Assembly (NCBI RefSeq): GCF_028289705.1
Contig: NZ_JANQOI010000085.1
Coordinates: forward strand, 1 to 39,025
Source of the DNA: Pelagibius sp.
GTDB lineage: Bacteria > Pseudomonadota > Alphaproteobacteria > Kiloniellales > Kiloniellaceae
Length of the DNA stretch: 39,025 nt
Direction: 5' to 3'
In this document: positions 1 to 39,025 of the stretch, one piece after another
Layout: every line of letters begins with the position of its first letter
How positions within the stretch are numbered: position 1 is the stretch's first letter
Notes under the pieces: model-generated
The model's database searches: none
Told to the model about the DNA's origin: nothing
What the model saw: only the letters and a program-made list of their open reading frames with translations
Program-made: the position numbers and the translations under genes

Positions 1-1
1 C

Positions 2-1054
2 GGCACGGTCGAGCGCGGCACCCTCAAGGTCGGCACCGGCCTGGAGCTGCGGGTCGACAGCGCCCGGCGCACCGCGTTGCGCGCCCATCATTCGGCGACG
101 CACCTGCTGCACGAGGCGCTGCGCCGCCGGCTCGGCGACCACGTGACCCAGAAAGGCTCATTGGTGGCCGAGGATCGGCTGCGCTTCGACATCAGCCATC
201 CCAAGCCCCTGAGCGATGACGACATCCAGGCCGTGGAGGCGGAGGTCAACGCCCGCATCCGCGCGAATGCCTCGGTCGAGACCCGCTTCATGACGCCGGA
301 CGAAGCGATCGATGCGGGCGCCCTGGCGCTGTTCGGCGAAAAGTACGGCGACGAGGTCCGCGTGGTCTCCATGGGCGGTGCGGACCGGACCAAGGCCGGC
401 CATCAGTTCTCCACCGAGCTCTGCGGCGGCACCCATGTGCAGCGCAGCGGCGATATCGGCTACTTCAAGATCACCGGCGAGACGGCTCTGGCGGCCGGTG
501 TGCGGCGTATCGAGGCGCTGGCCGGCGAAGCGGCCGCCGTTCATGCTGCCCGGCAGAGCACGGCCCTGGCCGAGGCGGCTGCGGTGCTGAAGGTGGCGCC
601 GGAAGAGCTGCCGGGACGCATCGAGGCGCTGATGGACGAGCGCAAGCGCCTGGACCGGGAGATCGGCGATCTGCGGCGCAAGCTGGCCACCGGCGGCGGC
701 AACGGCGCGGCGCCGGAGACGCGGGAGGTCGCGGGCCTGAAGTTTGCGGCGCGGGTCCTGGAGGGCATTCCGCCCAAGGAGCTGAAGCCCATGGCGGACG
801 ATCTGAAAAAGCAGATCGGCTCCGGCGTGGTGGTGCTTGTGGCGGTCAACGAGGGCAAGGCCTCGCTGGTCGTCGGCGTCACCGAGGATGCCACCGGTCA
901 GGCCAGCGCCCTCGACCTGGTGCGTGTCGGCTCCGCCGCGCTCGGCGGCAAAGGCGGGGGCGGGCGCCCCGACATGGCTCAGGCCGGCGGCCCGGACGGA
1001 GCCGCGGCGGCAAAGGCCGTCACCGCCATCGAAGCGGCGCTGGCAGCCGGCTAA
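2..1054 (+). CDS. alaS: Alanyl-tRNA synthetase, C-terminal part (5' end outside window)
   Basis: This cytoplasmic enzyme charges tRNA-Ala with alanine and clears Ser/Gly mischarges in its editing domain. The open frame enters from the left edge, so only about 350 C-terminal residues are visible. They include the editing-domain zinc motif [12 protein letters not shown] (HxxxH), its partner [15 protein letters not shown], a coiled-coil linker, and the C-Ala/DHHA1 domain with the glycine-rich [13 protein letters not shown] near the end. The catalytic and tRNA-recognition domains lie outside the window. The gene ends with TAA and is followed by a palindromic intergenic repeat, with the next gene convergent. 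No frameshift is seen. Identification is secure from the paired editing motifs and the C-Ala signature. Confidence 0.97.
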
Positions 1055-1113
1055 CGCGAAGAGTGTCGAAAGCGCGTTTGCAGGTTGTTGAAGGATTTCT
1101 ATACGGAGCACAC

Positions 1114-1216
1114 CACCCTTCGAGACGCCGCTTCGCGGCTCCTCAGGGTGAGGCGAGGCGCTGGACTGATTGACCTCATGCTGAGGAGCGAAGCGTCTCG
1201 AAGCACGAGGTCAATC
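1114..1216. repeat. Intergenic palindromic repeat, two units
   Basis: Two related imperfect palindromes lie between alaS and the cyclophilin gene. Unit 1 (about 1114-1153) reads ACCCTTCGAGACGCC...TCCTCAGGGTGAGG. Unit 2 (1168-1216) has perfect 10-base arms GATTGACCTC and GAGGTCAATC around a CTGAGGAGCGAAGCGTCTCG core. Unit 1 is related to the reverse complement of unit 2. The core resembles the dispersed intergenic palindromes common in alphaproteobacteria. It may serve as a bidirectional terminator for the two convergent genes. Confidence 0.75.
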
Positions 1217-1242
1217 AACCAACTGGCCTATTCGACTGCCTG

Positions 1243-1800
1243 TTAGTCGATATCGGCGGCGACGCGCAGGGTGATGATCTTGTCGGGATCGCGCACCATG
1301 CCGCTTTGATCGCCGCGCGGTGCCTTCTTGATCAGGTCGACGAACTCCATGCCTTCGGTCACCCGGCCCCAGACGGTGTACTGCTTGTCGAGGAAGCGTG
1401 CCGGCGCGAAGGTGATGAAGAACTGGCTGTTGCCGCTGTTCGGATTCTGCGAGCGGGCCATGCCGACGATGCCGCGTTCGAAGGGCTCGGCCGAGAACTC
1501 CGCCGGCAGGTCGGGCAGCTCGGAGCCGCCGCGCCCGGTGCCCGTCGGGTCGCCGGTCTGGGCCATGAAGCCGTCGATCACCCGGTGAAAAACGATGCCG
1601 TCGTAGAAGCCCTGGCGGGTCAGCGTCTTGATCTGCTCGACGTGCTTGGGCGCCAGATCTGGCAGCATCTCGATCCGGACGGTGCCGTCCTTCAGTTCCA
1701 TGACCAGGACGTTTTCGGGATCCGACTGCGCGCCGGCCTCATTGCTTGCTGTGGCCATGGAAAGAACTCCGATCGCGAGAAGTGAGAGAAGAAGCTTCAT
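1243..1800 (-). CDS. Periplasmic cyclophilin-type peptidyl-prolyl cis-trans isomerase
   Basis: The 185-residue product starts with a signal peptide (MKLLLSLLAIGVLSMATA, with likely cleavage near AGAQS), followed by one cyclophilin domain. Conserved blocks include GFYDGIVFHRVIDGFMAQTGD, with the catalytic Arg in FHR, GTGRGGSELPDLPAEF, GIVGMARSQNPNSGNSQFFI and FLDKQYTVWGRV. The family isomerises X-Pro bonds, and the export signal places this member in the periplasm as a folding helper. Its length fits the small bacterial PpiA/PpiB type. Many alphaproteobacteria carry an exported and a cytosolic cyclophilin side by side; only the exported one is here. It is convergent with alaS, and icd lies upstream on the same strand with a 53-base gap. 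Confidence 0.93.
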   Translation of the reverse strand: MKLLLSLLAIGVLSMATASNEAGAQSDPENVLVMELKDGTVRIEMLPDLAPKHVEQIKTLTRQGFYDGIVFHRVIDGFMAQTGDPTGTGRGGSELPDLPAEFSAEPFERGIVGMARSQNPNSGNSQFFITFAPARFLDKQYTVWGRVTEGMEFVDLIKKAPRGDQSGMVRDPDKIITLRVAADID

Positions 1801-1853
1801 CTAGGGGCTCCAGATAGGGCAGCGGGCCGGCGCCGGCAAGCGTGGTGTGGATG

Positions 1854-3068
1854 CTAGCCCATGGCCTTCTGCAGATTTTCGTCCAGCTTGTCCATGAACT
1901 CGTCGGTGGTCATCCAGGGCTGGTCCGGGTCGATCAGCAGCGCCAGGTCCTTGGTCATGGAACCAGACTGCACGGTGTCGATGCAGACCTGTTCCAGATC
2001 CTGGGCGAACTTCACCACGTCAGGCGTTTCGTCGAAGGTGCCGCGGAAGTGCAGACCGCGGGTCCAGGCGAAGATCGAGGCGATGGGGTTGGTCGAGGTG
2101 GGCTTGCCCTGCTGGTGCAGGCGGTAGTGACGAGTCACCGTGCCGTGGGCGGCCTCGGCCTCGATGGTCTTGCCGTCCGGAGTCATCAGCACCGAGGTCA
2201 TCAGGCCGAGCGAGCCGAAGCCCTGGGCCACAGTGTCGGACTGTACGTCGCCGTCGTAGTTCTTGCAGGCCCAGACGTAGCCGCCGGACCACTTCAGCGC
2301 GGCGGCCACCATGTCGTCGATCAGGCGGTGCTCGTAGTGAATGTTCTTGGCCTCGAAGGCCTCCTTGAACTCCTTGTCGAAGGTCTCCTGGAAGATGTCC
2401 TTGAAGCGGCCGTCGTAGACTTTGAGGATGGTGTTCTTGGTCGAGAGATAGACCGGCCAGCCGAGGTTCAGACCGTAGTTCAGGCAGGCACGGGCAAAGC
2501 CGCGGATCGACTCATCCAGGTTGTACATGCCCATGGCCACGCCGGCCTCCGGGAAATCGAAGATCTCGTAGGTGGTGGGCTCGCCGCCGCCTTCGGGCTG
2601 GAACATCATGGTCAGCTTGCCGGGCCCGGGAACCTTGAAGTCGGTGGCGCGATACTGGTCGCCGAAGGCATGGCGGCCGATAACCACCGGCAGGGTCCAG
2701 CCCGGCACCAGCCGGGGCACGTTCTGCATGATGATCGGCTGGCGGAAGATGGTGCCGCCGACGATGTTGCGGATGGTGCCGTTGGGCGAGCGCCACATCT
2801 TCTTCAGGCCGAATTCCTCGACCCGGCCCTCGTCCGGGGTGATGGTCGCGCATTTGACCCCGACACCGTATTCCTTGATGGCGTTGGCGGAATCGATGGT
2901 GATCTGGTCGTCGGTCTCGTCGCGCTTCTGGACGGAGAGGTCGTAGTACTTCAGGTCTACGTCGAGGTAGGGCAGGATCAGCTTGTCCTTGATCTTCTGC
3001 CAGATGATGCGCGTCATCTCGTCGCCGTCGAGCTCGACAAGCGGGCTCTTGACCTTGATTTTCCCCAT
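1854..3068 (-). CDS. icd: NADP-dependent isocitrate dehydrogenase (eukaryote-like dimeric type)
   Basis: This TCA-cycle enzyme converts isocitrate to 2-oxoglutarate and CO2 while producing NADPH. The 404-residue protein has the diagnostic blocks of the homodimeric subfamily shared with eukaryotes: the start [20 protein letters not shown], the substrate loop [20 protein letters not shown], the metal-site helix [20 protein letters not shown] with DGDVQSD, and [12 protein letters not shown] / [19 protein letters not shown] for NADP and substrate. This differs from the E. coli Icd type, and its length is normal for the subfamily. The start codon is preceded by a GGAGAACTCAG stretch on the minus strand that serves as ribosome binding site. 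The 175-base upstream gap presumably carries its promoter, but I see no clear boxes there. Confidence 0.97.
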
Positions 3069-3244
3069 CTGAGTTCTCCGGAAGGGCCGTGGCTTGAACC
3101 GCCCGGCCTGGTTATTGGACGCCTCCCGGCCGCCGGCCGGACAGGGCGCAAGATAGCAGGCTATCCGGGCGGTGCAAGGGAGCCGGCCAAGGCAGGCCCC
3201 CGGGGAGGATCGGAGCAGCAGGGACGGCCTGACGGCGGCCGGAG

Positions 3245-3829
3245 CTACATCTGCTCGATCTTGTCGGGGATGGCCGGGCTGGGGGCGCTGGCGGCGGCCT
3301 GCAGCACATCCTCCACGCGGTCGACGACCTGAAACAACCCGTCAGTGGGACCGCGCAGATAACCCTCGGCAATCTGGTGGTCGATAAGGTGCAGCAGCGG
3401 GTCCCAAAAGCCGTCGATGTTGACCAGCAGGATGGGCTTGTCGTGCAGTTTCAACTGGCGCCAGGTGATGATCTCGAAGGTCTCGTCCAGGGTGCCGAGG
3501 CCCCCCGGCAGCGCGCAGAAGGCATCGGCCCGTTCGGCCATGAGTTGCTTGCGGGCGTGCATGGAGTCGACGACAAGGTATTCGTTGGCACTGCGCAGGC
3601 CGACCTCCAGCACCTCGAGATGCTCGGGAATGATCGCCACGACACGCCCGCCGGCGTGCTGGGCTCCTTCGGCGACCGCCCCCATGAGCCCGACGCGCCC
3701 GCCCCCGAAGACGATGTCGACGCCGCCTTCCGCGGCCAGCCGGCCCAGCGTGCGGGCTGCTTCCAAGTGGCTGTTGCGAACCTTGCCCGAGGAGCCGCAA
3801 TAGACGCAAAGCGCGGTGAGTTTGGTCAT
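3245..3829 (-). CDS. LOG family protein (cytokinin riboside 5'-monophosphate phosphoribohydrolase-like)
   Basis: The 194-residue Rossmann-fold protein has the LOG/TIGR00730 hallmarks. [16 protein letters not shown] is the N-terminal strand, [15 protein letters not shown] the phosphate loop, and [18 protein letters not shown] the PGGxGTxxE nucleotide-binding and catalytic signature, followed by [16 protein letters not shown]. Family members hydrolyse the N-glycosidic bond of nucleoside 5'-monophosphates; some release cytokinins and others act in purine turnover. Older annotations call them lysine decarboxylases, which is wrong for this motif set. I chose the internal ATG at 3829 because the 17 residues upstream of it do not resemble the family. 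A palindrome lies 33 bases upstream of this start. Confidence 0.92.
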
Positions 3830-3861
3830 CACAAAGCCGTTACTGTCCGGGGTTGAGGCGG

Positions 3862-3881
3862 CGTGCGATTGAAATCGCACG
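3862..3881. promoter_or_regulatory. 20-bp near-perfect palindrome, candidate operator
   Basis: Arms CGTGCGATT and AATCGCACG flank a GA centre. The site lies in the divergent gap between the LOG gene (start 3829) and the cytochrome c' gene (start 4060), closer to the former. Its compact spacing fits a protein-binding dyad better than a terminator. I do not know which regulator would bind it. Confidence 0.45.
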
Positions 3882-4059
3882 GTGATGCGCTAGGCTGGCA
3901 GCGCGTCACATAAGCGTGATCGTCTTCTAGCACAGACCGGTGGCCTGCCGCCACAGAAGGTCGTTTCAGGAGGATCACCTGCGCCGCTCGCAGGACGCAA
4001 ACAAAGAACTGTCCGATGGCCATGGTGCCCGGACGCCAACTATCAAGGAGCAGATCAAG

Positions 4060-4587
4060 ATGATTCGAAAGACGGTCTTGGTAGCAGCGGGGACCCTTGC
4101 ACTTGCAGTAGGGGGCCTGTTGGGTTCAGGAAGCTTCGTGTCGGAGTCTCAGGCGAGCGGCCTCCAGCTTGCGGATGCGGCGCAGATGACGGCGGTTAAG
4201 GAACGCCAGCAAGCCATGAAAGACGTCGGCGCCAACATGAAGATCATCGCCGAGTTCGTGAAGGACTCGAAGGGGACTGCGGCCGAGGCCGCGGCGGCGG
4301 CCGACAAGATCGGCGAAATCGCCACGGCCATTCCCGCGGTCTTCAAGGTCAAGGCGACGCTCGAGGAAATGGACGCCGTCGGCAAGAACCGCGGCAAGCC
4401 GGAGATCTGGTCCGACTGGAACGGCTTCCTCGCCCGCGGCAAGGCGCTGGAGGACGAGTCGGCGAAGATGGCCTCGGCCCTCAATGGCGGCGATGCGGCG
4501 GCTATCCAGGCGCAGTTCGCGGCCTTCGGCAAGGAAGGCTGTGGCGGCTGCCACAAGACTTACCGTGGCCCGAAGGTCGACGGTTAG
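4060..4587 (+). CDS. Cytochrome c' (class II c-type cytochrome)
   Basis: The 175-residue precursor has an N-terminal signal peptide (MIRKTVLVAAGTLALAVGGL, cleaved roughly after QASG). It is followed by a helical domain with a single haem site, CGGCHKTYRG, at residues 161-165 near the C-terminus. This is the layout of class II cytochromes c', four-helix periplasmic haem proteins that bind NO and CO and help protect against nitrosative stress. AAGGAG at 4045-4050 sets the ATG at 4060; the frame stays open further upstream but has no signal-peptide logic there. A hairpin terminator follows, so the gene is probably its own unit. A diheme cytochrome c gene comes next on the same strand. The exact electron partner cannot be told from sequence. 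Confidence 0.93.
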   Translation: MIRKTVLVAAGTLALAVGGLLGSGSFVSESQASGLQLADAAQMTAVKERQQAMKDVGANMKIIAEFVKDSKGTAAEAAAAADKIGEIATAIPAVFKVKATLEEMDAVGKNRGKPEIWSDWNGFLARGKALEDESAKMASALNGGDAAAIQAQFAAFGKEGCGGCHKTYRGPKVDG

Positions 4588-4621
4588 TCGCTCTTAGTTT
4601 CTCGTTTGTGCAAAACAGGGT

Positions 4622-4650
4622 GGCGGGCACGGCCGGTGCCCGCCATCTTT
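4622..4650 (+). terminator. Rho-independent terminator after the cytochrome c' gene
   Basis: A perfect 9-bp stem, GGCGGGCAC (4622-4630) with GTGCCCGCC (4636-4644), has a 5-base loop and is followed by ATCTTT. It lies between the two cytochrome genes. The T-tract is short, so efficiency is uncertain. Confidence 0.65.
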
Positions 4651-4690
4651 ACCGATGATGCCTGCGACAGCAGACCGATGGGGCGGGGTG

Positions 4691-5608
4691 ATGCCCCTGG
4701 CGCGAACGATGACAGCAACCGCTGCCGTCGCGGTCCTGCTTGGGCTCTTTGCGGTCGCCGGGCCGCCGGCGCTGGGCCAGGAAGCCTCGCAAGAGACGGC
4801 GGCCGAAGCGCTTTCTGAGGCGGCGCAGCGGGGCGCCTATGTCTTTCGCGCCGCCGGATGCTATGGCTGCCACACCGACGAGAAGGGCGGCGGTGCGCCC
4901 CTGGCCGGGGGACGTGCCCTGAAGACGCCCTTTGGAACCTTCTACAGTCCCAACATCACGCCACATCCGGAACATGGCATCGGCGCCTGGAGCGACGACG
5001 ACTTTCTCGCTGCCCTGCGCCACGGCGAGTCGCCGGGCGGCGATCCCTACTACCCGGCCTTTCCCTATACCTCCTACACCGGCATGAGTGATGGCGACAT
5101 TGCCGACCTCAGGGCCTATCTCTTCGCACAGGCACCGGTGGACAGGGCCAATCAGCCTCACGACCTGGATTTTCCCTACAGCCTGCGCTTCACCCTCGGC
5201 ATCTGGAAGGCGCTCTATTTCGAGGCCGGTGCCTTCGAACCGTCGGCGGATCAGGACGCGGTCTGGAACCGCGGCGCCTATCTGACCCGCCACCTCGGCC
5301 ATTGCGGTGAGTGCCACAGTCCGCGCGGTGCGCTGGGCGCCGTCGACATGGATCGCGAGTTGGCCGGCAATCCCCAGGGGCCCGATGGCGGGAAGGTCCC
5401 GAACCTGACGCCGGGCAAGAACGGCCTGGCCGAGTGGAGCGAATCGGACATCGTCTGGGCCCTCAGAGACGGCCTTACCCCCGAAGGCGACTACCTGAGC
5501 GACTCCATGGGGGAGGTGATCGAGCACGGCACCAGCCACCTCAATGCCGAGGACCTGGCTGCGATTGCCAAATATATCAAGAGCTTACCGCCGAATTCGG
5601 GGCTTTAA
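4691..5608 (+). CDS. Diheme c-type cytochrome (dehydrogenase electron-transfer subunit type)
   Basis: The 305-residue exported protein has a signal peptide (MTATAAVAVLLGLFAVAG, residues 7-24) and two cytochrome c domains, with haem motifs CYGCH at residues 57-61 and CGECH at 205-209. The first domain carries FYSPNITPHPEHGIGAWSDDDF and GGDPYYPAFPYTSYTGMSDGD, where the Met is the likely distal haem ligand. The second carries KVPNLTPGKNGLAEWSESDI. This architecture is typical of membrane or periplasmic cytochrome subunits that take electrons from alcohol, gluconate, aldehyde or sulfite dehydrogenases, but no dehydrogenase gene adjoins it. The ATG at 4691 is preferred: GGGGCGGGG just upstream can act as ribosome binding site, and the earlier ATG at 4655 has none. 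The substrate system is therefore unknown. Confidence 0.9.
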   Translation: MPLARTMTATAAVAVLLGLFAVAGPPALGQEASQETAAEALSEAAQRGAYVFRAAGCYGCHTDEKGGGAPLAGGRALKTPFGTFYSPNITPHPEHGIGAWSDDDFLAALRHGESPGGDPYYPAFPYTSYTGMSDGDIADLRAYLFAQAPVDRANQPHDLDFPYSLRFTLGIWKALYFEAGAFEPSADQDAVWNRGAYLTRHLGHCGECHSPRGALGAVDMDRELAGNPQGPDGGKVPNLTPGKNGLAEWSESDIVWALRDGLTPEGDYLSDSMGEVIEHGTSHLNAEDLAAIAKYIKSLPPNSGL

Positions 5609-5681
5609 CCCTATGCGACCCGGCATTGCACCCCCGGAGCCTGCGTACTAGGCTATTTTCGGGGGTTTGGAGGCCGGGCAG

Positions 5682-6995
5682 TTGAGAAGGCTTGTACTTG
5701 GTCTGGGGGTTGCCGCAGCGGCAGCCGCCGCCGTTTCAGGTTACCTGCTTTTCGGCAGCGAAGAGGAGGTGTCGCCGGTCGCCGACACCGCCACCTCGCA
5801 GCAGCAGGCCGCCGAAGCGGCACCGTCGTCACCGCCTCAAGACGCGCCGGCGACGGCCCCTGCAGAAGTGCGCGAAGCCGTATCCGACGCCACCGCGACG
5901 ACGGCGACAGCGCCCGCTGTCGTTTCCACGACCACTCCCTCTGACACCGAAGCGGCGCCCGAGGCGGCCACGCCGCCGCAGCGTCCGCAGGTGGTGCAGC
6001 GTGCGCCCGCTACCGCATCGAAGCCTCCCGCCAGCTCAGAGGACTCGGAGCCTTCCGGTGCCGAGGCGCCTTCGGCGCCCGGCCCGACCTTCGACGTGGT
6101 GCGTGTCGAACCGACAGGCGAGACAGTGATCGCCGGGCGGGCCGAACCGAACAGCGATGTCACCGTGACCCTCGGCGAAAGCGACACGGTCGGTACCGTC
6201 CGGGCGGACCGCAGCGGCGCCTGGGCTATCGTCGCAGAGAAGCCGCTGGAACCCGGAACACACGAGATCGGGATTGAGTCGGAAACGCCGAAAGGCGAAA
6301 AGCAGCTTTCGGAAAACCTGGTGGTGGTCGTCGTACCGAAACCAAAGGTGCCCGCGCAGCCGGCGGCCGTCCCGGATGCCGATAGCGGACCGGAAGCCGC
6401 CAAGCAGGACGCTGCCACGGTGGCCGATGCGGGCGATGCTAAAGCGGACGAGCCGGCGTCAAGCCAGGTGCTCGCCCTGCTCACGCCGCGGGCCGGCGGC
6501 GGCGCGACCAAGGTGCTGCCGCAGCAAACCTCGCAGGGCATTGCCGAGGGCAGCCTGGTGCTCGATTCCGTCGACTATGACGAGAACGGGCGCGCGGTTC
6601 TGGGCGGACGGTCGGAGCCCGGCGCCCGCATGCTGGTCTATCTCGACAACGGGTTGATCGGCGAAGCGGTCGCGGGCGATGACGGCCGCTGGATCCTGTT
6701 GCCGGAGGACCGCATCGCCGAAGGCCTGCACCGGCTGCGGGTCGATCAGGTGGACGGCTCCGGTTCTGTTCTCGCACGGGTGGAAACGCCGTTCTCGCGC
6801 GAAGCGCCGCGGCCCGTCGAAGCGGGCGAGGCCTACGTGATCGTGCAGCCGGGCAATTCCCTGTGGCGCATCGCCAGGCGGACCTACGGGCGGGGCCGGA
6901 CCTATACCGTCATCTACCAGGCCAACGCCGATCAGATCCGCGACCCCGACCTCATATACCCGGGTCAGGTCTTCGAACTGCCACGCGTGAACTGA
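5682..6995 (+). CDS. LysM peptidoglycan-binding protein with proline/alanine-rich linker and two beta-sandwich repeats
   Basis: The roughly 437-residue envelope protein begins with an N-terminal membrane anchor or signal (RRLVLGLGVAAAAAAAVSGYLLFG). A long disordered Ala/Pro/Thr/Glu linker follows to about residue 145. Two related Ig-like repeats come next: one around VIAGRAEPNSDVTVTLG...DRSGAWAI, the other around VLGGRSEPGARMLVYLD...DDGRWIL. The C-terminal LysM domain contains YVIVQPGNSLWRIARRTYG and IYPGQVFELP. LysM binds peptidoglycan glycan strands. I chose TTG at 5682 because GGAGG (5669-5673) sits 8 bases upstream; an in-frame TTG at 5667 is possible but has no such site. The proteins of this kind that I recognise are of unknown role. 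It is convergent with the next gene. Confidence 0.85.
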   Translation: MRRLVLGLGVAAAAAAAVSGYLLFGSEEEVSPVADTATSQQQAAEAAPSSPPQDAPATAPAEVREAVSDATATTATAPAVVSTTTPSDTEAAPEAATPPQRPQVVQRAPATASKPPASSEDSEPSGAEAPSAPGPTFDVVRVEPTGETVIAGRAEPNSDVTVTLGESDTVGTVRADRSGAWAIVAEKPLEPGTHEIGIESETPKGEKQLSENLVVVVVPKPKVPAQPAAVPDADSGPEAAKQDAATVADAGDAKADEPASSQVLALLTPRAGGGATKVLPQQTSQGIAEGSLVLDSVDYDENGRAVLGGRSEPGARMLVYLDNGLIGEAVAGDDGRWILLPEDRIAEGLHRLRVDQVDGSGSVLARVETPFSREAPRPVEAGEAYVIVQPGNSLWRIARRTYGRGRTYTVIYQANADQIRDPDLIYPGQVFELPRVN

Positions 6996-7029
6996 AGATC
7001 CTCAGATCGGCCCACAGATCGTACTGGGG

Positions 7030-7614
7030 TCAGGCTTCGTTCGGAAGCGCTCCGCCGGATGCTTCGTCCCGCGCGGCGGCTGCCAGGGGACGCGCTGCAA
7101 GCGCGTCGGCCAGCAAATCGACATAGGGCTTGAAGTCGACGATGAGGGCGGCGGCGGTGGCGATCACGCTGACCGGCGTGCGCGGGCTGGGGGGCGTGAG
7201 TTCACCCTGCAGAACCATGTCCTGCTTCTCCGACAGCAGGATCTGTCCGCGATGCAGCCGGTCGGTGGCGGCAAGAACGCTGCGGGCCAGGCGGCGGCCT
7301 TCCGGCGATTCGGCGGAGTAGGGCAGCTTGCCGAGATTGGCCTTGATCCGCAGCGGCGCGCTCCGGCCCTCGAGATCGGCCTCGAAGCGGATGCCGCAGG
7401 CGGTGAAGCTGAAGTGCAGGGGGCGGTCTTCGTCGTTGCGCTGGATATGGCCGTCGGCGCCGAGGGCGATCGCACCCACTTCCAAGGGAACGGCGGTGTC
7501 GGCCACCGTCTTGACCGCCGACTTGTCGTCGTCCGGAGCCACGGCCTCGCCGGGCTCGATCTCCTGGGCGTTCAAGGCTTGATCTCCCCTCACATCAGCC
7601 CCCTTAGCTAGCAT
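7030..7614 (-). CDS. Conserved protein of unknown function
   Basis: I do not recognise this family. The roughly 194-residue product has an acidic N-terminus, then a compact region with LEVGAIALGADGHIQRNDE, LHFSFTACGIRFEADLEG, LRIKANLGKLPYSAESPEGR and SVIATAAALIVDFKPYVDLL. There is no signal peptide or membrane segment, so it is probably cytosolic. The regular alternation and the LPYSAESP-GRR block look like real coding sequence, and the frame is long and free of stops. The start is uncertain: ATG at 7614 has a weak AAAGG upstream, while TTG at 7575 has a better-placed AGGGGAG. Longer versions would run into the divergent psd promoter region. It is divergent from psd-pssA and convergent with the LysM gene. 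Confidence 0.7.
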   Translation of the reverse strand: MLAKGADVRGDQALNAQEIEPGEAVAPDDDKSAVKTVADTAVPLEVGAIALGADGHIQRNDEDRPLHFSFTACGIRFEADLEGRSAPLRIKANLGKLPYSAESPEGRRLARSVLAATDRLHRGQILLSEKQDMVLQGELTPPSPRTPVSVIATAAALIVDFKPYVDLLADALAARPLAAAARDEASGGALPNEA

Positions 7615-7730
7615 AGGAGCCTTTAAGGTTCCGTAAAGCGCTGCCGGCCTTGGGTTTTCGAATGTTTGACGGGGCCCCGTCTCGTCCATTACTGCTTGGG
7701 AACCGCAACACAAGCCAGCGAGAAGATTCG

Positions 7731-8417
7731 GTGTTCAGAAGCGTACTCGTTCCGATCAACCGGGCCGGATGGCCCTTCATCGGCGCGGCCTTCGCCGCAG
7801 CGGTGATCCTGGGCCTGCTGTGGGGGCCGCTGTTCTGGCTGGGGCTGCTGGCGACCGCATTCTGCACCTATTTCTTCCGTGATCCGCCGCGGGTCACCCC
7901 GACGCGGCCGGGCCTGGTGATCGCGCCGGCCGACGGCATGGTGCAGCCGATCGTGCGGGCGGTCCCGCCGCCGGAACTGGAACTGGGCGACCAGCCGCTG
8001 ACCCGGGTTTCCATCTTCCTCAACGTATTCAACGTACACGTCAACCGGGTGCCGGCGGATGGGAAGATCTCAGCCCTGTCGTATCGGCCGGGCAAGTTTC
8101 TCAACGCCGCCCTCGACAAGGCCTCAGAGGACAACGAGCGGATGTCCCTGAAGGTCACCATCTACGACGGCGTCGAGCTGGGCTTCGTTCAGATCGCCGG
8201 CCTGGTGGCACGGCGCATCATCTGCCATGCCACGCTGGGACAGCCGGTGCGCGCCGGCCAGGTCTTCGGGCTGATCCGCTTCGGCAGCCGCATGGACGTC
8301 TACCTGCCGGAAGGGGTCGCGCCCATCGTGGTACCCTATCAGACGGCGGTGGCTGGAGAGACCGTGATCGCCGATCTCATGTCCCAGGAACCGGCGCGCG
8401 AGGGGGAGGAGCGCTAG
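7731..8417 (+). CDS. psd: Phosphatidylserine decarboxylase proenzyme (short, Psd-A type)
   Basis: This enzyme makes phosphatidylethanolamine by decarboxylating phosphatidylserine at the inner membrane. The 228-residue protein has a hydrophobic N-terminal segment (WPFIGAAFAAAVILGLLWGPLFWLGLL). It also has YFFRDPPRVTP, PADGMVQ, the conserved FLNVFNVHVNRVPADGKI, and the self-cleavage site RFGSRMD. Family knowledge predicts autocatalytic cleavage between Gly185 and Ser186, turning the serine into the pyruvoyl prosthetic group. The length matches the short alphaproteobacterial form rather than the E. coli type. I chose GTG at 7731 because the protein then starts VFRSVLVPINRAGWPF, like relatives; the frame extends upstream without homology. 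pssA begins one base after its stop, so the two are co-transcribed. Confidence 0.94.
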   Translation: MFRSVLVPINRAGWPFIGAAFAAAVILGLLWGPLFWLGLLATAFCTYFFRDPPRVTPTRPGLVIAPADGMVQPIVRAVPPPELELGDQPLTRVSIFLNVFNVHVNRVPADGKISALSYRPGKFLNAALDKASEDNERMSLKVTIYDGVELGFVQIAGLVARRIICHATLGQPVRAGQVFGLIRFGSRMDVYLPEGVAPIVVPYQTAVAGETVIADLMSQEPAREGEER

Positions 8418-8418
8418 C

Positions 8419-9225
8419 ATGGCGCGGCTGCGCCGCAGACGGGTCTCGGCCCTCTCGATCAACCGCATGATCCCCAATGCGCTGACCTTGCTGGCGCTCT
8501 GTGCCGGGCTGACCGCCGTGCGCATGGCGCTGCAGGATCGTTGGGAGGTTGCAGTCGGGGCCGTGGTGGTGGCCATGCTCCTGGACGGCCTCGACGGGCG
8601 CATCGCCCGGCTGATGGGGGCGACCAGCGAGTTCGGTGCCCAGCTCGACTCCCTCTCCGACGTCATCGCCTTCGGCGTGACGCCGGCGGTGATGATCTAT
8701 CTCTGGACGCTGTCGGACGCCGGGGGCCTGGGTTGGGCCTTCTGTCTCGTCTTCGCTGCCTGCTGCGCCCTGCGCCTGGCCCGCTTCAACGCCGCCCTGG
8801 GCGAGGAGAACCCGCAGCCGCTGGCCTCGCGCTACTTCGTCGGCGTGCCAGCCCCCTGCGCTGCCGGCCTGGCGCTGCTGCCGCTCACCATGAGCTTTGT
8901 CTTCGGCGACAGCATCCTGCGCAGCGATCTGCTCAACATCCTGACGCTGCTGGCGGTGGCCATCCTGATGGTCAGCCAGGTTCCCACCTATTCGGCGAAG
9001 CGGATCAAGCTGCGGCTGCCCCATCGCCGGATCGCCATGGTCGGCCTCGTGGTCTTTGCCGCCTTCCTGATTTCCGAGCCCTGGATCACCGTCACCCTGG
9101 TCGGCCTGCTCTATCTGGGAAGCATTCCGGTGGCGGCGATGCAATACCGCCGCGAAGTCGCCGCTGCTGCTCTGGAGCAGCCGCCGGCAGCGCAGGACGA
9201 TCCGGACTCCGGAGAGGACGCATAG
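8419..9225 (+). CDS. pssA: CDP-diacylglycerol-serine O-phosphatidyltransferase
   Basis: The enzyme condenses CDP-diacylglycerol with L-serine to give phosphatidylserine, the substrate of the Psd encoded immediately upstream. The 268-residue membrane protein shows the CDP-alcohol phosphatidyltransferase signature DGLDGRIARLMGATSEFGAQ followed by LDSLSDVIAFG, which supplies the metal- and CDP-binding aspartates around residues 55-80. Seven or eight hydrophobic stretches are interleaved with basic loops. The basic N-terminus (MARLRRRRVSALSINRMIPNA) and acidic tail are typical of the alphaproteobacterial enzyme. The single-base gap from psd suggests translational coupling. It is convergent with the RND pump gene. 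Confidence 0.95.
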   Translation: MARLRRRRVSALSINRMIPNALTLLALCAGLTAVRMALQDRWEVAVGAVVVAMLLDGLDGRIARLMGATSEFGAQLDSLSDVIAFGVTPAVMIYLWTLSDAGGLGWAFCLVFAACCALRLARFNAALGEENPQPLASRYFVGVPAPCAAGLALLPLTMSFVFGDSILRSDLLNILTLLAVAILMVSQVPTYSAKRIKLRLPHRRIAMVGLVVFAAFLISEPWITVTLVGLLYLGSIPVAAMQYRREVAAAALEQPPAAQDDPDSGEDA

Positions 9226-9279
9226 GGCGTTTTCGGCTCACTGCGAACCGGGCCGGGTCCGGCAAAAACGGGAATGACC

Positions 9280-12200
9280 CTATTCGGCCGCCTCGGGCAC
9301 GCTCGGGCCGGGCCGGTCCAGATCTTCGCCGCCGTCGTTGATCTTGCGCGGACCGCGCCGGCGGCGCTTGTCCTTCGGCTCCTTGGCGGAGGCGCTGCGG
9401 CCGCCCCGCAAGCGCTTCATCAGTTGCGCCACGTTCTCGCGAAGCATCAGGGCGCTGGGGGTGACCAGCAGGGTCAGCAGGGTCGCGAAGCTGAGGCCGA
9501 AGACGATCGCCGTCGATAGCTGGCGCCACCATTGGGTCGACGGCGCACCGGTCTGAACGGTGCGCGAGAAGAAGTCAATGTTGGTGGCCAGCACCATGGG
9601 CATCAGCCCCAGGATGGTGGTGATGGTGGTGAGCAGGACCGGGCGCAGGCGTTGCGCGCCGGTGCGCAGAACGGCCTCTTTGGTGTCGGCCGTGGTTTCC
9701 CTCAGGCGGTCGAAGGTGTCGATCAGCACGATGTTGTTGTTGACCACGATCCCCGCCAGGGCGATCACGCCGATGCCCGACATGACGATGCCAAAGGGCT
9801 GATTGGTGACCAGCAGGCCGATCATCACACCGACGGTCGACATCACGACGGCGGTGAGGATCAGAAAGGCGCTGTAGAAGCTGTTGAACTGGGTCACCAG
9901 GATGATCGCCATCATGAACAGGGCGACGGCGAAGGCCTTGCCGAGGAAGGCCGAGGCTGCCTTCTGCTCCTCGTCCTCGCCTTTGAACTTGATGTTGAGC
10001 AGCGGGTCAAAGTCCTGTCCGGCCAGCCAGGCGCGCACCTGCTGCACCTTGTCGTCGACCAACAGGCCCTGCGCGACGTCCGCCTTGATGGTCATGGCCC
10101 GGCGGCCGTCCGTGCGGTGCAGCAGACCGACCTTCGGCTTGGCCACGCGGGTGACGAAGTTGGCGATGGGAATCAGCCCGGCGGAGGTCTGCATGCGGAT
10201 CAGGTCGAGCTGTTCAATGTTGCGATACTGCTCGGGCAGGCGCACCACGATGTCGATTTCTTCGCTGCTGTCGTCGGGGCGGTATTCGCCCAGCTTCATC
10301 CCGTTGGTGAGCATGCGCACATAGCTGCCGATCAGGCTGATGTCGGCGCCGAACTTCGCAGCCTGGGCCCTGTCGACCACCAGTTCCCACTCGATTCCGG
10401 GGATCTGAGCGCCGTCTTCGATGTCGACGAAGCCGCCGATTTCCGACAAGGCCGTGACGATGCGACGGACGGCCGGTTCGATCAGCGAGGGTTGGCCCGA
10501 GGAGACCTCAATCTGCACCGGCTTGCCCACCGGCGGTCCGGCCTCTTCTTTTCGCGGTTCCACGAAAACGCCGGCGAAGATTTCGCTGCGCTCACGGATC
10601 TCCGTGAGGATCTCGTCGGCCGGTCGGCGCAGGAACCAGTCGACGAACTCCAGGGTGATCTTGCCGATCACGTCCTCGGCCTCGTCTCCGCCACGGGTTC
10701 CGGCGTCCGCCATGGACTGGGCGCTGATGGCGTGGAACTCACCGTGTTCCCGCTGCATTGCCAGGACGACCTGCTCGACCTCGCGGACGAGCTGATCGCG
10801 CTCGTCGATCGAGAAGTTACCGCGGGCATGAAGCTGCAGGATGGCGTTTTGCGGCTCCACGTCGGGGAAGAACTCGACGCCGCGTCCGTAGGTGGCATAG
10901 GCCATCTGCACGCCGACCAGCAGGCTCACCGCCACGAGCAGGATCTTCGCCGGATGGCGCAGGGCAAAGCCCAGCACCTTCAGATAGGCCCCGGTCAGTC
11001 CCCTGACCGCCCTGATGTCGCCGTGCTCGCCGGCCGCCAGCGCCTTCATGGTTTCCGGGTCGGCAGTGCCGCCGGGTTTGCCGAAGACCGAGCCCAGGGT
11101 GGGCACGAAGATCAGCGCCATCATGAGCGAGGCGCTCAGCGTGGCGATGAGGGTCAGCGGCAGGTAGCGCATGAACTCGCCCACGACCCCCGGCCAGAAC
11201 ATCAGCGGCAGGAAGGCGGCCAGGGTGGTCGCCGTCGCCGCGATGATGGGCCAGGCCATGCGCTTGCTGGCCAGGGCGTAGGCCTGTTTCTTGGGCAGGC
11301 CCTCGCTCATTTTGCGGTCGGCGTATTCGGTCACCACGATGGCGCCGTCCACCAGCATGCCCACCGCCAGGATGAGGGCGAAGAGCACCACGATATTGAC
11401 GGTCAGGCCGGCGATGGCGAGCACCAGGATACCGGTGAGGAAGGAGCCCGGAATGGCGATGCCGACGAAGCAGGCGGTCCTCATGCCCAGGGCGGCGACC
11501 ACCACCACCATGACCAGCAAAATGGCGCTCAGCACGTTGTTTTGCAGATCCAGCAGGTTGTTGCGGATGTCGGTGGACTTGTCCTGGCTGTAGGACACGT
11601 TGACCGTGTCGGGCCAGCCGGCGCGCGCCTCCTCCACCACCGCGCGGACCCGTTCGATGGTTTCGATGATGTTCTCGCCGGTGCGTTTGGAGACCTCGAG
11701 CGCCAGGGCCGGCTGGCCGTTGAGGCGGGCAAAGCCCTCGGAGTCCTTGAAGGTGCGGCGCAGGCTGGCGATATCGCGGAACCGCACCACGGCATCGTCG
11801 TTCACTTTCACCGGCAGATTGACGATGTCCTCCATGGTCTCGAAGAGCCCGGGAACTTTGACCGCGAAGCGGCCCTGGCCGGTGTCGAGGGAGCCGGCGG
11901 CCACCACCAGGTTGGACTTGGCCACCATCTCCAGGATGTCGGAGGCGTTGAGGTTGTAGCTCTCCAGTGCCAGGGGGTCGACGATGACCTCCAGCAGCTC
12001 GTCGCGGTCGCCGGCGATCTCCGCTTCCAGGACGCTGGAGATACCTTCGATCCTGTCCTGCAGGTCGCGGGCGATGCGCAGCAGCGTGCGCTCCGGCGCG
12101 GTGCCGGACAGGGACACCGTCAGCACCGGGAAGAGCGAGAGGTTGATTTCGTGGACGGTGGGTTCCTCGGCGTCGTCGGGCAGTTCCGGCTTGGCGAGAT

Positions 12201-12540
12201 CGACCTTCTCGCGCACGTCCACCAGCGCCTTATCGGCATCGAAGCCGGCCTCGAACTCCATGACCACGTTGGCGCCACCCAGGTAGGCGGTCGAGGTCAT
12301 CTCCTTCACGCCCTCGATGGCGCGCAGTTCCTTCTCCAAAGGCTTGATCAGCAGGCGTTCGGCATCTTCCGGCGAGATGCCCTCGTGTGACACGACGACA
12401 TAGAGCGTCGGAATGTTGATGTCCGGCGAATCCTCTTTGGGAATTGACACGTAGGCGAAGCTGCCGGCGATGAGGATCAGCAGCAGCGCGGAGATGACAG
12501 TACGGGAATGGGAGATCGCCGCGTCGATGATGGCGTTCAC
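9280..12540 (-). CDS. RND-superfamily efflux pump, inner-membrane transporter (HAE-1 type)
   Basis: The 1086-residue transporter has the RND layout. A first helix (TVISALLLILIAGSFAYVSIP) is followed by the porter loop with IPTLYVVVSHEGISPEDAE, then central helices with LAVGMLVDGAIVVTEYADRKM around residue 400. A second porter loop comes next, then the final helix bundle with GIGVIALAGIVVNNNIVLIDT. In AcrB the central helix has two adjacent aspartates for proton relay; here the second is Gly (VDGAI), a variant seen in some relatives. The C-terminal tail is long and basic (KRLRGGRSASAKEPKDKRR). The substrate is not predictable. It overlaps the membrane fusion protein gene by four bases, and a PadR regulator gene leads the unit. 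No outer-membrane channel gene is nearby, so TolC is presumably shared. Confidence 0.94.
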   Translation of the reverse strand: MNAIIDAAISHSRTVISALLLILIAGSFAYVSIPKEDSPDINIPTLYVVVSHEGISPEDAERLLIKPLEKELRAIEGVKEMTSTAYLGGANVVMEFEAGFDADKALVDVREKVDLAKPELPDDAEEPTVHEINLSLFPVLTVSLSGTAPERTLLRIARDLQDRIEGISSVLEAEIAGDRDELLEVIVDPLALESYNLNASDILEMVAKSNLVVAAGSLDTGQGRFAVKVPGLFETMEDIVNLPVKVNDDAVVRFRDIASLRRTFKDSEGFARLNGQPALALEVSKRTGENIIETIERVRAVVEEARAGWPDTVNVSYSQDKSTDIRNNLLDLQNNVLSAILLVMVVVVAALGMRTACFVGIAIPGSFLTGILVLAIAGLTVNIVVLFALILAVGMLVDGAIVVTEYADRKMSEGLPKKQAYALASKRMAWPIIAATATTLAAFLPLMFWPGVVGEFMRYLPLTLIATLSASLMMALIFVPTLGSVFGKPGGTADPETMKALAAGEHGDIRAVRGLTGAYLKVLGFALRHPAKILLVAVSLLVGVQMAYATYGRGVEFFPDVEPQNAILQLHARGNFSIDERDQLVREVEQVVLAMQREHGEFHAISAQSMADAGTRGGDEAEDVIGKITLEFVDWFLRRPADEILTEIRERSEIFAGVFVEPRKEEAGPPVGKPVQIEVSSGQPSLIEPAVRRIVTALSEIGGFVDIEDGAQIPGIEWELVVDRAQAAKFGADISLIGSYVRMLTNGMKLGEYRPDDSSEEIDIVVRLPEQYRNIEQLDLIRMQTSAGLIPIANFVTRVAKPKVGLLHRTDGRRAMTIKADVAQGLLVDDKVQQVRAWLAGQDFDPLLNIKFKGEDEEQKAASAFLGKAFAVALFMMAIILVTQFNSFYSAFLILTAVVMSTVGVMIGLLVTNQPFGIVMSGIGVIALAGIVVNNNIVLIDTFDRLRETTADTKEAVLRTGAQRLRPVLLTTITTILGLMPMVLATNIDFFSRTVQTGAPSTQWWRQLSTAIVFGLSFATLLTLLVTPSALMLRENVAQLMKRLRGGRSASAKEPKDKRRRRGPRKINDGGEDLDRPGPSVPEAAE

Positions 12541-13640
12541 GAAGCGAGGTCCTTCAGGCTGTCTTCGATCTCCGCTTCGGACACGCTGCGTACGCTTTCT
12601 CCGGGCCGCACATATTCCTGGCCGACAGTGATGAGGGTGACTTCGTCCGGCAGACCGGCGATCCAGACCCCTTCATTGCCGGTATCGACAATCTTGGCCG
12701 GGTGGAAGACCACGCGGTTGTTCTCGTCCACCGCCTTCACGCCGATCAGCCCCTTGTCGGAGAGCGTGAGAATGGCCGGGGAAACGAGATGGGCCGTGGT
12801 TTGGTCCAGGGGCAGGGCGATTTCCGCGGTCATCCCGTCGGCGATGCGCCCTTCGGGATTGTCGACCTCCAGTTCCACGCGAAAGGTGCGCGTGGCCTCG
12901 TCGGCGATGGTTGAAATGTGGCGGATATGGCCTTCCACTTGATCGCCGGTCATCAGCCTGGCCTGGCCGATGGCGCCGAGCGAAAGACGCTGTACGTCAC
13001 GCTCGTTCACCTGCGTGACGATCAGGATGGGGTCGAGTTCGACCAAGCGGGTGATGGGATCGCCACGGTCGACGAAATCGCCCAGTTCCATGAGCCGTTT
13101 GTCAACGACACCGTCGAAGGGCGCACGGATCACGGTGTAGCCGAGCTCGACCTGGGCGATCTTGACCTCCGCCTCGGCGGCTTCCAAGGAGGCCTCCGTC
13201 GCGGCAACCTGGGTGCTTGCCCGGAATCCCTTCTTGGACAGCTTCTGGTCGGCTTCGTACTCGATCTGGCGTTGGGCGAGCAGTGCCTTGGCTTCGGCCA
13301 GGCGCGCCCGGCGGTCGCCGGGGGAAAGCCTGGCAATGATCTCACCCGCGGCGACCCTGCTGCCTTCCTCGACGGTCAGTTCGATGATCCGCCCGTGGGT
13401 TTCCGATTTGACCTCGATCAGGCGGTTGGCTTCGGTCCGGCCGCGCAGCAGGTCGATGACCGCATGGTCTTGCGCAACGGATTTGCGGACCCGCACTGCC
13501 GGCGGCTCGCCCAACTCGGCCAGGTCGGCGGGCGGCTTCTGTGCTTCGGGCTGGGCGTCGATTTCGCCCAGTTGGCCGGAGGCGACCCATGCCGCTGCCG
13601 CCACGGCGAAGAAGAAGGCGAGGAAGAAGGAGCGTTTCAT
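12537..13640 (-). CDS. RND efflux periplasmic adaptor (HlyD/AcrA-type membrane fusion protein)
   Basis: The 367-residue adaptor links the inner-membrane RND pump to an outer-membrane channel. It has an N-terminal membrane anchor (SFFLAFFFAVAAAAWVAS) and a lipoyl-like half-motif, HGRIIELTVEEGSRVAAGEI. A coiled-coil hairpin covers about residues 115-165 (EAKALLAQRQIEYEADQKLSKKG), and the second lipoyl half reads IRAPFDGVVDKRLMELGDFV. Beta-barrel and membrane-proximal domains follow. Its stop overlaps the start of the RND gene by four bases (ATGA), indicating translational coupling. The PadR gene lies 82 bases upstream on the same strand. There is no lipobox cysteine, so it is anchored by the N-terminal helix rather than by lipid. 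Confidence 0.93.
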   Translation of the reverse strand: MKRSFFLAFFFAVAAAAWVASGQLGEIDAQPEAQKPPADLAELGEPPAVRVRKSVAQDHAVIDLLRGRTEANRLIEVKSETHGRIIELTVEEGSRVAAGEIIARLSPGDRRARLAEAKALLAQRQIEYEADQKLSKKGFRASTQVAATEASLEAAEAEVKIAQVELGYTVIRAPFDGVVDKRLMELGDFVDRGDPITRLVELDPILIVTQVNERDVQRLSLGAIGQARLMTGDQVEGHIRHISTIADEATRTFRVELEVDNPEGRIADGMTAEIALPLDQTTAHLVSPAILTLSDKGLIGVKAVDENNRVVFHPAKIVDTGNEGVWIAGLPDEVTLITVGQEYVRPGESVRSVSEAEIEDSLKDLAS

Positions 13641-13722
13641 TTTCGGGGCGCTCTAGGTTGCTTGTTGCTCGGGGCCTGGAGGTGATACGCAGGTTTGCGG
13701 CATTGCGTGCCTTCCGGGTCTT

Positions 13723-14268
13723 CTACTCGGCCACCAGGGCTTCAGGTTCGGCGACGTCCGCGATCAGGGCATCGCGGTTGGTCTCGAGGTATTCCGCGGC
13801 GGCGCGGTAAACGGCGATGCCCATGCCACGCACGAAGGTCGCCCCCGGCGGCGAACAGCGCGCGGCCTCACAGTCCTCCATCCGTTCGAGCGACTCGCGG
13901 TACCAGGCGATCCGCTGGTCGATCAACGCGGCGACGCGCGCCGGTGGCAGAAACTGGGCAAAAGACAGAATGAACAGGAAATCCGAGCGCATCCGATCGT
14001 GGTCCGGTTCGGCCAAGAGAGCGGTGGTGAAGACGTCGCGGCCCTTGGCGGTTAAGGAGTAGATCTTCTTGTCGGGGCGCTTTTCCTGGGCTTGAGCCCG
14101 GCAGGCCACCAGGCCTTCGGCGCTCAGGGCGTTGAGTGCCGGGTAGATCGATCCAAAGCTCGCTTGGTGAAAATGGCTGAAGGGGCCCTCCTCGAAGGCC
14201 TTCTTGATTTCATAGCCGCTCGCCTCTCCCCGGGAGAGCACACCAAGACAGAGGATTTTGACGTCCAT
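13723..14268 (-). CDS. PadR-family transcriptional regulator
   Basis: The 181-residue regulator begins MDVKILCLGVLSRGEASGYEIKKAF, the PadR winged-helix signature. HQASFGSIYPALNALSAEGLV is the recognition helix, and KKIYSLTAKGRDVF is the wing. The C-terminal half (about residues 90-165) is helical and probably mediates dimer formation. PadR proteins usually repress a neighbouring stress or efflux gene and are relieved by small aromatic ligands. The position at the head of the RND pump unit fits local control. An AT-rich dyad about 70-90 bases upstream of the start is a candidate operator. The ligand cannot be inferred from sequence. Confidence 0.9.
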   Translation of the reverse strand: MDVKILCLGVLSRGEASGYEIKKAFEEGPFSHFHQASFGSIYPALNALSAEGLVACRAQAQEKRPDKKIYSLTAKGRDVFTTALLAEPDHDRMRSDFLFILSFAQFLPPARVAALIDQRIAWYRESLERMEDCEAARCSPPGATFVRGMGIAVYRAAAEYLETNRDALIADVAEPEALVAE

Positions 14269-14338
14269 CGCTACTTTTCCGATAAAGCCGATGCTCGCGT
14301 GCCGCAGTAGGCTTTACAGTAAACTATATCGACGAAAA

Positions 14339-14357
14339 ATATATCAGAGCAATATAT
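14339..14357. promoter_or_regulatory. AT-rich dyad upstream of padR, candidate operator
   Basis: ATATAT (14339-14344) and ATATAT (14352-14357) are separated by seven bases, with a related CTATATC just upstream. The sequence sits in the divergent gap between the padR gene and the rod-like gene. Short AT dyads arise by chance, so support is weak. Confidence 0.25.
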
Positions 14358-14433
14358 GTATGGTGGCCATGTGCGGATTGCAAGGCTGGGAAAGGGTGAG
14401 AATACATCTAAAATATTTAATAAAATCAAAAAT

Positions 14434-14462
14434 TTGAGTGCGATCGGCGAGCCTTGTATAAT
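14434..14462 (+). promoter_or_regulatory. Sigma70-type promoter with A/T-rich upstream element
   Basis: TTGAGT (14434-14439) and a perfect TATAAT (14457-14462) are separated by exactly 17 bases. The roughly 30 bases immediately upstream are almost pure A/T, as in an UP element. The expected transcript would start near 14469 and lead into the rod-like gene at 14510. Confidence 0.65.
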
Positions 14463-14509
14463 GACCTCCTGTGCGAAAAGTGTGTCAGTAACCACAGATC
14501 GGTGTCTCG

Positions 14510-14908
14510 ATGATGCAGGGCTTTGCGATCTCGCTTTCAGGTTTGATGGCTCAGGGCAAGCGCTTGGCTGTTTCCGCGGCCAATGTGGCGAACATGCGCA
14601 GCCGCGGGGTCGACCCCGAGGGGCCCGCGCAGCAACCGGGCGCCTACGGCCCTGGGCGCGTGCAGGAAGTGTCCGTGCCCGGAGGTGGCGTCCGGGGGGA
14701 GGTGCGTCCGATCACCCCGGCATCGGTCCAGACCTACGAGCCGGGCAGCCCGGACGCGGACGCGGAGGGTCTGGTCGATCGGCCCAACGTCAATCTGGCC
14801 GAAGAGCTGGTCACCCAGATGCAGGCGCAGCGCGCCTATGAGGCCAATGCCGCCGCCCTGCGCACCCAAGACGAGGTCACCAAGAGCCTTCTGGACATCA
14901 AGTCCTAG
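14510..14908 (+). CDS. Solitary flagellar basal-body rod-like protein
   Basis: The 132-residue protein has both ends of the flagellar rod/hook family. The N-terminal helix reads MMQGFAISLSGLMAQGKRLAVSAANVANM, and the C-terminal block reads RPNVNLAEELVTQMQAQRAYEANAAALRTQDEV. Between them is a short proline- and glycine-rich segment. These two helices pair in rod proteins such as FlgC, which it matches in size. FlgC itself usually sits in a large flagellar operon; this gene stands alone beside chemoreceptor genes, so it is either a diverged FlgC paralogue or a specialised rod-like protein. ATG at 14510 and 14513 are both possible. A strong promoter lies directly upstream. The family call is firm, the specific role is not. 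Confidence 0.8.
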   Translation: MMQGFAISLSGLMAQGKRLAVSAANVANMRSRGVDPEGPAQQPGAYGPGRVQEVSVPGGGVRGEVRPITPASVQTYEPGSPDADAEGLVDRPNVNLAEELVTQMQAQRAYEANAAALRTQDEVTKSLLDIKS

Positions 14909-15281
14909 GTATCACGCCCCGCCCAAGCGCCGCGTCCGCCTGGACGGAAGAGACGGTAAAGCCTACGCGGTCGCCGCGGTTCTATATACCCTCTGAAGTA
15001 GCAAATCTCATTCAGCGGTGGAACGGCGGGCGTCCGCCCGCGGGGCCGATGCCAAGATTTCCCAGCGCTGCGCTCATGCCTCTGTCTTCAACAGGAGTGT
15101 CCATGAAATCGTTATTTATCAATGATATAATCATTAGATGTCTCTAAATGCATGCTACGCGCACGAACTATCTGTCCTGATTGTTTGATTTGAATGTTCT
15201 GGCGGGGCAAGCGCTTCATTTTCGATTAATCCGATTGTGCGACCAATGCGGGAACAACGACCGCCGCACCGGAACTGAGTG
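14909..15281. other. Intergenic region upstream of the first chemoreceptor gene
   Basis: This 373-base gap contains no convincing gene. Its right half is markedly AT-rich. A dyad, AATGAT-ATA-ATCATT, lies at 15121-15135. A 14-codon frame starts at 15102 behind an AGGAG and ends at 15146; it is too short to call. The region presumably carries the promoter of the chemoreceptor gene, but I cannot place boxes with confidence. Confidence 0.5.
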
Positions 15282-17348
15282 ATGATCGGCACCCTCCTCA
15301 GCAAGCTGAAGATTCGCACACGCATTGCCATCGCCCTGGCCCTGCCCCTGTTGGGCCTGCTCGTCCTATCGGCGATCTCTTTCACCAATCAATTGAAGAC
15401 CTCGGGAGAGATGGAGCAGCTCGGTGAACTGGCCGAGTTGGCGCCCCAGATTTCCGCTTTGGTGCACGAGTTGCAGAAAGAACGCGGTGCCTCGGCCGGC
15501 TTCATCGGCCAAAAGGGCCAGGGCGCTTTCAGCGAGAAGCTGGCAAGCCAGCGCCAATCCACCGACGCGCAGCTGACCCAGTTCACCACAGTGATCGAGG
15601 CCTTTGAGGCCGGGCGCTTCGGCGCCGTGTTTCAGGACAAGCTCCGCGAGGCCCTGGACAGGGTCGCTCAGTTGGACCGGCAGCGGGCGGCGGTCAGCGA
15701 CTTCTCACTCACCGTCGGCGAGATGGCGAAGTACTACACCACCACCATCGCCAAGCTGCTGGCTACGGTCGGTGAGATGGCGGTGCTCAGCACCAATGCC
15801 GAGGTGACCAATTCCATCGTTGCCTACACCAGCTTCCTTCAGGCCAAGGAGAGGGCCGGGATCGAGCGGGCCATGGGGGCCAACGGCTTCGGCAAGGGCA
15901 GCTTTGCTCCCAGGGTCCATCAGCGCTTCGTGTCGCTCATCGCCCAGCAGGGCGCCTTCCTTGCAGTGTTCAAGGCCTATGCCAGCGAAGAGCAACGCGG
16001 CTTCTTCGCCGAGACGCTCAAGGGCTCCGCGATCGAGCGGGTCGAGGCCATGCGCAAGGCCGCGGTCGGCAGCGTCTACGGCGGCGACCTGGGCGATACC
16101 ACCGGGGCCCTGTGGTTCGAAACCATCACCCAGAAGATCAACCTGCTGAAGACCGTGGAGGACCGCGTTGCCGCCGATCTGCGGGCGCAGGTGGGATCGC
16201 TGGGGAACAGCGCCCAACGGACGCTGGTGACCGACTCGATCGTGATGGCGTTGCTGCTTTTGGCCACTCTGCTGATCGTCTCGCTCGCCGTCCGCAGCGT
16301 CACCCTGCCGGTTGCCGGCATCACCGCGCGGATGAATGCCCTGGCCGCGGGCGATCTTACGGTGGACATCACCGGCACCGAGCGCGGCGACGAACTGGGC
16401 GAGATGGCCCGCGCGGTGCTGGTGTTCAAGGAGCAGGGGATCGAGGCCCAACGCCTGCAGGAGGAACGCGAGCGCGACCGCCAGCGCAGCGAACAGGAAA
16501 AGCGCAGTGCCATCCATTCCCTGGCCGCGGACGTCGAGGCCAGCCTCGATCCGGTGGTCAGCGAGGTATCAGGCGCATCCGACCAGCTCCGCACCACGGC
16601 AGAGGGCCTTTCATCCGCGGCCGGGCTGACCAACGAGCGGGCGGAGCGAGTCTCGTCCGCCGCCGACCGGGCCTCGGGCAACGTCCAGGCGGTCGCTTCC
16701 GCGGCCGAGGAGCTCTCCGGCTCGATCGGAGAGATCTCCCGCCAGGTGGCACAGTCCCAGCAGATCTCGGGCAGGGCAGTGACCGAGGCGGTCCGGGCCA
16801 GTGAGACCGTGAACGGTCTGGCGGCGGCAGCCCAGAAGATCGGCGATGTGGTGAACCTCATCCAGGACATCGCCGAGCAGACCAATCTCCTGGCGCTCAA
16901 TGCGACCATCGAAGCGGCCCGCGCCGGCGAGGCCGGCAAGGGCTTTGCCGTGGTGGCCAGCGAGGTGAAGTCGCTGGCCAACCAGACCGCCAAGGCCACC
17001 GAGGACATTGGCAATCAGATCAGCGAGATGCAGTCGGTGACCGGCAATACGGTCCAGGCCATCGAGAGCGTCCGCGCGACCATCGATGAGATCGGCAGCA
17101 CCGCCACCGCAATCGCCTCGGCGGTCGAGGAACAGGATGCGGCGACCCAGGAGATCTCCCGGAACGTGCAGGAGGTTGCGCAAGGCGCCCAGGAGGTGAC
17201 CAGCAACATCGGCGCGGTGACCGAAGCGGCCTCGCAGTCCGGTTCCTCGGCCAGCCTGGTGCTCCAGGCTTCCGATCAACTGGCCGACGGTTCCAAGGTC
17301 CTGCGCAGCAAGCTCAACGAATTCCTCGATAAGCTGCGCGCGGCTTAG
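15282..17348 (+). CDS. Methyl-accepting chemotaxis protein with NIT (nitrate/nitrite-sensing-type) domain, copy 1
   Basis: The 688-residue receptor has TM1 at about residues 12-35 and a large periplasmic helical domain. That domain contains [24 protein letters not shown] and [20 protein letters not shown], the hallmarks of the NIT family. TM2 lies near 316-338 ([19 protein letters not shown]). A HAMP linker follows, then the cytoplasmic signalling rod whose hairpin tip reads [23 protein letters not shown] domains in some proteins bind nitrate or nitrite; here the ligand is inferred only from the fold. There is no C-terminal CheR-tethering pentapeptide. I chose ATG at 15282 (MIGTLLSKL) to match the paralogue downstream. 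A nearly equal-length copy follows in tandem. Confidence 0.93.
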
Positions 17349-17859
17349 AGGCCTGCGCAGAGAGATCCTTCTCCAATCCCTGCTGACTCAGGGCACGCAT
17401 TTCAGGTCCCACCGCTCAGATTTCGTCGCTTGAAGGCCTGCCGGTGTCCCTGGCAGGCGTCCGCCAGATCACCCTCCTTTGTGATCAACTATTCGCGCGC
17501 GGCGCGGATAGTTGGCGTTCCTTGCGCGTCGGCGACACCGGAGCAAGGCACGCACAGGGGTGCCTCCGCCAAAACGCGCGGAGTGCAAGAGTCCGGCGAC
17601 GTTCTGTTGAGCAAGACCTTCGACGAAACGTTCAGTTCGCACCATGCAAACGGCTATGTTGAGTCATCCATCGAATTAGTCAGCTTGTGTTATTAGTATG
17701 AGTAGTAAAAGATAGGTAGAAATAAAACCTATTAAAATAATCAGATTAAATGACAAGAATTCCCATGTAATGCAATGGCGATTATCTTAGGATTCACTGT
17801 TATTTAACTCGTATGTACGCTTATGGCCGTCACCGTTATTTTATCGACAGGACATAACG
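17349..17859. other. Intergenic region between the two chemoreceptor genes
   Basis: This 511-base gap has two parts. The left part is GC-typical and carries a long hairpin at 17486-17514. From about 17660 to 17859 the base composition drops sharply, with runs such as AAATAAAACCTATTAAAATAA. A frame of 88 codons from 17430 has no recognisable features and I do not call it. The AT-rich block probably holds the promoter of the second receptor gene. AGGA near 17849 is its ribosome binding site. Confidence 0.5.
17486..17514. repeat. Long hairpin between the chemoreceptor genes
   Basis: Arms CAACTATTCGCGC and GCGCGGATAGTTG pair over 13 positions, one of them a G-U wobble, around a three-base GCG loop. 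No T-run follows, so it is not a typical intrinsic terminator. It may stop transcription with Rho, stabilise the upstream mRNA, or be a protein-binding dyad. Confidence 0.5.
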
Positions 17860-19926
17860 ATGATCGGCAACCTTCTCAGTAAGTTGAGAATTCGCACGCG
17901 TATTGGGATCGCCTTGGCCTTGCCTCTGCTAGGCCTGCTGAGCCTCTCCGCACTGTCTTTCACCAACCAGCTCAAGATCGCCGGCGACATGGAGCGCCTC
18001 AACGAGCTTGCCGATCTGGCGCCGGAGATCTCGGCGCTGGTGCACGAGTTGCAGAAGGAACGGGGCGCCTCCGCCGGTTTCATCGGTCAAAAAGGCCAGG
18101 GCGCCTTCAGTGAAAAGCTGGCCAGCCAGCGCAAGGCGACCGATGCGCAGATCGCGCAGTTCTCGACAGCCATGGACGGCTTTCAGGCGGAGGGCTTCAG
18201 CCCGCTGTTCCAGCAGAAACTTCAGGATGCCCAGGACATGATGGCGCGTCTGGACCAGCAGCGCGCCGGGGTCAGCGGCTTTTCGCTCACCGTCGGCGAG
18301 ATGGCCAAGTACTACACCACCACCATCGCAAAGCTGCTGGATACGGTGGGCGAGATGGCGGTGCTCAGCACCAATGCCGAGGTGACCAACTCCATCGTTG
18401 CCTACAACAGCTTCCTCCAGGCCAAGGAACGGGCCGGGATCGAGCGGGCCATGGGTGCCAACGGCTTCGGCAAGGGCAGCTTCGCCCCCACGGTTCATCA
18501 GCGCTTCGTATCGCTGATCGCCCAGCAGGATGCCTTCCTCGCGACCTTCCGGGCCTATGCCAGCGTCGGGGAGCGCAGCTTCTTCGCCGATACCCTCAAG
18601 GGCCCCGTGGTGGAAGAGGTGGAGGGCATGCGCAAGGTGGCGATCGCAAGCGCCTACGGCGGCAGCCTGGGCGAGGTCACCGGGGCCCTCTGGTTCGAGA
18701 CGATCACCCAGAAGATCAACCTGCTGAAGGCGGTCGAAGACCGCATCGCGAGCGACCTGCAGGTCCAGGTGGGCGCGCTGGGCGCGAGCGCCGAGCAGGC
18801 CTTCATGGCCGAGGCGGTCATGACCCTGATCCTGCTTCTGGCCACAGCCGTGATCGTTGCGCTCACGGTCCGCAGCGTGACCGGCCCCGTGGCCGCCACG
18901 ACGGGACAGATGAAGGCACTGGCCGGCGGCGATCTGTCGGTGGAGATCGAGGGAACGCAGCGCGGCGACGAGCTGGGCGAGATGGCCCGCGCCGTGCTGG
19001 TGTTCAAGGATCAGGGGATCGAGGCCCAGCGCCTGCAGCAGGAACGCGAGCGCGACCGCGAGCGCGGCGAGCAGGAAAAGCGCAGTGCCATCCAATCCCT
19101 CGCCGCCGACGTGGAGGCCAGCCTCGATCCGGTGGTCAGCGAGGTCTCCAGCGCTTCGGACCAACTGCGCACCACCGCCGAGGGCCTGTCCAGCGTTGCC
19201 GGCCAGACCACCGAGCGGGCGGGCAAGGTCTCTTCGGCGGCCGAGAGTGCCTCCGGCAACGTGCAGACCGTGGCCTCGGCGGCGGAGGAACTCTCCGGTT
19301 CGATCGGTGAGATCTCCCGCCAGGTGGCGCAGTCCCAGCAGATCTCGAGCAAGGCCATTGTCGAAGCCGACCGCGCCGGCGAGACCGTGAACGGTCTGGC
19401 GGCGGCGGCCCAGAAGATCGGCGATGTGGTGAACCTCATCCAGGACATCGCCGAGCAGACCAACCTCCTGGCGCTCAATGCGACCATCGAGGCGGCGCGG
19501 GCCGGCGAGTCCGGCAAGGGCTTTGCCGTGGTCGCCAGCGAGGTGAAGTCGCTGGCCAACCAGACCGCCAAAGCCACCGAGGACATCGGCAACCAGATCA
19601 GCGAGATGCAGTCGGTGACCGGCAATACGGTCGAGGCCATCGAGAGCGTCCGCGCGATCATCGATGAGATCGGCAGCACCGCCACCGCGATCGCCTCGGC
19701 GGTCGAGGAACAGGATGCGGCGACCCAGGAGATCTCCCGCAACGCCCAGGAAGTGGCCAAGGGCGCCCAGGAGGTGACCAGCAACATCGGCGCGGTGACC
19801 GAGGCGGCCTCGAATTCCGGCCAGTCCGCCAGCGAGGTCCTGCAGGCCTCCGAACAGCTCGCAAAGGGCTCGCAGGTTCTGCGCAGCAAGCTCGACGAGT
19901 TCCTGGAGAAGCTGCGCGCCGCCTAA
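17860..19926 (+). CDS. Methyl-accepting chemotaxis protein with NIT-type sensing domain, copy 2
   Basis: This is a 688-residue paralogue of the receptor encoded just upstream, with the same length and order: TM1, NIT-type periplasmic domain ([18 protein letters not shown]), TM2 (MTLILLLATAVIVALTVRSV), HAMP, and a signalling domain with the [20 protein letters not shown] tip. Differences are concentrated in the periplasmic domain (for example the stretch before DQQRAGVSGFSLTV) and around TM2. The last 250 residues are almost identical. This suggests that the two receptors share the same CheA/CheW arrays but differ in ligand affinity or specificity. It has its own AT-rich upstream region and so probably its own promoter. 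Confidence 0.93.
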   Translation: MIGNLLSKLRIRTRIGIALALPLLGLLSLSALSFTNQLKIAGDMERLNELADLAPEISALVHELQKERGASAGFIGQKGQGAFSEKLASQRKATDAQIAQFSTAMDGFQAEGFSPLFQQKLQDAQDMMARLDQQRAGVSGFSLTVGEMAKYYTTTIAKLLDTVGEMAVLSTNAEVTNSIVAYNSFLQAKERAGIERAMGANGFGKGSFAPTVHQRFVSLIAQQDAFLATFRAYASVGERSFFADTLKGPVVEEVEGMRKVAIASAYGGSLGEVTGALWFETITQKINLLKAVEDRIASDLQVQVGALGASAEQAFMAEAVMTLILLLATAVIVALTVRSVTGPVAATTGQMKALAGGDLSVEIEGTQRGDELGEMARAVLVFKDQGIEAQRLQQERERDRERGEQEKRSAIQSLAADVEASLDPVVSEVSSASDQLRTTAEGLSSVAGQTTERAGKVSSAAESASGNVQTVASAAEELSGSIGEISRQVAQSQQISSKAIVEADRAGETVNGLAAAAQKIGDVVNLIQDIAEQTNLLALNATIEAARAGESGKGFAVVASEVKSLANQTAKATEDIGNQISEMQSVTGNTVEAIESVRAIIDEIGSTATAIASAVEEQDAATQEISRNAQEVAKGAQEVTSNIGAVTEAASNSGQSASEVLQASEQLAKGSQVLRSKLDEFLEKLRAA

Positions 19927-19960
19927 GGCCTGTTGAGAGTCAGGACTCTAACTCGCTTCG

Positions 19961-19993
19961 CCCCGGGCCGGGACCGCGCTTCGCGGCCCGGGG
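19961..19993 (+). terminator. GC-rich hairpin downstream of the second chemoreceptor gene
   Basis: CCCCGGGCCG (19961-19970) pairs with CGGCCCGGGG (19984-19993), and an alternative inner stem, CCGCG-CTT-CGCGG, can form. It lies 34 bases past the receptor stop. No T-tract follows, so it could be a Rho-assisted or pausing structure rather than a full intrinsic terminator. The rest of 19927-20214 shows nothing I can name. Confidence 0.45.
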
Positions 19994-20214
19994 GCGGGCA
20001 CGCCTTCAGGCGCCGCCGCAGCCCTCTGCGCGGTCGCCTGTGGTTACCTGTCGTCGGTCTTCCCCGACCTTGAGGATGCGCGTGACCCGAGGCGTTTCGG
20101 CCTCATGACGGCCCGGTCACTGGCGAGGCCAACACGCATGAAGCCCGCGGCTCCGACGAGCCAAGCAGGCTTCTTGATCTTCACAGCGCGTGTCGGCCCG
20201 GGGCCGGAGACTGG

Positions 20215-20382
20215 CTAGGCGGCGATCCCTTCGCGCCAAGCACTCGTGGATTTGCAGGACTGGCAGATGCGTTCACCGGGCCATGAGCTGACGAACTCGG
20301 TGCGGCACATCAAGCAGCTGCGGCGCTTCTTCTCGTAGGTACGATCGGACTTAGGCTTTGAGTTTTTTGTAGAGTTGCTCAT
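20215..20382 (-). CDS. Small four-cysteine (zinc-ribbon-like) protein
   Basis: The 55-residue protein begins MSNSTKNSKPKSDRTYEKK and contains CLMCRTEFVSSWPGERICQSC, two CxxC pairs spaced as in a one-knuckle zinc ribbon, followed by KSTSAWREG. I recognise this CxxC-x12-CxxC plus SAWR layout from small alphaproteobacterial proteins of unknown function. The size and basic N-terminus would suit RNA or DNA binding, but that is inference. I chose ATG at 20382; a longer TTG-initiated version reaches 20421 and would run into the palindromes there. It lies alone, convergent with the second chemoreceptor gene. Confidence 0.7.
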   Translation of the reverse strand: MSNSTKNSKPKSDRTYEKKRRSCLMCRTEFVSSWPGERICQSCKSTSAWREGIAA

Positions 20383-20747
20383 GCGCGGGTAGATAACGCC
20401 AGCCTGATTCCAATGCAACAAAAATGTTGCACTGCAGTGACGAATTGGCGCAGCTCAGGCCTGCGGAACCCGCATAGCGCGAACGTCCTGGTCGTCCTTT
20501 TGCGCCGTTGGAAATGCTTGGCCTGCCGCGATTCCCACCCGCTTGCGATATCAGAATATTTTCCTAATCGCCTCAAGCCTGGCGAGCGGCGGTGTCTTGG
20601 AGCTAGGGCCTTGCGGAAATGACGCCGGGGGCCCGCCATTTGTTCCTTTCTTCATGTTCTGTTAAGCTTTGACCAGTGCAGAGGTCCGTCGCAGGCGCCG
20701 GCCAGGAAGGTCAGCAGGGCGGACGACAAGGCACAGGGAGAGGCGAG
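20383..20747. other. Divergent intergenic region between the four-cysteine gene and the small TM gene
   Basis: This 365-base region holds paired palindromes at 20414-20439 and otherwise no feature I can support. A 69-codon plus-strand frame from 20413 has no ribosome binding site, and its composition looks random. An AT-richer stretch around 20545-20570 may contain a promoter, but the boxes are not clear. Confidence 0.45.
20414..20439. promoter_or_regulatory. Two overlapping perfect palindromes, candidate operator
   Basis: TGCAACA-AAAA-TGTTGCA (20414-20431) is a perfect 18-base dyad. It overlaps by two bases the perfect 10-base palindrome CACTGCAGTG (20430-20439). The pair lies about 32 bases upstream of the four-cysteine gene start, where a repressor site would be expected. 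The binding protein is unknown. Confidence 0.5.
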
Positions 20748-20882
20748 ATGTATCGTTCCGTGATGGAAAGCGAACAGGAGGGGAGCGAGCGTCGGCGGAT
20801 CTGGCGTTGGCTTGAGGGCGTTGCCGTTGCGGCGGTGATCGTTGTCGGGGTGACCTATCTCTTCGGCCTGATAACGTTCTAA
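20748..20882 (+). CDS. Small single-pass membrane protein
   Basis: The 44-residue protein reads MYRSVMESEQEGSERRRI at its N-terminus, then one hydrophobic helix (WLEGVAVAAVIVVGVTYLFG) and ends LITF. The charged, arginine-bearing N-terminus before the helix predicts a cytosolic N-terminus. GGGAGAGGCGAG just upstream of the ATG is a good ribosome binding site, which supports a real gene. I do not recognise a family. It lies about 180 bases upstream of a cobalamin riboswitch promoter on the same strand, but has its own stop and no obvious link. Confidence 0.55.
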   Translation: MYRSVMESEQEGSERRRIWRWLEGVAVAAVIVVGVTYLFGLITF

Positions 20883-21024
20883 ACCAGAACCCTATTTGCG
20901 TTCAGGGACCGGCCAGGGACCCGGCGGTGTCGCCGCGGGCCGGGCGGTTGTTGTGTCTATGCCGATGCGCCAGGACGCAAACTCACACGCACCTGGCCAC
21001 GACCTGATCGCACGATAAATCCAC

Positions 21025-21052
21025 TTGTCAGAATTTGGATTCTTCTTATCAT
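21025..21052 (+). promoter_or_regulatory. Sigma70-type promoter of the cobalamin-riboswitch transcript
   Basis: TTGTCA (21025-21030) and TATCAT (21047-21052), each matching five of six consensus bases, are separated by 16 bases. The predicted transcription start near 21059 coincides with the 5' edge of the riboswitch fold, which strengthens the call. Confidence 0.6.
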
Positions 21053-21060
21053 CTTCCGCG

Positions 21061-21252
21061 CTGGTTCCGCCGGATCGGACGAAATGGCGGATTAAAAGGG
21101 AACCCGGTGCGCCGTACCCATCAGGGAGCAACTCCGGGGCTGTACCCGCAACTGTTAGCGGTAGGGAGTGCTCAATTACCGCCACTGGGGATGCCCCTGG
21201 GAAGGCGAGCACATCGATCCCGATAACCGCGAGCCAGAAGACCTGCCAGACA
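21061..21252 (+). ncRNA. Cobalamin (B12) riboswitch
   Basis: The conserved cores appear in order. GGATTAAAAGGGAACCCGGT (21080-21099) is the first. Next come CTCCGGGGCTGTACCCGCAA (21132-21151) with ACTGTTAGCGG, and GCCACTGGGG (21181-21190) with CCTGGGAAGGCG (21196-21208). The B12 box is GCGAGCCAGAAGACCTGCC (21229-21247). The family binds adenosyl- or methylcobalamin and normally shuts off B12 synthesis, B12 uptake or cobalt uptake genes. Just downstream, GGGG-N7-CCCC lies against the AAGGAAG ribosome binding site of the first gene, so translational control is likely. The controlled genes are a 45-codon membrane protein and a metal ABC transporter. Confidence 0.95.
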
Positions 21253-21297
21253 ATTTGAAACCTTTTGCTGGGGCGGGTGTCCCCAAGGAAGATATCA

Positions 21298-21435
21298 ATG
21301 CGTCCGCAAGCTCTCCCGGCCAAACGCCGCTCGGAATTCAATCTCACGACCGCCAGCACGCTGGATCATCTGATCGCCGTCAGCGTCGCCTGCGCGGGAC
21401 TATGGACGATTATCATCGCGACCTTCGGCGTCTAA
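21298..21435 (+). CDS. Small one-helix membrane protein, first gene of the B12-riboswitch operon
   Basis: The 45-residue protein begins MRPQALPAKRRSEFNLTTAS and continues into a hydrophobic helix, LIAVSVACAGLWTIIIATFG, that runs nearly to the C-terminus. The KRR stretch predicts the N-terminus inside the cytosol. AAGGAAG six bases or so upstream of the ATG and the position 45 bases past the B12 box make it the first translated gene. The ABC ATPase gene starts 15 bases after its stop. CbtB, a known B12-controlled small membrane protein, has a histidine-rich tail that is absent here, so this is not CbtB. It could be an accessory subunit of the transporter, or a leader whose translation couples riboswitch and ATPase. 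No family is recognised. Confidence 0.7.
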   Translation: MRPQALPAKRRSEFNLTTASTLDHLIAVSVACAGLWTIIIATFGV

Positions 21436-21450
21436 GCACGCCTTAGACCC

Positions 21451-22212
21451 ATGCCCCGATCAGTATTGCTTTCGACCGCCGGGCTCATGCTCGGCTACCG
21501 GGATGTGACGGTCGTCGAAGACGTCGCCTTCGAACTTGGCCGCGGCGATGTGCTCGCAGTGGTCGGCCATAACGGTTCGGGGAAATCGACCCTGATCAAG
21601 ACACTGCTGGGCGCTCTGCCGCCGCTGGCCGGCGCACTGCGCTGGCCCGCCGGGCGGCCGCAGAGAATTGCCTACCTGGGCCAGCGGACGGAGTTCGACA
21701 GCCGTTTTCCCATCAGGGTCCGCGATCTGGCGGCAATGGGCGCCTGGTCCGGGTTGGGATTTCTCGGTCGTGTCGACGACGAGTGCCGTGCCCGTATCGA
21801 GTCCGCCCTGGAGCGTACCGGCACCGCCAAGATCGCCGACATGCCGCTGCACAAGCTTTCGGCGGGGCAACTGCAGCGGGCGCTGTTCGCCCGCACCATG
21901 GTCCAGGACGCGCCGTTGATCCTGTTGGACGAGCCCTTTACCGCCATCGATCAGACGACGGAAGCGGCACTGCTGAGCCTGATCAACAGTTGGGCGGCCG
22001 AGGGGCGCTCCGTGATCCTGGTGCTGCACGACCTTTCCGCAGTTCTGCAGCATTGCACGTCAGCGCTGCTCCTCGGTGACGGCCGCGCGCTTTTCGGCGG
22101 CCCCAAGGAAACACTGACGCCGCGCAACCTGGTCGCTCACGGATACCTGTCACAGAGCCAGGCTGCCTGGATCGAGGGCATGTACAGGCAACAGGGTGTC
22201 GATCGTGTTTGA
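21451..22212 (+). CDS. Metal ABC transporter, ATP-binding protein (Znu/Mnt type) under B12 control
   Basis: The 253-residue ATPase powers a metal importer. It has Walker A GHNGSGKST at about residues 38-46, the Q-loop region IAYLGQRTEFDSRFPIRV, the signature LSAGQLQRALFARTM near 136, Walker B LILLDEPFTAID near 157, and the switch histidine in VLHDLSAVLQHC. The RFPIRVRDLAAMGAWS segment is typical of the zinc/manganese (Znu/Mnt/Sit) group rather than of cobalt ECF (CbiO) ATPases. Its 3' end overlaps the permease gene by 17 bases. It follows a 45-codon membrane-protein gene and the cobalamin riboswitch, so B12 status should govern expression. Metal specificity is not fixed by this subunit. Confidence 0.92.
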   Translation: MPRSVLLSTAGLMLGYRDVTVVEDVAFELGRGDVLAVVGHNGSGKSTLIKTLLGALPPLAGALRWPAGRPQRIAYLGQRTEFDSRFPIRVRDLAAMGAWSGLGFLGRVDDECRARIESALERTGTAKIADMPLHKLSAGQLQRALFARTMVQDAPLILLDEPFTAIDQTTEAALLSLINSWAAEGRSVILVLHDLSAVLQHCTSALLLGDGRALFGGPKETLTPRNLVAHGYLSQSQAAWIEGMYRQQGVDRV

Positions 22213-23116
22213 GTGGCTCGACTACGCCTTCATGATCCGGGCGCTGACTGCGACCACGGTCTTGAGCTTCTCCGTCGCGCCGATCGGCGCGTTCCTGGTG
22301 CTCAGGCGCTTGTCCCTCGCCGGCGAGGCAATGGCCCACGCAATCGTCCCCGGCATTGTCATCGCTTTCGTGGTCGCCGGGCTATCGGTTGCGTCCATGA
22401 TCGTCGGCGGCTTGACCGCCGGAATCGCCGTCGCGGCGCTGACCAGCCTTCTCGCGCGCATGACCATCATCCGCGAGGACGCGAGCCTGGCGTCGCTCTA
22501 TCTGATCGCGCTCGCGCTCGGCATCTTCATACTGTCGGCTGCCGGCTCGGCGGTGCCGTTGAAGAGCTTTCTGTTCGGCTCGATCCTGGGCATCGACGAC
22601 GAGACCTTAATCCTGATCGGTGCCACCGCGACCATTACGTTGGTGAGCTTCGCACTGATCTTCAGACCGCTGATCACCAACACCATCGATCCGGTGTTCC
22701 ACGAAAGCCAATCCAAACGTCCCGGCCTGGTGACCCAGTGGTTCATGTTTCTGGTCGTGCTCAATCTGTTGGGCGCGTTCAAGGCCCTCGGAACCCTGAT
22801 GGCCGTCGGATTGATGATCTTGCCGGCGACCGCGGCCCGCTATTGGGTCTCGACGATCACCGGCTACTTGATCGTGACCTTCGTGTTCGCGCTGTTCAGC
22901 TGCTGGATCGGGCTCATTGTCTCATTTTATTTGCCGGACGTGCCATCGGGCCCGGCAATCGTGCTGGTGGCGGCGGTGTTTTTCGTCGTCAGCCTGATTT
23001 TCGCACCACAAGGATTCCATGCCGGGCTGCGGCTCAACCCGTTCCGCCGCCGGACCCTGCCTGCGAGTCCACCGAACCTCAACAAAGGAGACAAAGCTCA
23101 TGAAGAAACTTCTTAG
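22196..23116 (+). CDS. Metal ABC transporter, permease (ZnuB/MntB type) under B12 control
   Basis: The 306-residue integral membrane protein has about eight or nine hydrophobic helices and the ABC-3 family blocks SFSVAPIGAFLVLRRLSLAGEAMAHA, VLNLLGAFKALGTLMAVGLMILPATAARYW and SFYLPDVPSGPAIVLVAAVFF. ABC-3 permeases import Zn, Mn or Fe. It starts with GTG at 22196, overlapping the ATPase gene by 17 bases, and its end overlaps the binding-protein start by 17 bases, so the three subunits are translationally linked. A GTG nine bases later is an alternative start. The operon context predicts that low cobalamin increases its expression. Confidence 0.92.
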   Translation: MSIVFEWLDYAFMIRALTATTVLSFSVAPIGAFLVLRRLSLAGEAMAHAIVPGIVIAFVVAGLSVASMIVGGLTAGIAVAALTSLLARMTIIREDASLASLYLIALALGIFILSAAGSAVPLKSFLFGSILGIDDETLILIGATATITLVSFALIFRPLITNTIDPVFHESQSKRPGLVTQWFMFLVVLNLLGAFKALGTLMAVGLMILPATAARYWVSTITGYLIVTFVFALFSCWIGLIVSFYLPDVPSGPAIVLVAAVFFVVSLIFAPQGFHAGLRLNPFRRRTLPASPPNLNKGDKAHEETS

Positions 23117-23981
23117 TGCCCTGTTGGTCGTTGGCCTGGCGTTTACCGCCATGCCTGCGGCGGCGGAAGAGAAGCTCAAAGTCGTTGCCAGCTTCTCCAT
23201 TCTCGGCGACATGGTCCGCCAAGTGACCGGCGATTTGGCCGAGGTCACGACCATCGTCGGCCCGGATGCGGATGCCCACGTCTACACGCCCAGCGCAAGC
23301 GACGCCAAGGCCGTTGCCAATGCCGACGTGATTTTCGTTAACGGTTTGGGGTTCGAGACCTGGTCGAAAACCTTGATTGAAACCTCAGGGACCAAGGGAG
23401 ACGTGTTCGTCGCGACCGAAGGTGTGGAACCCTTGAAGGTCGACGGCGAAACCGATCCGCACGCCTGGAACGCGCTCACCAACGGCATGATCTACATCGC
23501 CAACATTGCCAAAAGCCTGGCGAGCGCCGACCCGGAGAACGCGGCGACCTACCAGGCCAATGCCCAGGCTTACTCTGAAAGACTGTCTGCGCTGCACAGC
23601 CATGCACTCAGCGAGTTTAAAAAACTGCCTGCCGATCGGCGTACCGTCGTGACGGCCCATGACGCCTTTGGGTATCTGGCGGATGCCTACGGCCTGACGT
23701 TCCTGGCTCCGGTTGGCATCGACACCGAGGCCGAGCCCTCGGCCAAAGACCTCGCCGCGCTCATTGACCACATCAAGGAAGCCGGCGCCGGCGGGCTGTT
23801 CGTCGAGAACATCACCAGTCCGGCACTGGTGCAGCAGATCGAACGCGAAACCGGGATCAAGATCGGCGGGCGGCTGTATTCCGACGCGCTTTCAGAACGC
23901 GGCGGTCCGGCAACCAGCTACGAGACAATGTTCGAGCACAACCTGGATGTGCTCGTCCAGGCGCTCAGCGCGCAGTCGTAG
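23100..23981 (+). CDS. Metal ABC transporter, periplasmic binding protein (TroA/ZnuA family) under B12 control
   Basis: The 293-residue precursor has a signal peptide (MKKLLSALLVVGLAFTAMPAAAEE) and the cluster A-I metal-binding fold. Four likely metal ligands are visible: His60 in DADAHVYTPS, His121 in DPHAWN, His187 in TAHDAFGYLADAYGL, and Asp262 in LYSDALSERGGPATSYE. A His3Asp set is characteristic of TroA-type zinc sites, whereas Mn-type proteins usually have Glu in place of the third His. The histidine-rich flexible loop of ZnuA is missing. AAAGGAG at 23084-23090 sets the start at 23100. It is the last gene of the operon and is followed by a strong terminator. Cobalt, which also favours such ligands, is possible given the riboswitch. 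Confidence 0.92.
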   Translation: MKKLLSALLVVGLAFTAMPAAAEEKLKVVASFSILGDMVRQVTGDLAEVTTIVGPDADAHVYTPSASDAKAVANADVIFVNGLGFETWSKTLIETSGTKGDVFVATEGVEPLKVDGETDPHAWNALTNGMIYIANIAKSLASADPENAATYQANAQAYSERLSALHSHALSEFKKLPADRRTVVTAHDAFGYLADAYGLTFLAPVGIDTEAEPSAKDLAALIDHIKEAGAGGLFVENITSPALVQQIERETGIKIGGRLYSDALSERGGPATSYETMFEHNLDVLVQALSAQS

Positions 23982-24005
23982 CCTCCGGCACCTTGCTCCA
24001 AAACA

Positions 24006-24037
24006 AAAACCCCCGTGACGAACCCGGGGGTTTTTTG
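24006..24037. terminator. Strong (bidirectional) intrinsic terminator after the metal ABC operon
   Basis: AAAAACCCCCG and CGGGGGTTTTT form an 11-bp stem with a nine-base loop, followed by another T on the plus strand and preceded by A-runs. It would also work for transcripts arriving from the right on the minus strand. Confidence 0.9.
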
Positions 24038-24092
24038 GTTGGCGGCTCCATGGATGCTCCGGACATGCCCAAGCATGATGGTCGAGAAGCCG

Positions 24093-24239
24093 TCAGGCGC
24101 GGGTTTCGTCCAGCGGCAGCACGTTGGTGTATTTCACCTGCTTGAGGGCGAAGCTGGACTCGATGGAGGCGACGTTGGCGACGCGGGTGAGCTTGGTCTT
24201 CAGGAAGCGCTCGTAGGCGGCGAGGTCGGCCACCACGAC
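24093..24239 (-). pseudogene. 3' remnant of an Lrp/AsnC regulator gene
   Basis: This minus-strand fragment encodes VVVADLAAYERFLKTKLTRV and continues to NVLPLDETRA-stop. It is the same protein sequence as the end of the intact Lrp gene at 25402-25878, apart from the last few residues. There is no start, no helix-turn-helix and no effector domain core, so it cannot be functional. The matching DNA spans 24109-24239 against 25421-25551: 131 bases with six differences, all in silent third positions. Homology stops abruptly at 24239. The two copies bracket the foreign-looking coiled-coil gene and probably mark an insertion. Confidence 0.85.
24109..24239. repeat. Direct repeat, left copy (lrp 3' end)
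   Basis: This 131-base segment is about 95% identical to 25421-25551 in the same orientation. It is the left boundary of a roughly 1.2-kb segment of different composition. It may be an attachment-site remnant, or the scar of a homologous insertion into the 3' end of lrp. Confidence 0.85.
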
Positions 24240-24312
24240 CCAAAGCTGGTGGCTGAAATCGCAACCACGTTCGCCGAACAAATGTTGCCAGATAGTTGAT
24301 GCCGGTGAACCT

Positions 24313-25323
24313 TCACGGCGGTGTTGAACTCGTCTTGGGCTCTGCTCTTAGCAGAGCGCCAATACCCTTGTCGACTTTTGAAGGCGACATCTTGGCTGCC
24401 AACCGCACCACGCAGCCATCGTCTAGAGGGCGCTTCACGTAAGGGGCAGCATCTGCGACAATCACATGCACGTCATTCATTTGATTGTAGCTTAGATAAC
24501 TCCTTTCCGCCCACAACATCGCCGTGAGTTCCCAGCACGTAATTCCGCCTTGAATTCGCGGTATGGCGTCCCTTAAGAATCCAGCAACGCTTCTCCATGA
24601 CATCGCTTTAGATGCGTCAATGACTTGCTGGGCTTCCCTTGAGGCTTTAGGGATTTTTGGCTCTTGGTGGGGTTCTTTATCTGTCGCAGGTCCTGCGGCG
24701 GGTGCCTGGAGAGCGCTCCTCATCTCGTTCAGTTGAGCTCTAAGGCGATCATTTTCGACTTTGGCCAGCGCGAGTCTCGACTTAGCGCGCGAAGCCTCTT
24801 CTTCGTGAGTGACTGCTTTCTCGTGTGCCCTATCAAGCGCCATTCGTAGTTCTTGGGAGGGCTTGGAGGAATCGCCTCTCATTGAGTCGGCATTCAACCG
24901 CTCAATTTCAGCATTTGCGGCCGCGAGTTGTTCCGTGGTCTCCGTGTGCTTCGCGGTCAATTGTTCTAGTAGGCCTTCCACATTCGCCAATTCCGCATCA
25001 GCCTTCTCCACCGCCTCCAGGCTCGATGCAATCTCTTCGGCGGCCGTCGCTTGGTTTTCCTCAACGCTCTGTTCCAAGCTTTGGACACGCGAGAGCAGTT
25101 CATTGTTCTGCGTCTGCAGCATTTTGGCTTCGTCTATGAGCTCGTGTGATGGGCGCCCCGCAAGCCAATGCTCCAAGGCGTCAGAAGCTCCCCATCCCCA
25201 CACGACTGTATGAGTGACGCTAAGGCCGGCGCCAACCGCTAGCCATACGGATATCGGCACTTGGCTCAGTAGTCCCCACCACCACGCGGCGCTATGGTCC
25301 TTGACGGCTCGAGTTTCCTTCAT
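24313..25323 (-). CDS. Membrane-anchored coiled-coil protein of unknown function in an inserted segment
   Basis: I do not recognise this 336-residue protein. It has a single N-terminal membrane helix (VPISVWLAVGAGLSVTHTVVW, about residues 22-42). A long coiled coil follows over roughly 60-215, rich in Glu/Ala/Leu heptads such as ELLSRVQSLEQSVEENQ and LALAKVENDRLRAQLNEM. A short proline-rich linker leads to a globular C-terminal part (about 235-325) with SWRSVAGFLRDAIPRIQGG and CWELTAMLWAERSYLSYNQM. The predicted topology puts the coil and the C-terminal domain in the cytosol or periplasm on one stalk. The gene is clearly less GC-rich than its neighbours, uses more A/T-ending codons, and lies between two copies of the lrp 3' end, all signs of acquisition. 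The ATG lacks a well-spaced ribosome binding site. Confidence 0.7.
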   Translation of the reverse strand: MKETRAVKDHSAAWWWGLLSQVPISVWLAVGAGLSVTHTVVWGWGASDALEHWLAGRPSHELIDEAKMLQTQNNELLSRVQSLEQSVEENQATAAEEIASSLEAVEKADAELANVEGLLEQLTAKHTETTEQLAAANAEIERLNADSMRGDSSKPSQELRMALDRAHEKAVTHEEEASRAKSRLALAKVENDRLRAQLNEMRSALQAPAAGPATDKEPHQEPKIPKASREAQQVIDASKAMSWRSVAGFLRDAIPRIQGGITCWELTAMLWAERSYLSYNQMNDVHVIVADAAPYVKRPLDDGCVVRLAAKMSPSKVDKGIGALLRAEPKTSSTPP

Positions 25324-25401
25324 CCTCAGGCTTCTGATTCCGGATGGCGACTCCGAGGCAATCCATGATTCTAGGTCAAAGGTTAGTAAAGAGCACGCCT
25401 T

Positions 25402-25878
25402 CTAGCCGTCGGCCGCGCCATCCAGCGGCAGCACGTTGGTGTATTTGACTTGCTTGAGGGCGAAGCTGGATTCGATGGAAGCGACGTTGGCGACGCGGGT
25501 CAGCTTGGTCTTCAGGAAGCGCTCATAGGCGGCGAGGTCGGCCACCACGACGCGCAGCAGATAATCCTGGGTGCCGGTCATCAGATAGCACTCCAGCACC
25601 TCCGGATAGGCGCTCACCTCCGCCTCGAAGCGGTCCAGGTCTTCTTCCTGCTGGCGCTCCAGCTTGATGGAAATGAAGACCGAGACAGGCAGGGCGACGG
25701 CGCCCTGGTCCACCAGCGCGACGTAGCGCTCGATCACCCCGGCCTGTTCCAACTGGCGCACGCGGCGCAGGCAGGGCGAGGGGGACAGGCCAACCCGCTC
25801 GGCCAGTTCCACGTTGCTCAGGCGGCCGTCGGCCTGCAGCGCCGCCAAAATCTTCAGGTCGATCGCATCCAAAGGCAT
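25402..25878 (-). CDS. Lrp/AsnC-family transcriptional regulator (MdeR-like by context)
   Basis: The roughly 158-residue regulator has the N-terminal Lrp helix-turn-helix (DAIDLKILAALQADGRLSNVELAERVGLSPSPCLRRVRQL) and a C-terminal RAM ligand-binding domain with YLMTGTQDYLLRVVVADLAAYERF. Lrp/AsnC proteins form octamers that sense amino acids. It is divergent from a gene for a homodimeric 2-oxo acid dehydrogenase E1. In Pseudomonas putida an Lrp homologue, MdeR, controls the similar mdeB with methionine gamma-lyase, so 2-oxobutyrate metabolism is a reasonable guess. The start may be ATG at 25878 or GTG at 25887. Its last 131 coding bases are repeated at 24109-24239. Two TGGCA/TGCC dyads in the divergent gap are candidate operators. 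Confidence 0.93.
   Translation of the reverse strand: MPLDAIDLKILAALQADGRLSNVELAERVGLSPSPCLRRVRQLEQAGVIERYVALVDQGAVALPVSVFISIKLERQQEEDLDRFEAEVSAYPEVLECYLMTGTQDYLLRVVVADLAAYERFLKTKLTRVANVASIESSFALKQVKYTNVLPLDGAADG
25421..25551. repeat. Direct repeat, right copy (inside intact lrp)
   Basis: This copy is the partner of 24109-24239. It is the coding 3' end of the intact Lrp gene, so if the insertion was site-specific, this copy rebuilt the gene end while the displaced original end became the left copy. Confidence 0.85.
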
Positions 25879-25881
25879 TCC

Positions 25882-25896
25882 TGGCACAATCTGCCA
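25882..25896. promoter_or_regulatory. Candidate Lrp operator 1 (TGGCA-N5-TGCCA)
   Basis: TGGCA (25882-25886) and TGCCA (25892-25896) form a dyad just upstream of the lrp ATG at 25878. It shares half-sites with a second dyad centred about 71 bases away, close to seven helical turns, as expected for Lrp-type octamer binding. The regulator assignment is inferred. Confidence 0.45.
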
Positions 25897-25953
25897 AGGA
25901 TGAGCTCAGATGTCAGCAGAAATTCCAATTCTTCCGACTTGCCCAGCCTCTTT

Positions 25954-25966
25954 GGCATGTCATGCC
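25954..25966. promoter_or_regulatory. Candidate Lrp operator 2 (GGCATG-T-CATGCC)
   Basis: This perfect 13-base palindrome lies in the lrp/E1 divergent region, about 66 bases before the E1 gene. Preceded by TT, it contains the same TGGCA and TGCC half-sites as the dyad at 25882-25896. Confidence 0.45.
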
Positions 25967-26031
25967 CCGGACGGATGGCGTAGTCTGGGGCTTCGTGCCG
26001 CGCGCCGCAAAGCGATGTCCCGACCAAGGCG

Positions 26032-28425
26032 ATGACAGAGACCCCGAACCTGAAGATGCTGCAGGCGCTGGAGCAGAAGGTGCTCTGGCTGTCCTCCTGG
26101 ATGATCCACAACGCCAACCACCTGCGATCCAAGGACGACGGGCTGAAGGTGGGGGGACACCAGGCTTCCAGCGCCTCCCTCGTCACCCTGATGACGGCGC
26201 TCTATTTCCATGTGCTGCGGCCCGAGGACCGGGTGGCGGTGAAGCCCCATGCCAGCCCGGTGTTCCACGCCATCCAGTACCTGCTGGGCAATCAGAGCCG
26301 CGGCACGCTGGAAGACTTTCGTGGTTTCGGCGGCGCCCAGTCCTATCCCTCCCGCACCAAGGACGCCGACGACGTGGACTTCTCCACCGGCTCCGTCGGC
26401 CTGGGGGTCGCCGTCACCTCCTTTGCCAGCCTGGTGCAGGACTACATCAGCCTGAAGGGCTGGTCGCAGACCGGGCCGGAGGGGCGCATGGTGGCCCTGG
26501 TGGGCGATGCGGAGCTCGACGAGGGCAACATTTACGAGGCCCTGATGGAGGGCTGGAAGCACGGCCTGCGCAACACCTGGTGGGTCATCGACTACAACCG
26601 CCAGAGCCTGGACGCGGTGGCGCTGGAGGGGCTCTACGGCCAGTTCGACAAGCTGTTCCGCTCCATGGGCTGGGAGGTGGTGACCATCAAGTACGGCCAT
26701 CTGCTGCAGGCGGCGTTCCGGGAGCCGGGCGGCGAGGCGCTGCGCGACTGGATCGACTCTTGCCCCAATCAGCTCTATTCGGCGCTCACCTTCCAGGGCG
26801 GGGCCGCCTGGCGTAAACGCCTGCTGGACGACCTGGGCGATCAGGGAGCCATGACGGCACTGATCGAACGCCGCGACGATGCCGAATTGGCATGGCTCAT
26901 GACCAACCTGGGCGGCCACGACCTGCCGGCGATCCTCGAAGCCTTCGCCTCCGTCGACCACGACCGGCCGGTCTGCTTCATCGCCTATACGGTGAAGGGC
27001 TACGGCCTGCCGCTGGCAGGCCACAAGGACAACCACGCCGGCCTGATGACCCCGCCGCAGATGGAGGCCTACCGCGCCGGCCTGGGCATCCGCGCAGGCC
27101 GGGAGTGGGAGCCTTTCGAGGCCATGGCCCTGCCGCGCCCGGAGGTCGAGACCTTCCTCAAGGCGGTGCCCTTCAACGCCCGCGGCCGCCGTCGCTTCAA
27201 GGCCGCGCGGGTGCCGCTGCCCGACAGCCTGCCGGTTCCGGCGGGCGAGCTGCAGTCGACGCAGGAGGGCTTCGGCAAGATCCTCAACGAAGTGGCGCGG
27301 GACGACACGCCCCTGGCCCAGCGCATCGTCACCACCTCGCCGGACGTCACCGTCTCCACCAACCTGGGCGCCTGGGTGAACCGCCGCGGCCTGTTCAGCC
27401 ACACACCGCTGGCCGATACCTTCCGCGACGAGAAGGTGCCCTCGGCACAGAAGTGGATCATGAGCCCGGAAGGCCAGCACATCGAGCTCGGCATTGCCGA
27501 GATGAACCTCTTCCTGCTGCTGAGCGCGCTGGGCCTGTCGCATTCCCTCTTCGGCGAGCGCCTGCTACCCATCGGCACGCTCTACGACCCCTTCATCCAG
27601 CGCGGCCTCGATGCCCTGAACTACGCCTGCTACCAGGACGCCCGCTTCATTTTGGTGGCCACACCTTCGGGCGTGACCCTGGCGCCGGAGGGCGGCGCCC
27701 ACCAGTCGGTCTCCACCCCGCTCATCGGGCTGGCGCAAGACGGCCTGGCGGCCTTCGAACCCGCCTTCGTTGACGAACTGGCGAGTATCCTCGCCTGGTC
27801 CTTCGACTACATCCAGCGCGACGGGGAGGGACCGCCCGCCGGCCCCTGGCTGCGCGACGAGAAGGGCGGCTCGGTCTATCTGCGCCTCTCGACCCGGCCG
27901 CTGGAACAGCCTAAGCGGGTCATCGACGAAGGCCTGCGCGACGACATCATCAAGGGTGCCTACTGGTTGCGCCCGCCGGGGCCGAACTGTCAGGTGGTGA
28001 TTGCCTATCAGGGCGCCGTGGCAGCCGAGGCCATCGCCGCTGCCGGGCTGATCGCCGAGGACCGGCGCGACGTCGGGGTGCTGGCGGTGACCTCCGCCGA
28101 CCGCCTCAGCGCCGGCTGGCACGCCGCCGAGCGCGCGCGCCAGGAGGGCGGGGCCTGGGTGCCCTCCCACATCGAATCGCTGCTGGCGCCGCTCGACCGT
28201 GATGCCGGGCTGGTGACCGTCCTGGACGGCCATCCGACGACCCTTTCCTGGCTCGGCGGGGTGCGCGGCCACCGGGTGCAGGCGCTGGGCGTCGAGCATT
28301 TCGGCCAGACCGGCACGATCCAGGATCTCTACCGCCATCACCGCATCGACGTGGACGCCATCGTCGCCGCGGCCAACGCCGCCTCCGCCGGACGGCCGAT
28401 CCGCTATCTGCGGGTGGTGCGCTGA
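26032..28425 (+). CDS. Homodimeric 2-oxo acid (pyruvate/2-oxobutyrate) dehydrogenase E1, AceE/MdeB-like
   Basis: The 797-residue thiamine-diphosphate enzyme is often annotated simply as transketolase. It has the single-chain layout of homodimeric E1. Residues about 1-330 form the ThDP-binding domain, with GGHQASSASLVTLMTALYFH, FSTGSVGLGVAV and the ThDP motif GDAELDEGNIYEALMEGW...DYNRQS starting near residue 158. A pyrimidine-binding domain (IELGIAEMNLFLLLSALGLS, PSGVTLAPEGGAHQS) and a C-terminal transketolase-like domain follow. It is somewhat shorter than E. coli AceE (about 890). It would decarboxylate a 2-oxo acid and acylate a lipoyl E2, but no E2 or E3 gene is nearby. The divergent Lrp-family gene suggests amino-acid-responsive control, as with mdeB. 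The substrate is inferred only. Confidence 0.88.
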   Translation: MTETPNLKMLQALEQKVLWLSSWMIHNANHLRSKDDGLKVGGHQASSASLVTLMTALYFHVLRPEDRVAVKPHASPVFHAIQYLLGNQSRGTLEDFRGFGGAQSYPSRTKDADDVDFSTGSVGLGVAVTSFASLVQDYISLKGWSQTGPEGRMVALVGDAELDEGNIYEALMEGWKHGLRNTWWVIDYNRQSLDAVALEGLYGQFDKLFRSMGWEVVTIKYGHLLQAAFREPGGEALRDWIDSCPNQLYSALTFQGGAAWRKRLLDDLGDQGAMTALIERRDDAELAWLMTNLGGHDLPAILEAFASVDHDRPVCFIAYTVKGYGLPLAGHKDNHAGLMTPPQMEAYRAGLGIRAGREWEPFEAMALPRPEVETFLKAVPFNARGRRRFKAARVPLPDSLPVPAGELQSTQEGFGKILNEVARDDTPLAQRIVTTSPDVTVSTNLGAWVNRRGLFSHTPLADTFRDEKVPSAQKWIMSPEGQHIELGIAEMNLFLLLSALGLSHSLFGERLLPIGTLYDPFIQRGLDALNYACYQDARFILVATPSGVTLAPEGGAHQSVSTPLIGLAQDGLAAFEPAFVDELASILAWSFDYIQRDGEGPPAGPWLRDEKGGSVYLRLSTRPLEQPKRVIDEGLRDDIIKGAYWLRPPGPNCQVVIAYQGAVAAEAIAAAGLIAEDRRDVGVLAVTSADRLSAGWHAAERARQEGGAWVPSHIESLLAPLDRDAGLVTVLDGHPTTLSWLGGVRGHRVQALGVEHFGQTGTIQDLYRHHRIDVDAIVAAANAASAGRPIRYLRVVR

Positions 28426-28458
28426 GGGGTGGCCCGGGAGCCGGCGAAACGCCGCGGC

Positions 28459-28488
28459 TTGACAGCGGGCACCGCTCTTTGCGATAGC
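28459..28488 (+). promoter_or_regulatory. Promoter-like sequence before the structured RNA
   Basis: A perfect TTGACA at 28459-28464 is followed 17-18 bases later by CGATAG/GATAGC. The second box is poor (about half of the consensus) though preceded by TG. A start near 28494 would fit the structured segment that follows. Confidence 0.4.
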
Positions 28489-28494
28489 AGGACC

Positions 28495-28626
28495 ATGAGC
28501 CAGCAGCGCGTCACCCTTCGGAAGGCCAAAAAATCCCCCACTCCGGGGGCAAGGGATCGCTGCGTGACCTGACAGTCAGTTCAGAGTTACGGATTTCAAC
28601 CCCGCCGGTTCGGACGGGGTTTTTTT
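28495..28626 (+). ncRNA. Candidate small RNA or transcription attenuator upstream of the DapA-family gene
   Basis: This intergenic segment of about 130 bases can fold as follows. An outer stem GCAGCG (28503-28508) / CGCTGC (28558-28563) encloses a CCTT-CGG-AAGG hairpin and a CCCCC-N5-GGGGG hairpin, followed by an intrinsic terminator at its 3' end. A promoter-like TTGACA lies upstream. The same segment contains a 25-codon frame, ATG at 28495 to TGA at 28572, behind AGGA. It could be a free-standing sRNA or a leader with an attenuator for the next gene. I cannot match it to a known RNA family by eye; 6S, SRP and tmRNA hallmarks are not seen. Confidence 0.4.
28598..28626 (+). terminator. Intrinsic terminator between the E1 gene and the DapA-family gene
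   Basis: AACCCCG (28598-28604) pairs with CGGGGTT (28615-28621) around a ten-base loop and is followed by TTTTT. It can end the E1 transcript and the putative small RNA, or act as an attenuator, since the next gene starts only about 40 bases downstream. Confidence 0.85.
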
Positions 28627-28664
28627 GTGTTGCTCCGTCTTCGGCTCAAGAGGAGACGGATGCC

Positions 28665-29564
28665 ATGACTTCACATCACCCAAGCCCAAGCGGCCTTTGG
28701 CTGCCCCTGATCACGCCCTTTCGCGAGGGGGCGCTGGACGAAGCCTCGCTGCGGCGCCTTGTCCGGCACTACGCCGCCCAGCCGATCGACGGTTTGATCC
28801 TCGCGGCGACGACCGGTGAAGGTTTGACGCTGGACGAAGGCGAATGCGCGCGCTTGGTGGAGATTGCTGCCGAGGAGCGGGCCGCCGTCCGTTCGGATCT
28901 GCAGGTCTATCTCGGTCTCTCCGGCAGCGATACCCGCAAGCTGCTGCGGACACTGGAGCGGACGGCAGGCTGGTCCATCGATGGATACCTGGTGACCTGC
29001 CCCTACTACGTGCGGCCCTCACAGGACGGGCTGTTTCAGCATTTCTCAGCGCTGGCCGAGGCGGCGGTTCGTCCGATACTGATTTACAACATCCCCTACC
29101 GCAGCGGGATCAACCTGGCGAACGAGCAGATGCTGCGTCTCGCCGAACACGACACCATCGTCGGGGTGAAGGATTGCTGCGCCGATGCGGCGCAATCCTT
29201 CGACCTGCTGTGCCGGCGGCCGGAGAGCTTCGCGGTGCTGACCGGCGAGGACGCCTTGTTCTACAGCGCGCTGGTCCAGGGCGCCGACGGCGGCATCCTG
29301 ATGTCCGCCCATGTCCTGACCGGAGCCTTCGCCGCGGTGCGGGCGACGTTGCTGGCCGGCGACCAGCCCGGCGCCCTGGCGCAGTGGCGGGCGCTGGCTC
29401 AAGTTCCGGCCTTGCTCTTCGCCGAGCCCAGTCCGGCACCGGTCAAGCATTGGCTCTGGCGCATCGGGTTGATCGACAGCCCGGAGCTGCGCCTGCCGAT
29501 GACCGGGGTCAGCGCGGAACTGGCCCGGCGGATCGATCAGGCCGTCGGCCGATCTGCCGCGTGA
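28665..29564 (+). CDS. 4-hydroxy-tetrahydrodipicolinate synthase family aldolase (DapA-like)
   Basis: The 299-residue TIM-barrel protein has the DHDPS/N-acetylneuraminate lyase signatures. GLWLPLITPFREGALDEASL begins the barrel, ATTGEGLTLDEGE is the substrate carboxylate loop, YNIPYRSG (Tyr141, Arg146) supplies the relay tyrosine and the arginine diagnostic of DapA, and GVKDCC has the Schiff-base Lys169. DapA condenses pyruvate with aspartate semialdehyde in lysine/diaminopimelate synthesis. The second threonine pair is slightly atypical (TGEG where many have TGES), so a related aldolase is possible. AGAGGAG precedes the ATG. Its 3' end overlaps the convergent P-type ATPase gene by 28 bases. 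A terminator lies close upstream, so it either has its own promoter or is attenuated. Confidence 0.85.
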   Translation: MTSHHPSPSGLWLPLITPFREGALDEASLRRLVRHYAAQPIDGLILAATTGEGLTLDEGECARLVEIAAEERAAVRSDLQVYLGLSGSDTRKLLRTLERTAGWSIDGYLVTCPYYVRPSQDGLFQHFSALAEAAVRPILIYNIPYRSGINLANEQMLRLAEHDTIVGVKDCCADAAQSFDLLCRRPESFAVLTGEDALFYSALVQGADGGILMSAHVLTGAFAAVRATLLAGDQPGALAQWRALAQVPALLFAEPSPAPVKHWLWRIGLIDSPELRLPMTGVSAELARRIDQAVGRSAA

Positions 29565-32293
29565 CCCTGGCGCCGTCCCCTGATCCACTTTTCGATCTCC
29601 AGGACCAGAAGAACCAGAATCCCGGCGGCGACGATCTGGAGACCCTGGACCGGGCTCAGCGGACGGGCGTCGAAGACCGCTGCCAGGAACGGCAGATAGG
29701 TGAAGAGGATCTGAAGTCCGGTCACCGCGGCGACGGCGATCAGCACGGCAGGTGTTCCCATCAAGCCGCGCCAGCTGAGCGAGGACGCCTTCAGATAGCG
29801 AACGCTGAAGAGGTAGAAGATCTCAAGGACCACCAGCGTATTGACCACCACCGTCCGGGCCTCTGCGATGTCCGCGCCTTGCGCCTGCGCCAGGGCGAAC
29901 ATGGCGAAGAGCACGGCGAGGAAGAGGGTCGAGACGAAGGCGACCCGCCAGATCAGAAAGCCTGAGAGAATGGGCTCTCCGGGACGCCGCGGCGGGCGGC
30001 GCATGATGTCGGGCTCGGCCGGCTCGAAGGCCAAAGCGAGGGCCAAGGTCACGGCCGTCACCATGTTGACCCAGAGGATCTGCACCGCGGTGATCGGCAG
30101 GGTGGTCCCGAGCAGGATGGCGGCAATCAGCACGAAAGCCTCGCCGCCGTTGGTCGGCAGGATAAAGAGGATCGCCTTTTTCAGGTTGTCGTAGACCGTC
30201 CGGCCCGCCCTCACCGCTTGAGCGATGGTGGCGAAGTTGTCGTCGGCCAGCACCATCTCCGCGGCCTCCTTGGCGGCCTCGCTGCCTTTGCGTCCCATGG
30301 CGATGCCGACATCGGCCCGCTTCAAGGCCGGGGCGTCGTTGACGCCGTCGCCGGTCATCGCCACCACGGCGCCTTGCGCCTGCAGTGCCATGACCAAGCG
30401 CAGCTTGTGCTCCGGGCTGGTGCGGGCGAAGACGGAGGTCTCGGTGACGCGGCTTTTGAGCGTTTCCTCGTCCAGGAGATCGATGTCGCGGCCGGTCAGG
30501 ATCGATCCGGGATTTTCCAGGCCGAGCTGCCCGGCGATGGCAGCGGCTGTCCCGGCATGGTCGCCGGTGATCATCTTGACCTGGATGCCGGCGGCCCGGC
30601 AGTCGGCCACGGCGGCCACCGCCTCTTCGCGGGGCGGATCGATCAAGCCGAAGAGGCCGAGGAAGGTCAGGCCGTTCTCCACGTCCTCGAACTCCAGCAC
30701 CGTCTGCGACGGGTCGGTGGTCTTCATGGCGACGGCGAGCAGACGCTGGCCGCTGGCGGCGATCTCCTCAGCCTGCGTCTGCCAATAGCGCTGATCCAGC
30801 GGGGCGTCGCCGTCCAGGCCGCGCTGCCGGGCGCACATTTCGAGAATCCGCTCCGGCGCCCCTTTCACGTAGATGAAGCCTTCGCCGCGGTGGCTGTGGT
30901 GGAGGGTGGCCATGAAGCGGTGTGCGGAGTCGAAGGGAATCAGGTCGGTGCGCGGCGCGAACCCGGTTTCCTTCTCCTGGTCCAGCCCCGCCTTGCAGGC
31001 GACGGCAAGCAGGGCGCCTTCCATGGGATCGCCCTCGATGGTCCAGTGGCCGTCCACCTCGTGAAGGCTTGCGTCATTGCAGAGAAGCGCCGCCCGCGCC
31101 ACCTCGGCGAGCAGGGGATGGTCGTCGAGCGCCACCTCCCGGCCATCTAGGGAGAAGCCGCCTTGGGGCGCATAGCCGACGCCGGAGACCGTGAACAGGC
31201 GGCGCGCGGTCGCAAGGGAAACGACGGCCATCTCGTTGCGGGTGAGCGTCCCCGTCTTGTCCGAGCAGATCACAGAAACCGAGCCGAGGGTCTCGATGGC
31301 GGGAAGGCGCCGAACGATGGCGTTGCGCCGGGCCATGCCTTGCACGCCGATGGCAAGGGTGATGGTCAGGATGGCCGGCAACCCTTCGGGAATGGCGGCG
31401 ACGGTCAGCCCGACCACGGCCATGAAGATCTCGGTAAAGCCATAGTCGCGGACCAGCAGACCGAAGGCGAAGACCAGGGCTGCGAGGGCGAGGATGGAGC
31501 CAGTCAGCCACTTCGCAAAGACGGCCATCTGCCGGGTCAGGGGAGTCTGCAGGGTGGTGACTTCCGAGAGCATGCCGCTGATCCGACCGATCGCCGTGTG
31601 CCCAGCGGTGGCGACGACGAGCCCCTTGCCCTGGCCATAGGTAACAAGCGTGCCGCTGTAGGCCATGGAACTCCGGTCGCCGAGCGCTGCCGTTTCGCCG
31701 ACCGGCGCGACAGCCTTCTCGGCCGCAACCGACTCGCCGGTCAGCACCGCCTCGTCGATTCTCAGGTTGCGTGCGTCGATCAGTCGCGCATCGGCGGGAA
31801 CCCGCGCGCCTGCCTCCAGCAGAACAATGTCGCCTGGCACCAGTTGGTCGCCCGGCAGCGCCTGGCGATGGCCGTCGCGCACCACGTCGGCCTTGGGTGC
31901 CAGCATGTTGCGAATGGCGTTGAGAGCGTTCTCCGCCTTGCCTTCCTGTATGAAGCCGATCACGGCGTTGATGACCACCACGGCGACGATGACCTGGGTG
32001 TCGATCCAGTGGCCGAGCGCGGCGGTGACCGCTGCCGCGGCCAGAAGCACGTAGATCAGCACGTCGTGGAACTGCGCAAGAAACCGCATGACAGGGCCGC
32101 GCCGGCGCGGCGGCGCCAGACGGTTCGGCCCGTAGCGCTGCAGCCGCGCGCGGGCTTCCGTCTCGCTCAGGCCGTCTGGGCCGCTGTTTTGGCCGGATAT
32201 CGCCTCCTGGACGGAGGCCGCGTGCCAGGCCCGCTCATCCTTGGACCCGCCGTCACTGCTTTCCGGCTTCTCGTCGCGCTGAAGCATCACCAT
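29537..32293 (-). CDS. P-type cation-transporting ATPase (class II)
   Basis: The 918-residue pump has the usual order. An N-terminal cation-ATPase domain (DGLSETEARARLQRYGPNRL) is followed by M1-M2 and an actuator loop with VLTGESVAAEKA. M4 contains IPEGLPAILTITLAIG. The phosphorylation site is CSDKTGTLTRNEM with Asp342. Nucleotide-binding KGAPERILEMC and the hinge TGDGVNDAPALKRADVG come next, then M5-M10. PEGLPA in M4 is typical of Ca/Na-type class II pumps. M6 reads LWVNMVTAVTLALALAFEP, lacking the aspartate that completes the SERCA calcium site, so the ion may be Na, K or another cation. The gene ends inside the last 28 bases of the convergent DapA-family gene. An FNR/FixK-like box lies about 150 bases upstream of the start. 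Confidence 0.9.
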   Translation of the reverse strand: MVMLQRDEKPESSDGGSKDERAWHAASVQEAISGQNSGPDGLSETEARARLQRYGPNRLAPPRRRGPVMRFLAQFHDVLIYVLLAAAAVTAALGHWIDTQVIVAVVVINAVIGFIQEGKAENALNAIRNMLAPKADVVRDGHRQALPGDQLVPGDIVLLEAGARVPADARLIDARNLRIDEAVLTGESVAAEKAVAPVGETAALGDRSSMAYSGTLVTYGQGKGLVVATAGHTAIGRISGMLSEVTTLQTPLTRQMAVFAKWLTGSILALAALVFAFGLLVRDYGFTEIFMAVVGLTVAAIPEGLPAILTITLAIGVQGMARRNAIVRRLPAIETLGSVSVICSDKTGTLTRNEMAVVSLATARRLFTVSGVGYAPQGGFSLDGREVALDDHPLLAEVARAALLCNDASLHEVDGHWTIEGDPMEGALLAVACKAGLDQEKETGFAPRTDLIPFDSAHRFMATLHHSHRGEGFIYVKGAPERILEMCARQRGLDGDAPLDQRYWQTQAEEIAASGQRLLAVAMKTTDPSQTVLEFEDVENGLTFLGLFGLIDPPREEAVAAVADCRAAGIQVKMITGDHAGTAAAIAGQLGLENPGSILTGRDIDLLDEETLKSRVTETSVFARTSPEHKLRLVMALQAQGAVVAMTGDGVNDAPALKRADVGIAMGRKGSEAAKEAAEMVLADDNFATIAQAVRAGRTVYDNLKKAILFILPTNGGEAFVLIAAILLGTTLPITAVQILWVNMVTAVTLALALAFEPAEPDIMRRPPRRPGEPILSGFLIWRVAFVSTLFLAVLFAMFALAQAQGADIAEARTVVVNTLVVLEIFYLFSVRYLKASSLSWRGLMGTPAVLIAVAAVTGLQILFTYLPFLAAVFDARPLSPVQGLQIVAAGILVLLVLEIEKWIRGRRQGHAADRPTA

Positions 32294-32443
32294 CGACTAA
32301 CTCGTCTCAATACCAGGGAAGGGGCCGCCGCGTCGGACTTTGGCAGCGATGCGATCACTCGATCACTCTTGTCCTCGGATTGTCCAGCCTGATCCGGCGC
32401 TCAACGACTGTCCAGACCTTCGGCAAGGGCCGTCCGCAAGGCA

Positions 32444-32457
32444 ATGATCCGCGTCAA
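32444..32457 (-). promoter_or_regulatory. FNR/FixK-like box upstream of the P-type ATPase gene
   Basis: Read on the minus strand this is TTGAC-GCGG-ATCAT, nine of ten matches to the alphaproteobacterial FNR/FixK consensus TTGAY-N4-RTCAA. It is positioned upstream of the ATPase start (32293), suggesting induction at low oxygen. The distance of about 150 bases allows a promoter between, but its boxes are not evident. Confidence 0.45.
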
Positions 32458-32507
32458 TCTGCCACGGGCGCGGGAGCGGGCCGATTCTGTCAGATATGTG
32501 AAAGATT

Positions 32508-33467
32508 TTAAGCGCGCACCCGCGGGAGCCTTTTGGGCCATGCCTGGAATTGAAACAGCACTGCACCGGCGACGATCAGGAGCAGCGCCAGCGCGAAGCC
32601 CTGGGGCAGGGTTTCGCCCAGGAAAAGGACGGCCACCGGCGCGCCGACGGCGGCGCCCACCGAACCGATCTGGCTGAGGTAGACCGGCCCGGCGGTTTGC
32701 TGAAGCCGGAAATAGGCGACGAACTGCAGGGCGAAGACCGCGATGTTGGTGCCGGTCAGGCCCACGAGGGTCGTGTTCTCCCACAGCTTAAGAACAGCGC
32801 CGGCGCCTTCGCTCAGGATCGCAAAGGGCGCGGCCAGGACGCCGGCCATGAGCAGCATCAGGGCGGCCAGCAACAGCGGCTGCGCGCCCTCTGGCCAGAA
32901 GCGCGTGCGGTAGAGGTTGCCGCCGGCGATGACCACGGGAATGGCCGTGGCGGTCAGCACCCAGGCGAGGGCATCGCCGCTGCCCGAGAGTCCGTCGAAC
33001 TTCGCCGCCGCCAGCAGCAGCCCGCCGGCGAGAGCCACGCCCACGCCCAGCGCCCTCAAGCCGGCAATCCGCTCCATGCCCACGACCAGGGCGAGGAGAT
33101 AGGTCAGCAACAGCGGGAACGCGAACACCAGCGAAATGTATCCGGCTCCCACATGGGCGACCGACAGATAGGCCATGGCCGTCGCCAGAGCCTGGAACGC
33201 TCCGGCCCCCAGGCTGTAGAGCAGCAGGGGGCGCCAAGCACCCTTCGCCTTGCCGCCGGCCGCCGCAGCAGCCAGAAGCAGGAGGCCGGCCCCGCCCATG
33301 ACCAGTGTCAGGAACCAGATCATCGGCGCTCCTTCGGCAGCGGCGAGGCGCGAGACGATGATGGTGACCGCAAGCAACGCCCCGGTGACCAGGAGCAGGA
33401 CCGGTGCGGCGAGACCGGCCTGGGAAGGTGCCCGGGAAGGGGCCTGGGAAGGCTGGGAGACGGCCAT
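32508..33467 (-). CDS. EamA/DMT-superfamily transporter (10-TM exporter)
   Basis: The 319-residue integral membrane protein has ten hydrophobic helices in two EamA repeats. The first repeat begins after a Ser/Gln/Pro-rich tail with APVLLLVTGALLAVTIIVSRL, and contains YSLGAGAFQALATAMAYLSVAHVGAGYISLVFAFPLLLTYL. The second contains WVLTATAIPVVIAGGNLYRTRFW and YLSQIGSVGAAVGAPVAVLFLGETLPQGFALALLLIVAGAVL, where the FLGE block before the last helix is typical of the family. Members export amino acids, nucleotide precursors or drugs; the substrate is unknown here. It is divergent from a MarR-family regulator with two abutting palindromes between them, so it is the likely target of that regulator. Confidence 0.92.
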   Translation of the reverse strand: MAVSQPSQAPSRAPSQAGLAAPVLLLVTGALLAVTIIVSRLAAAEGAPMIWFLTLVMGGAGLLLLAAAAAGGKAKGAWRPLLLYSLGAGAFQALATAMAYLSVAHVGAGYISLVFAFPLLLTYLLALVVGMERIAGLRALGVGVALAGGLLLAAAKFDGLSGSGDALAWVLTATAIPVVIAGGNLYRTRFWPEGAQPLLLAALMLLMAGVLAAPFAILSEGAGAVLKLWENTTLVGLTGTNIAVFALQFVAYFRLQQTAGPVYLSQIGSVGAAVGAPVAVLFLGETLPQGFALALLLIVAGAVLFQFQAWPKRLPRVRA

Positions 33468-33511
33468 GAGACCTGCGTCCTTGTCTGACGGGCGGGGAGC
33501 TTATAGAGTAT

Positions 33512-33542
33512 TACTTGGTATCAAGTATCTTGATGTCAAGAT
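33512..33542. promoter_or_regulatory. Two abutting 16-bp palindromic operators between the EamA and MarR genes
   Basis: Site 1 is TACTTG-GTAT-CAAGTA (33512-33527). Site 2 is ATCTTGA-TG-TCAAGAT (33527-33542). They share a CTTG..TCAAG core and one boundary base. The MarR ribosome binding site (GGAGG) follows within a few bases, and the EamA gene starts 45 bases to the left. This is the classic layout of a MarR regulator controlling itself and a divergent exporter. Confidence 0.75.
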
Positions 33543-33556
33543 AAATGGAGGCCGCC

Positions 33557-34096
33557 ATGGCCAAGACCGTGACCTCGGGCCCGAAGACCGCGAGCGAGCC
33601 CATGGACCGGGCTGCCCGCGCGGTGGTTCAATGGGGCGGGGAGTTCCCCGATTGGGATCTGCGTCCCATGGAGACTCTGGGCCGGCTGGCCGAAACCGCC
33701 CTGGTGGTCAGCCGCGATCACCTGTCCCCGGTCTTCGCGCAATTCGGCCTGCAGCCCGGGGAGTTCGACGTGCTGGCGGCCCTGCGCCGCTCCGGAAAAC
33801 CCTACGAGTTGACGCCCACCGATCTCTTCGACATCACCATGATGTCGTCGGGCGGGATGACGGCGCGGCTCGACCGGCTGGAGCGCATGGGCACCATCGC
33901 GCGCCGCCCCAATCCGGAAGATCGGCGCGGGACCTTAGTGCGCCTGACGAACGCTGGGCGCAGTCTGATCGAGCGCGCGGTCCCGGAGCACCTGGCCAAT
34001 CAGGCAAGGCTGACGGCCTGCCTCAGCGACGCCGAACTGGCCAGGCTTTCCGCGCTCCTCAAGAAGCTCCTCAAGCATGCGCAGAGCGCCGAATGA
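33557..34096 (+). CDS. MarR-family transcriptional regulator
   Basis: The 179-residue regulator has a roughly 45-residue N-terminal extension, then the MarR winged helix-turn-helix. PGEFDVLAALRRSG precedes the recognition region ELTPTDLFDITMMSSGGMTARLDRLERMG, and the wing reads IARRPNPEDRRGTLVRLTNAG, with the conserved DRR. The C-terminal helices form the dimer interface. I chose ATG at 33557 because GGAGG (33547-33551) lies immediately before it, whereas the in-frame codon at 33545 overlaps that site. It is divergent from an EamA exporter gene, with tandem palindromic operators in the 89-base gap. It probably represses both genes and is released by a small ligand. Confidence 0.93.
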   Translation: MAKTVTSGPKTASEPMDRAARAVVQWGGEFPDWDLRPMETLGRLAETALVVSRDHLSPVFAQFGLQPGEFDVLAALRRSGKPYELTPTDLFDITMMSSGGMTARLDRLERMGTIARRPNPEDRRGTLVRLTNAGRSLIERAVPEHLANQARLTACLSDAELARLSALLKKLLKHAQSAE

Positions 34097-34116
34097 GCCG
34101 CCCGGAGCCGCTGACC

Positions 34117-34914
34117 TTAAGACGCCTCCATCAGGCGCTCGAACACGAAGGCCTTGGCGGAATGGCAGGCCAGCACCGGGGAGCGGCCCCGGGCCAGAGC
34201 GGTGGCGATGGCGCTGGCCAGCATGCAGCCGGTCCCACGGAGCGTGGTGGGGACGTAGGGGGAGGCGAAACGGTGGAAGGTGCCGTCGGCGCCGAACAGC
34301 CGGTCGACGGCCTCGGGGCCGTCCGCGTGGCCGCCCTTGATCAGGACGTAGCGTGGGCCGAGAGCCAGCAGGGACCGGGCCTGGTTTTCGATCTCCACTG
34401 CCGTCGTCGCCTGGGGCAGGCCGCAGAGGGCCGCGGCTTCGGGCAGGTTGGGCGTCAGCAGGTCGACGAAGGGAAAGAGCCTTTGCCGCATGACCGTGCG
34501 TCCCGCTTCGTCCAGCAGCGCGCAGCCCGAGGAGGAGGCCAGCACCGGGTCCAGCACCAGGGGCATGCGGGGTGCTGCCAGCAGCGTCTCGGCCAGGGCA
34601 TGGACGATCTCCGCACGGCCCAGCATGCCGACCTTGATGGCGCCGGCGGGGCCATCGGCCAGAGCGGCCTGAAGCTGCGCGGTGATCAGCGCCGGCGGCA
34701 TCTGCTCGGTGGCGGTGACCGCGCTGTTGGACTGGGCGGTCACGGCGGTGACCACCGGGCGCACCGCGCCGCCGAGGGCGGTGATGGTTTCGATGTCCCG
34801 CCCCAGCCCGGCGCCGCCGCTGGAATCGCTGCCCGCGATGACGAGCACGGAGGCCTTCGCGGCCACCGGGAACCGGGAGGCGGCGTGGCGATCCTGACCG
34901 ATGGTCGCGTGCAT
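34117..34914 (-). CDS. thiD: Hydroxymethylpyrimidine/phosphomethylpyrimidine kinase
   Basis: ThiD phosphorylates HMP twice to give HMP-PP, the pyrimidine half of thiamine. The 265-residue protein has the ribokinase-fold blocks SVLVIAGSDSSGGAGLGRDIETITALGG at the N-terminus, LVLDPVLASSSGCALLDEAG, DLLTPNLPEAAALCG, VLIKGGHADG, and the anion hole with catalytic Asp region LRGTGCMLASAIATALARG. It is the last gene of the operon. I chose ATG at 34914 because it overlaps the thiE stop (TGATG), which implies coupling; the frame runs upstream to 34944 within thiE. The end lies 20 bases from the convergent MarR gene stop. Confidence 0.93.
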   Translation of the reverse strand: MHATIGQDRHAASRFPVAAKASVLVIAGSDSSGGAGLGRDIETITALGGAVRPVVTAVTAQSNSAVTATEQMPPALITAQLQAALADGPAGAIKVGMLGRAEIVHALAETLLAAPRMPLVLDPVLASSSGCALLDEAGRTVMRQRLFPFVDLLTPNLPEAAALCGLPQATTAVEIENQARSLLALGPRYVLIKGGHADGPEAVDRLFGADGTFHRFASPYVPTTLRGTGCMLASAIATALARGRSPVLACHSAKAFVFERLMEAS

Positions 34915-35525
34915 CAGCCGCACCGCCGTGTCGCCGCCAGCCATTGCGCGGCGCGCTTTTCCGGATCGGCGTTGAGGGTGATGTCGGTGACCACGGCGGC
35001 GGAGTCGGCCCCGGCTTCGAAGACGCAGGCCAGGTGCTCAACCTTCAGTCCACCGATGGCGACGAGGGGACGTTCGCCGATCAGCTTTTTCCACTCACCA
35101 ATGCGCTCCGGCCCCTGCGGCGCCCAGGTCATTTTCTTCAGGATGGTGGGATAGATCGGACCCAAGGCCACGTAGTCGGGATCATGGGCCAGGGCGCGGT
35201 CCAGCTCGGCATGGTCGTGGGTCGAGATGCCGAGGCGGATTCCGGCCTTGCGGATGGCCAGCGTGTCCGCCGTGTCGAGGTCGCCCTGGCCGAGGTGGAC
35301 GAAGTCGCAGCCGGCATCGATGGCGGCCCGCCAGTAGTCGTTGACGATGAGCTGGCAGCCCCGTTTCTCGCAGAGCGCCTTGGCTCTCGCGATCTGGCGG
35401 CGGACGCTGTCGTCCGGCTCGTCCTTGATGCGCAGTTGGACCAGTTTGATGCCGAGCGGAAGCAGGCGTTCGATCCAGTCGACGCTGTCGACAATCGGAT
35501 AGAAGGGGTCAAGGAAAGGGTTCAT
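34914..35525 (-). CDS. thiE: Thiamine-phosphate synthase
   Basis: ThiE joins HMP-PP and thiazole phosphate into thiamine phosphate. The 203-residue TIM-barrel protein shows [69 protein letters not shown] and [11 protein letters not shown], the standard series of phosphate- and substrate-binding loops. The usual FxTxTK loop is replaced by YPTILKK, as in a subset of alphaproteobacterial enzymes. The ATG overlaps the thiG stop by four bases and the stop overlaps the thiD start by one, so translation is chained through the operon. Confidence 0.94.
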
Positions 35526-36301
35526 CCCAGCACCGCCTTTCCCAGAACCGGTGTTGAAGGAGCGGCCATGTCCCGCGGCTCCATGGGGTCGGCGTCGCGG
35601 GCGGCGAGACCGGCTTCCACGGCGAGCGCGAAGGCACGGGCCATGACGGCCGGATCGCCGGCCTTGGCGACGGCGGTGTTCAACAGCACCGCATCGAAGC
35701 CGAGTTCCATTGCTCGGGCGGCCTGCGAGGGCAGGCCGAGGCCGGCGTCGACGATCAGCGGAACCTCCGGGAAGTGCGCGCGCAGGCTCCTGAGGCCGTA
35801 GACGTTGGTGAGGCCGAGCCCGGTACCGATGGGGGCGCCCCAGGGCATCAGCACCTTGCAGCCGGCGGCAAGCAACCGCTCCGCCGTCACCAGGTCCTCG
35901 GTCGTGTAGGGAAAGACCTGGAAGCCCTCGGCGGAGAGAATGCGCGCCGCCTCCACCAGGCCGAAGACGTCGGGGCAGAGGGTGTCGGTCTCGCCGATCA
36001 CTTCCAGCTTGATCCAGGGCGTGTCGAAGACCTCGCGTGCCATCTGCGCCGTGGTGACCGCTTCCTTGACGCTGTGACAGCCGGCGGTGTTCGGCAGCAC
36101 GCGCACGCCCAGCGAAGAGATCAGCGACCAGAAGGCCTGGCCCTCGCGTCCGCCGGCGGCCTCCCGGCGCAGCGATACGGTGACCACCTCGCTGCCCGAC
36201 GCCTCCACCGCCGCGGTGAGGATCGCCGGGGAGGGGTATTGCGCCGTGCCCAGCAGCAGGCGGGAGGTGAGTTCGACGTCGTAGACCCGCATGGCCGTCA
36301 T
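35522..36301 (-). CDS. thiG: Thiazole synthase
   Basis: ThiG builds the thiazole phosphate ring of thiamine from deoxyxylulose 5-phosphate, dehydroglycine and the ThiS thiocarboxylate. The 259-residue barrel has [11 protein letters not shown], the Schiff-base lysine in WIKLEVIGE (Lys98, near the position known in the B. subtilis enzyme), [18 protein letters not shown] and [20 protein letters not shown]. Its ATG overlaps the thiS stop by four bases (ATGA); an alternative ATG lies three codons in. The neighbours thiS and thiO supply its sulfur carrier and dehydroglycine. Confidence 0.96.
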
Positions 36302-36495
36302 CCCCCCTGCATGGGGACCAGCACCTCGAGGCTGTCGCCCTCCTCAAGCTGCGTGGCGGCGCGTTGCGCGCGCGGCACGAAGGCGCCGTTCACGGCCGTG
36401 GCCGCGGCTATGTGCTTGAACCGCAGTTCGACCAGCAGCGCGTCGAGGCAGACCGAACGCACCTCACGCGGTTGCCCGTTCACGATAATCTTCAT
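36298..36495 (-). CDS. thiS: Sulfur carrier protein ThiS
   Basis: The 65-residue ubiquitin-fold protein starts [20 protein letters not shown] and ends VLVPMQGG. The C-terminal Gly-Gly is adenylated and converted to the thiocarboxylate that donates sulfur to ThiG. The start lies inside the last 32 bases of thiO, and the stop overlaps thiG, so the gene is sandwiched in the operon. No ThiF or other adenylating enzyme is encoded in the window. Confidence 0.93.
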
Positions 36496-37483
36496 CCATG
36501 ATCTCCGGTGTGAAGCTGGGATCTGCAATGGTCTCCGCCAGCATCTCGGCGCAGGCGGGCGCCAGCAGAAAGCCGTGACGAAACAGGCCGTTGATGGCGT
36601 AGCTGCGCCCGCGGCGGCGCAGACGCGGCAGGTTGTCTGGAAAGGCGGGGCGGACGTCGGCCCCGGTCTCGACGATTTCCGCCTCGGCAAAGGCCGGGTG
36701 GATCGCGTAGGCGGCGTTCAACAGATCGACGATGCCGCGTGCGGTGACGCGGCCGCGCTCTTCCGACTCGATCTGCGTGGCGCCCAGCATGTAATGGCCC
36801 TCGCCGCGGGGCACCACATAGAGCGGGTGGCGCGGATGGACCAGCCGGACCGGGCGCATCAGGGTGATCTCGGTCGAGCGGAGGATCAGCATCTCGCCCT
36901 TGACCCCGCGGAGGTCCGCCAGCGTGTCCCTTGCGGCAAAGCCGCGCGCATCGACAAGCAGGCCGGCCGGATGATGGTCTTCCGCCGCCCGGTCGAAGTG
37001 AAACGCCACGCCGCATTCGCGGAGCCGCCGGACCAGCGCGGTCAAGGCGGCCCGCGGATCGAGATGGGCCTCCTTGGCGAAGAAGAGCGCGGTCGAGAAG
37101 CGCCCGGCGAGGTCGGGTTCGAGCGTGGCGATCCCTTCTGTGTCCAGTACCTCGTAGCTGCCGGTGCGCCGCGAAAAGCGGGTGAGCTCGGCGCTGTCGC
37201 GCGGCGCCGCAACCACCAGGGTCCCGCGCCTCGATACTTCGGGCACGCGCGCCGCCCACCAGTCGACTGCCGTCTGGCCGAGGCGGACGACGGCTTCGTC
37301 CGCCATCTCCCCTTCGCACCAGGGCGCCAGCATGCCGCCTGCGTACCAGGAGCAGGCGTGGCGCCCCGGCCCGGGCCCACGGTCGATGACCTCGACCTGA
37401 TGACCCCGTTCCCGCAGGACCGTGGCGGCGCAGAGGCCGGCGACGCCGGCCCCCACCACGGTCACTCTTTTTGGGTCGGACAC
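36464..37483 (-). CDS. thiO: Glycine oxidase (FAD-dependent, thiamine synthesis)
   Basis: ThiO oxidises glycine to the imine (dehydroglycine) used by ThiG, the oxygen-dependent alternative to ThiH. The 339-residue DAO-family flavoprotein has the dinucleotide fold VTVVGAGVAGLCAATVLRERGHQVEVID at the start, SWYAGGMLAPWCEGE, VVPRGEGHYMLGATQIESEE, and the FAD-binding C-terminal block INGLFRHGFLLAPACAEMLAE. I chose GTG at 37483, five bases past the thiC stop; the longer open frame upstream lies within thiC and has no homology. Its 3' end overlaps thiS by 32 bases. Its presence suggests an aerobic route to thiazole. Confidence 0.93.
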   Translation of the reverse strand: MSDPKRVTVVGAGVAGLCAATVLRERGHQVEVIDRGPGPGRHACSWYAGGMLAPWCEGEMADEAVVRLGQTAVDWWAARVPEVSRRGTLVVAAPRDSAELTRFSRRTGSYEVLDTEGIATLEPDLAGRFSTALFFAKEAHLDPRAALTALVRRLRECGVAFHFDRAAEDHHPAGLLVDARGFAARDTLADLRGVKGEMLILRSTEITLMRPVRLVHPRHPLYVVPRGEGHYMLGATQIESEERGRVTARGIVDLLNAAYAIHPAFAEAEIVETGADVRPAFPDNLPRLRRRGRSYAINGLFRHGFLLAPACAEMLAETIADPSFTPEIMDEDYRERATA

Positions 37484-37488
37484 CGCGT

Positions 37489-39025
<1,537 letters not shown>

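Follow-up and report, generated by a model that had tools for sequence, protein, structure and literature searches.

Cobalt transport is known or predicted for CbiMNQO, CbtAB, NiCoT and HupE, and B12 riboswitches control several of these systems (available text of PMC2667541 and PMC3766115), and CbtJKL of Sinorhizobium meliloti is an ABC cobalt importer that is also under a B12 riboswitch (available text of PMC7689651). Here we describe an operon in a 39,025-nucleotide stretch of DNA from Pelagibius sp. (the window) which, like CbtJKL, encodes an ABC importer behind a B12 riboswitch; CbtJ, however, is BtuF-like (PMC7689651, same text), whereas the binding protein encoded here is a PF01297 protein and not BtuF-like. 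CbiMNQO, CbtAB, NiCoT and HupE belong to other transporter families than the window system, which has the cluster A-I / ABC-3 architecture of TroA/PsaABC and ZnuABC. We know of no B12 riboswitch that controls TroA/PsaABC or ZnuABC, and no description of one on an ABC-3 system was found in the passages of papers examined; a prior mention is possible.

The window system is most like AztABC(D), the zinc importer of Paracoccus and relatives. The two have the same three subunits, AztA, AztB and AztC are the best NCBIfam matches of the window proteins, both binding proteins have a site of three His and one Asp (HHHD), the permease is 44-45% identical to the annotated Paracoccus AztB and to a Skermanella permease, and a small ORF also precedes the ATPase gene in outgroup loci. 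Unlike AztABC(D), the window operon has a B12 riboswitch, its permease has Glu and Ser in place of Asp and His, and its proteins score below all three equivalog cut-offs (Table 1). No + strand ORF of AztD size, judged by ORF size, directly follows position 23981 in the window. We consider that the system is probably a cobalamin-repressed cobalt importer derived from an AztABC-like zinc importer.

The operon and its leader RNA

Table 1. Positions of the leader elements and genes of the operon in the window.
Feature	Position	Strand	Evidence
Promoter-like site TTGTCA-16-TATCAT	21025..21052	+	consensus match only
Cobalamin riboswitch aptamer, RF00174	21045..21264	+	106.8 bits, E 5.8e-26
Loop L5 (ACCCGC), proposed kissing partner of downstream hairpin loop	21144..21149	+	complementary to GCGGGT at 21273-21278
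P13-like hairpin of the expression platform, containing GCGGGT	21269..21285	+	ends at ribosome-binding site; kept in relatives
Ribosome-binding site AAGGAAG of small ORF	21285..21291	+	from sequence
Small ORF (45 aa) with a single hydrophobic helix	21298..21435	+	dN<dS; like ORF 5' of ATPase across transporter lineage
ABC ATPase, PF00005, AztA-like	21451..22212	+	NCBIfam AztA 198.2 bits, below cut-off 220
ABC-3 permease, PF00950 (162.6 bits), AztB-like	22196..23116	+	NCBIfam AztB 212.8 bits, below cut-off 280
Periplasmic metal-binding protein, ZnuA family, PF01297 (281.8 bits), AztC-like	23100..23981	+	NCBIfam AztC 290.8 bits, below cut-off 350
Terminator-like hairpin and T run, 3' of operon	24010..24036	+	seen directly in sequence

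The first-pass annotation of this DNA had proposed a complete B12 riboswitch, with a promoter placed so that the RNA starts at the fold, before an operon of a 45-residue membrane protein and an ABC-3-family importer, and each of these elements was recovered. The aptamer was found with the full Rfam model (Cobalamin), whose gathering score is 31.5 bits, and is the sole Rfam match above cut-off anywhere in the window. The promoter-like site has 10 of 12 sigma-70-like matches (one site, compared to a mean of 0.1 in 50 shuffles of the region) and lies where the RNA would start near the first paired element. Control of this promoter by a Zur or Mur site had been raised as a competing possibility; no Zur-like palindrome was present in the window when up to three mismatches to the consensus were allowed.

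The expression platform is conserved and its loop covaries with L5: the full 6-nt complement between them is kept in 44 of 54 leaders, with the variable pair being C-G in 33 and A-U, as in the window, in 11. In the predicted fold of the leader, some of the ribosome-binding site is paired as well; the energy of this fold is not unusual (z -0.22). The platform hairpin of the window leader and of its closest relatives is immediately 5' of the operon's small ORF; in many Rhodobacterales-type leaders a short ORF is found directly 3' of the hairpin.

We infer that the leader acts on translation and that cobalamin is the ligand of the aptamer and represses the operon. At low cobalamin, the ribosome-binding site of the small ORF would stay accessible, the 45-aa membrane protein and the products of the tightly spaced ATPase, permease and binding-protein genes would be made, and the importer would take up Co(II) for corrin synthesis. 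At high cobalamin, the ligand would occupy the aptamer, L5 would form a kissing pair with the hairpin loop immediately 5' of the ribosome-binding site, and translation would be turned off.

The presence of PF00005, PF00950 and PF01297 in one operon identifies an ABC-3 / cluster A-I metal importer. As the first-pass annotation had stated, the binding protein has the ligands H60, H121, H187 and D262 and lacks the His-rich loop of ZnuA; all four ligands occur in 53/53 riboswitch-bearing rows of the alignment. Its nearest solved relatives include the AztC entries 5w56/5w57 and 6xpn (the available text of PMC7463823 gives the name AztC to 5W57 and 6XPN). The HHHD ligands are identical in clade and outgroup and equal to those of AztC-type zinc relatives, and are thus uninformative as a guide to cargo.

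Clade and outgroup differ in the permease. The codon at 22325-22327 encodes a Glu that is present in 60/60 clade rows, whereas the outgroup has Asp in 16/16 rows; the site corresponds to Asp46 of PsaB, and both PsaB and ZnuB retain Asp. At 22565-22567 the permease has Ser and the outgroup rows have His. Profile alignment matched the permease to PsaB (7kyp, E 7e-44) and ZnuB (9oko, E 7e-24). The predicted structure has a mean pLDDT of 62.7, too low to place the Glu/Ser pair.

The 45-aa ORF differs from its copy in genome G041 by 11 synonymous and 7 non-synonymous codons (dN 0.14, dS 0.44) and has no match in a Pfam search. A like small ORF precedes the ATPase gene in 54/54 riboswitch loci, 6/7 riboswitch-less clade loci and 13/13 outgroup loci tested, by a loose test that 159 of 830 random stretches also pass. 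We regard the small protein as a putative subunit of the transporter.

Distribution of the riboswitch and neighbouring genes

Riboswitches in relatives were called by a pattern search, with a subset checked against Rfam, which confirmed all 34 of the pattern hits tested. The riboswitch is present at 55 of the 62 assessable loci of one transporter clade, and the order of riboswitch, small ORF and ABC genes, which the first-pass annotation had suggested looking for in other genomes, is not confined to the window. Rfam found no riboswitch in 28 more distant loci. The tie between riboswitch and clade is long-standing: riboswitch presence changes five times on the transporter tree, compared to 20.1 times in shuffles, and we read these changes as one gain and four losses. 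No plasmid copy was found at 60% identity or above in a tblastn search of 72,556 plasmid records.

Fur-family, COG0523 or WD40 genes adjoin 0/55 riboswitch loci, 6/7 riboswitch-less clade loci and 12/16 outgroup loci; COG0523-WD40-znuABC clusters have been tied to Zur (available text of PMC2770081). No alignment position divides riboswitch-bearing from riboswitch-less members of the clade at the 80% level, and this, given the zinc-type neighbours of the latter, is a point against cobalt. So is the small number of riboswitch operons, 3 of 55, that adjoin cob genes. A cobO gene also lies beside one outgroup locus (L137).

A possible history, which we offer tentatively and hold at somewhat under even chances, is that a zinc ABC importer lineage came under a B12 riboswitch a single time and was adapted to cobalt. 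The marks of this change would be Glu in place of Asp at the permease gate and a small, unrecognised membrane subunit that has lost its His-rich start. The riboswitch would then have been dropped four times, with three of these lines back in zinc-type neighbourhoods, mostly in hosts without CobN.

Host genomes and the cargo of the importer

The hosts of the riboswitch-bearing system are mostly B12 makers, as judged by the cobaltochelatase CobN, which was over cut-off in 44/47 riboswitch-bearing compared to 1/6 riboswitch-less genomes; a tree-aware test had just four contrasts, of which three went the expected way and one showed no difference. We compared the 44 riboswitch-bearing CobN genomes to 33 hand-picked controls with no correction for kinship. 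CbtA or CbiM was found in 7/44 of these hosts and 21/33 controls (p 3e-5, kinship ignored), whereas NicO (32/44 and 25/33) and HupE (28/44 and 18/33) did not differ, which is a point against cobalt. Genomes without CbiM, CbtA, NicO and HupE numbered three of the 44 (G470, G482 and G490) and two of the 33 controls (G018 and G031). NicO-family matches also occur in the genome of the window itself, as does a second operon with a B12 riboswitch, encoding a BtuFCD/CbtJKL-like ABC system; this second operon is a further point against cobalt.

The first-pass annotation had left two readings, one of a cobalt importer replacing the usual cobalt transporters and one of an importer of zinc or manganese serving B12-independent enzymes such as MetE. 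The cobalt reading is the better supported of the two, given the frequency of CobN, the depletion of CbtA and CbiM and the cob neighbours at three operons. Replacement of the usual transporters holds only partially, and a role as sole cobalt importer is unsupported in general, NicO and HupE being equally common in both groups. That many B12-making marine bacteria keep a zinc-family importer under a B12-sensing RNA switch suggests that a zinc-family pump was recruited to import cobalt for B12 synthesis. Cobalt as the substrate is read from genomic context; the binding protein itself has the ligand set of AztC-type zinc proteins.

A second reading, in which an importer of zinc, or of zinc and cobalt, is expressed when cobalamin is scarce and has zinc as its physiological cargo, agrees with the AztC-like site, the AztC structures among the nearest solved relatives and the Zur-associated gene types beside six of the seven riboswitch-less loci, but we think it unlikely. 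MetE (PF08267) was over cut-off in 0/54 genomes holding the clade, four of which had weak sub-cut-off matches, so that the zinc enzyme one would first expect to serve under B12 shortage is missing; the zinc-for-MetE form was rejected for these hosts, although MetE is also rare in controls (3/33), so that its absence is not special to this system. At least two ZnuA-family matches were found in 43/44 riboswitch hosts, compared to 13/33 controls, and the clade binding protein is thus usually an extra copy. Zinc as cargo also fits poorly with the cob neighbours, with the lack of zinc-type neighbours at riboswitch loci, and with the permease Glu in place of Asp.

A manganese importer that supplies a Mn-dependent ribonucleotide reductase of class Ib under conditions in which B12 is limiting for the class II enzyme is less likely still: at locus L096 nrdI lies behind a second B12 riboswitch, which is divergent (134.1 bits), but nrdI was identified at this one locus only, and the ligand set known for Mn-specific binding proteins is His-His-Glu-Asp, unlike the HHHD site. 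We give the least credence of all to a riboswitch that mainly serves a separate leader product, with the transporter as an incidental passenger, as the short ORF of the Rhodobacterales-type leaders could suggest; the position of the hairpin immediately before the operon's own small ORF, in the window and in its closest relatives, and the retention of the riboswitch at most clade loci, argue against it.

B12 is made by many marine alphaproteobacteria, and those that carry this system seldom have CbtA or CbiM. The system would provide a candidate for cobalt import in Ruegeria, Roseibium, Shimia and others; NCBIfam gives its proteins no specific name and relates them to zinc systems only. The clade, in which regulation was apparently acquired a single time and lost repeatedly and candidate residues are few, offers a natural experiment in the possible change of cargo of a metal importer.

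The riboswitch operon and its distribution

The reading of this region as a B12 riboswitch ahead of a metal ABC operon is borne out by a covariance match to RF00174 of 106.8 bits. Behind the riboswitch lie, in this order, a 45-aa membrane ORF and the genes for an ATPase, an ABC-3 permease and a ZnuA-family binding protein, packed so closely that neighbours overlap or nearly touch. The top NCBIfam families of the three transporter proteins are AztA, AztB and AztC, the zinc importer of Paracoccus and relatives, yet none of the three reaches its curated cut-off. The genome carries two B12 riboswitches in total, and the operon behind the other is like BtuFCD or CbtJKL, the latter a cobalt importer of Sinorhizobium meliloti.

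Among 60 other genomes at order level, a close binding protein (86% identity) was found only in G041, whose operon also has the riboswitch and small ORF. At class level (385 genomes), 16 of the 17 best relatives were inspected, leaving out G236; two of them, with identities of 67% and 54%, have the riboswitch, and the other 14 (46-52%) have none by Rfam. Named genomes were scanned with these four proteins as seeds, giving 80 loci, the best 80 among the matches listed, from which 16 were split off as an outgroup at a sharp drop in binding-protein and permease scores (L138 was placed there without a permease score). A motif pattern detected the riboswitch in 52 of the remaining 64, and in L132 it stands directly ahead of the binding-protein gene. 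Rfam found no riboswitch in any of the 12 pattern-negative loci; five of these are contigs that start inside the operon and are unassessable (L078, L083, L085, L100 and L126), and seven count as negatives (L075, L077, L084, L086, L121, L129 and L130). Rfam agreed with the pattern in all 34 positive loci submitted, and the further positives are called by the pattern only. The order of riboswitch, small ORF and ABC genes, which the first-pass annotation had proposed to look for elsewhere, recurs: with the window, L023 and L058 added to these best matches, the riboswitch is present in 55 of 62 assessable loci, and all 54 riboswitch loci tested have, ahead of the ATPase, a short ORF with a terminal hydrophobic helix. 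In more distant relatives Rfam found the riboswitch in 0 of 4, 0 of 14 and, for 10 of the 16 outgroup loci, 0 of 10. Coordinates, including those of further riboswitches near these operons, are collected in the table; the porin gene of L080 is perhaps B12-controlled.

Coordinates of features in the window and at related loci
Feature	Locus	Position	Remark
B12 riboswitch of the operon	window	21045-21264	
Tandem pair of highly alike chemoreceptor-like genes (by eye)	window	15279-17348 and 17860-19926	immediately upstream of riboswitch region
AsnC/Lrp-like gene (by eye), 3' end apparently duplicated	window	24100-24300 and 25402-25887	336-aa ORF between the copies; looks as though something inserted
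Second B12 riboswitch of the same genome, 147 bits	L003 (contig C53)	3686-7223	followed by DUF1636, ABC ATPase, PF01497 binding protein, FecCD permease
B12 riboswitch ahead of Porin_4 gene	L080	2446-2663	just upstream of riboswitch-transporter operon
Second, divergent B12 riboswitch adjoining operon	L096	4486-4677 (-)	before nrdI (class Ib ribonucleotide reductase)
Second, divergent B12 riboswitch adjoining operon	L099	4402-4589 (-)	
Extra riboswitch-like pattern (pattern match only)	L097, L136	about 8036-8173	just downstream of binding-protein gene; apparent Mrp-type antiporter (by eye) behind
Extra riboswitch-like pattern (pattern match only)	L109	7966-8102	as for L097 and L136
Upstream DNA differing from L077	L075	5216-5360	transporters near-identical; only final small-ORF codons left

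Riboswitch history and neighbouring genes

The history was read from a quick-method tree (LG+G4) of 76 rows, each joining ATPase, permease and binding protein; nine loci with a missing part were excluded. In this tree the 60 clade rows form a single branch with full support. The distribution of the riboswitch requires five changes, against 20.1 in shuffles, none of which was as low. Because the outgroup lacks the riboswitch, one gain and four losses is the simplest reading. The four longest terminal branches are outgroup rows, the composition of L087 is odd, and the program flags the join of the basal trio L058, L134 and L151 to the outgroup, so that their basal place is less sure.

Neighbours were searched at 83 loci (phmmer, E 1e-10) with nine cob proteins and with COG0523, WD40 and two Fur-family proteins drawn from these same loci; locus lengths vary, and short loci can miss neighbours. 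The COG0523-WD40-znuABC arrangement is linked to Zur in PMC2770081. Zinc-type genes (COG0523, WD40 or Fur-family) adjoin none of the 55 loci with the riboswitch, six of the seven clade loci that lack it (the exception is L084), 1 of 5 unassessable loci (L083) and 12 of 16 outgroup loci; in L075 and L077 a Fur-family gene begins 53 bases past the binding protein. Genes for cob proteins adjoin 3 of 55, 0 of 7, 1 of 5 (L126) and 1 of 16 (cobO, L137), respectively. In L074 cobA, cobB, bluB and cobO flank the operon on both sides, in L089 cobF, cobA and cobB face it, and in L124 cobU, cobT and cobS precede it. Nine of ten proteins submitted passed their NCBIfam cob-family cut-off; cobS of L126 fell short.

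Host genomes and metal cargo

We consider the system a B12-riboswitch-controlled metal importer with cobalt as the most likely cargo, a role not found for this family in the literature searched. Of 54 clade-holding genomes (that of L121 excluded), 46 have CobN above its cut-off: 44 of the 47 riboswitch bearers, one of the six riboswitch-less genomes, and G446, whose state is not assessable. On the tree this gives four independent contrasts, too few for a test, of which three agree and one shows no difference. For controls, 50 genomes, most of them large and complete, were hand-picked at order and class level, and the 33 in which CobN exceeds its cut-off entered the comparisons. The alternative of a zinc importer serving MetE did not hold up in these hosts, as none of the 54 clade genomes has MetE (PF08267) over cut-off; 3 of 33 controls do. 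The expectation that hosts are poor in known cobalt transporters stood for CbtA or CbiM (7 of 44 riboswitch-bearing CobN genomes versus 21 of 33 controls) but not for NicO (32 versus 25) or HupE (28, many low-scoring, versus 18), and at least two ZnuA-family matches, which are not gene counts, occur in 43 of 44 versus 13 of 33; p values for these comparisons ignore kinship, and the positives are rich in Rhodobacterales. CbtA, CbiM and HupE are absent from the window's own genome; NicO-family matches lie on two of its contigs.

The binding-protein ligands H60, H121, H187 and D262 are invariant in 53 riboswitch rows and almost so elsewhere, and therefore do not separate cobalt from zinc. The permease motif GDAxxHA reads GEAxxHA in all 60 clade rows, and all 16 outgroup rows have the Asp; in the clade a nearby His is replaced by Ser (once Gly). 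Of the ten class relatives in which a permease was detected, nine carry Asp; the tenth, L061, combines Glu with a retained His, and L062 has Asn in place of the His. The clade Glu aligns to Asp46 of PsaB, which together with His50 we take to be a metal-handling residue. The Asp-to-Glu change is of about the same age as the riboswitch gain, and the Glu is retained in clade members without riboswitch too.

Small membrane protein and leader

A short ORF also precedes the ATPase in 6 of 7 riboswitch-less clade loci and in all 13 outgroup loci examined, by a loose test that random stretches pass in 159 of 830 cases; an annotated zinc transporter operon of Skermanella has a 46-codon ORF at the equivalent position. 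At least four His lie within the last 75 residues in 10 of 13 outgroup copies, and 51 of 54 riboswitch-clade copies have at most two. The N-terminal part is strongly His-rich in many zinc-type relatives (such as the outgroup loci L135, L142, L143 and L149) and mostly missing from the B12 clade.

L5, an aptamer loop, is proposed to kiss the loop of a hairpin that lies ahead of the start codon. The six-letter core of L5 matches this hairpin loop as C-CCCGC/GCGGG-G in 33 of 54 leaders and A-CCCGC/GCGGG-U in 11; ten deviate at one or more positions. In the window the hairpin terminates at the ribosome-binding site, part of which is paired in the predicted fold, with an energy no lower than that of shuffles; control is therefore likely to act on translation. 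In Rhodobacterales-type leaders (such as L091, L097 and L088) a short ORF of about 20-60 codons lies behind the hairpin, towards the ribosome-binding region of the small ORF, and is possibly a leader peptide for translational coupling.
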